DNA of 64,000 bases from Alphaproteobacteria bacterium. GTDB lineage: Bacteria; Pseudomonadota; Alphaproteobacteria; Rhizobiales; JAJFHC01. The stretch lies in contig JAJFHD010000011.1 of NCBI GenBank assembly GCA_021775805.1, positions 118,606-182,605 on the forward strand, read 5' to 3'. The translations under genes were made by a program, and so were the position numbers. Position 1 is the stretch's first letter. Every line of letters starts with the position of its first letter. Below are positions 1 through 64,000 of this stretch, one piece after another. The notes under the pieces were generated by a model. It was not told the DNA's origin. It worked only from the letters and a program-made list of their open reading frames with translations, and searched no databases.

Positions 1-119
1 ATCCGGTGGCCAACAGACAGACGACGTTTGCCCGGCCGGAATTCAAGCACCACACCGACTTCACGCCGGTGGCGCCGCTCGACGATGACTGCCTCACGCG
101 TCTGCACGAGGCGGAGTAG
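1..119 (+). CDS. C-terminal fragment of an unidentified protein
   Basis: The frame beginning at base 3 is open from the window edge to a TAG at 117-119 and encodes about 38 residues, ending in a run of Asp, Leu and Glu. It has no start codon in the window, so it is read as the tail of a gene entering from the left. It converges on the leftward dehydrogenase gene that ends at 135, with only 15 bases between them. The fragment is too short to assign a family. Confidence 0.45.
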   Translation, partial: PVANRQTTFARPEFKHHTDFTPVAPLDDDCLTRLHEAE

Positions 120-134
120 CGGAGTCCGCAGTTT

Positions 135-1115
135 CTACAGAACCGGCGGGCGGGCGAGGTCCATGTGCTTCAGAAGGTCGACAAACCGGCCCAGGGTTTC
201 GCGGCGGTAGGCCGGTATGTCCCGGTCCTTGAAGTTGTAAAAGCCCTCGCCGGATTTCATGCCGATCCGGCCGGCTTCCATATTCTCTGCAACGATTGCC
301 GGTGACTCAAAACGCGACGAACCCGTGGCTTCGGTCATGTAGCGGCTGGCATAATAGAGAATGTCACCGCCACCCCAGTCGATGAATTCCACCAGGCCGA
401 GGATGGCGAACCGGAATCCGAAGCCATACTTCACCGCCTTGTCGATGTCTTCCGGTGTGGCAATGCCTTCCTCGACGATCCGGGCGGCCTCGTTCATGGC
501 CAGGGCCTGGATCCGCGGCACGATGTAACCCGGTCCAGGCGCACAGACCACCGGTACCTTGCCGACGTCTTCGAGGATTGTCTTGAGCTGCTCGACGCAT
601 GCCGGATCGGTAACATCCGACGGGCTGAGTTCGACCAGAGGAACGATGTAGGCCGGGTTCAGCCAGTGGGCATTGAGAAACCGTTCCGGTCTGGTGACCA
701 TGTTGCTCAAGGTGGTGGCAAGGATTGTCGAGGTGGTCGAGGTCACGATGGCCTTGTCGGAAACGTGCGAACTCACGAAGTCGAAGGCTTCGTGCTTGAG
801 TTCAAGAACTTCCGGTACTCCTTCGAAGACGATGTCCGTATTCGCCAGAGCCAGGGGTGCATCCTCCCGGGAAACAAATGTGATACGGCTCAGGATTGTT
901 GCTATGGCCGCACCGTCGAACAATCCCAGACCGCTCAGCATCTCGAGCGACTCGCGGATTTCACCAAGGGCCTCTTGTTCGAGAGCGTCCCGCGCTGCCT
1001 GGTCGCGGTGTTTCAGGTCGATGAGTTGCACCGGATACCCGGCATAGGCAAAAACATGGGCAATGCCGCGGCCCATACGACCGGCGCCGACGGCGCTGAT
1101 GACCGGCTTCTTCAT
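135..1115 (-). CDS. 3-hydroxyacyl-CoA dehydrogenase family protein
   Basis: A 326-residue NAD-dependent dehydrogenase. It starts with a Rossmann nucleotide-binding loop (VGAGRMGRGIAHVF, residues 8-21) and has the family's catalytic region near the middle (NAHWLNPAYIVPLVE), where the usual H-F/M-N-P motif reads HWLNP. The C-terminal half is the helical dimerisation domain. The open frame extends 100 codons upstream, but the Rossmann motif and the ATGA overlap with the upstream gene fix the start at 1115. It is the last gene of a leftward unit with the opine-type dehydrogenase and the TetR regulator. It probably oxidises a 3-hydroxyacyl-CoA or a related hydroxy acid; carnitine-dehydrogenase-like enzymes share this fold, so the substrate is open. 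Confidence 0.85.
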   Translation of the reverse strand: MKKPVISAVGAGRMGRGIAHVFAYAGYPVQLIDLKHRDQAARDALEQEALGEIRESLEMLSGLGLFDGAAIATILSRITFVSREDAPLALANTDIVFEGVPEVLELKHEAFDFVSSHVSDKAIVTSTTSTILATTLSNMVTRPERFLNAHWLNPAYIVPLVELSPSDVTDPACVEQLKTILEDVGKVPVVCAPGPGYIVPRIQALAMNEAARIVEEGIATPEDIDKAVKYGFGFRFAILGLVEFIDWGGGDILYYASRYMTEATGSSRFESPAIVAENMEAGRIGMKSGEGFYNFKDRDIPAYRRETLGRFVDLLKHMDLARPPVL

Positions 1116-2206
1116 GACGAGGGTATCCCGTTGGCCAGAATGTTTCGCAAGGCCTCCAGTCCCTGATCCTTCACTTCGATGGTCTCGACAGTTCGGCCCG
1201 TCGACCTGAAGTCTGTCTCCGCCACGGCAGATCCCAAAGCCAGCAGCCCGCGAGCGACAGGGCAGGGGACACCGGTCCATTCGGCCACGGAGACCAGAAA
1301 AGCCAACCCGAAGCCGATGTCCTCGACCATGTAGCGGTGAGTCTTCAGGTCGAGGGACTCGCGCCAGTCGCCGCTGTCGACCAGCTTGTCGTGGGCCAGA
1401 TTGCCGTACATCCACTCGTCCGCCTCGTCATCATAGTGATCGGCTAGGGGGAAATGGGGAGCGCCGTAACCCAGAGCCTTCCGGGTAGCGATCCGTTCGG
1501 CGTCCAGCGCCGTGGTCACGCGGCGTATGGCCGGTTGGGTGCCCTCGGCATGGATATCCCAGTGATCGAAGTGCTCGATCGGGCCGGCATTCATCATGAT
1601 GAGCGGGGGATGGATAATTGGCCCGGCGTTCATCAGCGCGCCGGACAGGGCATCTTCGACGGGTTCGATCGCATTTGGAAAAGCTTGTGAGATGGCTGCG
1701 ATCGCGCGGTCGTGGAGCCGTGTGGGCAGCACACCGGTCGGCAGCCGTGTGGCGCGGGTGGTTATCGCCACGGTGTTTTCGCCATGTTTTCGCACCAGCC
1801 AGGGCAGTGTCCCGGTTTCGGCGAACGCGACGTCGGCGCGGCATCCGGCCTTGCGGGCGGCGCTCAGCATGACGTAGCTGCCGAACGTGCCGGGTGGCAG
1901 GAAGATTACCTGACCGTCGCTCAGGTGAGGCGCCATGCGGATTGCCAGATCCTCCTGGGCAAACGCCGGCAGGGGAATCACGATCAGTTCGGCGCCGTTC
2001 ATCGCTTGACCGAGATCCGATGTCGGCAAGGCTATGGGCACGTCGCGTTCGCTCTGGAAATCCTTGATTGTCATGCAGCCGGTATCGAGCAGCGGCGCCA
2101 GGGCGTCGGCGTCGCGGCGCCAGTACCGCACCCGATGGCCGCGTTCAGACAGGTCGGCGGCAGCGGCAAAACACCCGTTACCGCCGCCCAGAACAGCAAT
2201 TTCCAT
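1112..2206 (-). CDS. NAD/NADP octopine/nopaline dehydrogenase family protein
   Basis: A 364-residue protein with an N-terminal dinucleotide-binding loop (VLGGGNGCFAAAADL, residues 4-18) and the long helical C-terminal domain of the opine dehydrogenase family. Members reductively join a 2-oxo acid to an amino acid, or run the reverse reaction. The start at 2206 is supported by a GGAG about ten bases upstream; an in-frame ATG at 2245 would overlap the regulator gene. It overlaps the following dehydrogenase gene by four bases and lies seven bases after the TetR gene, so all three are probably co-transcribed. Such genes beside CoA-pathway enzymes may instead act as ketopantoate-reductase-like enzymes, so the substrate is unknown. 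Confidence 0.8.
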   Translation of the reverse strand: MEIAVLGGGNGCFAAAADLSERGHRVRYWRRDADALAPLLDTGCMTIKDFQSERDVPIALPTSDLGQAMNGAELIVIPLPAFAQEDLAIRMAPHLSDGQVIFLPPGTFGSYVMLSAARKAGCRADVAFAETGTLPWLVRKHGENTVAITTRATRLPTGVLPTRLHDRAIAAISQAFPNAIEPVEDALSGALMNAGPIIHPPLIMMNAGPIEHFDHWDIHAEGTQPAIRRVTTALDAERIATRKALGYGAPHFPLADHYDDEADEWMYGNLAHDKLVDSGDWRESLDLKTHRYMVEDIGFGLAFLVSVAEWTGVPCPVARGLLALGSAVAETDFRSTGRTVETIEVKDQGLEALRNILANGIPSS

Positions 2207-2213
2207 GTTCGGT

Positions 2214-2816
2214 CTACTCCATAGTCGGTGTGATGATGTCGGCATCCGGGACCGTCAGTCCTGTCGACGCCATGAGAAAGAAGCTCTCGGCAACCTTGTG
2301 AATCGGCACCTCTCCGTGGGGGTCGTACCAACGGCTGACCCAGTTGCACATGCCTAGCAGGCCGAAGGCTGCCAGTTTGGCGTCGATTTCCCGACGCAAC
2401 TGCCCTGCGGCCTGTCCCTCTTCGATAAGGGCGACCCACAAACCGCCATATGTGTCCCAGACCGTTTTCAGATCATCCAGTTTCCTGTGATCGTCGACAA
2501 AGTGATTTTCCCGCAGGGCGACGCTCATTTCCAGATAGCTGGGGTTGTAGGCGTCGAGGTGACTTTCAATGGCAGCGCGCAGTTTCTCGCCGGATGTTCG
2601 GTTTGACTGAACGATGTTCTGAAGGTTCTTCAGTAGCGAGTTCGACTGCGGGAGGATGATCTCGAGCAGGATATCGCCACGGTTTCGAAAGTAGTAGTAA
2701 ACCCCTTCGCGCTTGATGCCGACCGCGCGGGCAATATCTTCCATCGACGTTTGTGCGACGCCTTGACGGGCGAAGACTTCCGCTGCCCGGCGAAGGATTT
2801 CCGTCCGGCGGTTCAT
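2214..2816 (-). CDS. TetR/AcrR family transcriptional regulator
   Basis: A 200-residue TetR-type regulator. The N-terminal helix-turn-helix is clear (ILRRAAEVFARQG through IKREGVYYYFRNRGDIL, about residues 6-48) and is followed by an all-helical ligand-binding domain of ordinary length. The start at 2816 places the HTH at the N terminus; an upstream in-frame ATG at 2882 would add 22 residues unlike the family. A palindrome at 2893-2912 lies just upstream, and two close copies precede the rightward operon, so autoregulation and control of the neighbouring CoA pathway are likely. Many relatives respond to acyl-CoA esters; that ligand is only inferred here. Confidence 0.9.
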   Translation of the reverse strand: MNRRTEILRRAAEVFARQGVAQTSMEDIARAVGIKREGVYYYFRNRGDILLEIILPQSNSLLKNLQNIVQSNRTSGEKLRAAIESHLDAYNPSYLEMSVALRENHFVDDHRKLDDLKTVWDTYGGLWVALIEEGQAAGQLRREIDAKLAAFGLLGMCNWVSRWYDPHGEVPIHKVAESFFLMASTGLTVPDADIITPTME

Positions 2817-3132
2817 GAGCGCACGGAGGCTTCTATGTGTTGCGGCACGCCGGCAGACTCCCCAAGAGTGACCATGGTGCATTCAAGCACAGTTTTTACA
2901 GGTACGTAAAATCTTTCTTGCGCCTGGCTCCGATAGCAGGAATGATCATCTCCTCCGCCGTCAGGGATAGTCATCACAATGATGCGCGTTTCGCTCAATG
3001 ACAAATGCGAAAAGACAGCCGGAACCATTCTGTTGCCGGGGACGCAGGCACAGGTCCGGTCCATGTTGATGCTACAAGGCCAGGACCTCCGCGGCGATCT
3101 TCAGAGAGTGACGAGCGAACAGAACCAAGGGT
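2817..3132. other. Divergent intergenic region with operator 1
   Basis: These 316 bases separate the leftward TetR unit from the rightward EthD-like gene. Apart from the palindrome at 2893-2912, which sits where it could block the leftward promoter, I see no gene or RNA. Short frames here show no family features. Confidence 0.6.
2893..2912. promoter_or_regulatory. Putative TetR operator 1
   Basis: The arms TTTAC (2895-2899) and GTAAA (2906-2910) flank a six-base spacer (AGGTAC). The site lies about 80 bases upstream of the TetR start codon and recurs at 3866-3884 and 3972-3990. A short, two-fold symmetric site beside its own gene is the usual arrangement for TetR proteins. Confidence 0.65.
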
Positions 3133-3876
3133 ATGGTGGTTAAACCGATGAAACATGCGCTGTTCCTGACATACTCGGGAAATGTTGCCCTTGCGGCAGA
3201 TCTGGCGAATTGGTTCACCCAGGATTTGGCGCCGCTTCTGCAGGCCGAGTCCCACGGCATTGTCATCGACGTTTTTTCACCTGACCCCGAATGCAACGAG
3301 GTTCTGTTCTTTGGTGATGATCCGGACCGGCCGGTTCTGATGGTTCAGATTTCGGGTGACACGATTACAGATATCTCCGAAGCGTTGGCCCGGGCGGTCG
3401 GGATGGATGCGAGTGTTGCCCGGTGCCCGTTCGAAGGCATAGCGACGGCGGCAGGCATGTTCGAGATACTGGAGACGCCGGTCGGGGGTAGTTCAGACGC
3501 AAGACCACGCGCTGCGGCGATGTCGTTCATGGTGCAGTATTTCGGGCCGACAGAAAACGATCAGGCGTTTGCGGCCCATTACGCCGCCAACCATCCTCCG
3601 ATCCTGGCGGGCTTTCCCGGCATCAGGAATGTATTCTGCTACGTGCCGGTTGCCTGGGACAATCCGGGGTTTCCGCAATCCGGGGTCATCGTCGGCAATG
3701 AAGTTGTGTTTGACGATGTCAGGGCTCTCAACACGGCGCTCCGGTCCGATGTTCTCGCCGATCTCAGAGCCGATTCCGCCGGTTTTCCATCGTTTGGCCA
3801 CAGCACGCATCACGCCATGCGACGGCGACTGTTTTCTGACCGGTCAGGGTCGACATGTGTGGTCAATTTTACATAA
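3133..3876 (+). CDS. EthD-like alpha/beta-barrel protein
   Basis: A 247-residue protein of unknown function. The second half (about residues 128-225) resembles an EthD or dimeric alpha/beta-barrel domain, with MVQYFGPTENDQAF and HYAANHPPILAGFPGI; the first half looks like a divergent copy of the same fold. EthD-type proteins are often accessory or small-molecule-transforming proteins beside catabolic operons. An alternative start at 3148 is possible; an AAGGG two bases before 3133 is too close to be an ideal ribosome site. Putative operators lie upstream (2893) and across its stop codon (3866-3884), so it belongs to the TetR-controlled locus. Function is unassigned. Confidence 0.75.
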   Translation: MVVKPMKHALFLTYSGNVALAADLANWFTQDLAPLLQAESHGIVIDVFSPDPECNEVLFFGDDPDRPVLMVQISGDTITDISEALARAVGMDASVARCPFEGIATAAGMFEILETPVGGSSDARPRAAAMSFMVQYFGPTENDQAFAAHYAANHPPILAGFPGIRNVFCYVPVAWDNPGFPQSGVIVGNEVVFDDVRALNTALRSDVLADLRADSAGFPSFGHSTHHAMRRRLFSDRSGSTCVVNFT

Positions 3877-3884
3877 CGTAAAAT
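3866..3884. promoter_or_regulatory. Putative TetR operator 2
   Basis: A perfect palindrome with ATTTTAC and GTAAAAT arms around a five-base spacer (ATAAC). It overlaps the stop codon of the EthD-like gene. Its centre is about 105.5 bases from that of operator 3, close to ten helical turns, so both would face the same side of the DNA. Confidence 0.65.
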
Positions 3885-3971
3885 CACCAAACTGTTTCTG
3901 TCATCCTTTTTGGCGTTTATGGCGGAACCTGTTGCAGGAATTCAAAACAGTCGACCTTTTCGGTCTGAAAA

Positions 3972-3990
3972 ATTTACAGGTTCGTAAAAT
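3972..3990. promoter_or_regulatory. Putative TetR operator 3
   Basis: The arms TTTAC (3973-3977) and GTAAA (3984-3988) surround AGGTTC, which differs from operator 1 at a single base in the 16-base core. It is about 90 bases upstream of the first gene of the MaoC-thiolase-HyuAB operon, where a repressor would be expected. Confidence 0.68.
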
Positions 3991-4078
3991 TCAGTTTGCG
4001 TCTCCTGATTGGTCGTGAAAAGATGGTCGGCGCGATGAGGTGCTGGTCTGTTCGTAACAGGTCACAAGGAGGGCCGTG

Positions 4079-4522
4079 ATGAACTATGACGCTTTTATCG
4101 GCAAGGAATACGAACCTTATTCGGCAACCGTCGATGAGGGCCGGATAAGGCAGTTTGCCGCGTCAGTAGGCCTGACGGATGCGGTCTATCATGACTTGCA
4201 GGCGGCACAATCCGCGGGGTATGCGGCCATTCCGGCGCCGCCAACCTTCGCCTTCACGATAGCCCTCGATGCCGGCCAACTCTTCAACATTACCGAAGAC
4301 ATGGGAATTCCGGCGACGCGGACCGTGCATGGAACCCAAGGGTTTTCGTATCACCGTCCGATTGTGGCCGGCGACGTGCTGCGTGGCCGGCAGAAGATCG
4401 CGCGATTGTACGAGAAGAAGGGCGGGGCACTGGTATTCATCGATGTTGAAAACAGACTTGAAGATGCCGATGGCGAACCGGTGTGCGACGTGCTTTCAAC
4501 AGTGGTCGTGCGGGCAGGTTAA
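4079..4522 (+). CDS. MaoC-like N-terminal (FAS1-like dehydratase) hotdog protein
   Basis: A 147-residue hotdog-fold protein of the type usually found as the N-terminal half of MaoC/FAS1-like hydratases. It opens with YDAFIGKEYEPYSATVDEGRIRQFA and has a PAPPTFAFTIALD segment and the HGTQGFSYHRPIVAGDVL stretch typical of the family. The ATG at 4079 is preferred over the GTG at 4076 because a strong AAGGAGG (4066-4072) is then correctly spaced. It probably forms a heterodimeric enoyl-CoA hydratase with the next gene, adding water to a 2-enoyl-CoA. First gene of the operon, with operator 3 upstream. Confidence 0.85.
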   Translation: MNYDAFIGKEYEPYSATVDEGRIRQFAASVGLTDAVYHDLQAAQSAGYAAIPAPPTFAFTIALDAGQLFNITEDMGIPATRTVHGTQGFSYHRPIVAGDVLRGRQKIARLYEKKGGALVFIDVENRLEDADGEPVCDVLSTVVVRAG

Positions 4523-4542
4523 GGTGCGAGAGACTGGATAGC

Positions 4543-4959
4543 ATGACAGGAAATCTGGCTGATCTTGAAATTGGCGCATCGATCCCGGAATGGGTTTGCG
4601 GCGCAATCACAAAGCAAGATCTTGCGGCCTTTGCGGCGGCCTCCGGCGATCACAATCCAATTCACCTGGACGAGTCCGCTGCGCAGGAAGCCGGGTTGCC
4701 TGGAATTATAGCACACGGCATGTACAACATGGCGCAGATGAGCCAGTTGTTGCTCCAGAATGTACCCCAGCGGGATATCCGCGCCTTTGAGGTGCGGTTC
4801 AAGGCGATGAGTCTCCCAGGCGATGTTGTCACCTGCGCCGGGGTTGTCACGAGTCGCAAGCCGGCTTCCGGCGAAACCCATGTAGTGCTGTCGATATCGG
4901 CGCGCAACCAGGACGGCGTTGATATTCTTGCCGGATCGGCAACAATTGCGGTCAGGTAA
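4543..4959 (+). CDS. MaoC family dehydratase
   Basis: A 138-residue MaoC-type hotdog protein. The catalytic hydratase motif is present (AAASGDHNPIHLDESAA, about residues 30-46), with the Asp and His expected for (R)-specific enoyl-CoA hydratases, followed by GIIAHGMYNMA. The start at 4543 places this motif as in the family; an in-frame ATG at 4483 would overlap the upstream gene. It is the catalytic partner of the preceding hotdog protein, 20 bases away. The likely reaction is reversible hydration of an enoyl-CoA in the same pathway as the thiolase that follows. Confidence 0.88.
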   Translation: MTGNLADLEIGASIPEWVCGAITKQDLAAFAAASGDHNPIHLDESAAQEAGLPGIIAHGMYNMAQMSQLLLQNVPQRDIRAFEVRFKAMSLPGDVVTCAGVVTSRKPASGETHVVLSISARNQDGVDILAGSATIAVR

Positions 4960-5009
4960 CAGATACAAGGCCCGGACGTCACCGGGCACACTGAGCGATT
5001 GCGAAAACC

Positions 5010-6215
5010 ATGATGTACAAGGCAGAAATACCTTATGGCGCGTACTGGAGTACGCCTTACGCCAAGTGGCAGGGCAGTCTCGCCAATCTGAACAGCATCG
5101 AATTTGCAGCTCACGTGGCCAAGGCGGAACTGGAGAAACGGAGCATCGATCCGGCGTCCTTCGACTACGGCGTGCTTGGAACCACGGTCCCCCAAAAACA
5201 TTCGTTTTATGGTCTGCCCTGGTTCATGGGACAGATCGGTGCCGGCGGTGTCGGCGGTCCGACGATCAACCAGGCCTGTGCGACCGGGGTTAGATGTGTA
5301 CTGGCGGCCGCCCAAGAGATCGAAAGCGGCATGGCATCCTGCGTCATGTCGGTTGCCGCGGACCGGACATCAAACGGTCCGCATATCTATTATCCCAGAC
5401 CCGACGCGCCAGGCGGCACCGGCGATCATGAAAACTGGGTGATGGAAAATTTCAGCTGCGATCCCCTGGGCGGTCACTCGATGCTGCAGACCGCGGAGAA
5501 CGTGGCGGCCAAGCATCAGATCTCGACGGCGGAACAGCATGACGTCGTTTTGCGCCGCACCGAGCAATACGCCGCGGCACTGGATGACAAGTGCGCGTTT
5601 CAGGAACGCTACATGACATTGCCCTTCGATGTGCCCGACCCGAGATACCGGAAGGTTTCGGCATCCCTTCACGGCGATGAGGGGATAACGGATTCCAGTC
5701 AGGAAGGATTGTCGAAACTGCGCCCGGTGCTCCCCACCGGTACGGTTACGTTTGGCGGCCAAACCCACCCCGCTGACGGAAACTCGGCAATCGTTGTCAC
5801 AACGTCCGACAAGGCAAGGGAGTTGCGCAGAGATGACGGTATCCGGGTGCGTCTTCTTGGGTTCGGGTTGTCGCGGGTAGATCTGGCCCATATGCCCGAA
5901 GCGCCTATTCCCGCGGCCAGGAACGCACTCGATCAGGCGGAAACTGATATTCAACACATCGACTGCGTCAAGACGCATAATCCCTTTGCGGTCAATGACA
6001 TTGTATTTTCCCGCCAAACAGGCTTCGATGTCTTGAAGATGAACAATTTCGGCTGTTCACTGATCTGGGGACACCCGCAGGGGCCGACGGGTGTGAGGTC
6101 GATCATCGAGTTGATCGAGGAACTCAAACAACGCGGTGGCGGCACTGGGTTGTTCACGGGCTGCGCGGCCGGCGATACCGCAATGGCGGTGGTACTGCAG
6201 GTGACAGAGGGGTAA
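5010..6215 (+). CDS. Thiolase family protein (acetyl-CoA acyltransferase-like)
   Basis: A 401-residue thiolase-fold enzyme. The nucleophilic Cys lies in NQACATGVRC (about residue 90). The catalytic His is in THNPFAVND, then GHPQGPTGVRS replaces the usual GHPLGASG, and the second active-site Cys sits in GCAAGDTAMA. The full set suggests an active thiolase cleaving a 3-oxoacyl-CoA with CoA, though the variant motifs differ from standard FadA or AtoB enzymes. Tandem ATGs at 5010 and 5013 leave the start ambiguous by one codon. It sits between the MaoC hydratase pair and the HyuAB pair. Confidence 0.88.
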   Translation: MMYKAEIPYGAYWSTPYAKWQGSLANLNSIEFAAHVAKAELEKRSIDPASFDYGVLGTTVPQKHSFYGLPWFMGQIGAGGVGGPTINQACATGVRCVLAAAQEIESGMASCVMSVAADRTSNGPHIYYPRPDAPGGTGDHENWVMENFSCDPLGGHSMLQTAENVAAKHQISTAEQHDVVLRRTEQYAAALDDKCAFQERYMTLPFDVPDPRYRKVSASLHGDEGITDSSQEGLSKLRPVLPTGTVTFGGQTHPADGNSAIVVTTSDKARELRRDDGIRVRLLGFGLSRVDLAHMPEAPIPAARNALDQAETDIQHIDCVKTHNPFAVNDIVFSRQTGFDVLKMNNFGCSLIWGHPQGPTGVRSIIELIEELKQRGGGTGLFTGCAAGDTAMAVVLQVTEG

Positions 6216-6242
6216 CGCCATGCCAAGGATGAGGAGCAGATA

Positions 6243-8930
6243 GTGGGCACATCTGTCGGCATCGATGTTGGGGGCACGTTCACGGATTTTCTGTTCGTGT
6301 CCGACGATGGCGTGCCGCGTATCCACAAGACGTTGTCGACGCCGCACGATCCCTCGATTGCAGTGATAACGGGGCTCTCGGAACTGGCCGCGGCCATGGA
6401 CCCGCCGGTGTCCCTGAAGGATCTGGTGGCCGGTATCGAAACCATCGTGCACGGGACGACCGTGACCACCAATGCGACACTGACGCGGCATGGGGCAAAG
6501 ACCGGCCTGATCACGACCGAAGGCGTGCGTGACGCGCTTGAAATGCGGCGCGGCATTCGCGAGGAACAGTACAACAACCGTTACACCAACGTGGAACCTC
6601 TCGTGCCGCGGTATTTGCGGGTGGGCTTGAGAGGCAGGCTCGATCGCAACGGACGGGAAATATCGGCGCTCAACCTGGACGCGCTTGATGATGCCATCGC
6701 CCTGTTTCAGGAAAACGACATTGAGGCCGTGGCAATCTGCTTCATGAACGCCTATGCCAATCCCGATCACGAGAAGACGGTGGCGCAACGGGTGCGCCAG
6801 TCCATGCCCGATGCCTATCTGAGCGTCTCTTCCCAGTTACTGCCGTCGATCAGGTTCTATGAACGCGTCAGCACCACTGTTTTGAACGCCTATATCGGTC
6901 CGATCCTCGATCGTTATCTGTCGAGCCTGGAAAACCGGCTCGAGCAGGAAGGGTTCGCGGGCAAGCTTCTTATCATGCAGTCCAATGGCGGGGTCACGGA
7001 ACCCCGGACTGCCAGGGAAAGAGCTGCCTCAACGCTTTTGTCCGGGCCGGCTGCAGGACCCAGAGCCAGCCTTCACTATGCCGGCGCGCTTGGCCAGACG
7101 AAATGCATTGTCGTCGACATGGGCGGGACAAGCTTCGAGGCATCCCTCGTGGTCGATCGTCCGCTGATGGCGTCGACCGGAGAGATCGACCGCTTTCGTC
7201 TTGCACTACCGATGCTTGACATAAACACCATCGGGGCCGGTGGCGGTTCGATCGGCTGGATCGATAACGGCGGGCTCTTGCAGATGGGGCCGCAAAGTGC
7301 CGGTGCCGCACCTGGCCCCGCCTGTTACGGAAAAGGGGGCAAGAAGCCGACCACCACCGACGCCAACGTCATCCTCGGGTATCTCGACCCGGGCTACTTC
7401 GCCGGGGGAACCATGTCGCTCGATGCGGTGGCCGCGCGCGCAGCGATTGACGAGTATGTGGCCAAGCCGCTGGGCCTCACCGTCGAACAGGCGGCGGCGG
7501 GCATGTACAAGGTCGCCTGCACGAACATGGCGGAAGGTGTGCGGGAGGTGACCGTCAAACGGGGACATGATCCCAGGGAGTTTGCCATGGTCGTCGCCGG
7601 TGGCGCCGGTGCGATTCATTCGAGCGAGATCTGCCGGGAGCTTGAAATCCCGATGCAGATTATCCCGCGGGAAGCGTCCATTTTGTGTGCCGCCGGGATG
7701 TTGATGAGCGACCTCGAACACGATCATGTGCATACCTATGTGCGCCGCCTCGATACTCTCGATTTTGAGGATCTGGACAAGATCGTCAAAGGCATTGTTG
7801 AAAGAGCTACACTGAAATTTGCCGCGGACCGAATTGCCGAAGAAAAGCGCTCGTTCCTGTGCACACTCGAGTGCCGGTACCTCAAGCAGTATCACGAGGT
7901 CGGCTTTCTGGTGCCCCTTGAGCAGATTGAAAATGGCGACCGCGAGGCCATTGCCAGTGCATTCCACGAGCAGCACAACAGTCTTTACGGCTACTCCTTG
8001 CGCGAACAGGGGGCGCCGATTGAAGTTGTCAATGTCCGCATTACGGCCATCGGCAAGACCGACAGACCGTCTTTCGCAAGGTCCATGCGTTTTGACGGAA
8101 ATGTAGAACGGGCAAAAAAGGGCGCACGTTCAGTCTACATACCCGAAAGCGGCAGATTCGAAGCTGTGCAGATCTACAATGGCCACGTGCTCGGCCATGG
8201 CGACCTGGTCAAGGGTCCGGCCATAATCGAGCAGGAAACCACGGCAATCTTCGTCAGTCCGACGTACAACTGCGTGTGCGACAGGTTCGGATCGTTTGTG
8301 GTCTTCGACAAGAAGCGACCGGAACTTGCATTGCTGGTCGCGACGGATGAGGAAAACATTGCTGAGGCAACTTCCGGCGACGAAGGTTCGGTCGCGGGAG
8401 AGGATAGGGAAAACGGCTCGGCAGCACCGGACGCGGCATCTGTCACGGATGCGGAAACAGGTATCGCGGAGGAGCCTGCCGGCGTCGGCGCCGAGGAAGA
8501 AGACGAAGACGGAGCGTCGACCGGCAACCAACCCGATAACCTGGAAGCCGATGTGAACCCGGCGGCAACGGAGCCGTCAGGCGACCACACGACTTCGGTG
8601 GAAGAAGTCTCGGAAGAAGTGGCCGATGAGGCGACCGGCGGTGAGACGGGAGCCGGTGGTGACGAGGCCGGCGGCGACACCATCGAACCGGCGAAGAGCG
8701 ACGAGGATACCGGTGCAGACGACGTTAAATCCGGGGCGGACAGCGATGACGAAGGCTCAGAAGACGATGGGCCGGCGGAGGCGGTCGAAGCAGAGGCGGT
8801 TGGTGGCGCGGAAGCGGGTCGCGAAGAACAGGCCGAACCGGACGATGCCGTTGAAGACAGCACCGCTGGGGACGGCAACGACGGGGATGACCGTCCGAAC
8901 ATGACGTCAGAACCGGAGGTGGTGTCGTGA
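6243..8930 (+). CDS. hyuA: Hydantoinase/oxoprolinase family protein (HyuA-like) with long acidic tail
   Basis: An 895-residue protein with GTG start and GAGGAG a few bases upstream. Residues 1 to about 699 form the usual HyuA/acetone-carboxylase-beta-type ATPase: an N-terminal GIDVGGTFTDF phosphate loop, HGTTVTTNA near residue 75, and VDMGGTSFEASLV and NTIGAGGGSIGWID in the middle. Family members use ATP to activate a carbonyl for lactam hydrolysis or carboxylation. From residue 700 (base 8340) a tail of about 196 residues has 65 Asp/Glu, about five Lys/Arg, and no aromatic residue or Cys. Typical relatives end where this tail begins. Its role is unknown. The gene overlaps hyuB by four bases (GTGA). 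Confidence 0.9.
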   Translation: MGTSVGIDVGGTFTDFLFVSDDGVPRIHKTLSTPHDPSIAVITGLSELAAAMDPPVSLKDLVAGIETIVHGTTVTTNATLTRHGAKTGLITTEGVRDALEMRRGIREEQYNNRYTNVEPLVPRYLRVGLRGRLDRNGREISALNLDALDDAIALFQENDIEAVAICFMNAYANPDHEKTVAQRVRQSMPDAYLSVSSQLLPSIRFYERVSTTVLNAYIGPILDRYLSSLENRLEQEGFAGKLLIMQSNGGVTEPRTARERAASTLLSGPAAGPRASLHYAGALGQTKCIVVDMGGTSFEASLVVDRPLMASTGEIDRFRLALPMLDINTIGAGGGSIGWIDNGGLLQMGPQSAGAAPGPACYGKGGKKPTTTDANVILGYLDPGYFAGGTMSLDAVAARAAIDEYVAKPLGLTVEQAAAGMYKVACTNMAEGVREVTVKRGHDPREFAMVVAGGAGAIHSSEICRELEIPMQIIPREASILCAAGMLMSDLEHDHVHTYVRRLDTLDFEDLDKIVKGIVERATLKFAADRIAEEKRSFLCTLECRYLKQYHEVGFLVPLEQIENGDREAIASAFHEQHNSLYGYSLREQGAPIEVVNVRITAIGKTDRPSFARSMRFDGNVERAKKGARSVYIPESGRFEAVQIYNGHVLGHGDLVKGPAIIEQETTAIFVSPTYNCVCDRFGSFVVFDKKRPELALLVATDEENIAEATSGDEGSVAGEDRENGSAAPDAASVTDAETGIAEEPAGVGAEEEDEDGASTGNQPDNLEADVNPAATEPSGDHTTSVEEVSEEVADEATGGETGAGGDEAGGDTIEPAKSDEDTGADDVKSGADSDDEGSEDDGPAEAVEAEAVGGAEAGREEQAEPDDAVEDSTAGDGNDGDDRPNMTSEPEVVS

Positions 8931-10636
8931 GCACAGTCGATCCCATCCTGCTGTCGGTCTATTCCAGAACCTTCAAGTCGATTACCGACGAGATGAGCAA
9001 TTCGGTTGCCCGCACGACGCGCTCGCCGATCCTGTGCGAGGCCAAGGACTTCGTGACCGGTCTTTACGACGAAGCGGGGAATATGCTGGAGCAGACGGAG
9101 AACCTGCCGATCCTTGCGTTCTCTCTGGCACCGGTTTGCAAGTACATCATCGAGTTTTTCGGTGACGATATTCATCCCGGCGACGTGATCTTTCACAACG
9201 ATGTCTTCAGCTTCGGCAACCAGAACAACGATGTTGCCGTCTACAAGCCGATCTTTCTCGAAGACGACCTGATCGGCTGGGCCGCGGTCAAGGGCCATCA
9301 GGCCGATATCGGCGGGGCGGTCCAGGGGGGCTACAATCCCAAGGCCACGGAAGTTTGGCAGGAAGCCCTTCGGATTCCACCGGTCAAGGTCTACGACAAG
9401 GGTGTGTTCCGCAAAGATGTCTGGGGCATGATCTTTGCCAATATCCGCCTGGAAATCGTCGAGCACGACATGCGCGCCCAGATGGGTGCCGCCACCGTCG
9501 GCGAACGCCGCGTTCAGGCCCTCGTGGGCAAATACGGTGCCGAGCACTACCGGGCCCACAAGCAGGCCCTGTTCGAGTCGTCGCAGAAAATGATGGAAGC
9601 CGAAATCGAAAAGATTCCGAACGGCACCTATTCAGGACAGGGCAAGGTCTATTTCGATGGCCATCACGAAGGCACCATCTTCACGATCCGGGTAAAGATT
9701 ACCGTCGAGGACAAGCGTATCCGGTTTGACTATTCCAACACCGACGCCCAGACCGACGGTTTCGTCAACGGCACTTACACCTCCAGTGCGTCGGCCACGG
9801 TGCTTACCCTGCTGCAACTGGTCGACCCGAACATTCCGCACAACCAGGGAATGCTCGAGCCCCTCGAGATCATCATTCCCGAGGGCACTATCCTCAATGC
9901 GAGTTATCCCAAAGCCACAACCTTCGGCAATCATCTGTGCCCACCGAACGCCGATGCGATCACACGCGCCCTGGCGCCGGCAATTCCCGATCGTGTCACG
10001 GCAGGATGGAACAACCTGCTGTGCTCCCTGACCACCGGCGTCGATCCGGAAAAGAACGAAACCTATGTCGATATCGGATTCATGGGCCTCAAGGGCGGGT
10101 CGGGCGCCATGAAGGGGACCGACGGATACGACCACATCGGCATGATCGACGCCTCCGGCGGTGTGCTGGACCAGGATTACGAAATGTTCGAAGTCATGAC
10201 GCCGCATATTCTATTGAAACACGAATATATCGAGGATTCCGGCGGCGCCGGACAGTGGCGCGGCGGACTCGGCGTCGAAACCGGCTTTGTCATCGGGTCC
10301 CCGGACACGCAACTCGTGACGTTCGGCGATGGCGATTTCGAAGGCGCTTTCGGTCTATTGGGGGGGCGCGGCAGTATTCTGAACAGCATTGTCCTTGAAT
10401 ACCCGGACGGAACAAGAAGGGTCCCAAAGAACAAGGACCTGATCACCGGCGTTCCCAAAGGCACATACTATCATCAAGTTGCCGGTGGCGGCGGCGGTTA
10501 CGGCGACCCGAAGAAACGGGACCGGGACAAACTCAGGGCCGAGGTGCGCAACGGTGTGATTTCCGAAAAGGCTGCGCGGGAGATATACAACCTTGCGGAT
10601 GCCGACGTGTCCGGCGAACCTGCGGCCGAGTCGTGA
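8927..10636 (+). CDS. hyuB: Hydantoinase B/oxoprolinase family protein (HyuB-like)
   Basis: A 569-residue protein of the N-methylhydantoinase B family, the usual partner of HyuA. The N-terminal region has TDEMSNSVARTTRSPILCEAKDF, then HPGDVIFHNDVF and GHQADIGG, which carry conserved acidic and His residues of the family, and a Gly-rich GGAGQWRGGLG near residue 440. It starts at a GTG overlapping the hyuA stop, with GGAGGT ahead. A and B probably form a complex for ATP-dependent hydrolysis or carboxylation of a keto or lactam substrate. I see no gamma subunit as in acetone carboxylase, which favours a two-subunit enzyme. The substrate is unknown. Confidence 0.9.
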   Translation: MSTVDPILLSVYSRTFKSITDEMSNSVARTTRSPILCEAKDFVTGLYDEAGNMLEQTENLPILAFSLAPVCKYIIEFFGDDIHPGDVIFHNDVFSFGNQNNDVAVYKPIFLEDDLIGWAAVKGHQADIGGAVQGGYNPKATEVWQEALRIPPVKVYDKGVFRKDVWGMIFANIRLEIVEHDMRAQMGAATVGERRVQALVGKYGAEHYRAHKQALFESSQKMMEAEIEKIPNGTYSGQGKVYFDGHHEGTIFTIRVKITVEDKRIRFDYSNTDAQTDGFVNGTYTSSASATVLTLLQLVDPNIPHNQGMLEPLEIIIPEGTILNASYPKATTFGNHLCPPNADAITRALAPAIPDRVTAGWNNLLCSLTTGVDPEKNETYVDIGFMGLKGGSGAMKGTDGYDHIGMIDASGGVLDQDYEMFEVMTPHILLKHEYIEDSGGAGQWRGGLGVETGFVIGSPDTQLVTFGDGDFEGAFGLLGGRGSILNSIVLEYPDGTRRVPKNKDLITGVPKGTYYHQVAGGGGGYGDPKKRDRDKLRAEVRNGVISEKAAREIYNLADADVSGEPAAES

Positions 10637-10646
10637 TGAGGGTCTG

Positions 10647-11780
10647 ATGGACTTCAGTCTGAGTGCGGAGCAGAATCAGATACGGGAAACATTTGCACGT
10701 TTTTGCGATGAAGACATTGTTCCGCAGGCTGAGGCCCTAGACGAGGCCCATGCGTTTCCCAAAGACCTGTTCGAGAAACTCGGCACGTTGGGGTTTTTCG
10801 CCATGCGTTATCCCGAGGACCTCGGCGGTATCGACAGCGACCTGGTGACCCTTTGCATTGCGCTTGAAGAAATCGCCCGGGGATCGATGTCGCTGGCCGG
10901 CTGCGTGACGATGCAGTCGCTGATGGGCACCAAGTTTTTGCACATGCTCGGCAATGCGGACGTTCGCGAGCGGCTTCTTCTGCCGGCGCTCAAGGGCCAT
11001 AAGATCGGCGGCATCTGCATGACCGAGCCGAATGCCGGCAGCGATCTGGGCGGGATTGCAACCAGGGCAACTAGAGTGGATGGCGGCTACAGGCTCAACG
11101 GTCAGAAGATGTGGGTGACGTCGGCGCCTGTGGCGGACTTCTTTACGGTCTTTGCTAAAGCCGGTGATGAGGACGGGCTTACGATTTTTCTGGTCGAGAA
11201 AGACTTCGATGGCCTGAAGGTCGGTCGCTCCATTGAAAAGATGGGTGTGCGGGCATTGCCGACGTCGGAAGTGGCCTTCGAGGACTGCTGCGTGCCTGAC
11301 AGTCACGTGTTGAGCCGGGAAGAGGGCGACGGTCAGGCCCACTTGCGCCAGCTTCTGGCCGAAATCCGGATCGTGACCGGTGCCCTTGCCGTGGGCGGCG
11401 GGCGGGCGGCTCTCGACGAGGCCGTGCGGTACGCCGGCGAGCGGGCGCAGTTCGGCAAGCCGATCAACCGGTTTCAGGCGATCCAGATGAAACTGGCGGA
11501 AATGGCGACCGATCTCGAAGCCGCGCGCCGGCTGGTGCACTACGCGGCCTGGCTCAAGGACGAAGGCAAGCCCCATCTCAAGGAAGCGTCGATGGCAAAG
11601 CTGTTTGCCTCGGAAGCCGCTGCCGATATCTGCGACAAGGCCGCCCGTGTTTTTGCGTCCTATGGATTTGCCATGGAGTATCCGGTTCAACGTTTTCTGC
11701 GCGACATCCGTTTTACCCTGATTGGCGGCGGCACAAGCGAGATCTTGAAACTCGTCATCGCCAAGGAGGTGTCGTCATGA
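10647..11780 (+). CDS. Acyl-CoA dehydrogenase
   Basis: A 377-residue flavoprotein of the acyl-CoA dehydrogenase family: N-terminal helical domain, CMTEPNAGSDLGG and QKMWVTSA in the beta domain, then the ERAQFGKPI helix and a C-terminal GGGTSEI. The position that holds catalytic Glu in medium-chain enzymes (YEGT) is Gly here (IGGGTSEI, about residue 360). Isovaleryl-type enzymes are also Gly-like there and take the base from another helix, so a branched substrate is possible. The start at 10647 gives the usual N terminus. It overlaps the B12-binding protein gene by four bases. Confidence 0.92.
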   Translation: MDFSLSAEQNQIRETFARFCDEDIVPQAEALDEAHAFPKDLFEKLGTLGFFAMRYPEDLGGIDSDLVTLCIALEEIARGSMSLAGCVTMQSLMGTKFLHMLGNADVRERLLLPALKGHKIGGICMTEPNAGSDLGGIATRATRVDGGYRLNGQKMWVTSAPVADFFTVFAKAGDEDGLTIFLVEKDFDGLKVGRSIEKMGVRALPTSEVAFEDCCVPDSHVLSREEGDGQAHLRQLLAEIRIVTGALAVGGGRAALDEAVRYAGERAQFGKPINRFQAIQMKLAEMATDLEAARRLVHYAAWLKDEGKPHLKEASMAKLFASEAAADICDKAARVFASYGFAMEYPVQRFLRDIRFTLIGGGTSEILKLVIAKEVSS

Positions 11781-12172
11781 GTGATGCCAGGGTCCGTGTC
11801 CTTGTGGCGAAGCCGGGACTCGACGGTCATGATGTGGGCGCCAAGGTCGTTGTGCGGGCTCTCGTCGATGCCGGTTTCGAGGTCATCTATTCCGGCCTGC
11901 ATCAGACACCGGAGAGCATTGCCAATGCAGCTCTGGAAGAAAGCGTCGATGTGATCGGACTATCGGTACTGTCGGGTGCGCACATGCCGTTGTGCGAAAG
12001 GCTTCATGCGCTGATGATCGAACAGGGTCTGGAAGACAGGTTGTGGATCATCGGGGGCAACATTCCCGAAGCCGACCGGGAGGCGGTCAAGGCGTTCGGG
12101 TTCAGGGGCGTGTTTCCAACCTCCAGCAAGCTCGACGACATTGTCGGGTTCATACGGGAGAATGTGGCATGA
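11777..12172 (+). CDS. Cobalamin-binding small subunit of acyl-CoA mutase
   Basis: A 131-residue stand-alone B12-binding domain. The base-off cobalamin motif Asp-x-His-x-x-Gly is present (GLDGHDVGAK, about residues 14-23), with LSVLSG and IIGGNIP completing the corrinoid pocket. It corresponds to the C-terminal domain of methylmalonyl-CoA mutase, and to the separate small subunits of archaeal, isobutyryl-CoA and 2-hydroxyisobutyryl-CoA mutases. It overlaps both neighbours by four bases, which favours equal translation with the catalytic subunit that follows. Confidence 0.93.
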   Translation: MSDARVRVLVAKPGLDGHDVGAKVVVRALVDAGFEVIYSGLHQTPESIANAALEESVDVIGLSVLSGAHMPLCERLHALMIEQGLEDRLWIIGGNIPEADREAVKAFGFRGVFPTSSKLDDIVGFIRENVA

Positions 12173-13782
12173 ACAAACATACCAGTCCCGAAGACGTCGA
12201 CCGGGTGGTCAACGAATCCGGGATCGAGATCAAGTCTCTTTATACGCGTCACGATATTCTGGAAAGTGGCGGGATCGATGAAAGCCGGTCGGGAGAGGCT
12301 CCTTTCACCAGGGGCATCCACTCGGAAATGTACCGAAAGCGCCCGTGGACCATGCGCCAGTATACCGGGTTCTCCAATGCTGCCGACACCAATGAGCGGT
12401 TCAAATACCTGATCGCAAACGGTCAGACCGGACTGAATGTGGCCTTCGACCTGGCAACCCAGTGCGGCTACGATTCCGATGCGCCCGAGGCCCTGGGCGA
12501 AGCCGGGCGGGTCGGCATGGCGGTCGACACGCTGCGGGATTTCGAGGTCGCTTTTGACGGTATCGATCTCGACCGGATCACGGTGTCGCTGACCGTCAAC
12601 GGGTCTGCAGCGATTTTGATTGCCATGTACCTGGCCATGGCGGAGAAACGCGGCTTCAACGTGGCCCAGTTGCGCGGCACGGCCCAGAACGATATCCTGA
12701 AGGAGTTCATCGGGCGCGGCACCTGGATCTTTCCTGTGGAGCCGTCGGTCAAGCTGGTCGCCGACACGATCGAATACTGCGCTGAGCATGCGCCGAAATA
12801 CAGCCCGGTCAGTATCTGCGGCTATCATATCCGCGAGTCCGGAGCGAACCCGGCCGAAGAGATGGGGTTCGCGTTTGCCATAGCGAAGGCCTACACGGAT
12901 GCGGCCCTGGCGCGGGGCCTTGACATCGACGCTTTCGCCAACCGGCTTTCCTTCAATTTCAACATATTCGGCAACCTGTTCGAGCAGGTGGCAAAGTTCC
13001 GGGCGGGCCGGCGTCACTGGGCCAAGATCATTCTCGATCAGTACGGCGCGATTGATCCAAAGTCCGGCTGGATGCGGATGATTGCCGGCGGCGGCGGCTT
13101 TGGTCTGACGATCGAACAGCCCGAGAACAATATTATGCGCGGGGCCTATTATGCGCTCATTGCAGCATTGGGCGGCGCCCAGACCATGGCGCTTTGCTGT
13201 TATGACGAGGCCTACACGATCCCCACACCCAAGGCTCAGCGACTCTCTTTGAGAACCATGCAGCTTCTGATCGAGGAAGTCGGCCTGTGCGACACGGTGG
13301 ACCCGCTCGGGGGGTCGTATTATGTGGAAACCCTGACCAACCAGATGGAAGACAAGATCGTCGAGGCCATGGACTGGGTCGACCAGGCCGGTGGTATCGT
13401 CCAGGCCGTCAGCGATGGGACGATCCAGGCCAAGGTTTCCCGGCAGGCATACCAGCGTCACAGGGACCTCGAATCGGGGGTCATGCGCAAGGTCGGGGTC
13501 AACTGTTACGAGGACGGCGACGAGGAAGACCATCAGGTGGAGCTTCACCCTTATGACCAGCATGGTGCCAAGACCCAGGTTGCCGCCCTGCACAAAATTC
13601 GCACCGAACGGGACAACGCTAAAGTGGATGCTGCGCTCAAGCGGCTACGGGTGGATGCAGAGGCCGGGTGCAACGTCATGCCGGCGCTGGTCGAGGCCGT
13701 AAAAGCCTACGCCAGCGTCGGTGAAATGACAGAGGTCCTGGTGGGATGTTACGGCCGCTACAAGGAGAAGTTCGTCATATGA
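12169..13782 (+). CDS. Acyl-CoA mutase large (catalytic) subunit, methylmalonyl-CoA mutase-like
   Basis: A 537-residue TIM-barrel subunit of a split B12-dependent acyl-CoA mutase. Residues known to bind the free carboxylate in methylmalonyl-CoA mutase are kept: Tyr65 in RPWTMRQYTGF and Arg183 in KEFIGRGTW, 37 residues before His220 in CGYH, the same spacing as Arg207-His244 of the Propionibacterium enzyme. Isobutyryl- and 2-hydroxyisobutyryl-CoA mutases carry Phe or Ile and Gln there. A dicarboxylic acyl-CoA is therefore the likely substrate. The open frame extends upstream, but the ATGA overlap with the small subunit fixes the start. No MeaB-type chaperone or epimerase is in the window. Confidence 0.9.
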   Translation: MNKHTSPEDVDRVVNESGIEIKSLYTRHDILESGGIDESRSGEAPFTRGIHSEMYRKRPWTMRQYTGFSNAADTNERFKYLIANGQTGLNVAFDLATQCGYDSDAPEALGEAGRVGMAVDTLRDFEVAFDGIDLDRITVSLTVNGSAAILIAMYLAMAEKRGFNVAQLRGTAQNDILKEFIGRGTWIFPVEPSVKLVADTIEYCAEHAPKYSPVSICGYHIRESGANPAEEMGFAFAIAKAYTDAALARGLDIDAFANRLSFNFNIFGNLFEQVAKFRAGRRHWAKIILDQYGAIDPKSGWMRMIAGGGGFGLTIEQPENNIMRGAYYALIAALGGAQTMALCCYDEAYTIPTPKAQRLSLRTMQLLIEEVGLCDTVDPLGGSYYVETLTNQMEDKIVEAMDWVDQAGGIVQAVSDGTIQAKVSRQAYQRHRDLESGVMRKVGVNCYEDGDEEDHQVELHPYDQHGAKTQVAALHKIRTERDNAKVDAALKRLRVDAEAGCNVMPALVEAVKAYASVGEMTEVLVGCYGRYKEKFVI

Positions 13783-13815
13783 GTTTGGAGTATTGATGCC
13801 GGATACGACACGGAC

Positions 13816-15060
13816 ATGATTACCGGTACAATCATTTCGATGGAACAGGCGTTGTCGATGACCTATGCGACCCTGCGGTTCGTTCAACTGGGGTGGCGGG
13901 TGATCAAGGTCGAAGCCACGCCGCATCATCCAGGTGCACTGCCGGGCGATCCGAACCGGTATATCGGGTCGGTGGTGGCGGACGAAGGCCGGCGTTCTTA
14001 CTTCGTGGCGCCGAATGTGGGCAAGGAGTCGATCGCGCTCAACCTCAAATCCGAGGAAGGGCAGGCCGCGCTCGCGCGCATCATCAAGGAACTCCAGGCA
14101 GACGTCTTCTGCTGCAACACACTACCGGCACGCTACGAGGAACTGGGGATTTCCTACCACCGCCTGAAACAGGTGAAACCCGATCTGATCTGGGCTGGGA
14201 TCTCGGCCATGGGACCGGATTATCCTGATGCTGCTGGTTATGATCCGGCAATCCAGGCAATGGCCGGTTTCATGGATGTCACCGGATCGGCTGACGGACC
14301 GCCGACGCTTTCCGGTATTCCGCTGGTCGATCTCAAGGCCGGCGATGAAGTGTTTTCCAACGTTTGGATGGCGCTTGCCGAAAGGGCTGTCAACGGAACC
14401 GGCAAACGGATCGATGTGTCGATGGTGCAATCCGCAGCATCCTGGCTGATCACCCTGCTGCCCCTGATCGACTTCGGCTGCGAGGACTGGGAACTGGGAC
14501 GATGCGGCAACGAACACCGCAAGTTTGTGCCGACAAACGCCTACCCGACGCGCGACGGTGCCGTGCTGTTGGCGATCGGCAGCGACGCCCTGTGGCAACG
14601 GCTGGTGTCGCTGCCGAGGTTTGCCGGTGTGGCCAATGATGTTCGTTCGACCAATCAGGGCCGGGTTGCCGATCGTCATGCCATACACACCGACATTGCC
14701 GCGGCCACGAAGGCGCACACCACCGAGGAAGTCGTCGGCGACCTGAAACAGGCACGCATTCCCCATGCGCCGATCCGGACCGTGCGTGAAGCCATGGAGC
14801 TGGCGGCGATCTCGGACAAGCTGACATCGACGACGACCCCGGACGGGACGGTTGTCCGCATGCAGCCTTCCGCCGTCGATACCGGTTTCGAGAAAAGCCA
14901 TTTTTCATTTCCACCGCAATATGGCGAACACACGGAGGCGGTGCTTCGGGAGGTCGGATACGGCCCGGATGAAATAACAGCGCTCAATCGCCAGGGCGCC
15001 ATAGCCGGTCCGGATGCGATCACTCCCCGGAACGACACGCAGGAGAAAGTCGGGACATGA
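13816..15060 (+). CDS. CaiB/BaiF family CoA-transferase
   Basis: A 414-residue class III CoA-transferase. The N-terminal CoA-binding segment ([19 protein letters not shown]) and the catalytic Asp region ([14 protein letters not shown], Asp172) match the family, in which the Asp forms a mixed anhydride with the carboxylate substrate. It lies between the mutase and an SDR that overlaps its stop by four bases. It probably activates or exchanges CoA for the acid handled by this operon. No clear ribosome site precedes the ATG at 13816. Confidence 0.9.
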
Positions 15061-15884
15061 CAAAACTTGAAGGCAAGGTCGCCCTGGTGTCGGGCGCGGG
15101 ACGGGGTATCGGGCAGGCGATTGCCCTCAAGCTTGCGAGTGAAGGGGCCAGGGTCGTGCTCAACGACATCGATGCCGATCCGGCCGCCGAGACGGTCGAG
15201 AAGATCAAAGCCCTGGGCGGCGACGCGGTGGCAGTGGTCGGCGATGTCACGCAAACCGATTTCGTGGCGACTTTCGTCAACGCCGCCACGGAAAAGTTCG
15301 GCGGGCTGGACATCATCGTCAATAATGCAGGGTATTCCTGGGATACGGTCATCCAGAAGACCAGCGACGAACAGTTCGATGCCATGATGGATATCCACGT
15401 CAAGGCGCCGTTCAAGATATTGCGGGCAGCGGCCGACCCGATCCGGGCCATGGCGAAGGCGGAGGCCGCAGAGGGCAGAAGGGTGCATCGTAAGGTCGTC
15501 AACATTTCCTCTATCGGAGGGTTGTTCGGAAACGCCGGCCAGATCGGGTACGCCTCGGGTAAGACCGCCGTGGTTGGCATGACCAAGACTCTGGCCAAGG
15601 AGTGGGGACGTTACGCCGTCAATGTCAACTGTGTGGCCTTCGGGTTTATCCAGACGCGGATGACGGAAGTCTTCGAGGCAGAGCCAAAACTCACCCAGGT
15701 TGGTGACCGGGAAATCCAGATGGGCGTGCCGGAGGAATTTGTCAAAGGGCTGAGCCGGATGATCCCTCTGGGAAGGCCCGGTACACCCGAGGACGCCGCT
15801 AATGCCGTCTATCTGTTCTGCATCCCGGAATCTGACTACATCAGCGGCGAGGTCGTGGTTGTCAGCGGAGGGCTCGTCATCTGA
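15057..15884 (+). CDS. SDR family oxidoreductase
   Basis: A 275-residue short-chain dehydrogenase/reductase. The cofactor loop ([12 protein letters not shown], about residues 13-24), the NNAG motif and the catalytic Tyr-x-x-x-Lys (YASGK, following a Ser in NISSIGG) are intact. The Asp after the second strand (VLNDID) favours NAD over NADP. Relatives reduce 3-oxoacyl thioesters or oxidise 3-hydroxyacyl-CoA, which fits its place at the end of a CoA-based operon. It overlaps the CoA-transferase gene by four bases. Confidence 0.92.
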
Positions 15885-16067
15885 TGGAAAGCCTGTGTTC
15901 TTTTGTGCAGAACAATGATTGAATTGGCGCTATCACGTTTGACCGGAATAAACTGCTCCGGTTACTGATGGGGCCAACATTCGAGCGGGAGGGCGTTGCA
16001 ACCCTCCGAATAATTGTGACCGAGGGAGGCGGAGTTCGTCTGCAGGTCATCCAAAAGGAGGAAAAAA

Positions 16068-17084
16068 GTGTTGCACGATAAATCAATTCTCAAATCCCTG
16101 GCCGTGGCCGCCGTCGTTACAGCGTCGGCCCTCATGCCAGGCAAGGCTCTGGCTGTCGACAAAGTGACGGCTGTTCACGCCTTCCCACCCTTCCTGGTCT
16201 ACACCAAGACGTTTCTTGCCATGGTCGAGGACATCAACAAGAAGGGCAAAGGCGTCGTCGAGATCACCGTCAAGGGTGGTCCCGAAGCGATCGGAATGTT
16301 CCAGCAACCCAACGCCGTCAGTACCGGTGTTGTCGATATGGTTCACACGCCGGGCAGTTTCTATGGAGCCGAAGTGCCTGAAATCGATGCCATGGTGGCC
16401 TCAAAGTCAACGCCCATGGAAGTCCGCGCCAACGGTGGTGCGGCGATCATGGACGAAGTCCACCAGAAGCGCTTCAACGTCAAGCATCTGGGTTGGATCG
16501 ATGCCGGCGTGCATTTCCACATCTATTCGGTCAATCCGCCGAAATTCCGGGACAACGGTCTGGTTGACCTCACTGGTGTGAAACTGCGCGACAATCCGAT
16601 CTACCATGCCTTCTTCGAGGCCCTGAACGGCACAACGGCGTCGATGAAGGCGACGGAAGCATATGCTGCCCTCGAAAAGGGCACGATCGATGCCGCGGCC
16701 TGGACGTCCATCGGACTGATGCAGCTCAAGTGGGACAAGTTCCTGAAATACAGGGTCGATCCGGCCTTCTACACGACCGACCTTGGCGTCATCATGAACA
16801 AGGATTCCTGGGACGGTCTGTCGGCTGAGTCCAAGAAGGTCATTCAGGACACGATCATCGAGTGGGAACAGAAATCCTTCGATGCCCGCCAGGAAGACAT
16901 CAAGAACGATGCCGCCGAACTCCAGAAACGCGGCATGAAATTTGTCTCACCCAGCGACGAGGGTGCTGCTGCCTATCTCAAACTCGCCAACGATGCGTCG
17001 TGGGCGCGGATGAAGGGCCGTCTTGAGAAAAAGGGCGGTATGGAAAACTACGACAAACTGCGCAAGACCTATTTCAAGGAATAG
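16068..17084 (+). CDS. TRAP transporter substrate-binding protein (DctP type)
   Basis: A 338-residue periplasmic receptor with a Sec signal peptide (hydrophobic stretch about residues 9-22, cleavage near ALA-VDK). The GTG start at 16068 has AAAGGAGG at ideal spacing; a TTG follows directly. The mature part has the DctP pattern, including a central LTGVKLRDNPIYHAFFEALNG-like region that holds the conserved Arg binding the ligand carboxylate. With the two permease genes that follow it makes a complete TRAP system, so the substrate is probably an organic acid fed to the upstream pathway. Confidence 0.93.
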   Translation: MLHDKSILKSLAVAAVVTASALMPGKALAVDKVTAVHAFPPFLVYTKTFLAMVEDINKKGKGVVEITVKGGPEAIGMFQQPNAVSTGVVDMVHTPGSFYGAEVPEIDAMVASKSTPMEVRANGGAAIMDEVHQKRFNVKHLGWIDAGVHFHIYSVNPPKFRDNGLVDLTGVKLRDNPIYHAFFEALNGTTASMKATEAYAALEKGTIDAAAWTSIGLMQLKWDKFLKYRVDPAFYTTDLGVIMNKDSWDGLSAESKKVIQDTIIEWEQKSFDARQEDIKNDAAELQKRGMKFVSPSDEGAAAYLKLANDASWARMKGRLEKKGGMENYDKLRKTYFKE

Positions 17085-17129
17085 GCAAGACTGAGCCCGA
17101 GCGAACGGTAACGAAGGAAACGTCCTGAT

Positions 17130-17624
17130 ATGCGGGTGATTGATCGAGTCTGTGATGCACTGGCGGTCCTTGCGGGGATCTATCTGGTCGGCATCATGTT
17201 CGGCATCATCTTTCAGGCGACCGCCCGTTCGCTCGGGTATTCCGGTTCATCTCATGTTTTCACGTTCATTGAATTTGGACTGCTCTACATCGTCATGGCG
17301 GCCTCGCCCTGGCTGGTGCGCGAAAAGGGCCATGTCTTCATCGAGCTTCTGACAGCAGCCCTGCCGTCGTCGCTTACTGCGGGGTTCTCGAGGTTCGTAT
17401 CGCTGCTCTGCGTGGTCCTGTGCCTTCTGCTGGTCTGGTACACGGGCGAGGCAACCTACAAGTCATTCCTCAAGGGCGATGCCGACATGCGTTCGATCGA
17501 CATGCCGCGTTGGCTTCTTCTGATCAGCATGCCGATCTGTTTCGGACTTATGGCCTGCCAGTTTTCGCGTTTTGTCTTCGGACCGGAGACCCTTCACAGC
17601 GGCGAAGCCGGTGTCCATGAATAG
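17130..17624 (+). CDS. TRAP transporter small permease (DctQ type)
   Basis: A 164-residue membrane protein with four hydrophobic segments, the size and topology of DctQ subunits. The segment WLVREKGHVFIELL matches the conserved loop of this family. It lies 45 bases after the receptor gene and 42 before the large permease, with AAGGAAA upstream of the ATG. Confidence 0.9.
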   Translation: MRVIDRVCDALAVLAGIYLVGIMFGIIFQATARSLGYSGSSHVFTFIEFGLLYIVMAASPWLVREKGHVFIELLTAALPSSLTAGFSRFVSLLCVVLCLLLVWYTGEATYKSFLKGDADMRSIDMPRWLLLISMPICFGLMACQFSRFVFGPETLHSGEAGVHE

Positions 17625-17666
17625 GGACAGGGCGGCAACGCTGAAGATGCCGGAAGGGGGGCAGAG

Positions 17667-19004
17667 ATGGAGTGGTATGTAGCCCTCGGCTTTCTGCTGG
17701 GTACCGTCCTGTTCTTCATGGCATTGGGGCTGCCCGTGGCCCTCGCGTTCCTGGCGGCGAATGTGTTTGGGGCAATCTATTTCATGGGCGGGAGCGGCGA
17801 CCTGACCGTGCAGATGACGCGAGGCATATCCCAGCTTGCCCGCAATGCGATCCCGACGGTGTCGACCTTCAATCTTGTGCCGGTGCCGATGTTCCTTCTG
17901 ATGGGAGAGCTGTTTTTCCATACCAGGTTGGCCAACCGGATGTTCAGTGCGATCGAACAGCTGATGGGCAGCATCCCTGGACGACTGTCCTACGTTACGG
18001 TCGCCGGTGGCACGGCTTTCGCCACCCTGTCAGGTTCCTCCATGGGCAGCACCGCCCTTCTGGGTACCCTGATGGTGCCGGACATGACGGGACGGGGCTA
18101 CAAGAAACACATGGTTATCGGGCCGATTCTCGGTACCGGCGGGCTGGCCATGCTGATCCCGCCGTCGGCGCTTGCGGTGTTGCTGGCGACGCTCGCCAAT
18201 CTCGATGTGGGCAGATTGCTGATCGCGGGCGCCGGGCCAGGACTGCTTCTGGCGTGTTTCTACGTCGTCCTGATTTACGTTCAGTGCCGGATTGATCCCA
18301 GTGCTGCACCAAACTACGACGTGGAAAGGATTTCGCTAGGCGCACGGGCGCTGCTGTTTGTGCGCGACGTGCTTCCCATGCTTGCCATCGTGGTTGCCGT
18401 CATCGCCCTGATGCTGATCGGCTGGGCGACGCCGTCGGAATCTGCCGCTTTCGGCTGTCTTGGGGTGCTGATCGCGGCCATTGCCTACCGGTCGCTCACC
18501 TGGGACAGCATCAAGAAGTCTGTGATGGGCGCCCTGCGGGTCACAACCATGGCGCTGCTGATCATATTCGGATCGGCGACGTTTTCAGCCCTGCTTGCGT
18601 TTTCAGGCGCCAGTTCAGGGCTGATCAACTGGGCGACCGGATATGAGCTGGCGCCGATTGCCATGCTGCTTGTGATGTTCTGCATCCTTCTCGTGCTCGG
18701 CATGTTCATGGACCAGCTTTCCATGATGCTGCTGACGGTGCCGATATTCTTTCCCCTGGCGGAGACGCTCGGGTTCGATCTGATCTGGTTTGCGGTTATA
18801 ATTCTGCTGGCACTGGAGATCAGCTTTACGACGCCGCCATTCGGACTTCTGCTGTTCGTCATGAAGGGCGTGTCGCCGCCGGGGACAACCATGCGTGAAA
18901 TCTACATGGCGGCGATCCCGTTCATGGCCTGCGCGATGCTGGTTGTGGCACTGCTGATCCTGTTTCCCCAGATTGCCCTGTTCCTGCCCGGACTCGGGAA
19001 CTGA
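17667..19004 (+). CDS. TRAP transporter large permease (DctM type)
   Basis: A 445-residue polytopic protein with about twelve hydrophobic segments. Family features include SGSSMGSTALLGTLMVPDM, the IPPSALAVLLATLA segment and FTTPPFGLLLFVMKG near the C terminus. It forms the sodium-driven channel of the TRAP system with DctQ. GGAAGGGGG precedes the ATG. Confidence 0.93.
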   Translation: MEWYVALGFLLGTVLFFMALGLPVALAFLAANVFGAIYFMGGSGDLTVQMTRGISQLARNAIPTVSTFNLVPVPMFLLMGELFFHTRLANRMFSAIEQLMGSIPGRLSYVTVAGGTAFATLSGSSMGSTALLGTLMVPDMTGRGYKKHMVIGPILGTGGLAMLIPPSALAVLLATLANLDVGRLLIAGAGPGLLLACFYVVLIYVQCRIDPSAAPNYDVERISLGARALLFVRDVLPMLAIVVAVIALMLIGWATPSESAAFGCLGVLIAAIAYRSLTWDSIKKSVMGALRVTTMALLIIFGSATFSALLAFSGASSGLINWATGYELAPIAMLLVMFCILLVLGMFMDQLSMMLLTVPIFFPLAETLGFDLIWFAVIILLALEISFTTPPFGLLLFVMKGVSPPGTTMREIYMAAIPFMACAMLVVALLILFPQIALFLPGLGN

Positions 19005-19044
19005 AGGCAGACGACAATTTCAAAGGTTTTGAAGAAGGCATTCG

Positions 19045-20424
19045 ATGATGGACTACGGACGGATCGAAGGACAGATACAGGCTGAACTCACAGCGGTATT
19101 CGGAGACCGGCTGACCCTGTCGCCCGGTATTTTGGAACAGCATGGCCGTGATGAGTCCTACCATCCGGTACGCGCGCCCGACGCGGTCGCGTTTCCGCGG
19201 TCCACCGACGAGGTCGCCCAGGCGATGCGTATCTGCACCAAGCATCGTGTGCCGGTTGTCCCGTTCGGCGCCGGAACCTCGCTGGAGGGGCATATCTCCG
19301 CGGTCCATGGCGGGCTCTGCATCGACTTTGCCGAAATGAACGAAGTGCTCAGCGTCAGCGCCGAGGACATGGACGCCACAGTTCAGCCCGGCGTGCGGCG
19401 GCGCCAACTCAACGAATATCTTCGCGACACCGGACTGTTCTTCTCCGTCGACCCGGGAGCCGATGCCTCGATCGGCGGCATGGCTTCGACTAGGGCGTCC
19501 GGGACCAATGCGGTACGTTACGGCACCATGCGCGAAGTCGTGATGGGGCTGACGGTCGTGCTGGCCGACGGCCGTGTCATCGAAACCGGGGGACGCAGCC
19601 GGAAGTCGGCCGCAGGTTATGATCTCACGCGGTTGCTGGTGGGGGCTGAGGGAACGCTGGGCGTTATCACCAGCCTGACCGTCCGGTTGTTCCCGCAACC
19701 TGAGCAGATACTCTCCGCGGTGGTGACGTTTGACACCATGGGCGACGCCGTCACATCGGTGATCGAGACCATGCAGATGGGCGTCCAGGTGGCGCGCATC
19801 GAGTTCGTCGACGAAGTCCAGATCGATGCCATCAACCGGTACTCGAAACTCAACCTGGCGCTAAAGCCCACCCTGTTTCTTGAGTTTCACGGGTCAGAAA
19901 TCGTCACGCGCGAGCAGATCGGGATCGTCACGGAAATCTGCGAAGGCAATGGTGGTGGCGATTTCGAGTGGGCGTCACAGCTTGAAGACCGGAACCGGTT
20001 GTGGCGTGCGCGACACGATGCGGCCTACGCCGCCCTTGCCGTCAGGCCCGGATGCCGCGCGGTGGTGACGGACATCTGCGTACCGATTTCGCAATTGAGC
20101 GAATGCATCCTCGAAGCGCGCCGGCTGATCGATGCCTCGCCGCTCACCGGTATGAATGTCGGTCATGCGGGCGACGGCAATTTCCATTCCGTCCTGCTGG
20201 TTGACCCAAAAGACAAGAGCGAGGTCGAAACGGCAAAGAACGTCAATGCCCAACTGGTGGAATTGGCCTTGTCGAAGGGCGGGACGTGTACCGGCGAACA
20301 CGGGATTGGTCTCGGCAAGCGCGAGTTTCTGGCTCAGGAAGCAGGCGAAGGAATCGATGTCATGCGCGACATCAAGACGGCACTCGACCCGCTCGGTATT
20401 CTCAACCCCGGCAAGATCATGTGA
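19045..20424 (+). CDS. FAD-binding oxidoreductase (D-2-hydroxyacid dehydrogenase, GlcD-like)
   Basis: A 459-residue FAD-linked oxidase. The PCMH-type FAD domain is at the N terminus (FGAGTSLEGH, GADASIGGMASTRASG), and the C-terminal substrate domain has the metal- and substrate-binding MNVGHAGDGNFH and TCTGEHGIGLGK. Relatives oxidise glycolate, D-lactate or other D-2-hydroxy acids and pass electrons to quinone or a flavoprotein. It is 40 bases after the TRAP permease, so it probably oxidises the imported hydroxy acid or an intermediate. Tandem ATGs at 19045 and 19048 are possible starts. Confidence 0.9.
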   Translation: MMDYGRIEGQIQAELTAVFGDRLTLSPGILEQHGRDESYHPVRAPDAVAFPRSTDEVAQAMRICTKHRVPVVPFGAGTSLEGHISAVHGGLCIDFAEMNEVLSVSAEDMDATVQPGVRRRQLNEYLRDTGLFFSVDPGADASIGGMASTRASGTNAVRYGTMREVVMGLTVVLADGRVIETGGRSRKSAAGYDLTRLLVGAEGTLGVITSLTVRLFPQPEQILSAVVTFDTMGDAVTSVIETMQMGVQVARIEFVDEVQIDAINRYSKLNLALKPTLFLEFHGSEIVTREQIGIVTEICEGNGGGDFEWASQLEDRNRLWRARHDAAYAALAVRPGCRAVVTDICVPISQLSECILEARRLIDASPLTGMNVGHAGDGNFHSVLLVDPKDKSEVETAKNVNAQLVELALSKGGTCTGEHGIGLGKREFLAQEAGEGIDVMRDIKTALDPLGILNPGKIM

Positions 20425-20565
20425 CTGCTTTTCATTCTGTCTGTCAAAGGCGGTGTGGTCGGGCAAACAAGCAACAAAATTCCGTTCACCGGGCTTGGCC
20501 CGATGCCTATTCGCGTTTGTCCCTTGCACAACACTGGAAGTGATGAAAATCCAGATGTGAGTGGG

Positions 20566-20593
20566 TCCCGGCTCGAGCTTTGCTCGTCCGGGA
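20566..20593. repeat. Palindromic intergenic element
   Basis: A hairpin formed by TCCCGG-CGAGC and GCTCG-CCGGGA arms with a small bulge, located between two convergent genes. It shares the words TCCCGG and CTCGA with the element at 27654. No T-run follows, so it is a weak terminator at best and may belong to an interspersed repeat family. Confidence 0.4.
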
Positions 20594-20629
20594 AACGAAG
20601 GTTGTGATCGCGAATTCCGAAAGTGCCGA

Positions 20630-22051
20630 TCACTCGAAACTGTCATAGGCGGCAGGGCCATCGGACATCAGGCGGCTGAGCCGTTCAAAGCCCCGGCGAA
20701 CATCGTCGAAATCGCGCGGCACGGAAAAGCCGATCCGCACATTGTGGTAGATCTTGTCATCCTGGCCAATCCTGAATTCATCGGCACTGTCGATCAGAAT
20801 GTCACGGTCGTAGGCCGCACTTTTGAAGGTGCCGGGCAGCCAGGGGTTGGGCAGGGCCAGCCACAGGAACGGGCTGTAAGGGTGCGATGTGAAAGTCTGC
20901 TTGGCAAAGATCTCCCTTGCCAGCGCTTCGCGCCGGGCGGTCTCTGCCTTGACCTTCTCGCGCAACTCACCCGCCTCACCGCTGAGCACCAGGCGTGAGG
21001 CGAGTTCGGCCAGAACGTAGGGCAGGCCGCCGGTCATCATCTTGTGTGCGGTGAACACCCGGTTCGTCATGTTGGGCGGACAGGCGACCCAGCCACCGCG
21101 CGCGCCGGCGCTGACCGACTTGGAAAGGCCGCCCAGGTGAAATGTCTGGTCCGGGGCCAGTTCCGCTAGACACGGCAACGGTTCATCCAGGGAAGCGCCG
21201 TAGATGTTGTCTTCGATGATCCAGACATTATGCCGGTGCGCAATGTCGATGATCTTGCGGCGGCGGTCTTCCGGCATAATCGCCAGTGTCGGGTTCTGCA
21301 GCGAGGGAATGACCACGAGGACCTTGGGGTGCTGCTGGGCACAGACCCGTTCAAAGGAATCCGGATCGATGCCATATTCGTCGATTGTCACGGGGATCGG
21401 CCGCCTGCCCATAACGGCGACACTGCGGGCGATCGAACTGTAGGTCACGTTTTCGAAGGCAATCTTGTCGCCGGTAGCGGTTATGGCGGACACAACGGCA
21501 ATCATGGCGGCGTGGACGCCAAGGGTGGGCACGACGCTTTCGGGTGACGGCGACCAGCTTCCCGATCTGAGCCAGGTACAACCGGCCTCACGCCATGACG
21601 GCTTGATCCGGCGTGTGTAGTCCGCCGCCTCGTAGGGCTGTTGCGTGAAAATGTCATTCATGAGCCGCTGCAGGACAAGTGCCTGGCCGGTTTCGGCGGC
21701 GGCCGTCGTATCCAGCCGGAGTTTGTTGGGTGTCGACTCCTGCATGAACGGGTGAAAGATCGCGGGCGGGGCTTCGTCAGGACCGGAGAACGGGGCCTCC
21801 GGCGTGCCGACATCCAGGATATAGGTGCCGCGTCCGACTTCGCCGGATACCAGCCCGCGCTGTCGTGCCAGGGCATAGGCTCTGCCGACGGTACCGATGG
21901 TAACGCCCAGATCGTAGGCGAGATCGCGCTGAGGCGGCAGTTTGTCGCCGGGTTTGAGGCGAAGAGTAGCGATGTCGGCTTCGACCGCGTCCGCGATGGC
22001 GATGTAACGCGGGAGGCGTTTCTGGGAAATCTGAGGCATCCAATTTGTCAT
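20630..22051 (-). CDS. MocR-type regulator (GntR HTH fused to aminotransferase domain)
   Basis: A 473-residue PdxR/MocR-family regulator. The N-terminal winged helix (residues 10-80; LPPQRDLAYDLGVTIGTVGRAY) is joined to a fold-type I aminotransferase domain. The PLP Lys is kept in the GGLSKSVSAG segment, so cofactor binding is likely. It is divergent from a DUF1127 gene with 93 bases between. That gap carries repeated TGACAAT and AGTCAAT words, suggesting autoregulation and control of the small gene. The effector is unknown. Confidence 0.9.
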   Translation of the reverse strand: MTNWMPQISQKRLPRYIAIADAVEADIATLRLKPGDKLPPQRDLAYDLGVTIGTVGRAYALARQRGLVSGEVGRGTYILDVGTPEAPFSGPDEAPPAIFHPFMQESTPNKLRLDTTAAAETGQALVLQRLMNDIFTQQPYEAADYTRRIKPSWREAGCTWLRSGSWSPSPESVVPTLGVHAAMIAVVSAITATGDKIAFENVTYSSIARSVAVMGRRPIPVTIDEYGIDPDSFERVCAQQHPKVLVVIPSLQNPTLAIMPEDRRRKIIDIAHRHNVWIIEDNIYGASLDEPLPCLAELAPDQTFHLGGLSKSVSAGARGGWVACPPNMTNRVFTAHKMMTGGLPYVLAELASRLVLSGEAGELREKVKAETARREALAREIFAKQTFTSHPYSPFLWLALPNPWLPGTFKSAAYDRDILIDSADEFRIGQDDKIYHNVRIGFSVPRDFDDVRRGFERLSRLMSDGPAAYDSFE

Positions 22052-22053
22052 GG

Positions 22054-22123
22054 TGACAATGTTATCCTTGATTCATTGATTGTGTCAATTCATATAGTCA
22101 ATCGTCTAGTCAATGATGACAAT
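22054..22123. promoter_or_regulatory. Divergent regulatory region with repeated (T/A)G(A/T)CAAT words
   Basis: Between the MocR and DUF1127 starts lie TGACAAT (22054 and 22117), TGTCAAT (22083) and AGTCAAT (22096 and 22108). The two AGTCAAT copies are 12 bases apart and the TGTCAAT copy 13 further on. MocR proteins commonly bind directly repeated half-sites, so these are candidate operators. Confidence 0.5.
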
Positions 22124-22144
22124 TTGAATGCAGGAGACGCTACA

Positions 22145-22387
22145 ATGAATACAATCAGAACGCAAATCCCGTCGACGGGACCATCGTACAATGCAAGTTC
22201 CCCGGTATTTGCCACGATTGCATCGATTGTCACACTTGTGGTGGCCTTCGGGCACAAATTGATGGGCCTAGCCGACAAACAACGCAGCCGTCGTGCGCTC
22301 TTGCGCCTGACCGACCAGCAGCTTGCCGATATCGGCATCAATCGGTTCCAAGCGGAACGGGAATCATCCCAGCCCTTCTGGAGGTAG
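22145..22387 (+). CDS. DUF1127 domain-containing small protein
   Basis: An 80-residue protein. The C-terminal part (about residues 48-73; RRALLRLTDQQLADIGINR) is the DUF1127 motif, an Arg-rich helical segment. Small alphaproteobacterial DUF1127 proteins have been linked to phosphate and carbon balance and to RNA binding. Residues 20-40 are hydrophobic. The ATG at 22145 has GGAG nine bases upstream; longer frames through this gene start inside the regulator. A strong terminator follows at 22446. Confidence 0.82.
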   Translation: MNTIRTQIPSTGPSYNASSPVFATIASIVTLVVAFGHKLMGLADKQRSRRALLRLTDQQLADIGINRFQAERESSQPFWR

Positions 22388-22445
22388 CTCACAAGAGTGC
22401 CGTGCCCGATTGCAGCATGGCCACCAGCTTCAAGTCCCTCACCTT

Positions 22446-22479
22446 CCCCGCCGGCGTCCCACCGGCGGGGTCTTTTTTT
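22446..22479 (+). terminator. Rho-independent terminator after DUF1127 gene
   Basis: A perfect nine-base-pair stem (CCCCGCCGG / CCGGCGGGG) with a seven-base loop is followed by TC and seven T residues. It ends the short DUF1127 transcript. Confidence 0.9.
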
Positions 22480-22604
22480 GTCACAACGTGTCGCCGTTGC
22501 CCAAGCCGGGCGCGGATTTTTGTGAGAATTGAGGACAATCGAATTGATATTCGGTTGAGGCGTGCGCAGAGTGTGGCGCGGGAGTTCAAGGGGAGAGGTT
22601 TTGA

Positions 22605-23501
22605 ATGGCAACGTTGAAGGAAAAACTTGCGCGCGGCGATTTCGTGGTGACGGCGGAGATCACGCCGCCCCTGTCGGCTTCGGCGGACGTGCTGCTGGCA
22701 CGCGCGGAACCTTTGAAGGGTCTGGCCGATGCCGTCAATGTGACCGACGCGCCCAGTGCCAAGGCGACCATGGCCAGCCAGGCGTCAGCAGCCATCCTGG
22801 CGGCAAACGGTATCGAGCCTGTTCTGCAGTTCACCTGCCGGGACAGAAACCGGATTGCCCTTGCCGGCGACCTTCTGGGGGCGGCCGCCCAGGGCATCCA
22901 GAACCTGCTGATCCTGCACGGCGACGATCCCAAGGGCGGCGACATGCCGGACGCCAAACCGGTCTACGAGCTTGATTCACGCGGGCTCATGACCCTGGCC
23001 CGCGACATGGGCGAAAAGGGGACCCTGCCGTCAGGGCGCGAAATCAAGCCAGCGCCGGATTTTTTCATCGCCTGCGCGGATGCGCCGATGGACCCGGCCG
23101 ATGACTGGGAACCCAAGGGGCTTGCGGGCAAGATCGACGCCGGCGCCCAGTTCGCCCAGACCCAGTTCTGCTATGATCTGGGTATTGCCGAACGCTATTT
23201 TGCCCGTCTTCGGGAGCACGGCATAACAGATCGGATCAAGTTCATTGTCGGTATAGGTCCGCTGCTGTCGGCAAAGCAGGCCCGTTTCATGGATGAGAAT
23301 CTTTTCGGTGTAACGGTGCCGGCGCACATTCTCGACAGACTCGACAAGGCCGACGACCAGAAGGCCGAAGGCCGGGCGATCTGTGTCGAGCTGATCAAGG
23401 GCCTGAAAGAGATCGATGGAGTTTCAGGGGTTCACATCATGGCGCCGATGCAGTCGGCCACAGCGATTGCCGAGACAATCGAAATGACGGGCCTGAAGTA
23501 A
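22605..23501 (+). CDS. metF: Methylenetetrahydrofolate reductase family protein
   Basis: A 298-residue TIM-barrel protein of the MetF family. It has the early VVTAEITPP strand, the QFTCRDRNRIAL segment (the family's T-C-R-D-x-N folate and flavin region), and the ADFAQTQ-like stretch GAQFAQTQFCYD. The enzyme interconverts 5,10-methylene- and 5-methyl-tetrahydrofolate. A second, longer homologue lies convergent at 23671-24696. Presence of two MetF-like genes beside a demethylase suggests handling of methyl groups released by that enzyme. Which copy serves methionine synthesis cannot be told from sequence. Confidence 0.85.
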   Translation: MATLKEKLARGDFVVTAEITPPLSASADVLLARAEPLKGLADAVNVTDAPSAKATMASQASAAILAANGIEPVLQFTCRDRNRIALAGDLLGAAAQGIQNLLILHGDDPKGGDMPDAKPVYELDSRGLMTLARDMGEKGTLPSGREIKPAPDFFIACADAPMDPADDWEPKGLAGKIDAGAQFAQTQFCYDLGIAERYFARLREHGITDRIKFIVGIGPLLSAKQARFMDENLFGVTVPAHILDRLDKADDQKAEGRAICVELIKGLKEIDGVSGVHIMAPMQSATAIAETIEMTGLK

Positions 23502-23670
23502 GCAGACAAAATTCACAAATTTTGCTGCCGTCGCGCACGGACGCGTGGACCTGCCCCGAAGTCTCGTTTGATCGCCGCGGGCACGCGCGTGCGTCGGATC
23601 ACGCGTCGCTTGTCCGGAATAAAGTTCCTTTGGCTGAGCCTGGCCGATCAAGCCGTCAGCCGGGATGATA

Positions 23671-24696
23671 TCATCGGGATATCGCCGATTCCCGGGTCGC
23701 GGGGTCTGTTTCGATCGCTCGCCCGGCAAGGATCTTTGTGTCCTCGATGATCTCGCCGACCAGATGCTCGCGCCGGTAGGCCATGATGTGGACGCCGGCA
23801 ACGCCTTCGATTTCCCTGATCTGCTCGATCAGGTCGACGCAGAGTTTTTTACCCTCGAGGCCCGGCTTTTCAGCGCGCTCCATGCGGTCGATGATATCGT
23901 CGGGAATGTGGATGCCGGGCACGTTGGCGCGCATCCAGCGGGCGGCCTTGGCCGATGCCAAGGGACCGACGCCCGGCAGGATAAAGACCTTTTCGTGAAG
24001 ACCCAGATCACGTACGCGTTTCATGAACTCGCGAAACACCTCGATGTTGTAGACATAGTTGGTCTGGATGAAGTCGGCGCCGGCGGCGACCTTCTTGGCT
24101 ACGCGATCTGCGCGGAACTGCAGGGGCGGGATGCACGGGTTGGCCGCCGCTCCCAGAAATATGTTGGGCGGTGTCGAGAGCTTTCGGCCCGACAGGAACG
24201 TGCCGTCGTCGCGCATGGTCTTCAGGGTGCGGAGCAGGGACACGGCATCAAAATCGAATACCGGCTTGGCACCCGGCTGGTCGCCGACCGCAACACCGTC
24301 GCCGGTCAGGCACAGCACATTGCCGACGCCCATCGATGCGCCGCCAAGGACGTCGCCCTGGATGGCGATGCGGTTACGGTCCCGGCACGAGATCTGCAGG
24401 ACGGTTCCCAGGCCATAGCGCGACAGAATCGAACAGATGCCCATGGACGACATGTGGCAGTTGGCGCCAGAGGCGTCGGTTGCGTTGATGGCGTCGGTGA
24501 CGTCCTTCAGGGGTTCGGCGGCGGCGAGCACGTCACGGGGGTCGGCGGAGTCCGGCGGGTTGAGTTCAGCGGTCACCGCGAACCAGCCCTTGCGCAACGT
24601 GCGTTCCAGGATCGATGCCGACTTGTGGCCCTCGGGCGGCGTTGGTAACGGCATCTCGATGGGATCGTAGGGATCGAGATCATGAAGCTTGATCAT
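23671..24696 (-). CDS. Methylenetetrahydrofolate reductase-like protein (second MetF homologue)
   Basis: A 341-residue MetF-family protein, convergent with and clearly homologous to the 22605 gene (AVTAELNPP, QISCRDRNRIAIQGD, GADFIQTNYVYN). Its longer N terminus and the overlapping partner gene (ATGA at 24693-24696) encoding a Cys-rich MTHFR C-terminal-like protein match the MetF-MetV arrangement of acetogens and some aerobic methyl-using bacteria. It probably acts in 5,10-methylene-tetrahydrofolate reduction or the reverse oxidation of methyl-tetrahydrofolate. Confidence 0.85.
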   Translation of the reverse strand: MIKLHDLDPYDPIEMPLPTPPEGHKSASILERTLRKGWFAVTAELNPPDSADPRDVLAAAEPLKDVTDAINATDASGANCHMSSMGICSILSRYGLGTVLQISCRDRNRIAIQGDVLGGASMGVGNVLCLTGDGVAVGDQPGAKPVFDFDAVSLLRTLKTMRDDGTFLSGRKLSTPPNIFLGAAANPCIPPLQFRADRVAKKVAAGADFIQTNYVYNIEVFREFMKRVRDLGLHEKVFILPGVGPLASAKAARWMRANVPGIHIPDDIIDRMERAEKPGLEGKKLCVDLIEQIREIEGVAGVHIMAYRREHLVGEIIEDTKILAGRAIETDPATRESAISR

Positions 24697-25331
24697 TTTG
24701 CCTGCTCCCCGTCTTCGGTGGCGGTGAATTTTGACGAGCGCTCTCCAACCACATGATCGGCAAGCGCCGCGCTGGGCTCTTCCGCGATCGGGGCGGCGGT
24801 CGGTTCGATGCCGCGGGCCTTTGAGAAGGCTCTTGCCAGAGCAAACCGCGATTTCTCGCCGGACTGCTTCATCTGGCGTTTTTCAGCGGCTATTTCTCGA
24901 GCGACCCTGAGCCAGCTGGATGAGCCTTCGATCGACCGGTCCACGGGGGGTTGCACCACCGCAATGCGGTCGAGGCCGTCTTTCATGCGCGTCGCACCAT
25001 CCCAGGCTTCGACCCAGGCGCATCGCATCCAGGGTTTGACCTCGCAATTGCCATCTTCACGAACACCGCCGCACGGACCGTTGCGCAGATTCTTCGGGCA
25101 GTTCATGGGACATGACATGCCGGTGGACGACAGCACGCACTGGCCGCACATCTTGCAGTCGAAGAGCAGGCCCTTGACACCGCTCTCGACCACCGACATC
25201 GGCTTTTCCAGTCGCTCGTAACCGATCTTCTGAAAGACCGGGTCCATGGCAACCATGCTTGCCTCGAAAACCTGATAGATCTTCTGGAAAGCACGGGAGT
25301 GCCGGACGGCAAACAGTCGCAAGGCATACAT
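24693..25331 (-). CDS. MTHFR C-terminal (MetV-like) Cys-rich protein
   Basis: A 212-residue protein with a conserved Cys cluster at about residues 59-91 (CKMCGQC, then CPMNCPK, then GPCGG and a further Cys), the signature of the methylenetetrahydrofolate reductase C-terminal domain that binds zinc or an iron-sulfur cluster. In acetogens the separate MetV subunit partners MetF. The tail (about 150-212) is low-complexity and charged. It overlaps the metF-like gene by four bases and starts opposite the demethylase gene, with about 250 bases of divergent promoter region between. Confidence 0.85.
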   Translation of the reverse strand: MYALRLFAVRHSRAFQKIYQVFEASMVAMDPVFQKIGYERLEKPMSVVESGVKGLLFDCKMCGQCVLSSTGMSCPMNCPKNLRNGPCGGVREDGNCEVKPWMRCAWVEAWDGATRMKDGLDRIAVVQPPVDRSIEGSSSWLRVAREIAAEKRQMKQSGEKSRFALARAFSKARGIEPTAAPIAEEPSAALADHVVGERSSKFTATEDGEQAK

Positions 25332-25582
25332 TTGTCTGGTCCATTCCAGGTCAGTGTCGCGAACGTTGCGTTCGCTAAGCCAAAACCGAAAAATCAGTCT
25401 CAGTGTTTATTGATGCAAACAAGGCCAAATCTGATGCACACAAGCGACATTTGATGAAACGGAGACGCCCTTCCTGCAGAAATAGGAAGTCTGGCGGGGG
25501 TTTGTTTTTCAGCCTATGGACAAAATCGCCGGCCGGCTTCAGAGTCGACCTGTCTTGCGGCACAGATATTTGGAGATCACCC

Positions 25583-27634
25583 GTGGAAGCAAAGTCAGTC
25601 AAGGCGTCAAAGGATCCGTTGCTGCAACCGTTTCAACTCAAGGGCCTGACGATAAAGAACAGGATCGTCAGCACGCCGCATGCGCCGTCCTACGCGGAAG
25701 ACGGCATGCCGAAGGAACGCTACCAGCTCTACCATGAGGAAAAGGCCCGTGGCGGCATCGGCATGACCATGTTCGGCGGTTCGTCTTGTGTCGGACCGGA
25801 TTCGCCGTCGGTGTTCGGCCAGCTCAATGTCGGTGTCGACGAGATTATTCCCTATCTCCAAGGGTTTTCCGATCGGGTACATGCTCATGACTGTCGCCTG
25901 ATGTGCCAGATTTCGCACCTGGGCCGGCGGACCACCTGGAATGTGGCCGACTGGCTGCCGATCGTGGCGCCATCGCGTGTCCGGGAACCGGCCCACCGGG
26001 GGTTTCCCAAGGAAATGGATGCCGCGGATATCAAGCGGGTGATCGGCTATTACGCAGCGGCCGCCGTGCGCTGCAAGGAAGGTGGGCTTGACGGTATCGA
26101 GATCCTGCAGAACGGTCATCTGCCGGGCCAGTTCCTGTCGCCGGACACCAACCTTCGCACCGATGGTTACGGCGGCTCGCTGGCCAACCGTGCCCGGTTC
26201 ATGCTCGAAATCTACGATGCGGTCCGCGAAGCCGTCGGCAGCGCGTTCATCGTCGGCGCCCGGGTCGAGATGGACAGCAAGCTCAAGGACGGCCTCCAGC
26301 CCGACGAGTCTCTCGAGTCGCTGCGCATGGTGGAGGCCGGCGGCTGCATAGATTTTTTCAACATGAATGTGGGGCGTTCCGATACGGAGTACATGCTGGC
26401 CAACTATGCCGTGCCGGCGATGTTCCAGAAACTGGCGCCGTGGCTGCAACTGGCCGGCAAGTTCAAGCAGGAACTCAAGCTACCGGTCATTCACGCCACA
26501 AGGATATCGGATCTGGCGACGGCGCGTTATGCAGTCGAGGAGGGGCTGCTCGATCTGGTCGGCATGACGCGCGCGCATATCGCGGACCCACATCTGGTCA
26601 ACAAGATGACTGCCGGTGACGAGCATCGAATCCGCCCTTGTGTCGGTGCGGGATACTGCATCGACCGGATCTACGGCGAAGGCGAAGCGTTGTGCGCCCA
26701 CAATGTGGCGACGGGTCGTGAGAAGACCGTGGCACAGGCAATTTCGCCGTCGGAATCGCCCGGCCGCAAGATCGTGGTCGTCGGCGGCGGCCCGGCCGGC
26801 CTGGAGGCTGCAAGGGTGTCGGCGGAACGCGGGCACAAAGTGGTGCTGTTCGAGGCCAACAGCGAGCTGGGCGGGCAGGTCAGGCTGGCGGCACAGGCGG
26901 CTGCGCGCAAGGATCTGATCGGGATTACCGACTGGCTGTCAGCGGAAGTCGACCATCTGGGCATCGATGTGCGCTGGAACAGCTTTGCCGATGCCTCAGA
27001 TGTGCTTGCCGAACAGCCCGATGTGGTCATCGTTGCAACCGGCGGCCTGCCGGATACGGAAATTGTCGACGGCGCTGAACCGTGCCTCAGCACGTGGGAT
27101 GTGCTGGGCGGCACGAAGCTCTCCGGCAAGGTCCTGGTCTACGACGACCACGGCCAGCACCAGGCGGCATCCGCGGTCGACCACATTGCGGGAGACGGCA
27201 TCGAACTGGAGCTCATGACGCCTGACCGTCATGCGTGCGCGGAAATGGGGTCGTCCAATTTTCCGATGTATCTCCAGCGTTTCCATGAAAAGGGGGTCAC
27301 GGTGACACCCGATCATCGGATGATCCGGGTCGAACGATCGGGAAACCAGCTCAAGGCGGTTTTTGAAAACGATTACGGCGGACGTCAGATAGAACGGACG
27401 GTCGATCACATCGTGGTCGAGCACGGCACGGTGCCGCTGGACGATCTGTTCCAGGAGTTGCGTGAGGGATCTTCCAATAATGGAGATCTGGACTACGAGC
27501 TGCTGCTTGCGGGAAAACCACAGCCCTCAGCGCCACAGGGCGGCTACGCGCTCTTCCGGGTCGGCGATGCGGTCGCAAGCCGGAACATTCATGCGGCGAT
27601 CCTCGATTCCAGAAGGCTGTGTCAGTATTTGTGA
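25583..27634 (+). CDS. NADH:flavin oxidoreductase / FAD-dependent demethylase-like protein
   Basis: A 683-residue enzyme related to trimethylamine dehydrogenase and N-methylproline demethylase. An FMN-binding Old-Yellow-Enzyme barrel (residues 10-345) is followed by a Cys segment and a dinucleotide-binding domain (VVVGGGPAGLEAARV, from 398). The cluster segment has only three Cys (353, 359, 371; C-x5-C-x11-C); the position of the second Cys of trimethylamine dehydrogenase is Ala356. The GTG at 25583 is chosen for its GGAG and family-length N terminus; the frame is open 60 codons further upstream. Next to MetF- and MetV-like genes it is likely to oxidatively demethylate an N-methyl compound. 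Confidence 0.85.
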   Translation: MEAKSVKASKDPLLQPFQLKGLTIKNRIVSTPHAPSYAEDGMPKERYQLYHEEKARGGIGMTMFGGSSCVGPDSPSVFGQLNVGVDEIIPYLQGFSDRVHAHDCRLMCQISHLGRRTTWNVADWLPIVAPSRVREPAHRGFPKEMDAADIKRVIGYYAAAAVRCKEGGLDGIEILQNGHLPGQFLSPDTNLRTDGYGGSLANRARFMLEIYDAVREAVGSAFIVGARVEMDSKLKDGLQPDESLESLRMVEAGGCIDFFNMNVGRSDTEYMLANYAVPAMFQKLAPWLQLAGKFKQELKLPVIHATRISDLATARYAVEEGLLDLVGMTRAHIADPHLVNKMTAGDEHRIRPCVGAGYCIDRIYGEGEALCAHNVATGREKTVAQAISPSESPGRKIVVVGGGPAGLEAARVSAERGHKVVLFEANSELGGQVRLAAQAAARKDLIGITDWLSAEVDHLGIDVRWNSFADASDVLAEQPDVVIVATGGLPDTEIVDGAEPCLSTWDVLGGTKLSGKVLVYDDHGQHQAASAVDHIAGDGIELELMTPDRHACAEMGSSNFPMYLQRFHEKGVTVTPDHRMIRVERSGNQLKAVFENDYGGRQIERTVDHIVVEHGTVPLDDLFQELREGSSNNGDLDYELLLAGKPQPSAPQGGYALFRVGDAVASRNIHAAILDSRRLCQYL

Positions 27635-27653
27635 ATTGGCCACTCTTTCCGTT

Positions 27654-27672
27654 TCCCGGACTCGATCCGGGA
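27654..27672. repeat. Palindromic intergenic element
   Basis: TCCCGGA and TCCGGGA arms around CTCGA form a perfect seven-pair hairpin between two convergent genes. It resembles the element at 20566 and lies 41 bases from a second palindrome. Confidence 0.45.
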
Positions 27673-27712
27673 TCCAATTTTCGCGCCGCGGTCTGAAGCG
27701 GTTGCGAGTAGG

Positions 27713-27731
27713 CACCGGGTCGAGCCCGGTG
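27713..27731. repeat. Palindromic intergenic element
   Basis: CACCGGG and CCCGGTG arms around TCGAG form a perfect hairpin just before the stop codon of the leftward aldolase gene. Without a T-run on either strand it may serve as a weak two-way transcript end or an interspersed repeat. Confidence 0.45.
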
Positions 27732-27737
27732 AACGGT

Positions 27738-28691
27738 TTATCTCGTCAAACCACAGGCCTCGAATGCCGCCCGAGTGGTGGCTCGTTCTTCTCCGGTGAG
27801 CTGCAGCAGGGGACGTCTTACCGGACCGCCGACCTGGCCCAGCAGGTCCTGCCAGTATTTCTGATGGGCCTGGGGCTTGCCGCCCGGGCGGGTGGCTTTC
27901 AGCGCGTCGCGGACCGGGTCGAGGCTGGCGCTTACCGCGCGCGCTCTTTCGACATTGCCGGCCAGCGCCAGGTCGGTGTATTCGCGCATGCGCTGGTCGG
28001 CTTTTGTCTGCAGCAGATAGGGTGGGGTTGAGCACAGATAGAGCTGCCAGCCGAGCTCGACGATGTTGTCGAGCCATTCGTGTTCGGCCGCCGTGCTGAC
28101 GAGAATCCGGTCGCCGGCCAGCTTTGTGAGTTCGGCATACATGTCGCGGGGTACGCTGTACTTGATGGCGACAATGTTGGGCAGATCGGCGACGCGCGAG
28201 CACAGTTCCGGACTCATGAGATAGCCGCTGTCGGGATGGCTCCACATGGCGATGCCGATGTCGACCTGCTCGGAGATATGGCGATAATACTCATAGACCG
28301 TGTCGTCGACGTCGGACAGGAAATGCAGGATCGGGGCGTGGACGACGATGTAGTCGGCGCCGATGTTCTGGGCGTGGCGGGCGAGGTCGATGACCGTGTC
28401 CAGGTTCTGGTCGGAGCATGACATGATCGTACCGGAGGCATCGCCGGTTTCTTCCACGGCAATCTCGAAGGTGCGTTTGCGTTCTTCGATCGACATGGAA
28501 AAGAATTCGCCCTGCTTGCCGGAGATGAACAGGCCGTCGAGTTTCAGGTCGTCGATCCAGTGCCGAATGTTGGCGCGAAAGCCGTCCTCATCGATTGTGA
28601 GGTCGGGATTGAACGGTGTCAGAGCGGCCGCCCAGATGCCCTTCATGTTTCGTCGCGAGTAGGCCTTGGCGTCCGGTTTGCTGTACTTCAT
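27738..28691 (-). CDS. Dihydrodipicolinate synthase (DapA) family protein
   Basis: A 317-residue class I aldolase/lyase of the DapA/N-acetylneuraminate lyase superfamily. The Schiff-base Lys is Lys177 in IVAIKYSV, and the GLFISGKQGEF segment replaces the usual G-x-x-G-E. The position of the active-site Tyr of true dihydrodipicolinate synthase (YN-x-P) reads W-S-H-P here (Trp150), so lysine synthesis is unlikely; other members cleave or hydrate keto acids. It overlaps the molybdenum hydroxylase gene by four bases, so both probably serve one degradation route. Confidence 0.85.
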   Translation of the reverse strand: MKYSKPDAKAYSRRNMKGIWAAALTPFNPDLTIDEDGFRANIRHWIDDLKLDGLFISGKQGEFFSMSIEERKRTFEIAVEETGDASGTIMSCSDQNLDTVIDLARHAQNIGADYIVVHAPILHFLSDVDDTVYEYYRHISEQVDIGIAMWSHPDSGYLMSPELCSRVADLPNIVAIKYSVPRDMYAELTKLAGDRILVSTAAEHEWLDNIVELGWQLYLCSTPPYLLQTKADQRMREYTDLALAGNVERARAVSASLDPVRDALKATRPGGKPQAHQKYWQDLLGQVGGPVRRPLLQLTGEERATTRAAFEACGLTR

Positions 28692-30898
28692 GGTTCCGTT
28701 TTTTCCTTTTTGGCAGAACGTATCGCCTGCCAGATAGTCTCGCTTGTCAACGGCATTTGCAGGTCTTCGACACCGAGCGGCTGCAAGGCATCGATTGCCG
28801 CATTCAGGATGGCCGGCGGCGCGCCGATCGTGCCGGCCTCGCCAATACCCTTTGCGCCGAGCGGATTGAAGGGGGCCGGCGTCTCAATCTTGTCCAGCGT
28901 GATCGGTGGCATGTCGGTCGCCCGGGGCAGGGCATAGTCCATCAGCGAGCCGGTCACAAGCTGGCCCTGGTCGTCGTAGACGATGCGCTCCATCATGGCC
29001 TCGCCAAGACCCTGGGCAATGCCGCCGACAATCTGGCCTTCCGCCAGCATCGGGTTCACGATGACGCCGGCGTCGTCCACGCACCAGATATGTTCAACCA
29101 CAAGAACGCCGGTTTCAACATCGATGCTGACGACGGCAATGTAACATCCAAACCCCCAGGCCTCGGAAGATGTTTCAAAGATGGCGCTACCCTCAAGCGG
29201 CGCCGAGAGGCTTTCGGCGATGCCGGTCCAGGAGTTGCCGACATCTGCCCGGCCGATCAGATCGTTTGCGGCGGCATGAACCGCACTGCCGCCGATTGCT
29301 GTGCTGCGGCTGGCCAGCGCGCCGATTCCGGCCGGGCAGGTCTGGGTGTCCCCATGCAACACCGTTATGACGTCCGGGGTGACGCCGAGCACATCTGCTG
29401 CGATCTGGGCGTAGGCGGTTTCGCGGGCCTGGCCCTGCGCGCTCGATCCGGTCATGAGGGTGAACCGGCCGTCATTTTCCAGCCGGATGCGCGCACTTTC
29501 CCAGCCTCTGCCGCTCGGCTCGACATAGCAGGATACACCGATACCGACATGCTCGCCCCGTGCCCGCCGGTCAGCCTGTTCGCGGCGCAGTTGTTCGTAG
29601 CCACTCAGGGCACAGGCCTTGTCCAGGGTTTCGATATAGCGGCCTGAATCGAGCTTGACATCGTCGCTTCGTTTGAGCGGGAACCGGTGGCTGGCCACCA
29701 GATTCCGTCGCCGGAAAGCCACCGGATCGAGGTTGCAGGCGCGGGCTGCCTTGTCGACCAGGCGTTCCATGAGCATGGCGGCTTCGGGCCGGCCGGCGCC
29801 ACGATAAATACCGACCGGGCCTGTGTTCGACAGATGTGCGCTGGTCGACGAGGAGACGATGTCGACATCATAGGGCCCGGGCAGGATGCGGCCTGCGTTC
29901 CAGGCCGGCACTGCCGCGCTGAAGGGCAACCAGTGCCCCAGGGGTGTCTCGACAGATGCCCGGAGGGCGTCAATGTATCCGGTCGAGGAGAATGCCAGCT
30001 GTCCCTGCGCCTCGCCGCCGCGTCCATGGGTGGCGGCAAGCAGATCCTCGCTGCGCGAGGATATCCATTTTACGGATCGCTTGAGCTTGAAGGCAGCCCA
30101 GGCCACAAGAATGTCCTCGGGGTACAAAGACGCCTTCATGCCGAACGCGCCACCGACATCACAGGCTGTCACCCTGATCCGGTGTTTCTCGATGCCGATG
30201 ATATGCGACAGGTCATCGCGGGCGCGGTGCGGGGTCTGGGTTGAAAGCCGGATATGCAGGGTGGCCTCAGCCGCGTGCCAGGACGCATGGATGCCGCGGG
30301 GCTCGAGCGGGTTTGGGGCGAGGCGCGGGTGGCGGAGCGATACGGAAACGATGTAATCGGCGTTCTCGAACACCGACCGGTTCCGGCCGGTTGTCCAGCT
30401 TTGTTCGAGAACTTTATTGTCGGGGACGGAGTCAAACAGATCCCCGGCGCCTGCGGATCCGACCAGGCCCAGCACGGGCTCGAGGGGGGCGTAACCGACC
30501 ACTACGGTTTCGGCGGCATCCGCTGCCATCGCACGGGTGCGGGCCAGAACCGCTGCCACCGGTTGCCCGACGGCAAACACTTTTTGCCGGGCCAGAATTA
30601 GTGTATCCGGGCATGCCATGGCGTCAAAAATTTCGTTCACACCGGGGCCCTTCAGACGGTGCACATCATCGCCTGTGATGACCTTGACGACGTCTGGATG
30701 TGATTGGGCCGTTGAAACATCCATGCTTGTGATGCGCGCGTAAGCGTGAGGACTCCTGACGAAGGCGACATGAACGCACTCTTCATCGGTGATGTCGTCG
30801 GCAAAGCGGCCCTGCCCAAGGACGAGACGTCCGTCCTCGCGCCGGATCTGGCCCATGCCAATCCAGCGCGGTATCGTGTCGTCCCTTTTCTCGGTCAT
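28688..30898 (-). CDS. Xanthine dehydrogenase/aldehyde oxidase family molybdenum-binding subunit
   Basis: A 736-residue large subunit of a molybdenum hydroxylase. It has the N-terminal RREDGRLVLGQGRFADD motif, ACDVGGAFGMKASLYPED at about 255, YRGAGRPEA at about 372, and the catalytic Glu687 in GAKGIGEAGT. The active-site loop differs from that of CO dehydrogenase (no C-S-F-R), so an organic aldehyde or N-heterocycle is a better substrate guess. No gene for the FAD or the 2Fe-2S subunit is adjacent, which is unusual for this bacterial type. It overlaps the DapA-like gene. Confidence 0.9.
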   Translation of the reverse strand: MTEKRDDTIPRWIGMGQIRREDGRLVLGQGRFADDITDEECVHVAFVRSPHAYARITSMDVSTAQSHPDVVKVITGDDVHRLKGPGVNEIFDAMACPDTLILARQKVFAVGQPVAAVLARTRAMAADAAETVVVGYAPLEPVLGLVGSAGAGDLFDSVPDNKVLEQSWTTGRNRSVFENADYIVSVSLRHPRLAPNPLEPRGIHASWHAAEATLHIRLSTQTPHRARDDLSHIIGIEKHRIRVTACDVGGAFGMKASLYPEDILVAWAAFKLKRSVKWISSRSEDLLAATHGRGGEAQGQLAFSSTGYIDALRASVETPLGHWLPFSAAVPAWNAGRILPGPYDVDIVSSSTSAHLSNTGPVGIYRGAGRPEAAMLMERLVDKAARACNLDPVAFRRRNLVASHRFPLKRSDDVKLDSGRYIETLDKACALSGYEQLRREQADRRARGEHVGIGVSCYVEPSGRGWESARIRLENDGRFTLMTGSSAQGQARETAYAQIAADVLGVTPDVITVLHGDTQTCPAGIGALASRSTAIGGSAVHAAANDLIGRADVGNSWTGIAESLSAPLEGSAIFETSSEAWGFGCYIAVVSIDVETGVLVVEHIWCVDDAGVIVNPMLAEGQIVGGIAQGLGEAMMERIVYDDQGQLVTGSLMDYALPRATDMPPITLDKIETPAPFNPLGAKGIGEAGTIGAPPAILNAAIDALQPLGVEDLQMPLTSETIWQAIRSAKKEKTEP

Positions 30899-31128
30899 CG
30901 ACGGAACTGGCTATCCTTGAAGTTTGGCGACAGGGACCGGGACGGTCAAAACGGCTCGGAGCTCAGCGTAGGGGACCATTTTCCGACAATATCTACGACA
31001 GCTCAATAAAAATGGCGGCAAGCCGATATGGTGAAATTGCATACCGTGGGCGGGCCGTCGCGTTGTTATAAGAACTCAGGCAGGCCGGTGGGGCCTGTTA
31101 CGGGCAATCGGACGTGAAAGGGTAGGGA

Positions 31129-31926
31129 ATGTTGAGACTTGCAATCGTTGGACACGGAGCGATCGCCCGGTATGTGGCGCGGGCCCTGAAGAATGACCCT
31201 TCGGTCCGGATTGCCTATGTGCTGTGTCGGGACGGCCGCGAGCCGGCCGCCCGCGATGCGATCGGCGGCGCAGTGGAGGCTGTGACCTCGGTCAGCCAGA
31301 TCACCGGTGATGTTGACGTGGCGGTGGAATGCGCGGGCCACGGAGGTTTGATTGCCCATGGGCCCGGATTTCTGGAACAAGGTGTCGATGTCATCACGGT
31401 GTCGGTCGGCGCGCTCGCCGATCCTGCCGTTGCCGACATCCTCACCGATGCCGCCAAGCGCGGCAACGCCCGCCTGGAACTCGTGCCGGGTGCCCTGGGC
31501 GGCATCGATGCTCTGGCCGGGGCGCGTTGGGGCGGTCTTGACTCGGTGACTTATGAAGGGCGTAAACCGCCGTTGAGCTGGGTTGGAACGCCAGCCGAAG
31601 ACCAGACCGATCTTGCCTCGCTTACGGAAGCGTTCGAGCATTTCAACGGATCTGCGCGGGATGCCGCGACGCGCTATCCCAAGAACGCAAACGTGGCTGC
31701 TGCTGTGGCCATCGCCGGACTCGGACTGGATGACACCATGGTTAGACTGATTGCCGATCCGTCGGTGAAGGGCAACCAGCATGTGGTGATCGCCGAGGGT
31801 ACCTTTGGCCGGTTTCGGTTTGAGATCGAAGGCAAGGCCCTGCCGGAGAACCCACGCACGTCGGCCCTGGCTGCTATGAGCCTGCTGCGGGCGATCGGCA
31901 ACCGGGGATCCGGGATTGCTACGTGA
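31129..31926 (+). CDS. nadX: Aspartate dehydrogenase family protein
   Basis: A 265-residue protein resembling L-aspartate dehydrogenase NadX. It has an N-terminal Rossmann loop (AIVGHGAIARYV, residues 5-16), VECAGHGGL in the middle of the first domain, LVPGALGGIDAL at the domain junction, and RYPKNANVAAAVAIAGLG, which is a strong mark of the family. The enzyme makes oxaloacetate or iminoaspartate from aspartate with NAD(P). It is a single gene with AGGGA just before its ATG and a convergent LysR gene 20 bases after its stop. Confidence 0.9.
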   Translation: MLRLAIVGHGAIARYVARALKNDPSVRIAYVLCRDGREPAARDAIGGAVEAVTSVSQITGDVDVAVECAGHGGLIAHGPGFLEQGVDVITVSVGALADPAVADILTDAAKRGNARLELVPGALGGIDALAGARWGGLDSVTYEGRKPPLSWVGTPAEDQTDLASLTEAFEHFNGSARDAATRYPKNANVAAAVAIAGLGLDDTMVRLIADPSVKGNQHVVIAEGTFGRFRFEIEGKALPENPRTSALAAMSLLRAIGNRGSGIAT

Positions 31927-31946
31927 AGTGGAACCCGCTTGGAGAG

Positions 31947-32918
31947 TTACAGTATGCCCTGGGCAACCATGTCGGAGGCAGTTTTGCGCAGGCATGCCAG
32001 GAAGGCCTGTGCGGCGGGTGACAAGCCTTCCTCGCTGCGCAGGCAGACGCCGACGGGCTGTGATGTATCGCTGACTTCAATCGGCAGTACTCTGAGCAGT
32101 CCGCGTTCAATGTCATCCTGCACGACGTGGTAAGGCCAGACACCGATCATGTCGGTGTTCACGATGAGATACCGATTGGTCAGATAGGAAATCGATTCCA
32201 GCGGATTTGCCGGAGGCGCTACGCCCTGGTCGTGAAACAGCTTGTCGATCTGGCGCCGTAACGTTGTGTCGGGAGGCGGCAATATCCACTCCCGTGCGCT
32301 CAAAATCGCCTCAGGCGTTACAGCGTCCTGTTTGGCCAGCGTGTGCCCGGAACGGGCAACCACGCACATTGGCTCATCGTAGAGGGGCTCCTGCACAAGA
32401 TCCTGTCGGTAGCGATATTGCGGCAGCCGTCCGACGACCAGATCCAGCTTGCCGTCATGCAATGCCGGAATCAGCCGCTCGTTGGTACCTTCCGTGACGG
32501 CAATTGAAACGTTGGGCCGTTGTTCGCGGATTCGGGCAATGGTGGCGGGGAGAATTATCGCGGAAGCAGCCAGCAGAGTGCCGACGACAATACGGCCGCC
32601 GGTGCCTTCCACGAGGTCGTCGAGTTCCTGGGCCGCATGGGACAACTGAGCCAGAACCAATCTGCCGTGGCGGATGAGGGCGGTTCCGTAGCTGGTGGGA
32701 AAGGCCCCGCGATTGGTGCGTTCGAATAAGGTGACCCCAAGGTCGATTTCCAGATCCTGTAGAAGCTTGGTGGCCGTCGGCTGGGAGATACTGAGTACCT
32801 TTGCCGCATGCAGCAGGCTGGCATGATCGCAGATGGCAATCACCAGGCGAAGCTGCTTGAGCTTCATCCGGGTAAGTATTCGGTCGGAGATTTCGATTCC
32901 TGATCGTGTGCCGGACAT
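31947..32918 (-). CDS. LysR family transcriptional regulator
   Basis: A 323-residue LysR-type regulator. The winged HTH occupies about residues 19-77 (LKQLRLVIAICDHASLLHAAKVLSIS region, QPTATKLLQDLE), followed by a two-lobed effector domain. The sequence style (LNITQPAxSK variant, RLVLAQL) is of the GbpR or CbbR-like subgroup. Another start at residue 18 is possible (an ATG at 32867). Upstream bases 32926-32985 contain three CGATAT-type words, two direct and one inverted, which may be its own binding region. Its target is not clear. Confidence 0.9.
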   Translation of the reverse strand: MSGTRSGIEISDRILTRMKLKQLRLVIAICDHASLLHAAKVLSISQPTATKLLQDLEIDLGVTLFERTNRGAFPTSYGTALIRHGRLVLAQLSHAAQELDDLVEGTGGRIVVGTLLAASAIILPATIARIREQRPNVSIAVTEGTNERLIPALHDGKLDLVVGRLPQYRYRQDLVQEPLYDEPMCVVARSGHTLAKQDAVTPEAILSAREWILPPPDTTLRRQIDKLFHDQGVAPPANPLESISYLTNRYLIVNTDMIGVWPYHVVQDDIERGLLRVLPIEVSDTSQPVGVCLRSEEGLSPAAQAFLACLRKTASDMVAQGIL

Positions 32919-33067
32919 GGTTTCGATATGCTATAAAGATATATCTGTGTCGATATTTTTATGATTTTTCTATATCGAAGATGAGCAACGTGCGGATGGA
33001 CGTAATCACGCGCTTTCCATCACAGCATTCGCAAACAAGCATTCGTCTGGACGTGCCTGTGCGGAGG

Positions 33068-34615
33068 CTACTGGCACTGATTGTTGGCCTTCAACGTCCG
33101 GTACTGATAACCGCAGACCCGTCTGAGTTTGAGGTCGTTTTGTCTCCAGCACTTGCCGCAACCCGTGCCGACGGTCTTGCTCGACTGCTTCTTGCGGGGC
33201 TTCTGTCTTTTTTTGAGTTTGGTTTTCGCCCGGCTCTTTTGCTTTGTTGTTGGACTGGCCGTCTCAGGCTCGGTGATCCGGCCGGCGTGCGCCAACACGG
33301 CGTTGCGGCTACCGGGGCCCCATTTCCCGTCGATCCGGGCGCGGTATAGCCCCAGCGCCTTGAGGCGCTGCTGGACTGCCTTGAGGAAATCCGGATCCGT
33401 CCGGGTATCCGTCCGGGTCAATGCCTCTATGGCCGGTTCATGGTTCAAAGCGACGGCATCGAGGATATGGATCGATGCCTCCGTCCAGCTTCGGCCCACA
33501 CCCAGGCCACGGTAATACAAGGTGCCAAGACGGTACTTCGCCGCCGCGTGGCCTCGATTGGCGGCCTCGCGGTACCAGTGTGCCGCCTTCAGATAGCTCT
33601 GGACGACGTCGTCGCCGATCTCGTAACGGCGGCCCAATGCCGTCATCTGCGATGCCGTCTCCGGCGCCGAACCCTCGGTGAGGGCGGCGTGCTGCGTTGA
33701 TTTTGCCGGCTGGTCTACCGGTTCCTCCAGCGCGAAGCTTTCATTGGTGGCCGCCCGCTGTGTCGATTGCGACAACAGGTCTTCAGAGGTGGTCGGCGCC
33801 AGGGCCGCCAATTCCAACTTCTTGGGCTTTTCTGACTTGGCGACCAGCGTTTCCTTACCATTGGTGGCTTCCGGCACGAAATAGAAATCGCCGCGCAATG
33901 AAGACTCTTCCCAAGGTGTCTGGGCACCACCGGTCACTTCTTCCACGACGACCCGGACCCGCTTGAAAACATGTTCGACTGCAAGCCCAGGCAGCAGAAT
34001 CGTCTCGGCCAAAGCTGTCGTAAACGGCGAGTTGCCGCCCCGACCGTCAAACGCGACCTGACCCGGTGCTGCGGAAAACGCGATCAAGGATCCGGAAACC
34101 GCCGTGATCCGGGCGAGGCCACGCCGATCCGAACGGGTTACGCCCTTGAGCGGGTTGTTGCGGCAGGCATCGAGGATGACAATGTTCAGCCCGTTGCCTG
34201 CAGTTTCCATCTGACGCAATACATCGGAGGCACTGATTGCTTCAAGGTCGAGATCGGCTTCGTCGTCAATCTGTGCCGCCAGAGGGATGAGGTAGTTGAC
34301 GCCCTGTGCCTGAATGCCATGACCGGCAAAGTAGAACAGGCCGACCGCATCCTTGCCGGCCCGTCTCAGGGCCCTGCCGAATTTCTTGACGGCGCGGCCC
34401 ATCTCGCGGCGGTCGACGTCGATCGCGGCGACAACTTCAAAACCGACCTCATTCAATGTCGAGGCAATCAAAAGGGCATCATTTTTGGGATTGCTCAAAC
34501 GCGAGATCGACTCGTAGTCCGAGTTGCCGATAACCAGAGCGACGCGCTTCGCGGCATGGGCAATGCTGACCGAAGCAATCAAAATCGCCAGGCTGAGAAT
34601 GATCCTCAAGTTCAC
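33068..34615 (-). CDS. Secreted caspase-family protein with SEL1-like repeat and peptidoglycan-binding-like motif
   Basis: A protein of 515 residues if the GTG at 34615 is used; this start places a signal peptide at the N terminus (hydrophobic residues 4-20, cleavage near AHA-AKR). The caspase-like domain has VALVIGNSDY, catalytic His99 in FYFAGHG and Cys151 in LDACRNNP, so activity is likely. A SEL1/TPR-like repeat follows (AAHWYREAANRGHAAA), then a peptidoglycan-binding-like motif (LKALGLYRARIDGKWGPGS) and a Lys-rich, Cys-containing C terminus. An upstream ATG at 34762 also opens the frame but would overlap the divergent gene. Such metacaspase-like proteins have unknown roles. Confidence 0.85.
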   Translation of the reverse strand: MNLRIILSLAILIASVSIAHAAKRVALVIGNSDYESISRLSNPKNDALLIASTLNEVGFEVVAAIDVDRREMGRAVKKFGRALRRAGKDAVGLFYFAGHGIQAQGVNYLIPLAAQIDDEADLDLEAISASDVLRQMETAGNGLNIVILDACRNNPLKGVTRSDRRGLARITAVSGSLIAFSAAPGQVAFDGRGGNSPFTTALAETILLPGLAVEHVFKRVRVVVEEVTGGAQTPWEESSLRGDFYFVPEATNGKETLVAKSEKPKKLELAALAPTTSEDLLSQSTQRAATNESFALEEPVDQPAKSTQHAALTEGSAPETASQMTALGRRYEIGDDVVQSYLKAAHWYREAANRGHAAAKYRLGTLYYRGLGVGRSWTEASIHILDAVALNHEPAIEALTRTDTRTDPDFLKAVQQRLKALGLYRARIDGKWGPGSRNAVLAHAGRITEPETASPTTKQKSRAKTKLKKRQKPRKKQSSKTVGTGCGKCWRQNDLKLRRVCGYQYRTLKANNQCQ

Positions 34616-34704
34616 CGTCTTACGCCAAATTTGCCGAGAGCTTTGCGTGCAATTTGTAATCACGTTCACATAATGGCACATAATCGATAACAACCAAAAT
34701 TCGC

Positions 34705-35718
34705 ATGTCGTTTCAACTCGGCATCCTGCAGGCAAATCTGACACACATGTTCGATCGAGCAATCTTCTGGCTGGTAAACGTTTCTGCTTATCTCCGGCAC
34801 TTTCGCAACATCATGCTGTTCAGGCGCGCGGTCGGCTATTTCCCCAACGTCGCTGTGCCCAGGCGGTACAATGAAAAAATGTTGTGGCGGAAGATCTTTG
34901 ATCATAATCCGCTGTTCGTGACGTTCTCCGACAAACTGGCTACCAAAAAACTCTGGGCTGACCGGCGCCCGGATTTAGCTACGGCGGCAGTTCTTTGGAC
35001 CGGCTGTGACGCCGCGCACATTCCGGGTGATCTGTTCAAGCGGCCCGTGGTGATCAAGGCAAATCACGGCTCCGGTATGAACACAGCGATCGACGATTTG
35101 CATGACCCCCAATCGCTGCCGGTGGATCGCATCAACAGTTGGCTGGACTGGGACTTTGGGAAACATCAGTTTGAGTGGGCGTACGAACAGGTCGACAGGC
35201 GACTTTTCTTGGAAGAGCTCATTGCTTGTTCGAAGGAATTTCCGGTCATTGATATTTCGATTCACGCCTGCGACGGTCATGGCGTGTTCGTGGAGGTGAT
35301 CTGTGCAAACAAGACAGATGACCAACAAAAGGCCTATTTCAAAACGGACGGGACACGTTGGAGGGAAATTGAGAGAAGCAGTATCGATGGCGATGACGAT
35401 TCAAGTTTACCCGAGACGTTTTCGATACCCGCAAACTATCGGAAGGCTCTGGATCACGTACGCGATCTGAGTTCCGGTATAGACTACGCGCGGTTCGATT
35501 TTCTGTCGGTTGCGGACCGTCTATTCGGCGGGGAAATCACTGTCTATCCGAATTCCGGCCTGACACCGCACGCTCCGTTTATCACGTACAACAAATATCT
35601 CACCGAACACTGGGATTTGTTAAAGTCATGGTTTCTGACCCGCCGGCAGCCTTGGATGATTCAAGTCTATGCCAGCGCTTTGCGCCGGCAGTTGGCTCGG
35701 GAAACCGGACGACATTGA
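34705..35718 (+). CDS. TupA-like ATP-grasp family protein
   Basis: A 337-residue protein resembling the TupA-like ATP-grasp family. The N-terminal PRRYNEKMLWRKIFDHNPLF and FSDKLATKKLW are its signature, then VVIKANHGSGMN provides the nucleotide-binding strand, and ARFDFLSV with ITVYPNSGLTP resembles the metal-binding end. ATP-grasp enzymes join a carboxylate to an amine or thiol by an acyl-phosphate. It heads a block with a BshA-like glycosyltransferase, an unrecognised protein and an LmbE deacetylase, so it may supply the amino-acid ligation step of a small-molecule pathway. TupA members elsewhere act in wall or capsule polymers. Confidence 0.8.
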   Translation: MSFQLGILQANLTHMFDRAIFWLVNVSAYLRHFRNIMLFRRAVGYFPNVAVPRRYNEKMLWRKIFDHNPLFVTFSDKLATKKLWADRRPDLATAAVLWTGCDAAHIPGDLFKRPVVIKANHGSGMNTAIDDLHDPQSLPVDRINSWLDWDFGKHQFEWAYEQVDRRLFLEELIACSKEFPVIDISIHACDGHGVFVEVICANKTDDQQKAYFKTDGTRWREIERSSIDGDDDSSLPETFSIPANYRKALDHVRDLSSGIDYARFDFLSVADRLFGGEITVYPNSGLTPHAPFITYNKYLTEHWDLLKSWFLTRRQPWMIQVYASALRRQLARETGRH

Positions 35719-35753
35719 ACAGGGTGTCAAACGTGGCCGACAGTGATCCATCC

Positions 35754-36917
35754 ATGAGACGCCGACTGGTCATTGGCCAGGTTTGTCACGGCAGCCTGGG
35801 GGGCAGTTCGCGGGTGGCCTGCCGGCTTGCCAACGCCCTTGCCCGGCGGCGCCACCGTGTTCACGTTTTTTCTCGCGAGATCCTGCCCTGGGCAATGGGC
35901 CCGGATGTCCATCAACATGCCTGCCCGAACATGACGCCCTGTGACCCCGGTTCTCTTTGCCTCGACTGGCCAGAAGGCGACCGGACTGCCTTTGCGCACA
36001 TGCTGACAGTATGGCTGACGCGCGAGCGCTTCGACGTTCTGCATTTTCATTACGTTCACCCGTTTGCCGGAATCGTCCGCCAGGTTGCGGAAAGCCTGGG
36101 CGATCGTGCGCCGGTTCTGGTCGGGACACTCCATGGCACCGATCTTACCCAATGCCTTGACAACACCGCTGAGCTTGCGTTGCTGAGCCGCGATCTTGCC
36201 GCAATCGACGAACTGACGACCGTGTCGGAACACATGCAGACGCTGTCCATGCGACTGATGCGGCAGAATCGGGCTGTCCGCGTGATGCCGAATTTCATTG
36301 AGGACACGTGGCCGCAACCGGTTCGACGATCCACTCAGCTAGCGCCAACCCGTCAGAAACCAGGATTTCTTCATGTCTCGAATTTCCGGGCGGTCAAGGA
36401 TGTCGAGTTGCTGGCAAGGCTGTTTCTGCAGATATATCAGCAGACAGATGCCGAACTCTGGCTTGTGGGGGACGGCCCGGGCTTGCCGGCGTTAAGGCGG
36501 TCGTTCGACCGATCACCCGCCAAGGCGGCCGTTCGTTATCACGGTGCGATTGCGGACCCGGCACCGTATTTCGAACAGGCCACGGCTCTGTTGTCGACCA
36601 GCCGCCAGGAGAGTTTCGGTCTGGCGGTACTTGAAGCGATGGCAAGCGGGACCGTCGCGGTGGCAACCGCAGTAGGCGGTGTACCGGAACTGGTCGAGGA
36701 CGATGTCACGGGCATTCTCTTTCATCCAATCGACCTGGATGTGACGGTTGCACGGATATTATCTCTGCTGGACACGCCGGCCGAACTGGAAGCCATGCGC
36801 GCCCGTGCCTTCCAGCGGACAGAGCGGTTGCGGGAGGCGCAGGTGATTGGCCTCTACGAGGATCTTTACCTGCGAACCGCCCGAAGCCCGGCCGACCAAC
36901 TGGGCGCTATAGCCTGA
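35754..36917 (+). CDS. bshA: Glycosyltransferase family 4, BshA-like
   Basis: A 387-residue GT-B glycosyltransferase whose motifs follow BshA, which links GlcNAc to L-malate in bacillithiol synthesis: HGSLGGSSRVACRLA near the start, LHFHYVHPFAGIV, GTLHGTDLT, MPNFIED, LHVSNFRAVKDVELLARLF and the GT4 ESFGLAVLEAM. The SNFR-x-VK block matches the Bacillus enzyme as I recall it, as does the length. Candidate starts upstream (GTG 35724, ATG 35628) overlap or abut the ATP-grasp gene; 35754 gives the family N terminus. A general GT4 role is the alternative. Confidence 0.75.
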   Translation: MRRRLVIGQVCHGSLGGSSRVACRLANALARRRHRVHVFSREILPWAMGPDVHQHACPNMTPCDPGSLCLDWPEGDRTAFAHMLTVWLTRERFDVLHFHYVHPFAGIVRQVAESLGDRAPVLVGTLHGTDLTQCLDNTAELALLSRDLAAIDELTTVSEHMQTLSMRLMRQNRAVRVMPNFIEDTWPQPVRRSTQLAPTRQKPGFLHVSNFRAVKDVELLARLFLQIYQQTDAELWLVGDGPGLPALRRSFDRSPAKAAVRYHGAIADPAPYFEQATALLSTSRQESFGLAVLEAMASGTVAVATAVGGVPELVEDDVTGILFHPIDLDVTVARILSLLDTPAELEAMRARAFQRTERLREAQVIGLYEDLYLRTARSPADQLGAIA

Positions 36918-38050
36918 TGCGCGCCCTGATTGACCTGCAGGCGTCCCGCGCGGGCAGGCTTTTGCTTGAAGACTCGATGATCTTTGACGATCCGTCAGCG
37001 CTTCTGGCATGCCTTCGAGCACCGCGTCGCGATACCGGCACTCAAGGCGGTCCCAACAACCGGCCTGTGTATGTCCACCAGCAGGCCTATCTCGACTACA
37101 GGTCGTCGGTGGTCGCAAAAATGTTGGCTTTGCGTGGTCTTCATGACCGGTCGATGGATGTACAGGCTGACTTCATCTGGATCGATACCGACCGGGCGGG
37201 ATCGGACAAACTCGGTCTGCGCCTCTATCTGCCTGGACGCCATGGCAAAGTCCCGATACGGTTTGCGCCAAGCGGTTGCGACCGGCTTGAGTCCCGGTTT
37301 ATTGCGCTGGATCCTGCTGTCGTGCGTCGCGCAATGAACCGGATGAAGCAGATGGTCCACCATTTGCCGGGCGCACGAAAGGAGTTACTTGCACGGTTTG
37401 ACATATTGCGTCCGGTGCTTGAAACCGAAGGTTCCCTGACGAAACTCAGTCGTGCCCTCTCGGATTTTCTGTTTGATGAGGTCCTTTCGTTCAAACCCCG
37501 GCCGGTGCTGGTCTCCAGTCTGATCGACGCCGGCGTTTTGAATGACGTTCTGGAGAAAATCCTGAACCGGCAGCGGGCGTTCGTCGATGCCGTCAATATA
37601 CGCATTCGGCACCTGCAATCGTCTGATATCGCACCTCAGTTAAAACCGCTTCCTGACGATTACCTGCCCCTTTTCATGCCCTGCCCGGCCGATGGCAGAC
37701 GTCTGCGCCTGCGTCTGGAAATCGACGGAGCGACAAAACTTGCCTGCGCCACGGACAGCGCCGGGGAACAGCACAGCTTCGAGTTGGGGCGAACCGATCT
37801 TTCACTGCAAACCTTGAGCGGGCAGGTTCAATGGAGTCCCGACATTTCGTTGCCCATGCTTGTCAATTGTCATTACAGTGGCATGGTGGCTGGAAAAAGC
37901 TCCGCACTCTATATGATGGTTTTCGGCCCGGTGATGCAAAGGGTATTGGAACTGGATCCGATACCCGTTTTTGTGCCGTCCAGTTGGGATGTCTTTCCGG
38001 GTCAGTTTGACAGTCTGTTGTGCGCGTATCTGTCCGGCAATCGGATTTAG
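36917..38050 (+). CDS. Hypothetical protein, possibly BshC-like
   Basis: A 377-residue soluble protein I do not firmly recognise. It starts within the stop of the glycosyltransferase gene (TGATG). Faint traits of BshC, the enzyme adding Cys in bacillithiol synthesis, are visible: PVYVHQQAYLDYRSSVVAKM in the place of the BshC V-x-x-x-QQ segment, DFIWIDTDRAGSDK in the place of its F-W-V-A-x-E-D-H, and a late LPMLVNCHYSGMVAGKSSAL. It is about 160 residues shorter than BshC and lacks an evident coiled-coil C terminus. Its fixed place between BshA-like and BshB-like genes is the main support. Confidence 0.6.
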   Translation: MRALIDLQASRAGRLLLEDSMIFDDPSALLACLRAPRRDTGTQGGPNNRPVYVHQQAYLDYRSSVVAKMLALRGLHDRSMDVQADFIWIDTDRAGSDKLGLRLYLPGRHGKVPIRFAPSGCDRLESRFIALDPAVVRRAMNRMKQMVHHLPGARKELLARFDILRPVLETEGSLTKLSRALSDFLFDEVLSFKPRPVLVSSLIDAGVLNDVLEKILNRQRAFVDAVNIRIRHLQSSDIAPQLKPLPDDYLPLFMPCPADGRRLRLRLEIDGATKLACATDSAGEQHSFELGRTDLSLQTLSGQVQWSPDISLPMLVNCHYSGMVAGKSSALYMMVFGPVMQRVLELDPIPVFVPSSWDVFPGQFDSLLCAYLSGNRI

Positions 38051-38085
38051 TCGGGCAACCAACGGAAAGGGACGGCTGGTTTCAG

Positions 38086-38826
38086 ATGACTATTGACCTT
38101 CTGGCATTTTCTCCTCACCCCGACGATGCGGAAATCGGTTGCGGCGGCCTGCTCCTTCTGGCCGCCCGGCAAGGCCTGAGCACCGCAATCGTCGATCTGA
38201 GCGAGGGGGAAAAGGCAACGCTGGGGACACCGGCCGTCCGCCGTCGGGAGAAGATGGCGGCCGGAGAAATGCTCGGTCTGACGGCACGGCGTGGGCTCGA
38301 ACTGCCCGACACCCAAATCGGACTCGATCCAAATCACGAAATCGACGTCGTCGCCTGCCTGCGGGAATTGCGGCCACGGATGGTTCTTGCGCCGAATTTT
38401 GAAGATCGTCATCCCGATCATGAGGCAGCGGCGCGCCTGATCAAACGGGCGGCATTCTTTTCCGGCGTTGCAAGTGTTGGTACCGGCGCGCCGCACCGGA
38501 TTGAACGAATGCTCCACTACTGCGTTCACAGTCCCTTCACGCCCAGCCTCGTGTTTGACGTGTCCAGTGTCTGGCCTGAATACACGAAGGCCGTGGAAGC
38601 CTACGAGAGCCAGTTCTGTCAACTTGGCGAGAAGGACGACGAAGCCACGCCTCTGAGCAATGGAGATTTCCTGAAAACCCTTGAGGCGCGGGGCAGGCAT
38701 TATGGCGCCATGATCAACACAGAGTTCGGCGAGCCCTACTATTCTTCGTCGCCGCTATCGCTCGACTCGCCTGCCGCTTTGTTTCCATCAGAAAAATCAA
38801 GAACAGCGTACGGATCGTTTTCCTGA
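38086..38826 (+). CDS. bshB1: LmbE family deacetylase, BshB1-like
   Basis: A 246-residue LmbE-type zinc deacetylase. The metal motif PHPDDAEIG is at residues 11-19 and the third ligand region is EDRHPDHEAAARL. The match to bacillithiol deacetylase BshB1, which removes acetate from GlcNAc-malate, extends to LELPDTQIGL and AVEAYESQF. The start at 38086 is chosen because residues before it are not family-like. It closes a block with the BshA-like gene. MshB- or MCA-like enzymes of other thiol pathways are relatives. Confidence 0.8.
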   Translation: MTIDLLAFSPHPDDAEIGCGGLLLLAARQGLSTAIVDLSEGEKATLGTPAVRRREKMAAGEMLGLTARRGLELPDTQIGLDPNHEIDVVACLRELRPRMVLAPNFEDRHPDHEAAARLIKRAAFFSGVASVGTGAPHRIERMLHYCVHSPFTPSLVFDVSSVWPEYTKAVEAYESQFCQLGEKDDEATPLSNGDFLKTLEARGRHYGAMINTEFGEPYYSSSPLSLDSPAALFPSEKSRTAYGSFS

Positions 38827-39035
38827 GATTATGGTGCTGCGAACTTCGGGCACTCGGTAGTATTGACATGAAGTTGAGCACAACCGGTCAACAACTCAAA
38901 TCGCTTCGCTCGAACCCGGGCTGGAGCCTTGCCGGCAGCGAGGTCAACCGATTGAGAAACGTCGTGACGGTCTCCATCGGCACTGGAAAACTGTCCTTCG
39001 CTGCGGCGAACAATTGCTGAAGAAGGATCCAAGCC

Positions 39036-39272
39036 TTGAAAGTTTCAGAGATTCCCAAGACCAAGGGCGCAAAGGTCATGACCGTGTCACCCGACGACAG
39101 CATTGCCGATGTGGCAAGGACGATGACCCAGCGGCGAATTCGGCACCTACCTGTGCAATACGGCGCGAAGCTTGTGGGTATCATCAGTGTCGGCGATGTG
39201 GTCAAGCATCGCCTCGATGAGTTGCCGCTGGAAGCAAATGTCCTGCGCGACTATGCGGTTGGCAGTCATTGA
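39036..39272 (+). CDS. Short CBS-domain protein, apparently internally deleted
   Basis: A 78-residue protein with a TTG start preceded by GAAGAAGGA. Residues 1-30 (KTKGAKVMTVSPDDSIADVA) look like the beginning of the first CBS motif of a standard CBS-pair protein, while residues 31-78 (RIRHLPV, KLVGIISVGDVVKHRLDE) look like the end of the second. A normal pair is about 140 residues, so the middle seems to be missing. It may bind no nucleotide, or may act as a dimer. It could be a remnant; no neighbour suggests its role. Confidence 0.65.
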   Translation: MKVSEIPKTKGAKVMTVSPDDSIADVARTMTQRRIRHLPVQYGAKLVGIISVGDVVKHRLDELPLEANVLRDYAVGSH

Positions 39273-39281
39273 CTTGCGATC

Positions 39282-39291
39282 GGGGGGGGGG
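39282..39291. repeat. G10 homopolymer
   Basis: Ten consecutive G residues lie nine bases after the stop codon of the short CBS gene. Such tracts slip easily, but this one is outside any evident coding frame. Confidence 0.5.
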
Positions 39292-39487
39292 CGCTGTTCG
39301 CCGGGTATTCTGCTGCCGGTCGGTCTCGATCAGCATGTCATCTACGGTAGTGCACCGGGCATTCCGCTGGGGATGATCCTCAAGGGACGTTGCCTTTTGT
39401 GTTGTGCATGGTATTTGGCACAGTACTACTTTGTGTGTTTTCCGGCTTGGCGACAGGGCTGCCGGATCTGCTGACGGGATCGGGCGT

Positions 39488-40678
39488 ATGAACAACAATA
39501 CCTCTCAGGAAAACAGCGGCCCGGCCGGTCCGCTTGACGACCTGCTTGTGATCGACATGTCGAGAGTCCTGGCCGGACCGTACGCGACGATGGTGCTTGC
39601 CGATCTCGGCGCCCGCGTGATCAAGGTCGAAGTGCCGGGAACCGGCGATGATGCTCGCCATTTCGGCCCCTTCATCAACGGCACGTCGGCCTATTTCATG
39701 TCTCTGAATCGGGGCAAGGAGAGCATCGCCCTTGATCTCAAGGCCGATGCCGATCGTGACCTGTTCGAAGGCCTTGTGGCCAGGGCGGATGTGCTGGTCG
39801 AGAACTACCGTGCCGGCACCATGGACAAGCTTGGGTTCGGCTGGGACCGTCTGCAGGAACTGAATCCGAAACTCGTCTATGCGGCGATTTCCGGATTCGG
39901 ACAAACCGGTCCCTACAAGGAACGGGCGGCCTATGACATGGTGGTCCAGGGGATGGGCGGGATCATGAGTGTCACCGGTCACCCGGATGCCCCGCCTACG
40001 CGGGTCGGGACATCTGTTGGCGACATTACGGCGGGACTGTTTGGGTTGTCGGGAATTCTGGCCGCAGTCATCGAACGCCAGCGCACCGGCCGGGGCACGA
40101 TGGTCGATGTCGGCATGCTCGACTGTCAGGTGGCGATCCTTGAAAACGCGATTGGGCGCTATCTGGCCGAGGGCGTCGTCCCGGGTCCGCTGGGTGCGCG
40201 GCATCCCTCCATCACACCGTTCGAAGCATACCACGCGAAGGATGGATATGTGATCATCGCGGCAGGCAACAAGTCGCTCTTCGACAAGCTGTGTTCGGCC
40301 CTCCAACGGCCTGACCTGGCGTCGGATCCGGACTTTGAAACCAACGAGCTCAGAACACGCAACCACGAGAAACTCAAAGATCAGATCGAGAAACGGCTGG
40401 CAGAGAGGCCGGTCGAGGAGTGGCTGGACATCATCGGTGCCGCCGGCGTGCCATGCGGGCCAATAAACAATGTCGAGCAGGTAGTGAACGACAGCCATGT
40501 TCTGGCACGCAACATGATCGTTTCTTCGAACCACGTCACGGCCGGGCCCGTGCGTATGGCTGGAAACCCCATCAAACTCTCCGGCCATGAAGATCCGCTT
40601 GAACGGGCGGCGGCGCCGGAACTGGACGGCAACCGGGACGCGGTGCTGCGCCTGTTGCGGGACAGGGACCCGGTGTGA
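39488..40678 (+). CDS. CaiB/BaiF family CoA-transferase
   Basis: A 396-residue class III CoA-transferase. The start region (VIDMSRVLAGPYATMVLADLG, about residues 20-40), KESIALDLKA, NYRAGTMDKLGF and the catalytic Asp in TSVGDITAG (about 176) are all typical of formyl-CoA-transferase relatives. The frame begins earlier, but the ATG at 39488 gives the family N terminus. It is a second copy of the class after the gene at 13816, and the two are not close paralogues. It is isolated, with about 220 bases on either side, and its acid substrate is unknown. Confidence 0.9.
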   Translation: MNNNTSQENSGPAGPLDDLLVIDMSRVLAGPYATMVLADLGARVIKVEVPGTGDDARHFGPFINGTSAYFMSLNRGKESIALDLKADADRDLFEGLVARADVLVENYRAGTMDKLGFGWDRLQELNPKLVYAAISGFGQTGPYKERAAYDMVVQGMGGIMSVTGHPDAPPTRVGTSVGDITAGLFGLSGILAAVIERQRTGRGTMVDVGMLDCQVAILENAIGRYLAEGVVPGPLGARHPSITPFEAYHAKDGYVIIAAGNKSLFDKLCSALQRPDLASDPDFETNELRTRNHEKLKDQIEKRLAERPVEEWLDIIGAAGVPCGPINNVEQVVNDSHVLARNMIVSSNHVTAGPVRMAGNPIKLSGHEDPLERAAAPELDGNRDAVLRLLRDRDPV

Positions 40679-40901
40679 TTTCAGTTTTCTGAACCCGATC
40701 GATACAGAAAATCATAAGACAAGCGTTTCGCGTTCGATCATACTCATCACCAGATTTCGAGGCTACACGATGTCCTCAAAAACTGTCATGTACGTGCTTG
40801 ACACGTTCATCTTCAGAAATGCAACGCACAAGGACGACAGTTAAGACGGACGGTAAAGCCGCCGCACTGGTGGCGCAGCGCGTTCGTCCACGGCGACTCG
40901 C

Positions 40902-42077
40902 CTACTCAAACGGCAGCCCGACGTAATTTTCTGCAAGTGTGGTCTTGGCCGCCCTGGAGCCGATCAGGTAATCAAGCTCGGCGCGCTGGATATTGAGATC
41001 GAAGGCGCTTGCATCGGGAAAATTGTGCAGCAGGGAGGTCATCCACCATGAAAACCGTTGCGCTTTCCAGATACGTTTCAAACAGGATTGAGAGTACCGG
41101 TCGAGGGGACCGCTATCGGCGGATCGGTAAAAAGCTGTCAGTGCATCATACAGGACACGGACATCCGCCGCGGCCAGATTGAGACCCTTGGCGCCGGTCG
41201 GGGGCACGATGTGGGCGGCATCGCCGGCAAGGAACAACCTGCCATGGCGCATGGGTTCGGCAACAAAACTGCGCATGGGTGTCACACTTTTCTCAAGCGA
41301 AGGTCCGGTTTCCAGCCGGTTCGTGCAATCCCCGCCCAGCCGGATCTGCAATTCTTCCCAGATTCTGTCGTCAGGCCATTCTTCCAGATCCTCATCCGGG
41401 CGGCACTGGATGTACAAACGGCTGACGGTTTTCGATCGCATGCTGAACAGGGCAAAACCGCGGTCATGCCGGGCATAAACGATCTCGTCACTCACGGGCG
41501 GCGTGTTGGCCAGAATGCCGAGCCAGGCAAACGGGTAGACTTTTTCATAGGTCTTCAAGATCGGATCGGGAATTGATTTGCGGCAGACACCATGGAAACC
41601 GTCGCATCCGGCGATAAAGTCACAGACGACCTCGTGTTGTTGTCCATCCTTGTGGTAACGGACGCGTGGTGTATCCGTCTCAATATCATGCAGGCTCACG
41701 TCCAAGGCATCAAACACGACCCCGCGGCCCATCTCGTCGTGTGTCCGGTTGAGATCCTTGGTAATCTCCGTCTGACCGTAAACCATGACAGTGCTGCCGC
41801 CGGTCAACTCGCGCAGGTCTATACGGTGACGGGTCCCGTCGACGCTCAATTCGATGCCGTCGTGAACCAGACCATTGCGGTCCATGTTGGCGCCGGCCTG
41901 TGCCTGATGGATCAGGTCGACGGTGCCCTGCTCGAGAACACCCGCCCGAATGCGGCCTTCGACATAGGCGCGATCGCGCCTTTCCAGAACGATGGCATCT
42001 ATGTCCGACAGATGAAGCAGTCTGGACAGGAGAAGCCCGGATGGACCCGCTCCAATGATGGCAACCTGGGTACGCAT
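40902..42077 (-). CDS. pobA: 4-hydroxybenzoate 3-monooxygenase
   Basis: A 391-residue flavoprotein monooxygenase. It has the FAD loop GAGPSG (9-14), GRIRAGVLEQGTVDL (42-56), which is characteristic of p-hydroxybenzoate hydroxylase and holds substrate and flavin contacts, and GDAAHIVPPTGAKGLNLA near residue 290. Length equals that of known PobA. It converts 4-hydroxybenzoate to protocatechuate with NADPH and oxygen. It is divergent from a 3-hydroxybenzoate hydroxylase gene with 234 bases between. No protocatechuate-cleaving gene is in the window. Confidence 0.95.
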   Translation of the reverse strand: MRTQVAIIGAGPSGLLLSRLLHLSDIDAIVLERRDRAYVEGRIRAGVLEQGTVDLIHQAQAGANMDRNGLVHDGIELSVDGTRHRIDLRELTGGSTVMVYGQTEITKDLNRTHDEMGRGVVFDALDVSLHDIETDTPRVRYHKDGQQHEVVCDFIAGCDGFHGVCRKSIPDPILKTYEKVYPFAWLGILANTPPVSDEIVYARHDRGFALFSMRSKTVSRLYIQCRPDEDLEEWPDDRIWEELQIRLGGDCTNRLETGPSLEKSVTPMRSFVAEPMRHGRLFLAGDAAHIVPPTGAKGLNLAAADVRVLYDALTAFYRSADSGPLDRYSQSCLKRIWKAQRFSWWMTSLLHNFPDASAFDLNIQRAELDYLIGSRAAKTTLAENYVGLPFE

Positions 42078-42311
42078 ATTGTGATTCTCCGGCGTGAAAT
42101 CGGTGCCCTGTGCGGCGCAAAGTCAATATGCCGAGCTTTACCCCAAGACGTCTACCGGCGCAGGGTGCGGTTTTCCGGAAAAGATATCAGTTTGACGTCA
42201 GCAGTCGCCGGGCGGCGCCGCACAATTTCCGCTTGGTGGAAGTCGATTTAGTCAGTATTATGCGCATAGTGCTGAGCAAATCGCCACTATGGATCCGTCA
42301 AACTATTGAAT

Positions 42312-43514
42312 ATGGGCATGACCAACGACAATCCGATTTTGATTTCAGGGGGAGGTATCGGCGGTTTTGCTGCGGCTCTTGCCCTGAGCCGGGAGGGATA
42401 CCGGGTTCGTCTGCTGGAGCAATCAGACACTTTTTCCGAAGTCGGTGCAGGCATTCAGCTTGGACCCAACGTCTTCAGAATGTTCGACCGGCTGGGCGTG
42501 ACAGAAGCGGTCAACGAGCTCGCCTGTTTTCCCGATGCTCTGGTCATGATGGATGGATTGAGCGGTGAACAGATTACCAGAATCCCGCTCGACGGGGATT
42601 TCCGGAAGCGCTTCGACAAACCCTATGGCGTCATTTTTCGACCGGACTTGCACACGGTGCTGATCGATGCCTGCGAAGCGTCGCCGTTGATTAGCCTGTC
42701 GGTCAACCAGAAAGTGGAACGCTTCGAGGAAACACACGACGGTGTGCTGGCCCATACCAGGGAGGGACGCTCTCACGCCGGCGCGGCGTTGATTGGCGCC
42801 GACGGTCTTTGGTCTCGGGTCCGCGAGCAGATCGTCGGCGACGGCCCGCCGAACGTATCCGGTCACATCGCCTATCGGGCCGTGCTGCCGATTGACGAGG
42901 TGCCGGAACATCTGCGGATCAATTCAGCGGTCCTGTGGGCAGGGCCGAAAACCCACCTGGTTCATTATCCCCTTCGCCGTGGCGAGCTCTTCAACATCGT
43001 GGCTGTGTTCCACAGCGACCGCTACGAAGAAGGCTGGGACAGCTACGGCGATCCGGCTGAGCTCACGGAAAGGTTTGCCGGTCAACATGACAGCGTGCTG
43101 CAGCTGTTGGACAAAATCGAGTCGTGGCGCATGTGGGTGCTGTGCGACCGTGAACCGGTCAAGGCATGGGGCAAGGGCCGGGTGACCCTGCTCGGCGATG
43201 CGGCCCACCCGATGCTTCAGTATCTCGCGCAAGGGGCATGCATGGCGACCGAGGATGCGGTCTGCCTGGCCAGCCGGGTTGTTCACCACGACGGTGACTT
43301 CGAGACGGCCTTCGAGTCCTATCGAGACGCCCGCTACCTGCGCACCGGAAGGGTCCAGCTTACTGCCCGTTTGTACGGCGACATCTATCATGCGGCTGGC
43401 GTTACGGCCGAGTTGCGCGACATAATGCTGAACGGGCGCACGCCCGATCAGGCCTATCAGGGTGTCTCCTGGCTCTACGGCGGCATTGACGACGATGGCG
43501 CCCAGATAGTGTGA
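42312..43514 (+). CDS. FAD-dependent monooxygenase, 3-hydroxybenzoate 6-hydroxylase-like
   Basis: A flavoprotein monooxygenase of about 400 residues. The FAD loop (SGGGIGGFAAALAL), the AGIQLGPNVFRMFDRLG segment, the DG motif GADGLWSRVR and the C-terminal LLGDAAHPMLQYLAQGACMATEDA place it with 3-hydroxybenzoate 6-hydroxylases, related to salicylate hydroxylases. It makes gentisate, the substrate of the dioxygenase encoded 33 bases downstream. TTG 42306, ATG 42312 and ATG 42318 are all possible starts. Confidence 0.9.
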   Translation: MGMTNDNPILISGGGIGGFAAALALSREGYRVRLLEQSDTFSEVGAGIQLGPNVFRMFDRLGVTEAVNELACFPDALVMMDGLSGEQITRIPLDGDFRKRFDKPYGVIFRPDLHTVLIDACEASPLISLSVNQKVERFEETHDGVLAHTREGRSHAGAALIGADGLWSRVREQIVGDGPPNVSGHIAYRAVLPIDEVPEHLRINSAVLWAGPKTHLVHYPLRRGELFNIVAVFHSDRYEEGWDSYGDPAELTERFAGQHDSVLQLLDKIESWRMWVLCDREPVKAWGKGRVTLLGDAAHPMLQYLAQGACMATEDAVCLASRVVHHDGDFETAFESYRDARYLRTGRVQLTARLYGDIYHAAGVTAELRDIMLNGRTPDQAYQGVSWLYGGIDDDGAQIV

Positions 43515-43547
43515 CCCGGCATTTTCGATTTCAGAGGGAGAACCAAC

Positions 43548-44606
43548 ATGACACACGGCGCCCCGGCACAAACAGATGAACGCCGCGCCTTCTATAACCA
43601 GATTGACGGATTTTCCATGACGCCGCTATGGGAGGTGCTCGATGCTCTGGTGACGCCGGTGCCGGCGAGCCCGTGCCTGCCGCACCTGTGGCGTTACGAC
43701 GATGCCAGGCCTCATCTCATGAAGTCGGGGGAACTGATCACGGCGCAGGAAGCGGTGCGCCGTGTGCTGGTGCTGGAGAACCCGGGCATGCGCGGCGATT
43801 CCTGTGTGACGCGGTCTCTCTATGCCGGGCTCCAGCTCATATTGCCCGGCGAAGTGGCACCGGCCCATCGCCATACCCAGTCGGCGCTGAGGTTTGTGGT
43901 CGAAGGGCGCGGCGCCTATACGGCTGTCGATGGCGAGCGGCGGACGATGGAGCCGGGCGATTTCATCATCACCCCGTCGTGGACCTGGCACGATCACGGC
44001 AACCCGTCGGACGAGCCGGTGATCTGGCTCGATGGGCTCGACATTCCCGTGGTCCGCTTTCTGGACGCCGGTTTTGCAGAAAACCTTCCCGACGACACGC
44101 AACCGGTGACACACGACGAGGGGCGCTCCCTGACACGTTATGCCAATAACATGGTGCCTGTGGGCTACGAACCGGAGTCGCTGACGTCACCGATATTTGC
44201 CTACCCCTACGCCCAGTCGAGGGCGACATTGCATGATATGGCGCGTCATGAAAATCCCGATCCCGCCTATGGCTACAAGATGCATTTCATCAATCCGGTA
44301 ACAGGCGGATATGCCATGCCGACCATGGCCACATTCATGCAGTTTCTGCCTGCCGATACTCAGACCAGCACATATCGATCGACGGACGGGACCGTATACA
44401 GCGTGGTCGAGGGAGGTGGGGAGGCCGAGGTCGGAGAGGGAGACGACAGGGTCGTCATGGAGTTCGGGCCGCGCGATCACTTCGTGGTGCCGTCATGGGC
44501 CCCCAACCGTATCAAGGTGCGCGAAGATACCGTCCTGTTCAGTTTTTCGGACCGGCCGATGCAGAAGGCACTGGGACTCTGGCGCGAGGACCGCGGCAAT
44601 GCCTGA
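43548..44606 (+). CDS. Gentisate 1,2-dioxygenase
   Basis: A 352-residue bicupin dioxygenase. The first cupin has the iron-binding His pair in PAHRHTQSALRFVVEG and a late His in WTWHDHGN; a second cupin with GDDRVVMEFGPRDHFVVP lies near the C terminus. The enzyme opens gentisate between C1 and C2 to give maleylpyruvate. It follows the hydroxylase gene by 33 bases, with AGAGGGAGAA before the ATG, and overlaps the MarR gene. The next enzymes of the route (maleylpyruvate isomerase, fumarylpyruvate hydrolase) are not here. Confidence 0.93.
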   Translation: MTHGAPAQTDERRAFYNQIDGFSMTPLWEVLDALVTPVPASPCLPHLWRYDDARPHLMKSGELITAQEAVRRVLVLENPGMRGDSCVTRSLYAGLQLILPGEVAPAHRHTQSALRFVVEGRGAYTAVDGERRTMEPGDFIITPSWTWHDHGNPSDEPVIWLDGLDIPVVRFLDAGFAENLPDDTQPVTHDEGRSLTRYANNMVPVGYEPESLTSPIFAYPYAQSRATLHDMARHENPDPAYGYKMHFINPVTGGYAMPTMATFMQFLPADTQTSTYRSTDGTVYSVVEGGGEAEVGEGDDRVVMEFGPRDHFVVPSWAPNRIKVREDTVLFSFSDRPMQKALGLWREDRGNA

Positions 44607-45084
44607 CCAGGCAAGTGTTGCGGCTGGCGTGTTTGATGAAACATTGGATATGCCCGGCCACTTGCTGCGCCGGTGTCAGCAAATTGCCGTTTCGATATTT
44701 CTGACCGAATGTCGTGAGCTCGATCTCACGCCATTGCAGTTTGCCGTCCTCAGCGCCCTCGAACAGCACGAATCGCTCGACCAGGTTCGCCTGGCCGGAT
44801 TTGCCGCACTGGATCGCACGACCGTTGGTGTCGTGACCCGAAAACTCGAGGAGCGAGGTCTTGTCTCGCGCCGGCAATCGGTCAGGGACCGTCGCTCGGT
44901 TCTGATTGAATTGACCGCGGCCGGTCACGAGGTTCTGATGCGCGCGTTGCCAAAGGTACGGGCTGCACAAAGCCGCATTCTTGCGCCGCTTGGTCCAGAC
45001 GAGCAGGCCGCCTTCACGGAGATGCTGGCGCGCATTGCGAAGGTCAACAATGCCGCCAGCAGAGCTCCGTTGCGATCTTCGTAG
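44599..45084 (+). CDS. MarR family transcriptional regulator
   Basis: A 161-residue MarR-type regulator. The winged helix includes LTPLQFAVLSALEQ, RLAGFAALDRTTVGVVTRKLEERG and the wing RRQSVRDRRSVLIELT, in the standard order. The ATG at 44599 overlaps the dioxygenase stop by eight bases, so it is translated with the gentisate operon. Local control by an aromatic ligand, as with other MarR proteins beside aromatic operons, is the likely role. Confidence 0.92.
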   Translation: MPDQASVAAGVFDETLDMPGHLLRRCQQIAVSIFLTECRELDLTPLQFAVLSALEQHESLDQVRLAGFAALDRTTVGVVTRKLEERGLVSRRQSVRDRRSVLIELTAAGHEVLMRALPKVRAAQSRILAPLGPDEQAAFTEMLARIAKVNNAASRAPLRSS

Positions 45085-45117
45085 GACCCTCCCTCGTAGA
45101 AGACCAAGCCCGGACCA

Positions 45118-46107
45118 TCAGGCCGATTGTGTTTTGCGCTGGATGATCTGCTTGCCGAAGGCGCTGCCGGCAAGGTCGACCATAAGTTCGGCACTGCGGT
45201 TATGCTCGTCGAGGCACGGGTTGAGTTCGACCAGATCAAGCGATCCCAGAAGTCCGGACTCGTGGATCATTTCCATGCAGATGTGGGCCTCGCGGTAGGT
45301 GGCGCCGCCGGGCACGGTTGTGCCGACGCCGGGAGCAAGCGATGGATCGAGCATGTCGACATCGAAACTCACATGCAGGTGACCGCCGGTCTGCGCTACC
45401 CGGTCGAGAATTGTGCGCATAACCGACACCATGCCGTGTTCGTCGATCGTGCGCATGTCGAAGACGTTGGCGCCACTGTCGACGACCCGTGCCTTTTCTA
45501 TCGGATCAACCGAGCGTATGCCGGCGAGGTAGATGTTTGTCGGGTCGATCAGTTGCGGCTGAGTGCCGATGTTGAGCTGGTCCGCATCGATGGCGCCGCA
45601 CAGGATTGCCAGCGGCATACCGTGGATGTTGCCGGAAGGAGAGATGTCGGGCGTGTTGAAGTCGGCGTGGGCATCGAGCCACAGGACCGAGACCGGCGTA
45701 TCGGTTCTCGCACAGTGTTCGGCGACGCCGGCGATCGAGCCGATTGACAGGCTGTGGTCGCCGCCCAAAATGACCGGTTTGTGGCCGATGTCGAGAACGT
45801 GGCGGACCTTGTCGCGAATGTTGCGCGACCATTCGGCAACTTCCGGCAGATGGCGAAACCCGTTTACCGGATCGGACTGGGGGTTGCGCGGGCCTGCCAC
45901 GTCGCCATGATCGACGACATTGTGTCCAAGCTCGCCAAAAGCCTGTTCGATGCCCGCAATGCGGAGCGCCTCCGGCCCCAGGCTGGCGCCACGGCGTCCG
46001 GCGCCGACGTCGATCGGGGCGCCGATCAGACCCAGCGGTCTTGCCACTTTGGTTGCGTTTTCCAGCTTTTGCTCTGTGGATTGATGTTTCATATGCTGAA
46101 TACCCAT
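45118..46107 (-). CDS. rocF: Arginase
   Basis: A 329-residue ureohydrolase. All manganese-ligand motifs are present: GGDHSLSIG, WLDAHADFNT and SFDVDMLDPSLAP, with the substrate motif NIHGMPLA between. The HGMP and D-x-N spacing favour arginase rather than agmatinase. It produces ornithine and urea from arginine. GGAG lies six bases before the ATG at 46107; a second ATG at 46092 is possible. It is divergent from an Lrp-type regulator gene, the common arrangement for arginine catabolism genes in alphaproteobacteria. Confidence 0.95.
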   Translation of the reverse strand: MGIQHMKHQSTEQKLENATKVARPLGLIGAPIDVGAGRRGASLGPEALRIAGIEQAFGELGHNVVDHGDVAGPRNPQSDPVNGFRHLPEVAEWSRNIRDKVRHVLDIGHKPVILGGDHSLSIGSIAGVAEHCARTDTPVSVLWLDAHADFNTPDISPSGNIHGMPLAILCGAIDADQLNIGTQPQLIDPTNIYLAGIRSVDPIEKARVVDSGANVFDMRTIDEHGMVSVMRTILDRVAQTGGHLHVSFDVDMLDPSLAPGVGTTVPGGATYREAHICMEMIHESGLLGSLDLVELNPCLDEHNRSAELMVDLAGSAFGKQIIQRKTQSA

Positions 46108-46247
46108 GTGGGACTCCGTTTGCGTTGTGCTTGATTGCTATTGGGGGCGATAATGTCAGATGTGTCGCAAAATGGGCTGGCGAATGTGGTGGGGATGGCG
46201 GCAGATTCTGCGGCTTGACCGGCCCCCGGCAAAAGGAAGTGTTGGAC

Positions 46248-46745
46248 ATGGCAAAAGGGACCGTTCGTCTGGATCGCATCGACCTGAAGATTCTCGGTGT
46301 TCTCCAGACCGATGCGCGAATCACGAACCAGGCGCTTTCCGACAAAGTTGGCCTTTCGCCAAGTCCATGTCTTCAGCGGGTCAAGCGGCTGGAACAGGAG
46401 GGGCTGATAACGGGATACCTTGGACAGATTGATCTCGGACGGCTTGCCCGTACGATCTCGGTGATTGCGACCGTGACGCTGGCCAGTCACAGCCAGGACG
46501 ATTTTGACGCCTTTGAAGCGGCTGTCGCCGATGTGCCCGAACTGGTCGATTGTTTCAAAGTCAGCGGCCAGTTCGATTACTTCATGCGGTTCGTGTGTCC
46601 TGACATCACGACCTATGAGCAGATCAGCGACGGTTTGGTTCGCAACGGTCCCGAGGGCATCCGTGTCAGCAGTCACGTGGTGTTGCGGGTGACGAAACAG
46701 TTTGACGGTTACCCTGTTGAACAACTTGTCACATTCGATTGTTAA
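46248..46745 (+). CDS. Lrp/AsnC family transcriptional regulator
   Basis: A 165-residue regulator. An N-terminal HTH (LDRIDLKILGVLQTDARITNQ, VGLSPSPCLQRVKRLEQEG) is joined to the RAM ligand domain (SGQFDYFMRFVCPD). The ATG at 46248 has AAAAGGAAG upstream; the longer frame has no family features. It is divergent from arginase over 140 bases and probably activates it in response to arginine or ornithine, as known relatives do. Confidence 0.92.
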   Translation: MAKGTVRLDRIDLKILGVLQTDARITNQALSDKVGLSPSPCLQRVKRLEQEGLITGYLGQIDLGRLARTISVIATVTLASHSQDDFDAFEAAVADVPELVDCFKVSGQFDYFMRFVCPDITTYEQISDGLVRNGPEGIRVSSHVVLRVTKQFDGYPVEQLVTFDC

Positions 46746-46839
46746 TATAATATAATTTGACGGTTCGAGGCCGCCGTTTCACAGTGGTGGTTTCAATCCC
46801 GAGATCGAGAGTTTCACTTGGGTAAACAGGGAGAAAATA

Positions 46840-48438
46840 ATGGGAAGCCTAAAGGAACTGAAATACAAACTGGGGAAGGGTCTGATTGACCGGCGCCAGT
46901 TCATGCAAGGGGCGCTCGCCGCGGGCGCCACATTCACTGTGGCAAACACCATTGCATCAGGCATAGCAAAAGCCGCACCAAAGAAGGGCGGGCACTACGT
47001 TCAGGGCCTGACCGGCGGTGGTACGGGCGATGTGCTCGATCCGGCCCAGACGCTTGACTCGTTCATGATCAACGTCAGCGCCGGACAGCTTCGTAACAAC
47101 CTGACTGAAATCGGCCCCGATGGCCAGATCAGGGGCGAGCTTGCAGAAAGCTGGGAGCCATCAGACGATGCCGTGACCTGGGTCTTCAACCTGCGCAAGG
47201 GTGTCGAATTCCATAACGGCAAGACCATGGAAGCCAAGGACGTGGTTGCCTCGCTCAACCATCACCGGGGCGAGACGACCAAGTCAGCCGCCAAAGGCAT
47301 CGTCAAGCCGATCAAGGACATCAAGGCCGACGGCAAGGACAAGGTGGTTGTTGAACTGGAAGGTGGCAATGCCGACTTCCCGTTCCTGGTGAGCGATTAT
47401 CACCTCACGATCTGCCCGTCCAAGGACGACGGCACGATGGAATGGGAATCCGGTGCCGGTACCGGCGGTTATGTGCTTGAGAAGTTCGAGCCTGGCGTAT
47501 CGGCGAAATTGAAGCGGAATCCGAACTACTGGAAGGAAAACGCCGCATTCTTCGATTCGGTCGAGAACCTGTTCATCGCCGATGCCGGTGCGCGAACCAA
47601 CGCGTTGCGGTCCGGTCAGATTCACTCGATGTCGAACCTCGACCTGAAGACCGTGCATCTGCTCAAGCGTGAAGCGGAGATCCAGGTGTTCCCGTCATTC
47701 GGTAACAAACATGCAACTTTGCCTATGCTGTCGAATGCCCCACCATTCGACAACAACGAGGTTCGCCTGGCGCTCAAATATTCTATCAACCGGCAGGAAA
47801 TGCTCGATAAGATCGTCAAGGGTCAGGGCGAACTGGGCAATGACAGCCCTGTCGGTCCGGCCAACATCTACCGGGCAACTGCAGATGAAATGCCTCAGCG
47901 GCCTTACGATCCGGAAAAGGCCAAATTCCACCTCAAGAAGGCCGGCCACGACGGGAACTTCCAACTGCACCTTGCCGATACGGCTTTCGAAGGGGCGGTC
48001 GATGCCGGTCAGCTTTACACTGAATCCGCGAAAGCAGCGGGGATCAATATCAAGATCGTTCGCGAACCCAATGACGGTTACTGGTCAAATGTCTGGCTCA
48101 AGAAGCCCTGGTCGGGCAGCTACTGGGGCGGACGTCCGACGGAAGACTGGATCTTCTCGCAGATCTATTCCTCGGGTGCGGACTGGAACGAATCGAAGTG
48201 GGAGCATGAGAAGTTCAACAAGTTGCTGGTTGAAGCCCGCGCCGAACTTGATCCGAAAAAACGCCGCGCCATTTACGTGGAAATGCAACAAATCCTCCAC
48301 ACAGAAGGCGGGTCCATCATTCCGCTGTTCATGGCTTACACCCATGCTGCGAGCAAAAAGATCATGCTGCCGGAACAGATGGCAAGCAACTGGGAGCTCG
48401 ATGGCCACAAGAATGCTGAACGCTGGTCGTTCGCATAG
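46840..48438 (+). CDS. ABC transporter substrate-binding protein, family 5 (peptide/nickel type), Tat-exported
   Basis: A 532-residue extracellular solute-binding protein. Residues 17-40 form a Tat-type signal (DRRQFMQGALAAGATF), unusual for cytosol-to-periplasm sorting in this family but seen in alphaproteobacteria. The mature protein has the expected LRKGVEFHNGKTMEAKDVVASL segment and a C-terminal LHTEGGSIIPLF. No permease or ATPase gene is adjacent, so it is an orphan receptor in this window. Its position after the arginase regulator suggests uptake of peptides or amino compounds, but this is only inferred. Confidence 0.9.
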   Translation: MGSLKELKYKLGKGLIDRRQFMQGALAAGATFTVANTIASGIAKAAPKKGGHYVQGLTGGGTGDVLDPAQTLDSFMINVSAGQLRNNLTEIGPDGQIRGELAESWEPSDDAVTWVFNLRKGVEFHNGKTMEAKDVVASLNHHRGETTKSAAKGIVKPIKDIKADGKDKVVVELEGGNADFPFLVSDYHLTICPSKDDGTMEWESGAGTGGYVLEKFEPGVSAKLKRNPNYWKENAAFFDSVENLFIADAGARTNALRSGQIHSMSNLDLKTVHLLKREAEIQVFPSFGNKHATLPMLSNAPPFDNNEVRLALKYSINRQEMLDKIVKGQGELGNDSPVGPANIYRATADEMPQRPYDPEKAKFHLKKAGHDGNFQLHLADTAFEGAVDAGQLYTESAKAAGINIKIVREPNDGYWSNVWLKKPWSGSYWGGRPTEDWIFSQIYSSGADWNESKWEHEKFNKLLVEARAELDPKKRRAIYVEMQQILHTEGGSIIPLFMAYTHAASKKIMLPEQMASNWELDGHKNAERWSFA

Positions 48439-48853
48439 AACTAATCAAACACTCGTGACCCGTCACGAGTCTTAGAGCACGACGATACCTCGCATCATCA
48501 TCCCGATGGTGCGAGGTATTGATTTTTGGGGCATATTATGCCTAGCTAACTAGGGCCATCTGATGGACTTACCGGAAAATCGTGGCCCGAAAGGTGCGGT
48601 TGAAGGAGCTCTTAGAGAACGGAACTAGCTAGGATTTCCAGACAAACTCAGTTGTCTGTCGTCAAACGGGGTTGCGATTGAGTTTTACAGTTTCCTGCTG
48701 TTTCCGTCTGAATGTCGTACAAAATGCGCCAATTCATGTGCGGACCTGGCCCTTCGAGCAGAAGTACCGTCATCTCCCTAAAAACACTGGATTGGTTCAC
48801 ACCCGAATGGTCTCGGATGTGTAATTTTGTTATCCCAGTTGGAAGAGGGAAAT
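48439..48853. other. Intergenic region with terminator and cspA leader
   Basis: These 415 bases hold two hairpins just after the binding-protein gene, a perfect 9-base inverted repeat at 48451-48470 and the terminator at 48485. The rest, up to the cold-shock gene, has only very short frames. The final part is probably the cspA promoter and 5' leader, which is often structured and long. Confidence 0.6.
48485..48528 (+). terminator. Rho-independent terminator after binding-protein gene
   Basis: ATACCTCGCATCATC pairs with GATGGTGCGAGGTAT through 15 positions with a single G-T wobble, around a five-base loop, and is followed by TGATTTTT. It is placed about 50 bases after the stop codon. Confidence 0.8.
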
Positions 48854-49063
48854 ATGCCAAAGGGAACAGTGAAGTGGTTCAATCCTGAAAAAGGATACGG
48901 TTTTATTGCACAGGAAGATGGGTCGACTGATGCGTTCGTTCACATCTCCGCAGTGGAACAATCCGGTCTGTCAGGACTGAACGAAGGGCAGGAAGTCGAA
49001 TATGAACTAGCGCCCGGGCGAAATGGAAAAATGGCAGCACAAAACCTGAAGGTTTCCGGTTGA
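48854..49063 (+). CDS. cspA: Cold-shock protein
   Basis: A 69-residue single cold-shock domain. Both RNA-binding motifs are intact: RNP1 in KGYGFIA and RNP2 in DAFVHIS, with MPKGTVKWFNPEKG at the start. It binds single-stranded nucleic acids and acts as an RNA chaperone. GAGGGAAAT leads directly into the ATG at 48854; the frame is open nine codons earlier without family similarity. A strong terminator follows at 49188. Confidence 0.95.
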   Translation: MPKGTVKWFNPEKGYGFIAQEDGSTDAFVHISAVEQSGLSGLNEGQEVEYELAPGRNGKMAAQNLKVSG

Positions 49064-49392
49064 AGCCGTGCTCCGACCGGCTGGATTCATTTTCGGAATC
49101 TGCCGGTATTGCTGAAAACTGACGCAGGCATCAGTGCAGACAACGTTCACGCTGATGCCAGTGATCTGATTGAGCCATTGCTCAGAGAGAGCGACCGTGT
49201 CTTGCGGTCGCTCTTTTCTTTTGCTGATGGCTTCAAAAAACTGACGAACAGAAAATGACCACAGGAATTGCAACCGCGGATAACAGTTGTAGTTGACTCC
49301 AGCGGCTGCTTTCTCAATCGTGGCCGTTCGGATTGTGCAATTTGGACGGCAACTGCGGGACGCAAGGGGACTTCAGAAATTGAAGAACAACA
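49064..49392. other. Intergenic region between cspA and eutB
   Basis: These 329 bases contain the cspA terminator at 49188-49222. The rest has no supported gene and probably carries the promoter of the ectoine-breakdown operon. Confidence 0.6.
49188..49222 (+). terminator. Rho-independent terminator after cspA
   Basis: A perfect ten-pair stem (AGAGCGACCG / CGGTCGCTCT) with a seven-base loop is followed by TTTCTTTT. It lies about 125 bases after the cspA stop, so the transcript has a long 3' end. Confidence 0.9.
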
Positions 49393-50388
49393 ATGACGGG
49401 TGACATGGTTGATCTCGATGAGGTCACCGCGGCAAGGGTTCGCATTCGGGACCGGGTCAGGATAACGCCGGTGGAGGCGTCTGAGCGCCTCAGTGCCAGG
49501 GCGGGTGTGCCGGTGATCCTTAAACTCGAACACCAGCAACGCACCGGAAGTTTCAAGCTGCGTGGTGCAACCAATGCTGTTCTCGGGCTGACGCAGGAGC
49601 AGCGGGAAAGAGGCGTCGTCGGTGTGTCGACCGGTAACCACGGGCGCGGGCTTGCGTCGGCGGCGCACGATGCCGGGGTGCACTGCATTATCTGCATGTC
49701 CAACCTGGTGCCTCAGAACAAGATAGACGGTATCAAGAGCCATGGGGCGGAAGTGCGCATCGTTGGCTCTTCCCAAGATGATGCACAGGTCGAAGTGGAT
49801 CGGCTTGTGAAGGAAGATGGCATGACGATGCTGCCACCCTTCGATCATCGCAATATCATTGCCGGCCAGGGCACGCTCGGTCTCGAGATTCTGGAGCAGG
49901 TACCCGAAGCGGAAACCATCGTGGTTCCGGTTTCAGGTGGGGGACTGGTTTCCGGCCTGGCCCTTGCGGCAAAGGCGCAACGGCCGGAGGTGCGGGTGAT
50001 CGGCGTTTCCATGGAACGCGGGGCGGCGATGTATGAATGCCAGAAAGCCGGTCGGCCGATCCACGTGGAAGAATGCGCCACCCTGGCGGATTCTCTCGGC
50101 GGTGGGATTGGTCTCGACAACGTCTACACCTTTCCCATGGTTCGCGATCTGGTCGACGATCTCGTGCTCGTCAGCGAAGGGCAGATTGCCCAGGCGATCC
50201 GGCACGCGTATTGGCATGAACGCCAGATCGTCGAGGGCAGCGGCTCGGTTGGCATCGCGGCAATCGAAGCCGGTCTTGTTACGGGTGAAGGGCCGATTGT
50301 CGTCCTGACCAGCGGCGGCAATATCGACATGGGTCTGCATCACCGGATTGTTTCGGGCGAAGACGTTGATGTAACGGCCGAAAGCTAG
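49393..50388 (+). CDS. eutB: Hydroxyectoine utilization dehydratase (threonine dehydratase-like)
   Basis: A 331-residue fold-type II PLP enzyme. The PLP Lys is in TGSFKLRGA, the substrate loop is STGNHGRGLA, and the Gly-rich phosphate loop is SGGGLVSGLA. On its own it would be called a threonine/serine dehydratase, but its order with an ornithine-cyclodeaminase-like gene and an ectoine hydrolase matches eutB of hydroxyectoine breakdown, where it converts the hydroxylated intermediate. It is first in the operon, 12 bases before eutC. Confidence 0.85.
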   Translation: MTGDMVDLDEVTAARVRIRDRVRITPVEASERLSARAGVPVILKLEHQQRTGSFKLRGATNAVLGLTQEQRERGVVGVSTGNHGRGLASAAHDAGVHCIICMSNLVPQNKIDGIKSHGAEVRIVGSSQDDAQVEVDRLVKEDGMTMLPPFDHRNIIAGQGTLGLEILEQVPEAETIVVPVSGGGLVSGLALAAKAQRPEVRVIGVSMERGAAMYECQKAGRPIHVEECATLADSLGGGIGLDNVYTFPMVRDLVDDLVLVSEGQIAQAIRHAYWHERQIVEGSGSVGIAAIEAGLVTGEGPIVVLTSGGNIDMGLHHRIVSGEDVDVTAES

Positions 50389-50400
50389 GAAGAGATCACG

Positions 50401-51393
50401 ATGGCAATTATTAGGGTTTTGACGGAAGCCGATCTGCAAGGACAGGTGCGCCTTGACGAGAATGCAGTGACGTGCGTGGAAAGTGCCTTCAGTGCGCTGG
50501 CATCAGGTGGTGTCGTGATGCCGCCGATCCTGAGGCTCGACATTCACGAAAACAACGGCGAGGTCGACGTCAAGACAGCCTACGTGCCTGGTCTCGACAG
50601 TTTCGCGATCAAGATATCGCCCGGGTTCTTCGACAATCCAGCGATCGGTCTGCCGAGTACCAACGGACTCATGGTGTTGTTCAGTGCAAAAACCGGCCTG
50701 GTGGAAGCCCTGCTTCTTGACAACGGTTATCTGACGGATGTGCGAACGGCAGCAGCCGGTGCCGTCGCCGCGCGGTGCCTCAGTCGAGAGGACTCCGAAA
50801 CAGCAGCAATCTTTGGTGCCGGAGCCCAGGCCAAGCTGCAACTGGAAGCCCTGACGCTGGTCAGGCCGATCAGGCAAGCTCGCATCTGGGGACGCCGGCA
50901 CGACGCGGCGCAAGAAACAGCGGCGGCGTTGTCGGAAAAACTGGGTTTTGAAGTCAGTGCCATCGACGAGCCGGAAGAAGCGGTTCGCGGTGCCGATATC
51001 GTGGTCACCTCAACGCCTTCCACCGAACCTCTCCTCAAGGCTGACTGGCTGGAAGCCGGCCAGCATGTGACGGCGATGGGATCGGATGCCGAGCACAAGA
51101 ACGAACTGGAACCCGCCATATTGAAGCGTGCCGATCAATACGTCTGCGACCGGTATTCCCAGTGTGCAACACTTGGTGAGCTTCACCATGCCATTGCGGC
51201 GGGCAGTGTCAGCAAGGACGCGGAATTTCCGGAACTGGGTGACGTTATCGCGGGCAAGCACCCGGGACGCATTTCAGAAGACCAGCTCACGGTCTGCGAT
51301 CTAACCGGCACGGGGGTTCAGGACACGGCAATTGCCACCTTTGCACGCGAGCGTTGCGACGCTGCAGGCATTGGTTCGCAATTCAATTCATGA
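50401..51393 (+). CDS. eutC: Ectoine utilization protein EutC (ornithine cyclodeaminase family)
   Basis: A 330-residue protein of the ornithine cyclodeaminase/mu-crystallin family. The family features are MPPILRLDIHENNGEVDVKT, FAIKISPGF, the NGLMVLFSAKTG region and the dinucleotide loop FGAGAQAKLQLEAL at about 137-150. In ectoine-using bacteria EutC works with EutB on the hydroxyectoine-derived intermediate. GGAAGAG precedes the ATG. The doeA gene follows after 46 bases. Confidence 0.88.
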   Translation: MAIIRVLTEADLQGQVRLDENAVTCVESAFSALASGGVVMPPILRLDIHENNGEVDVKTAYVPGLDSFAIKISPGFFDNPAIGLPSTNGLMVLFSAKTGLVEALLLDNGYLTDVRTAAAGAVAARCLSREDSETAAIFGAGAQAKLQLEALTLVRPIRQARIWGRRHDAAQETAAALSEKLGFEVSAIDEPEEAVRGADIVVTSTPSTEPLLKADWLEAGQHVTAMGSDAEHKNELEPAILKRADQYVCDRYSQCATLGELHHAIAAGSVSKDAEFPELGDVIAGKHPGRISEDQLTVCDLTGTGVQDTAIATFARERCDAAGIGSQFNS

Positions 51394-51439
51394 CTTACGG
51401 ACAACTTCACTTACAAAAAACAATCGGGCAGGGAACATC

Positions 51440-52621
51440 ATGACGGACGTGGAGCTGAATTTCACGAAGGAAGAATACGAACAGCGCATTGCCAAGACGC
51501 GGGCCGCGATGGTCGCGAAGGGTGTGGAGTTGATGATCATCGCCGACCCGTCGAACATGTCGTGGCTAACGGGTTATGACGGGTGGTCGTTCTATGTGCA
51601 CCAGGCAGTGGTTCTGGGCCTCGACGGCGATCCGGTCTGGTTCGGCCGGGGCATGGACGCCAATGGCGCCAAGCGGACCGTGTTCATGGGGCACGACGAC
51701 ATCATCGGTTATCCCGATCACTATGTGCAGTCCACTGAACGCCATCCCATGGACTATCTGTCGGCGCGCCTCCAGGAACGGGGCTGGGACAAACTGGCGA
51801 CCGGCGTCGAGATGGACAATTACTATTTTTCTGCAGCCGCTTTTGCGTCGTTGCAGAAGAACCTGCCCAACGCGACGTTCAAGGATGCGACGGGGCTTGT
51901 TAACTGGCAACGGTCGGTAAAGTCACCTGCCGAGATCGAGTTCATGCGTCGGGCGGCACGGATCGTAGAGGCCATGCATGCCAAGATCTTCGAACTGGTC
52001 GAGCCCGGGTTGAAGAAGAATGACCTGGTTGCGGAAATCTATCACACCTCGATTGCCGGCGCCGATGGATATGGCGGCGACTATTGTGCATTCGTGCCGA
52101 TGCTGCCGTCAGGTATCGACGCCACGGCGCCCCATCTGACGTGGGATGAGAAACCTTTCAAGTCGGGCGAAGGTACGTTCTTTGAAATCGGCGGCTGTTA
52201 TCGTCGTTATCATTGTCCGCTGTCGCGCACGGTCTATCTGGGCCGGCCACCGCAGAAGTTCCTTGATGCCGAGAAGGCCGTGCTCGAAGCTACCGCTGCC
52301 GGGCTCGACAAGGCGAAACCAGGCAACACCTGTGAGGACGTCGCCATTGCCTTTTATCAGACGCTCGGAAAGTTCGGTTTCGAAAAGGACAGCCGTGTCG
52401 GTTATTCGATCGGCCTTTCCTATCCGCCTGATTGGGGCGAGCGTACCATGAGCCTGCGGGCGGGCGATCTGACGGAACTCGAGCCTGGCATGTGTATCCA
52501 CTTCATGCCCGCACTTTGGCTGGACGACGGCGGCCTGGAGATCACCGAAAGCATCCTGATCACGGACACCGGAATGGAATGCCTGGCCGATGTGCCGCGC
52601 AAACTTGTCATCAAGGACTAG
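51440..52621 (+). CDS. doeA: Ectoine hydrolase
   Basis: A 393-residue protein of the M24 pita-bread fold. The N-terminal domain has ADPSNMSWLTGYDGWSFYVHQ, characteristic of DoeA (EutD), which opens the ectoine ring to N-acetyl-diaminobutyrate. Metal-binding positions of true M24 peptidases are altered (FFEIGGCYRRYHCPLSRTV), as usual for this hydrolase group. The frame opens earlier, inside eutC; ATG 51440 after AGGGAACATC is the family start. The DoeB deacetylase and later genes of the route are absent from the window. Confidence 0.92.
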   Translation: MTDVELNFTKEEYEQRIAKTRAAMVAKGVELMIIADPSNMSWLTGYDGWSFYVHQAVVLGLDGDPVWFGRGMDANGAKRTVFMGHDDIIGYPDHYVQSTERHPMDYLSARLQERGWDKLATGVEMDNYYFSAAAFASLQKNLPNATFKDATGLVNWQRSVKSPAEIEFMRRAARIVEAMHAKIFELVEPGLKKNDLVAEIYHTSIAGADGYGGDYCAFVPMLPSGIDATAPHLTWDEKPFKSGEGTFFEIGGCYRRYHCPLSRTVYLGRPPQKFLDAEKAVLEATAAGLDKAKPGNTCEDVAIAFYQTLGKFGFEKDSRVGYSIGLSYPPDWGERTMSLRAGDLTELEPGMCIHFMPALWLDDGGLEITESILITDTGMECLADVPRKLVIKD

Positions 52622-52711
52622 GTGTGAGTTTTCAGAACCCGATTGTGCCGAGCACGGGCCCCTTCGCCTGCCTTGAAGCCGCGGCCAAAGATTGCAAATG
52701 CCGAACACAAG

Positions 52712-53497
52712 TCAGCTGATGTCCGGCAGAGCGCCGCGGTGCAGGAAAAACTCCTGGTGGATGACGATGTTCTCTCCGTTGGCAAGCACGGCCGCGTAGG
52801 CCGGTGGTTCGTTGTTGTAAGCCATGACGGGGGTAACGGAATCGTAAGGCACCTGATGGTTCAGGGCGGGCAGGGCTGAATGTGGCACCCGGTTCCAGGA
52901 CCCAGAGACGGGCCGATGGACATGACCGAAAAACAGATGCCGGATGTTCTGCCTGTGCCGGGTGACGATCGATGTGAATGCGCCGGGTTGCTCAAGCCGG
53001 ATCACGTCTAGCCTGGGAATGCCGATGTCGAACGGCGGATGATGCATGAAGAGCAGAACCGGTCGCTCTTGCACCTGCTCGAGTTTTTGCTGAAACCAGT
53101 CGAGCCTTTTCTGACAAAGTTCGCCTTCACGTCTTCCCGGTGCCAGGGTGTCGAGGCACAGGATCTCGCCCCAGCTTGTCTGCGTTGACGACTGGACAAA
53201 GCCGTTGTCATCGACGGGGTAATCGGAAAAAACGGATCGGAAGTTCTCCCGGTTGTCGTGGTTCCCGAGCATTAGGACGACGGGCAAGGGAAAGTTCTCC
53301 AAGCGGGTTTTCAGGGCGTCATAGGCGGACGGTTCGCCGCGGTCCGTCAGGTCACCGGAAATGACACAGATCTCGGCGTCGGCGTGACGGGTGGCGACAT
53401 CGTCGAGGCACCTGTCGAGGCGGCCCAGCGGATCAAGTCCGTGCAGACGAGACCCTGGCACCACGAGGTGCAGGTCGGTGATCTGTATGAGTTTCAT
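52712..53497 (-). CDS. Metallophosphoesterase (CpdA-like cyclic-nucleotide phosphodiesterase family)
   Basis: A 261-residue calcineurin-type phosphoesterase. The five metal motifs appear in order: ITDLHL, SGDLTD, LGNHDNR, MHHPPF and FGHVHRP. This arrangement is typical of class III cAMP phosphodiesterases (CpdA) and of broader phosphodiesterases. It converges on doeA and is divergent from the MetE-like gene with about 120 bases between. Substrate cannot be set from sequence alone. Confidence 0.9.
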   Translation of the reverse strand: MKLIQITDLHLVVPGSRLHGLDPLGRLDRCLDDVATRHADAEICVISGDLTDRGEPSAYDALKTRLENFPLPVVLMLGNHDNRENFRSVFSDYPVDDNGFVQSSTQTSWGEILCLDTLAPGRREGELCQKRLDWFQQKLEQVQERPVLLFMHHPPFDIGIPRLDVIRLEQPGAFTSIVTRHRQNIRHLFFGHVHRPVSGSWNRVPHSALPALNHQVPYDSVTPVMAYNNEPPAYAAVLANGENIVIHQEFFLHRGALPDIS

Positions 53498-53619
53498 GAT
53501 CCTTGTGTCCGCAAACTATTTGCTGCATTGATGAAATACGGTGCTGACAATGGCGCGTCAAATCTGCCATGGTTTGCACGGGTATATTGAGACGATACAT
53601 TAACTCGCCGAGGACGTTC

Positions 53620-54681
53620 ATGAGCATTCGTACGACTTGCATCGGGGCCTATCCGAAACCTGACTATGTGCCGGTAAGTGACTGGTTTATATTGAAAGAT
53701 GGGGCAACCTCCGCCGGCGGCGAAGTCACCCGCGGTTACAGCTCCGTGATGGATGAGGCGGACGAGGATACCGAGGCGCGCTTTGTTAAAGCAACCCGCG
53801 AAGTGATCGAGGACCAGGTCGAAGCTGGCATTGACGTGCCGACCGACGGCGAGATTCGTCGCGAAAATTACATCCATTATCACTGCCGCCATCTGGAAGG
53901 ATTCGACTTTGAAAACCTGACCGCAAAGTCTTCGCGCAATGATGCTTATGTCGCGGAGTTGCCGACCATCCGTGGAACGGTCGCGCCGGTCGACATGTCG
54001 TTCCTGGTGAGGGATTTTCAGACTGCACAATCCTTCACCGACCGTCCCGTCAAGATTACGGTGCCAGGACCGGTTACGATCATGGATACGACGGTTGACG
54101 CCTTCTACAATGATCCGCGCAAACTGGCGTTTGAACTTGCCACAGCGGTGAATGTCGGAGTTCGGGCGCTGGCGGAAGCAGGCTGCAAGAACATTCAGGT
54201 GGATGAACCGGTCTTTGCCCGCAAGGTCGACGTGGCTCTTGATTATGGCGTCGAATGTCTCGAACGCTGCTTTGACGGTGTTCCGGGTGACGTGACGAAG
54301 GTCATGCATATGTGCTGCGGCTACCCCAACCACCTCGACGACGAGGATTATCCGAAAGCGGATCCGGCCGGTTATCTGAAACTTGCGAAAGCAGTAGACG
54401 GATCGTGCGTCGACCAGATCTCGATCGAGGATGCTCACCGCCACAACGATCTCACACTTCTGGAACTGTTTGAGAATTCGACCGTGATCTTTGGAGCGAT
54501 TGCCGTGGCGCGAAGCCGGGTCGAGACCGCCGAAGAAGTTCGTGACCGGCTTTCTGCAGCGCTCAATCATATCGACGCGTCAAGGCTGATCGCGGCACCC
54601 GATTGCGGGCTGGGCTTTCTTGGCGGCACCCTGGCACGCAAGAAGCTCAAAGTCCTTTGCGATGCGGCCCACTCGTTGTGA
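53620..54681 (+). CDS. MetE C-terminal-like (cobalamin-independent methionine synthase family) protein
   Basis: A 353-residue protein equal to the C-terminal catalytic barrel of MetE. Zinc ligands of the family are visible: His230-x-Cys232 (VMHMCCGY) and Cys329 in APDCGLG. It lacks the N-terminal half of full MetE, like the short core-MetE group, whose methyl donors differ and may not be folates. No MesX-like (DUF1852) partner is adjacent. The ATG at 53620 is the family start. It precedes an IclR gene and may be part of methyl-group handling with the MetF genes. Confidence 0.87.
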   Translation: MSIRTTCIGAYPKPDYVPVSDWFILKDGATSAGGEVTRGYSSVMDEADEDTEARFVKATREVIEDQVEAGIDVPTDGEIRRENYIHYHCRHLEGFDFENLTAKSSRNDAYVAELPTIRGTVAPVDMSFLVRDFQTAQSFTDRPVKITVPGPVTIMDTTVDAFYNDPRKLAFELATAVNVGVRALAEAGCKNIQVDEPVFARKVDVALDYGVECLERCFDGVPGDVTKVMHMCCGYPNHLDDEDYPKADPAGYLKLAKAVDGSCVDQISIEDAHRHNDLTLLELFENSTVIFGAIAVARSRVETAEEVRDRLSAALNHIDASRLIAAPDCGLGFLGGTLARKKLKVLCDAAHSL

Positions 54682-54770
54682 TCGCCAAAGGGCCGAAAGG
54701 GGTAGATGACGTGAGCGCAAGTCCGCGCGGTCTTCGGCGTCCCTTGGATCCGGGGGTTAGGAGCTGACAC

Positions 54771-55544
54771 ATGAGCCGGAACGACAGGGTGTTGGACGAT
54801 GCCGATTCAGCGGCTGAAAAAATGTTCAGGATGCTGGATATCCTGGCGCATTCTCCTGTACCGCTCGACGCCAACGATGTGTGTGACGTCATGGATGTCA
54901 ACAAGCCGTCGGTTGTCCGCATGATGCGGCAGATGGAAGATGATGGAATCATCAAGCGCCAGCTTGGTAGTAAGGGGTTTATCCCCGCGCGGCGTTTGGC
55001 CGATCTGGCCCTTCAGTCATTGCTGTCGTGGGCAGCCACCCCTCCGGTGCGTAATTTGCTCGCCGGTGTTGTCGACAAGACCCGTGAGACCTGCAATTTC
55101 GGAATTCTGTTTGACGGTGAGATTGTCTATCTGGAGCGGGTCGAATGCGAACGGCCGATCCGGGTGCATCTGACCGCCGGGTCGTCGGTACCGGTGCACT
55201 GCACGGCGATCGGCAAGATCATGCTCTCGCATATGCCAGCGGACAAGAGACAGCAATTTCTCAAATCGGGTGCCTTGAGCGCTCATACGGCATTGACGGT
55301 TACACGATGGCCGGCACTCGAGGAACAGGTTGCCGGCATCATGGATCGCGGATTTGCGCTCGACAGGGGCGAGTATGTCGACGGTCTTGGCGGCATCGCA
55401 GTGCCCGTCAGAGACGCGGATGGTGACGTTTTTGCCGGTATTGCCGTTCACGCACCTGTAGACAGGTTGCGCGACGATGACGTCAAGGCTCACGTGCCGG
55501 TTCTGCAAGACGCCGCCGACAGGCTGTCGGCCTGTTTGCCGTAG
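54771..55544 (+). CDS. IclR family transcriptional regulator
   Basis: A 257-residue IclR-type regulator: N-terminal winged HTH (KMFRMLDILAHSPVPLDANDV, DVNKPSVVRMMRQMEDDG) and the effector domain with VPVHCTAIGKIMLSHMP and GIAVPVRDADG. GGAG lies nine bases before the ATG. It is about 90 bases after the MetE-like gene and converges on a GMC oxidoreductase gene; either may be its target. It is clearly similar to the IclR gene at 61957. Confidence 0.92.
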   Translation: MSRNDRVLDDADSAAEKMFRMLDILAHSPVPLDANDVCDVMDVNKPSVVRMMRQMEDDGIIKRQLGSKGFIPARRLADLALQSLLSWAATPPVRNLLAGVVDKTRETCNFGILFDGEIVYLERVECERPIRVHLTAGSSVPVHCTAIGKIMLSHMPADKRQQFLKSGALSAHTALTVTRWPALEEQVAGIMDRGFALDRGEYVDGLGGIAVPVRDADGDVFAGIAVHAPVDRLRDDDVKAHVPVLQDAADRLSACLP

Positions 55545-55556
55545 AGGTCAACCGTT

Positions 55557-57179
55557 TCAGGCGCGCCGATCCTCCAGAATCATGTCAGAGGCCTTTTCCC
55601 CGATCATGATGGTCGGCGCATTTGTGTTGCCTGACACGATCGTCGGCATGATCGAGGCATCGGCGACTCTCAGACCCTTGATGCCGTGGACACGGAGCCG
55701 GTCGTCAACCACGGCACGTTCGTCCTGACCCATTTTGCACGTGCTGGTCGGGTGATAGATGGTCTGGGAAATCTCACGGGCCTTCTGCAACAGGTCCTCT
55801 TCCGTGTCGACTGAGTAGCCAGGCAGTTTTTCGTCGACGACGAACTTCGACATGGCACTTGTCTTCACCAGGTTCCGGGTCATTTGCATGCTGGCGACAG
55901 CGGTTTCCTGATCGGCGGCTGCAGAAAGGTAATTGGGGTGAATTGCCGGGTAATCGCGGGCGTCGGGTGTGCGCACGTTGATATGGCCCCGGCTTTCCGG
56001 GCGCAACTGGCAGGCAGACAGGGTAACGCCGGAGAACCTGTGCATTTCGATGCCGGGTTTGTCGGTGCTCAAAGGCTGAAAGTGATACTGGATGTCCGGG
56101 GTGTCGAGTTCCTGCCTGGTCTTGGCAAAGATGCAGACCTGGCTGGCCCCCATGGCCATGGGACCGGTTCGGAAAAGGGCATAGCGGGCTCCAATGAGAC
56201 CACGGCGGAAAAGATTGTTGATTTCATCGTTCAGCGTGGAAACGTTGACTTCGTAGATCATGCGTATCTGCAGGTGGTCCTGGAGGTTTTGCCCGACACC
56301 GGCCAGTTCATGGCGCATATCAATGCCGGCCTGACGCAGCACCTCTCCGGGCCCTATTCCGGAGACCTGGAGGATCTGAGGTGATCCGATCGCGCCGGCG
56401 GACAATATGACCTCTCCGCCGGCCCGTATGCGGGCGGTCTTGGGTCCGCTTGATGTGTGAAACTCAACACCTGTGACCTCGCGCGATGTGGCATCGGAGA
56501 ATGTCAGCCTGGTGGTTTGCGCGTGGGTTACGATATCGAGATTGGGGCGGCCTTTCGCGGGGTTGAGAAAGGCAACCGCAGATGAACACCGGCGGCCGTT
56601 TCTTGACGTGAGTTGAAAATAGCCGGCACCTTCCTGGGTGGCGCCATTGAAGTCGTCGTTTCGGGGGATGCCGATCTCTTCGGCTGCTTCGATCAGGGCA
56701 TTGCAGATGTCCCGGTGGACCCGCATGTTCGAGACCGACAGGCCTCCATCGGCGCCATGATAGTCGTCGGCACCGCGTTCCTGGTTCTCCGAGCGTTTGA
56801 AATAGGGCAGGACATCGTCGAAAGACCAGCCGACATTACCGAGCTGGCGCCAGTGATCGTAGTCCTGATGCTGACCCCGTATATAGAGAAGCCCGTTTAT
56901 CGAACTGGACCCGCCCAGCGTCTTGCCGCGGGGCCAGTCAATGCTGCGACCATCGAGACCGGGGTCCGGTTCGGTCTTGTAACACCAGTCCGTTTTGGGA
57001 TTGTGCATCATCTTGAAATATCCAACCGGCACGTGAATCCAGGGATTAATGTCCCTGCCGCCGGCTTCGAGCAGAAGAACGCGGCACGCCGGATCTGCCG
57101 ACAGGCGATTCGCGAGTACGCATCCTGCAGATCCTGCGCCGACAACGATGAAATCGTAATCTTGGTTTTCAATCTGCAT
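55557..57179 (-). CDS. GMC family oxidoreductase (choline dehydrogenase-like)
   Basis: A 540-residue flavoenzyme. The FAD loop DFIVVGAGSAGCVLANRL is at residues 9-26; GMC motif 1 is RGKTLGGSSSINGLLYIRG and motif 2 is GAIGSPQILQVSGIG. The catalytic His is in YHPTSTCKMG and Asn in SGNTNAPTIMIGEK. The family oxidises alcohols such as choline, alkanols or polyethylene glycols. It is a single gene; a palindrome at 57260 lies about 80 bases upstream of its start. Confidence 0.93.
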   Translation of the reverse strand: MQIENQDYDFIVVGAGSAGCVLANRLSADPACRVLLLEAGGRDINPWIHVPVGYFKMMHNPKTDWCYKTEPDPGLDGRSIDWPRGKTLGGSSSINGLLYIRGQHQDYDHWRQLGNVGWSFDDVLPYFKRSENQERGADDYHGADGGLSVSNMRVHRDICNALIEAAEEIGIPRNDDFNGATQEGAGYFQLTSRNGRRCSSAVAFLNPAKGRPNLDIVTHAQTTRLTFSDATSREVTGVEFHTSSGPKTARIRAGGEVILSAGAIGSPQILQVSGIGPGEVLRQAGIDMRHELAGVGQNLQDHLQIRMIYEVNVSTLNDEINNLFRRGLIGARYALFRTGPMAMGASQVCIFAKTRQELDTPDIQYHFQPLSTDKPGIEMHRFSGVTLSACQLRPESRGHINVRTPDARDYPAIHPNYLSAAADQETAVASMQMTRNLVKTSAMSKFVVDEKLPGYSVDTEEDLLQKAREISQTIYHPTSTCKMGQDERAVVDDRLRVHGIKGLRVADASIMPTIVSGNTNAPTIMIGEKASDMILEDRRA

Positions 57180-57639
57180 TTAACTTCCGCCTAAAAACGG
57201 CGCCCATTTGATGACACTGTGAAATTTGAGTTGCATAAAACGCCATTCGCTGCGATTATTGAGACTATTGGTCTCATTATTATAAAAAAATGACCGATGA
57301 TCAATGGGAGGATGGTCGTGTTCCTGCAAATTATGCAAATGGAACTGAGAAAACCGAATATATCGCCGGTTTCCGATCAAACGAGCGCTAGTTTGGGCGT
57401 TTGTGACAAATTGCGGTTGCCAATTCGCTCGCAATCCCGTTTTGTGTCCGGTACACGATCAGACGACAAATCATCCACGTTGGAACATGCAGACAGACGA
57501 TCACGCAACCGGAGACCGACCGGTATCCGGATTTCCAGAAATGACAAGAATTTGCACCGTCTTCTGCACCGGAGCGCAGGCTCGGCATGGGCAGATTGTC
57601 GTCGCGGTTGGGGACACAAGGCCAAGGGGCTGCTGACGC
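57180..57639. other. Divergent intergenic region (GMC and TerC genes)
   Basis: These 460 bases contain the palindrome at 57260-57276 with AT-rich flanks, probably the GMC promoter region. I looked for a manganese riboswitch (yybP-ykoY type), often found before terC-like genes, and did not find a convincing one. No gene is supported. Confidence 0.6.
57260..57276. promoter_or_regulatory. Palindromic operator candidate upstream of GMC gene
   Basis: TGAGAC and GTCTCA flank TATTG as a perfect six-base inverted repeat inside an AT-rich segment. A half-site TGAGAC is also present at 53588, upstream of the MetE-like gene. An IclR protein encoded between these two genes is a candidate binder. Confidence 0.5.
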
Positions 57640-58248
57640 ATGGAGACGGACACTTTAATCGACCTTGCGTCGATCATCTGGCTCGACGTGGTCCTGTCCG
57701 GCGACAATGCTCTGGTGATTGGTCTGGCGGCTTCGACGCTGGTCCCCGAAGCGCGCAAACGCGCGGTCGTTTTCGGACTAGTTCTGGCGGCGGTTATTCG
57801 CATTGTATTTGCCGCCATGACGGCCTACTTGCTCCAGGTCCCCGGACTGCTGGTGGTCGGCGGTCTTGCTCTGTTCTGGGTGGCCTATGGCCTGGTGCGC
57901 GAGATCATGCGCATGTCGGAGAAGTCACAAGATTCCCTCGACGATATCGAAGGCACAGAGAGTTCACGGCGCAGCATGGTGCGTGCACTGGTCTCGATCA
58001 CCATCGCCGACATATCCATGTCGATCGACAACGTTCTGGCGGTTGGCGCCATTGCCAGGGACAGCGTGGAACTTCTGGTCTTCGGGCTGGTACTGTCGAT
58101 TGCCCTGATGGGTCTGTGTGCCACGCTGATCATGAAGCTGCTGATCAAACACGTCTGGATTTCCTACATCGGCGTGGGCTTTCTGGTCTATATCGGCGGG
58201 GAAATGATCTGGGACGGCTGGGCGTCGTTCATGACCCTGTTCGCCTGA
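57640..58248 (+). CDS. TerC family integral membrane protein
   Basis: A 202-residue membrane protein with about six to seven hydrophobic segments. The two Asp motifs of the family, LSGDNALVIG near the N terminus and MSIDNVLAVGAIA in the second half, are present and probably bind a metal ion. TerC/Alx/YceF-type proteins export manganese or protect from metal stress. It is followed by a TRAP operon after about 240 bases and has no clear link with it. Confidence 0.9.
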   Translation: METDTLIDLASIIWLDVVLSGDNALVIGLAASTLVPEARKRAVVFGLVLAAVIRIVFAAMTAYLLQVPGLLVVGGLALFWVAYGLVREIMRMSEKSQDSLDDIEGTESSRRSMVRALVSITIADISMSIDNVLAVGAIARDSVELLVFGLVLSIALMGLCATLIMKLLIKHVWISYIGVGFLVYIGGEMIWDGWASFMTLFA

Positions 58249-58489
58249 GACCACAGCGTCGACCACACGATACTTTTTCAACAATTGGAATGCTTGCCGG
58301 GCACCGTCTGAACGCGACGGATTCCCGGCCACAAGAGTTCGAGACTAGACCGAGCGTGCGCGGATGCGGGCGAAAGGTCGGGTTTCGGCTGTTCTGTCTC
58401 GAATTCCGAAGGGTGTCGCTAAGGCGACCATTTTTGGGTGAGGCGGGTAAACCCGAACGAGACAATTTACACAACGGGAGTAGAAACAC

Positions 58490-59719
58490 ATGCTAGGAAA
58501 CAAACTTAAGGGCATTTCACGCCGTGACATGCTGAAACTGACAGGCCAGTACGGGATGACATCCACGTTGCTGGCGGCAGGCGCACTGACAGGTGCCGTA
58601 TCACTGCCACGCCTCGCCGAGGCCGCGAACTCGACCTACAAGAAGCGGTTCAAAAACACACCGAAGTTCAAACTGAAGTTTGGTGCTGCCGGTTTTACCG
58701 AAAAGAACCTCTTGATAGAACGGGCCGGTTGCCTGCAATGGGTCAACGATCTGGAAGAACGCACCGACGGTGCAATCCAGGTTGAATTTATCGGTGCAAA
58801 CCAAATCTGCGGACAGCTGAACTGCGTCAAGAAAACCCAACAGGGTATCGTCGATATCTATGCGGCGTCGACCCAGAACTCGGCCGGTGGGGCGCCTTAT
58901 CTCAACGTGCTCGATTACGCGTACATGTTCCCGAGCCGGGCGTCGCAGTATCACTTCCTGTACCATCCGGGCAGCCAGAAAATTCTGCGCGATCCGATGC
59001 GCAAGCGCCACGGTGTCGAGTTCCTGTTCAGCCATGCAGAGCTGCGTGGCATTCAGCTCGGCCTGGCCTGGAAGGACAAGCCGCTGGTGACCAGTGTGAC
59101 CCAGCTTGCCGGGACCAAGAACCGGGTGACGGGTACGCAGCTTGGCCGTATTGCCATGAACCTGATGAAGCTCAACCCAACGCCGATCGCCTGGTCGGAA
59201 ACTCTTGACGGCCTCAAGCAGGGCCTGATTGACGGGGCCGAAACATGGGCGTCGGCCGTGGCTTATGCCAACATGTCGCCGGTTGTTTCCCAGGTGATCA
59301 ACCTTGAGTTCTTCTGTGGCACAGAACATACGGCCATGAACTCGAAGGTCTTCGACAGCCTCGGTGGCGAACTTCAGGACGCCGTCATGGAATCGTCGTA
59401 TCTGGCGCAGGTCCACGTGCAAGCCGCCAACGAAGCCGCCCTGGTTAACACGGTCGGTTTCTCCGATCCTCAGCATCCCAACACGATCTTTGCCAAACAC
59501 GGCACGCGCGTGTCGATGTTGTCGGCGGAAGCCAAGCGTGAAGCCGAAGAAATGTGTTCGCCCGAATTCCACCCGGCTGAGTGGGAAAAATGGCGCGAAC
59601 GCCTCAACGGCTGGTCAGGCGGGATGGACACCTACAAGTTCATCTCCGACATCGCCCGGGAAATCCCGAAAGATACTCTTGCCGAGAACGTCGAACCACG
59701 GCGCTGGTGGAAGGGCTGA
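58490..59719 (+). CDS. TRAP transporter substrate-binding protein, Tat-exported
   Basis: A 409-residue TRAP receptor. The N terminus has a Tat signal (SRRDMLKLTGQ, residues 10-20, then a hydrophobic stretch to about 45), suggesting it folds before export. The mature domain keeps the DctP layout, with a central LAGTKNRVTGTQLGRIAMN segment. GGGAG precedes the ATG. It heads an operon with two permease genes. A hairpin follows its stop, consistent with a higher level of receptor than of permease. Confidence 0.9.
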   Translation: MLGNKLKGISRRDMLKLTGQYGMTSTLLAAGALTGAVSLPRLAEAANSTYKKRFKNTPKFKLKFGAAGFTEKNLLIERAGCLQWVNDLEERTDGAIQVEFIGANQICGQLNCVKKTQQGIVDIYAASTQNSAGGAPYLNVLDYAYMFPSRASQYHFLYHPGSQKILRDPMRKRHGVEFLFSHAELRGIQLGLAWKDKPLVTSVTQLAGTKNRVTGTQLGRIAMNLMKLNPTPIAWSETLDGLKQGLIDGAETWASAVAYANMSPVVSQVINLEFFCGTEHTAMNSKVFDSLGGELQDAVMESSYLAQVHVQAANEAALVNTVGFSDPQHPNTIFAKHGTRVSMLSAEAKREAEEMCSPEFHPAEWEKWRERLNGWSGGMDTYKFISDIAREIPKDTLAENVEPRRWWKG

Positions 59720-59733
59720 TACTCTGAATAAAT

Positions 59734-59776
59734 CACGGGGGCGGGCTATCAGTCCGCTCCCGTGTCTTGTAGTCTT
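59734..59776 (+). terminator. Attenuator-like hairpin between receptor and small permease
   Basis: CACGGGGGCGG pairs with CCGCTCCCGTG over 11 positions with one G-T wobble; the loop is nine bases and the sequence TCTTGTAGTCTTTT follows. It lies 15 bases after the receptor gene, inside the operon, and could partly stop transcription. Confidence 0.65.
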
Positions 59777-59871
59777 TTGACGGTATGCTGAAATACGGCA
59801 TGTCCGGCGTGCGTCGATTGAGGCACGCAGGACTTTGGATTTTCTGGGTTCTGAGGGGAGGCCGGACACAA

Positions 59872-60390
59872 ATGTTCGTACTTAGATGGCTTGATGAGAA
59901 CATCGAAAAGGCGATTATCCTCGTCAACTATATCGCGATGGCCGGGATCATTTTTGTCGAAGTGATCCGGCGCTTCCTGTTCAGCGAACAAGCTGCGTGG
60001 AGTTCCACGGTTCCAATCTATCTCTTTCTCTGGGTGACCTGGATCGGGTGCACTTACAACGTCAAGATCAGGTCGCACCTGAGGTTTGACGAACTCCGGG
60101 TTCGCATGCCCTACGGATTGCAGTTTGCCTGTTTGATGATGGATGCGGTTCTGTGGATCGTGTTCGCAGGCATCGTAATATACTTCTCGGTTGAGCAAGT
60201 TTCTCTTTCCTATGACAATTTCGCAATTGTTCAGGGTACGGACGACGTCATGCAGTGGTGGTTCTACACAGCCACGCCGATTGCCTGGGGCTTGCTGATC
60301 ATCCGGGTGCTGCAGAATGTGGCAGATGACTACGGCCTGTACCGCAAGGGTGAGCCGTTCAAGATCCAAGTCGGTATGCTGGGCGAGTAG
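59872..60390 (+). CDS. TRAP transporter small permease
   Basis: A 172-residue membrane protein with about four hydrophobic segments, of DctQ type (LYLFLWVTWIG-like stretch IYLFLWVTWIGCTYN, IRSHLRFDEL). The ATG at 59872 after GGGGAGG is preferred; an earlier in-frame ATG at 59785 would put a basic extension on the protein and fall next to the attenuator hairpin. Ten bases separate it from the large permease gene. Confidence 0.87.
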   Translation: MFVLRWLDENIEKAIILVNYIAMAGIIFVEVIRRFLFSEQAAWSSTVPIYLFLWVTWIGCTYNVKIRSHLRFDELRVRMPYGLQFACLMMDAVLWIVFAGIVIYFSVEQVSLSYDNFAIVQGTDDVMQWWFYTATPIAWGLLIIRVLQNVADDYGLYRKGEPFKIQVGMLGE

Positions 60391-60399
60391 GGAACAATC

Positions 60400-61779
60400 A
60401 TGGACACTCTCTGGATTTCACTCATATCTCTCGGCGTGACGGTTCTGTTCGTGCTTGGTGTTCCGATCTTTCTGATCATCGGATACTGGGTCATCGGCGT
60501 CAGTATCGTGATTGACTTTACCCTGGCCAACATCGGGGTGACACTTTACGAGGGGTTGAATTTTTTCGGTCTTTTAGCTTTGCCGCTGTTTATCCTGACC
60601 GGAGACCTGATCAACAAGGCAGGTATCGCAAAACGGCTGTCAGATTTCGCCTATTCCGTTCTCGGATGGATGCGTGGTGGCCTTGCGATGGCAAGTCTTG
60701 GAGCCTGCGGTTTGTTTGCTGCGATCTCGGGGTCGAATTCAGCGACCACAGCAACCATCGGGTCGATCATGTATCCGGAAATGCTTGAAAACGGATACGA
60801 CAAGAATTTCGCTGCCGCGACGATTGCTTCCGGCGGTACTGTCGGCATCATCATCCCGCCGTCAATTATCTTCATCGTTTACGGGTTCCTGCTGAACCTG
60901 TCGATAAGCGACCTTTTTGTCGGTGGACTGCTGCCGGGGTTGTTGATGGTATTCGCGATGCAGGCGGCGTGCTGGTACCTGTCGCGCAAAAACAAATGGG
61001 GCAAACTAATCGCGATCGATCCGGTGCGGATCATCCGGACAGCGTTTGGTGCCTGGCTGGGGTTCTTTGCCATCCTCCTGGTGATCTGGGGTATCTATTC
61101 TGGCAAGTTTTCGCCGACGGAAGCAGCGGGCGTGACGGCAGGTTTCTGTCTGATCGTCGGACTGCTTTCCTATCCGCTTTACAAAATGCTGGGCCAGGAA
61201 CAGGAGGGTGAGTCGGGTACCGGTAAGTTTATGCGGATGCTGACTGTGCCCGGTTTGACACTGCGTGACCTGCCGGACGTCATACTGAGATCAGGCCAGA
61301 TTACAGGTCTGCTGGCACCGTTGATTGCGATCTCCGTTGTCATGCAACAAATCCTTTCGCTGATGGGTGCACGGGATTTCATCACGGAATTCATCACTGG
61401 CTTCGGCGGATATTTTGCTGTTCTGGGCGTCTGCATGCTGCTCGTGCTGCTTGCCGGCACAATTTTGGAAAGCCTGCCGAACACCATTATCCTGGCACCG
61501 ATCCTGGCTCCTATTGCCCACGGGATCGGGGTCGATCCGATTCACTTTGCGGTCATATTCCTGGTGGGCGATGCGATCGGTTTCATCACGCCGCCCTACG
61601 GCCTGAACCTTTATGTGGCCAGCGGGATAACCGGGATACCCTATCTCCGATTATTGAGATATACGGTGCCCTATCTGATCTCGCTGCTGATCGTATGGAT
61701 GATCATCGCAGCTGTGCCTCAGTTGTCGACGATTTTGCTGGTTCACGAAGGCGCTGGTGTTTTTCAGCACAGCAACTGA
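60400..61779 (+). CDS. TRAP transporter large permease (DctM type)
   Basis: A 459-residue polytopic protein with about twelve hydrophobic segments. Family marks include LPLFILTGDLINKAGIAKRL, AISGSNSATTATIGSIMYPEM, GGTVGIIIPPSIIFI and ITPPYGLNLYVASGI. It completes the second TRAP system in the window; the receptor differs enough from the first that another acid is probably taken up. An IclR gene follows and may control the operon. Confidence 0.93.
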   Translation: MDTLWISLISLGVTVLFVLGVPIFLIIGYWVIGVSIVIDFTLANIGVTLYEGLNFFGLLALPLFILTGDLINKAGIAKRLSDFAYSVLGWMRGGLAMASLGACGLFAAISGSNSATTATIGSIMYPEMLENGYDKNFAAATIASGGTVGIIIPPSIIFIVYGFLLNLSISDLFVGGLLPGLLMVFAMQAACWYLSRKNKWGKLIAIDPVRIIRTAFGAWLGFFAILLVIWGIYSGKFSPTEAAGVTAGFCLIVGLLSYPLYKMLGQEQEGESGTGKFMRMLTVPGLTLRDLPDVILRSGQITGLLAPLIAISVVMQQILSLMGARDFITEFITGFGGYFAVLGVCMLLVLLAGTILESLPNTIILAPILAPIAHGIGVDPIHFAVIFLVGDAIGFITPPYGLNLYVASGITGIPYLRLLRYTVPYLISLLIVWMIIAAVPQLSTILLVHEGAGVFQHSN

Positions 61780-61956
61780 CGTTTTGGGGAACGCAAACGG
61801 CCCGATGCTTCGGCCACGGCATGGCGGCGTTGGGTTTCGTTTGCGGAATTTAGCGATGTGCGACGATGTGGCCACTGATTTGCAAACGGACATGTACAAC
61901 CTGGAGATGCTTACTGCACGTTTTGTGAAGGGGCTTAAATACCGGGACAGCAAGGT

Positions 61957-62721
61957 ATGACAGACGAAAGAACTGCCAAAGGATCGAGTATACGCCGGGT
62001 TCTGGAAATCCTTGAGGTGGCGGCCAATGCCAGTCGACCGCTAAACGCGACTGAGATTCATCTGATGCTGGATGTACCCAAACCGACTGCCCACCGGCTG
62101 TGTCAGACCCTGGTGGAAGAGGGATTTCTCACCCATGAGATCGACGGCAAGCGGTTGCTGCCCGGTCCGCGCTTGTCGAGGCTTGCTCTGGGGGCGCTGA
62201 ATGCGTCCGTGTTGTCTGCGGAGCGACGGACGATTCTGGAAGGGGTTGCCCGCAAGGTCGGTGAAACCAGCAATATCGCCGTGCCCGACGGCGCGCGGAT
62301 GCGGTATCTTGATCGTGTCGAGACGCATTGGCCTTTGAGAGTCCAGTTTCCCATTGGCACCAATGTCCCACTGCACTGCACCGCAAGCGGGAAAATGTAT
62401 CTCGCCAGCATGCCGACGGCGCGGCGTCGCAGGCTCGTTGACCAGTTGCCGCTGGACAGGTTTACGCCAAACACGATTACCGACAAGGCCCAGTTGAACG
62501 AGGCGCTCGATGTTGTGCGAGAACAGCAACTCGGTACGGATGATGAAGAATTTGTCGAGAACATGGTGGCGATCTCCGTGCCCATCGCGGCTAGTGACAA
62601 AAGGTGTGTGGGGACGCTGTCGTTCCACGCTCCCAATCAGCGCATGACGCTCGAAAGCGCCCGAACCTACCAGGACATCTTGAGAGAGGCTGCAGAGCGG
62701 TTAGGGACGCTGGGCGCCTGA
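61957..62721 (+). CDS. IclR family transcriptional regulator
   Basis: A 254-residue IclR-type regulator similar to the one at 54771: N-terminal HTH (IRRVLEILEVAANASRPLNA, DVPKPTAHRLCQTLVEEG) and effector domain with VPLHCTASGKMYLASMP and ISVPIAASDKR. It lies 177 bases after the TRAP operon on the same strand and is a likely regulator of it. Confidence 0.92.
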   Translation: MTDERTAKGSSIRRVLEILEVAANASRPLNATEIHLMLDVPKPTAHRLCQTLVEEGFLTHEIDGKRLLPGPRLSRLALGALNASVLSAERRTILEGVARKVGETSNIAVPDGARMRYLDRVETHWPLRVQFPIGTNVPLHCTASGKMYLASMPTARRRRLVDQLPLDRFTPNTITDKAQLNEALDVVREQQLGTDDEEFVENMVAISVPIAASDKRCVGTLSFHAPNQRMTLESARTYQDILREAAERLGTLGA

Positions 62722-63152
62722 TAGGGTGGGCGGGCGTCTCTCGCCAGTCCACCGCGTCCCGCAAAATGGGTGAAGGGGAGGTTCGAAAACCTACTTTCCA
62801 GGCATTTGAAAACTAACAAATTTTACAAAAGCGGAATAAAATGTATTGTTTTTGGATAATAAGTCAGGCATGAGATTGGAATCGGCGGTGAGAGTTGGGA
62901 AATGCTTTCTACACTTTTTGTGAAGAACTGCGAATTTCTGCGGAAAATTTGACTGGACCAATCATTGTTACGCGTTTGGACCTACAACTGCGCCCGGTTT
63001 GGACCTACGAAACGTTCTATTGAATTGCATTCGAGAAGAAAAACAGAACTCAGGCATCTCACCAGCCGGGAATAGGCGGTAGCTGAAGAGCCCAGGGGAT
63101 TGCGAAGGCTCTTTAGCCTACTGGTTCTGCAACCTGAAACAGGAGATACACC
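62722..63152. other. Regulatory region upstream of xsc
   Basis: These 431 bases carry no supported gene. The left part is AT-rich (62815-62870), unlike the neighbourhood. Three TGGACC repeats lie at 62954-63005, and the last part is the xsc leader with AGGAGA at 63141. Confidence 0.6.
62954..63005 (+). promoter_or_regulatory. Three TGGACC direct repeats at 23-bp spacing (TauR/MocR-type operator candidate)
   Basis: TGGACC occurs at 62954, 62977 and 63000, exactly 23 bases apart each time; the last two extend to the 12-base identical word GTTTGGACCTAC. MocR-type regulators bind direct repeats, and the TauR site of Rhodobacter, as I recall it, contains CTGGAC followed by Y-T-A-A. The taurine-linked xsc gene downstream fits this. 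Confidence 0.6.
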
Positions 63153-64000
63153 ATGAAAATGACAACCGAAGAAGCATTTGTAAAAGTGTTGCAGATGCAC
63201 GGGATTGAGCATGCGTTCGGAATCATTGGATCGGCCATGATGCCGGTGTCCGATATCTTTCCAAAGGCTGGGATCACATTCTGGGATTGCGCCCATGAAA
63301 CCAATGCAGCACTGATCGCCGACGGCTTTACGCGGACGACCGGCAAGATGGCCATGGCAATCGCCCAGAACGGCCCGGGTGTCACAGGATTCGTGACACC
63401 GATCAAGACCGCATACTGGAACCACACGCCGATGCTGCTGGTGACCCCGCAGGCTGCCAACAAGACGATCGGGCAGGGCGGCTTCCAGGAAGTCGAGCAG
63501 ATGGCTCTGTTCCGCGACATGGTCTGCTATCAGGAAGAACTGCGCGATGCGAGCCGGGTGGGCGAGGTGCTCAACCGGGTCATCGAAAAGGCCTGGCGCG
63601 GTTCCGCGCCGGCACAGATGAACATTCCGCGAGATTTCTGGACCCAAGTCATCGATATCGAGCTGCCTCAGATCGTGCGACTGGAACGTTCAGCTGGTGG
63701 TGCCAATGCCATCAGCCAAGCCGCTGAGCTGCTGACCGATGCAAAATTCCCGGTCATCCTCTCAGGCGCCGGCGTGGTGATCGGCAACGCGATTCCGGAC
63801 TGTGCGGCGCTGGCTGAAAAGCTCACGGCGCCGGTCTGCAGCGGCTACCAGCACAATGACAGTTTCCCCGGCAGCCATCCCATGGCGGTTGGCCCGTTGG
63901 GCTATAATGGTTCGAAGGCTGCGATGGAACTGATCGCCAAGGCTGTTGTCGTGCTGGCACTTGGCTCCCGCCTCTATCCGTTCTAGACGCTGCCGGGTTA
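63153..64000 (+). pseudogene. xsc: Sulfoacetaldehyde acetyltransferase gene with in-frame amber codon (runs off window)
   Basis: The first 277 codons encode the N-terminal part of Xsc, the thiamine-diphosphate enzyme that turns sulfoacetaldehyde and phosphate into acetyl phosphate and sulfite in taurine breakdown. Marks are KMTTEEAFVKVLQMHGIEHAF, GSAMMPVSDIFPKAGI, CAHETNAALIADG and NKTIGQGGFQEVEQMALF. At 63984 a TAG interrupts the frame after LGSRLYPF; the next codons read T-L-P-G, which continues the family pattern (R-L-N-P-F-S-T-L-P-G). A Ser codon TCG to TAG would need a single change. Xsc is about 590 residues. It may be a pseudogene, a sequencing error or a suppressed stop. AGGAGA precedes the start. 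Confidence 0.75.

What the first reader, a model, noticed from the sequence alone, without database searches (positions are those of the whole stretch)
34705..38826. Bacillithiol-like gene block with an ATP-grasp protein in a proteobacterial context
The sequence shows four same-strand genes: TupA-like ATP-grasp, a BshA-like glycosyltransferase (GTLHGTDLT, HVSNFRAVKDVE), a 377-residue unrecognised protein and a BshB1-like LmbE deacetylase (HPDD, EDRHPDHEA, AYESQF). BshA makes GlcNAc-malate and BshB removes acetate in Firmicutes, Deinococcus and some others; alphaproteobacteria normally rely on glutathione. If real, this is an unexpected thiol or a related amino-sugar-malate compound, with a Cys-adding step done by the divergent protein or by the ATP-grasp enzyme.
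Basis: partly seen in the sequence, partly recalled or inferred. Interest (0 to 1): 0.78.

Follow-up and report, generated by a model that had tools for sequence, protein, structure and literature searches.

The report
Compact BshC-like bacillithiol gene cluster
Four adjacent genes in a proteobacterial genome encode relatives of two bacillithiol-making enzymes, an ATP-grasp protein, and a small protein that matches nothing in Pfam or NCBIfam but is predicted to fold like the cysteine-adding enzyme BshC and likely replaces it, so these bacteria would make a bacillithiol-type thiol beside glutathione.

The parts
34705..35718 (+). TupA-like ATP-grasp gene, candidate further ligase of the pathway
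   Evidence: Pfam ATPgrasp_TupA 43.5 bits, cut-off 25; the same gene lies directly upstream of BshA in L010, L011 and L012, 45-53% identical. No usable structure model (pLDDT 52).
35754..36917 (+). BshA-like GT4 glycosyltransferase (UDP-GlcNAc:malate step inferred)
   Evidence: NCBIfam BshA 205 bits, under the cut-off of 273.7, next family 75.7; PDB BshA entries 2jjm, 3mbo and 5d00 are the best sequence matches; groups with BshA in a tree, support 84/95.
36917..38050 (+). X: 377-residue protein predicted to have the BshC fold, candidate compact cysteine ligase
38086..38826 (+). BshB1-type deacetylase
   Evidence: NCBIfam BshB1 238.9 bits, cut-off 182.5; PDB 1uan, 2ixd and 6p2t are the best sequence matches; the only match at E <= 0.001 in its genome.

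Best explanation
This is a gene cluster that likely makes a bacillithiol-type thiol: its BshA relative would join GlcNAc to malate, its BshB1 relative would remove the acetyl group, and the 377-residue protein X, which is predicted to fold like BshC and occurs in genomes where no BshC was found, would add cysteine. Shown by calls: gene order, family matches, the confident BshC-like model, recurrence of the trio, and no BshC hit in the X-bearing genomes searched. Inferred: every reaction and every substrate. X would be a compact, unrecognised counterpart of BshC without its coiled-coil domain. In the proteobacterial loci an ATP-grasp-type protein (TupA-like, or a different RimK/LysX-like one) would carry out a further amide ligation on the product or an intermediate, giving an extended thiol beside glutathione; this step is the least certain.
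Against: No sequence similarity between X and Bacilli BshC profiles. X misses the curated BshC models and has no BshC-type coiled coil. The window's BshA is under its cut-off, as are those of L010-L014. YpdA is over cut-off in 0 of 12 X genomes and the own genome's best is 43.5 bits. L015 has no separate BshB by tblastn. Foldseek's own superposition is loose (rmsd 9.4, TM 0.65 by query). In the BshA-only genomic sense the co-variation also reflects shared ancestry. No thiol was measured.
Confidence: 0.7

Rival explanations
1. X is a class I synthetase-like ligase that attaches an amino acid other than cysteine to GlcN-malate, so the product is not a thiol.
For: Class I LysRS is the second fold match; 20 of 42 X members carry a CxC[GDN] motif that could be a zinc ribbon; no sequence similarity to BshC; proteobacterial carriers already have glutathione synthetase.
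Against: BshC is clearly the best fold match over nearly the whole model; YpdA-type proteins occur in two X-bearing genomes.
Confidence: 0.17
2. The ATP-grasp protein adds cysteine and X does something else, such as a later ligation.
For: An ATP-grasp-type gene is adjacent in 7 of 7 proteobacterial loci.
Against: Neither ATP-grasp type was found in the 5 other loci, which have BshA and X; X has the BshC fold.
Confidence: 0.06
3. The block belongs to a polysaccharide or capsule pathway and the bacillithiol likeness is superficial.
For: Gene 2 is under the BshA cut-off; the name TupA comes from teichuronopeptide synthesis (recalled).
Against: BshB1 is over its cut-off; relatives' BshA in L015-L019 are over theirs; gene 2 groups with BshA structures; ten flanking window genes scanned are not polysaccharide genes.
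Confidence: 0.04

Closest known systems
Bacillithiol pathway BshA-BshB-BshC (Bacillus subtilis)
   Same: BshA-type and BshB1-type enzymes plus a protein with the BshC fold; YpdA-type protein in two X-bearing genomes.
   Different: Third protein is a different sequence family, 377 against 539 residues, without the coiled coil; in proteobacterial loci an ATP-grasp-type gene is added; glutathione synthetase present as well.
N-methyl-bacillithiol pathway (NmbA, Chlorobaculum tepidum)
   Same: Bacillithiol core followed by a modifying enzyme (PMC6282198 and PMC12719100, passages).
   Different: The candidate modifier here is an ATP-grasp-type protein, not a methyltransferase; its action is inferred.
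Mycothiol ligase MshC
   Same: Class I synthetase-like fold that ligates cysteine to an amino sugar.
Class I lysyl-tRNA synthetase
   Different: Lower coverage; X lies with BshA and BshB genes.
TupA-like ATP-grasp family (PF14305)
   Same: Gene 1 passes the Pfam gathering score.
   Different: Substrate unknown; sits beside bacillithiol-type genes rather than teichuronopeptide genes (family role recalled).

Membership tests
BshC (X) | Match to curated BshC models (NCBIfam TIGR03998, Pfam PF10079) | tested here: not met
   Window X has no NCBIfam match; TIGR03998 finds nothing in the own genome; 0 of 42 X members list the BshC Pfam models.
BshC (X) | BshC core fold | tested here: met
BshC (X) | Sequence-profile similarity to BshC | tested here: not met
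   hhalign probability 0.2% against 22 Bacilli BshC sequences; six option sets tried. A broader BshC set was not tested.
BshC (X) | Alpha-helical coiled-coil dimerisation domain | tested here: not met
   The model has no helix longer than 17 residues and X is 162 residues shorter than B. subtilis BshC; the domain is described in PMC4360819 (passages).
BshC (X) | Adds cysteine to GlcN-malate | not testable with these tools
   Needs enzyme assay.
BshA (gene 2) | NCBIfam BshA equivalog cut-off | tested here: not met
   205 bits against 273.7.
BshA (gene 2) | Groups with known BshA rather than other GT4 | tested here: met
   14 BshA rows apart from 7 own GT4 rows, support 84/95, long branches noted.
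BshA (gene 2) | ESFG GlcNAc-contact motif | tested here: met
   ESFG at residues 286-289; role from PMC10361700 (passages).
BshA (gene 2) | UDP-GlcNAc:L-malate transfer | not testable with these tools
   Needs enzyme assay.
BshB1 (gene 4) | NCBIfam BshB1 equivalog cut-off | tested here: met
   238.9 bits against 182.5.
BshB1 (gene 4) | Deacetylates GlcNAc-malate | not testable with these tools
   Needs enzyme assay.
TupA-like ATP-grasp (gene 1) | Pfam PF14305 gathering score | tested here: met
   43.5 bits against 25.
Complete bacillithiol system | YpdA disulfide reductase in the same genome | tested here: not met
   0 of 12 X genomes over cut-off; own genome best 43.5 bits; two Anaerolineae at 313 and 308 of 339.9.

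The most novel reading that the evidence does not exclude
X founds a second, compact family of bacillithiol synthases that carries the pathway into lineages where BshC searches see nothing (Proteobacteria, Chloroflexota, Actinomycetota and perhaps an archaeon), and in glutathione-containing Proteobacteria two different ATP-grasp ligases have been recruited in turn to convert bacillithiol into a new, amide-extended low-molecular-weight thiol.
Probability: 0.4. Interest if true: 0.87.

Novelty: new variant of a known kind. Interest (0 to 1): 0.72.

Why it matters
Surveys that require BshC would miss these organisms: a 2025 survey found no archaea with the full pathway (PMC12719100, passages), and a 2018 one named lineages without any predicted thiol (PMC6282198, passages). 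A 2015 review says that BshC activity had never been shown in vitro and that its ligation mechanism was unknown (PMC4360819, passages); whether that has changed since I did not establish. A natural BshC-fold protein of about 377 residues, next to its partner genes and without the dimerisation domain, would be a simple system for that question. In Proteobacteria it would be a second cysteine thiol beside glutathione.

Tried and rejected
Canonical BshC elsewhere in the genome: not found. Sequence link X-BshC by profiles: none in six option sets. Intermediate sequences: a profile search gave 61 hits, 18 of them new, with no BshC-named protein among them. X on plasmids: no match. Structure of the TupA-like protein: too poor to search (pLDDT 52, four sequences), so not searched. 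The first BshA tree had wrong-strand GT4 fragments and was replaced. The in-frame TAG reported for X in G182 is its terminal stop; the ORF of 367 aa is intact. G233's hit (23 bits, partial) is not counted as X. The organism label Candidatus Kuenenia of L014 was not used: the contig has the same length and match position as G264 contig 9, a genome of the window's own class. Weak BshC hits under 20 bits in 2 of 385 and 1 of 301 genomes are not taken as BshC; BshB1-like hits of 133.9 and 115.9 bits in two class genomes without X are under the cut-off. X was found in 1 of 301 genomes of the phylum of G390, namely G390 itself, so it is rare there. PMC2922099 (abstract and passages) describes other synthetase-like ligases with ATP-grasp neighbours; the words YllA and LmbE do not occur in it.

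Full report
Observation. Gene 4 passes the NCBIfam BshB1 cut-off (238.9 against 182.5 bits). Gene 2 has BshA as best family at 205 bits, under the cut-off of 273.7 but far above the next family (75.7) and mycothiol MshA (44.8). Gene 1 passes Pfam ATPgrasp_TupA (43.5 against 25). Gene 3, called X here, has no NCBIfam match, one sub-cut-off Pfam match of 12.7 bits, and no PDB sequence match better than E 0.22.

X family. A search of about 5.8 billion proteins gave 52 homologues, the window's own included; a second search from a 42-row alignment gave 61, of which 18 were new. In each search only the roughly 8000 candidates sharing most words were scored. Where a source names such a protein, the name is 'hypothetical protein'. 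None of the 42 aligned members lists the BshC Pfam models; the 12 families that do appear each match one or two members. Thirteen columns are invariant, among them Q56, D60, D90, D92 and R93.

Context. Ten loci with X came from a one-pattern scan of genome contigs, so they are a lower bound; one more, L042, lies in genome G182. With the window that makes 12. BshA lies nearby in 12 of 12. BshB lies nearby in 11 of 12: L015 has none by tblastn, and L016 has two weak copies at 76.8 and 62.8 bits. BshA passes its cut-off in L015-L019 (291.5-321.7 bits) and fails it in the window and L010-L014 (198.1-263.8); L042's was not scored. BshB1 passes in 10 of 12: the window, L010-L014, L017-L019 and G182. 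In L018 BshA and BshB are on the opposite strand, and in L019 a 1015-aa gene lies between X and BshA.

Replacement of BshC. BshC was not found in the own genome or in 12 X-bearing handles, which are 11 distinct genomes because G264 and G389 hold the same contig. In 385 genomes of the window's class none has BshC over the cut-off and 2 have hits under 20 bits. In the same sample X occurs in 4, one of them a partial 23-bit hit, and BshB1 over the cut-off in 3, exactly those with full-length X; two further genomes have BshB1-like hits of 133.9 and 115.9 bits without X. Leaving out the own genome, the coincidence is 2 and 2 of 384, chance 1.4e-5 if genomes were independent. In 301 genomes of the phylum of G390, BshC is over the cut-off in none, with one 19.3-bit hit, and X occurs only in G390 itself.

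BshA tree and co-variation. Fourteen BshA rows (12 near X, two crystal structures) separate from seven other GT4 enzymes of the own genome with support 84/95; long branches limit this. The archaeal-labelled BshA of L016 joins the two Bacillus structures (97/95). ESFG, reported to contact GlcNAc in S. aureus BshA (PMC10361700, passages), is present in gene 2. Distance matrices of BshA and X correlate (r 0.81, n 12), as do BshB and X (r 0.64, n 11), with 0 of 5000 permutations as high in either case; common ancestry of the organisms contributes to this.

The ATP-grasp partner. The window, L010, L011 and L012 have the TupA-like gene directly upstream of BshA. L013, L014 and L042 instead have a different gene downstream of BshB, convergent in L042; these three are 42-59% identical. 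Its family is only weakly identified: 6 of 7 PDB matches at E 0.1 or better are ATP-grasp enzymes by recalled knowledge (carbamoyl-phosphate synthase, RimK-type, LysX-type; best E 0.00081), L013 has a weak NCBIfam RimK match and L014 none, L042 has none, Pfam gives only a sub-cut-off CPSase match, and a WEANPYP motif is shared. So each of 7 proteobacterial loci has one of two ATP-grasp-type genes and none has both by these searches; the other five have neither, though not every gene there was scanned. A further ligation is the simplest reading; its substrate is unknown.

Thiol background. Glutathione synthetase is over the cut-off in 7 of 12 X genomes, the 7 proteobacterial ones; in the other 5 it is absent or under the cut-off (199.9 bits in G392, 62.2 in G391). 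The own genome has two copies and is rated 7.86% contaminated. YpdA, the bacillithiol disulfide reductase, is over the cut-off in 0 of 12, but two Anaerolineae genomes have it as clear best family at 313 and 308 bits against 339.9. The class of the window's genome is not told by any tool; I call it proteobacterial from the titles of its nearest relatives. L012's record names only the phylum.

Literature. Searches for bacillithiol with BshC and Alphaproteobacteria (no paper), with BshC, BshC and cysteine ligase, Chloroflexi, ATP-grasp, BshA and malate, Proteobacteria and bacillithiol synthase showed no title or abstract start that describes an X-like protein. Most of these papers I saw only as listings, and most subscription journals are not held. 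Passages read: PMC6282198, PMC2922099, PMC7278568, PMC10361700, PMC12719100, PMC4360819. Against full surprise: PMC6282198 already predicts canonical bacillithiol genes in some Proteobacteria, and PMC7278568 reports 39 InterPro hits each for BshA and BshC in archaea, most of them Asgard, while PMC12719100 found no archaeon with the complete pathway.

Verdict. The block is best read as a bacillithiol-type pathway with an unrecognised BshC-fold third protein. X is not a BshC as the curated models define it; by predicted fold and genomic place it would work like one. The chemistry remains to be shown.

Noticed in passing
L015:393-4292, L018:1909-5922, L019:4985-8881 (part in L017:63-1115): Giant genes near X in Chloroflexota and Actinomycetota loci. 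In L015 the protein joins an FHA domain, an indoleamine 2,3-dioxygenase domain, a reductase resembling the sulfite reductase flavoprotein, and cytochrome b5; L018 and L019 show the FHA and reductase parts in NCBIfam.
   Followed up: partly
L015:4483-7530, L017:1112-4168, L019:10272-13319: Proteins of about 1015 aa beside X/BshA. The L015 one has a PIG-L domain with mycothiol conjugate amidase (Mca) as its best, sub-cut-off NCBIfam match, a NEW3 domain and a cyclic-nucleotide-binding domain; a thiol-conjugate amidase is possible.
   Followed up: partly
L016:7176-10836: A contig labelled Woesearchaeota carries BshA over its cut-off (307 bits), X and two weak BshB-like genes. Neighbours (a PRPP synthetase, cyclase-like proteins) do not settle whether the contig is archaeal.
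   Followed up: partly
   Followed up: yes
window 33068-34762: A caspase-domain (Peptidase C14) gene with a Sel1 repeat lies divergently next to the cluster.
   Followed up: no
G000 C52 and C27: Two glutathione synthetase genes, one on a 3.6 kb contig, in an assembly rated 7.86% contaminated.
   Followed up: no
X family alignment A1: 20 of 42 members carry CxC[GDN], and P0050 has CECG and CRCG, which looks like a zinc ribbon that the window protein has lost.
   Followed up: partly
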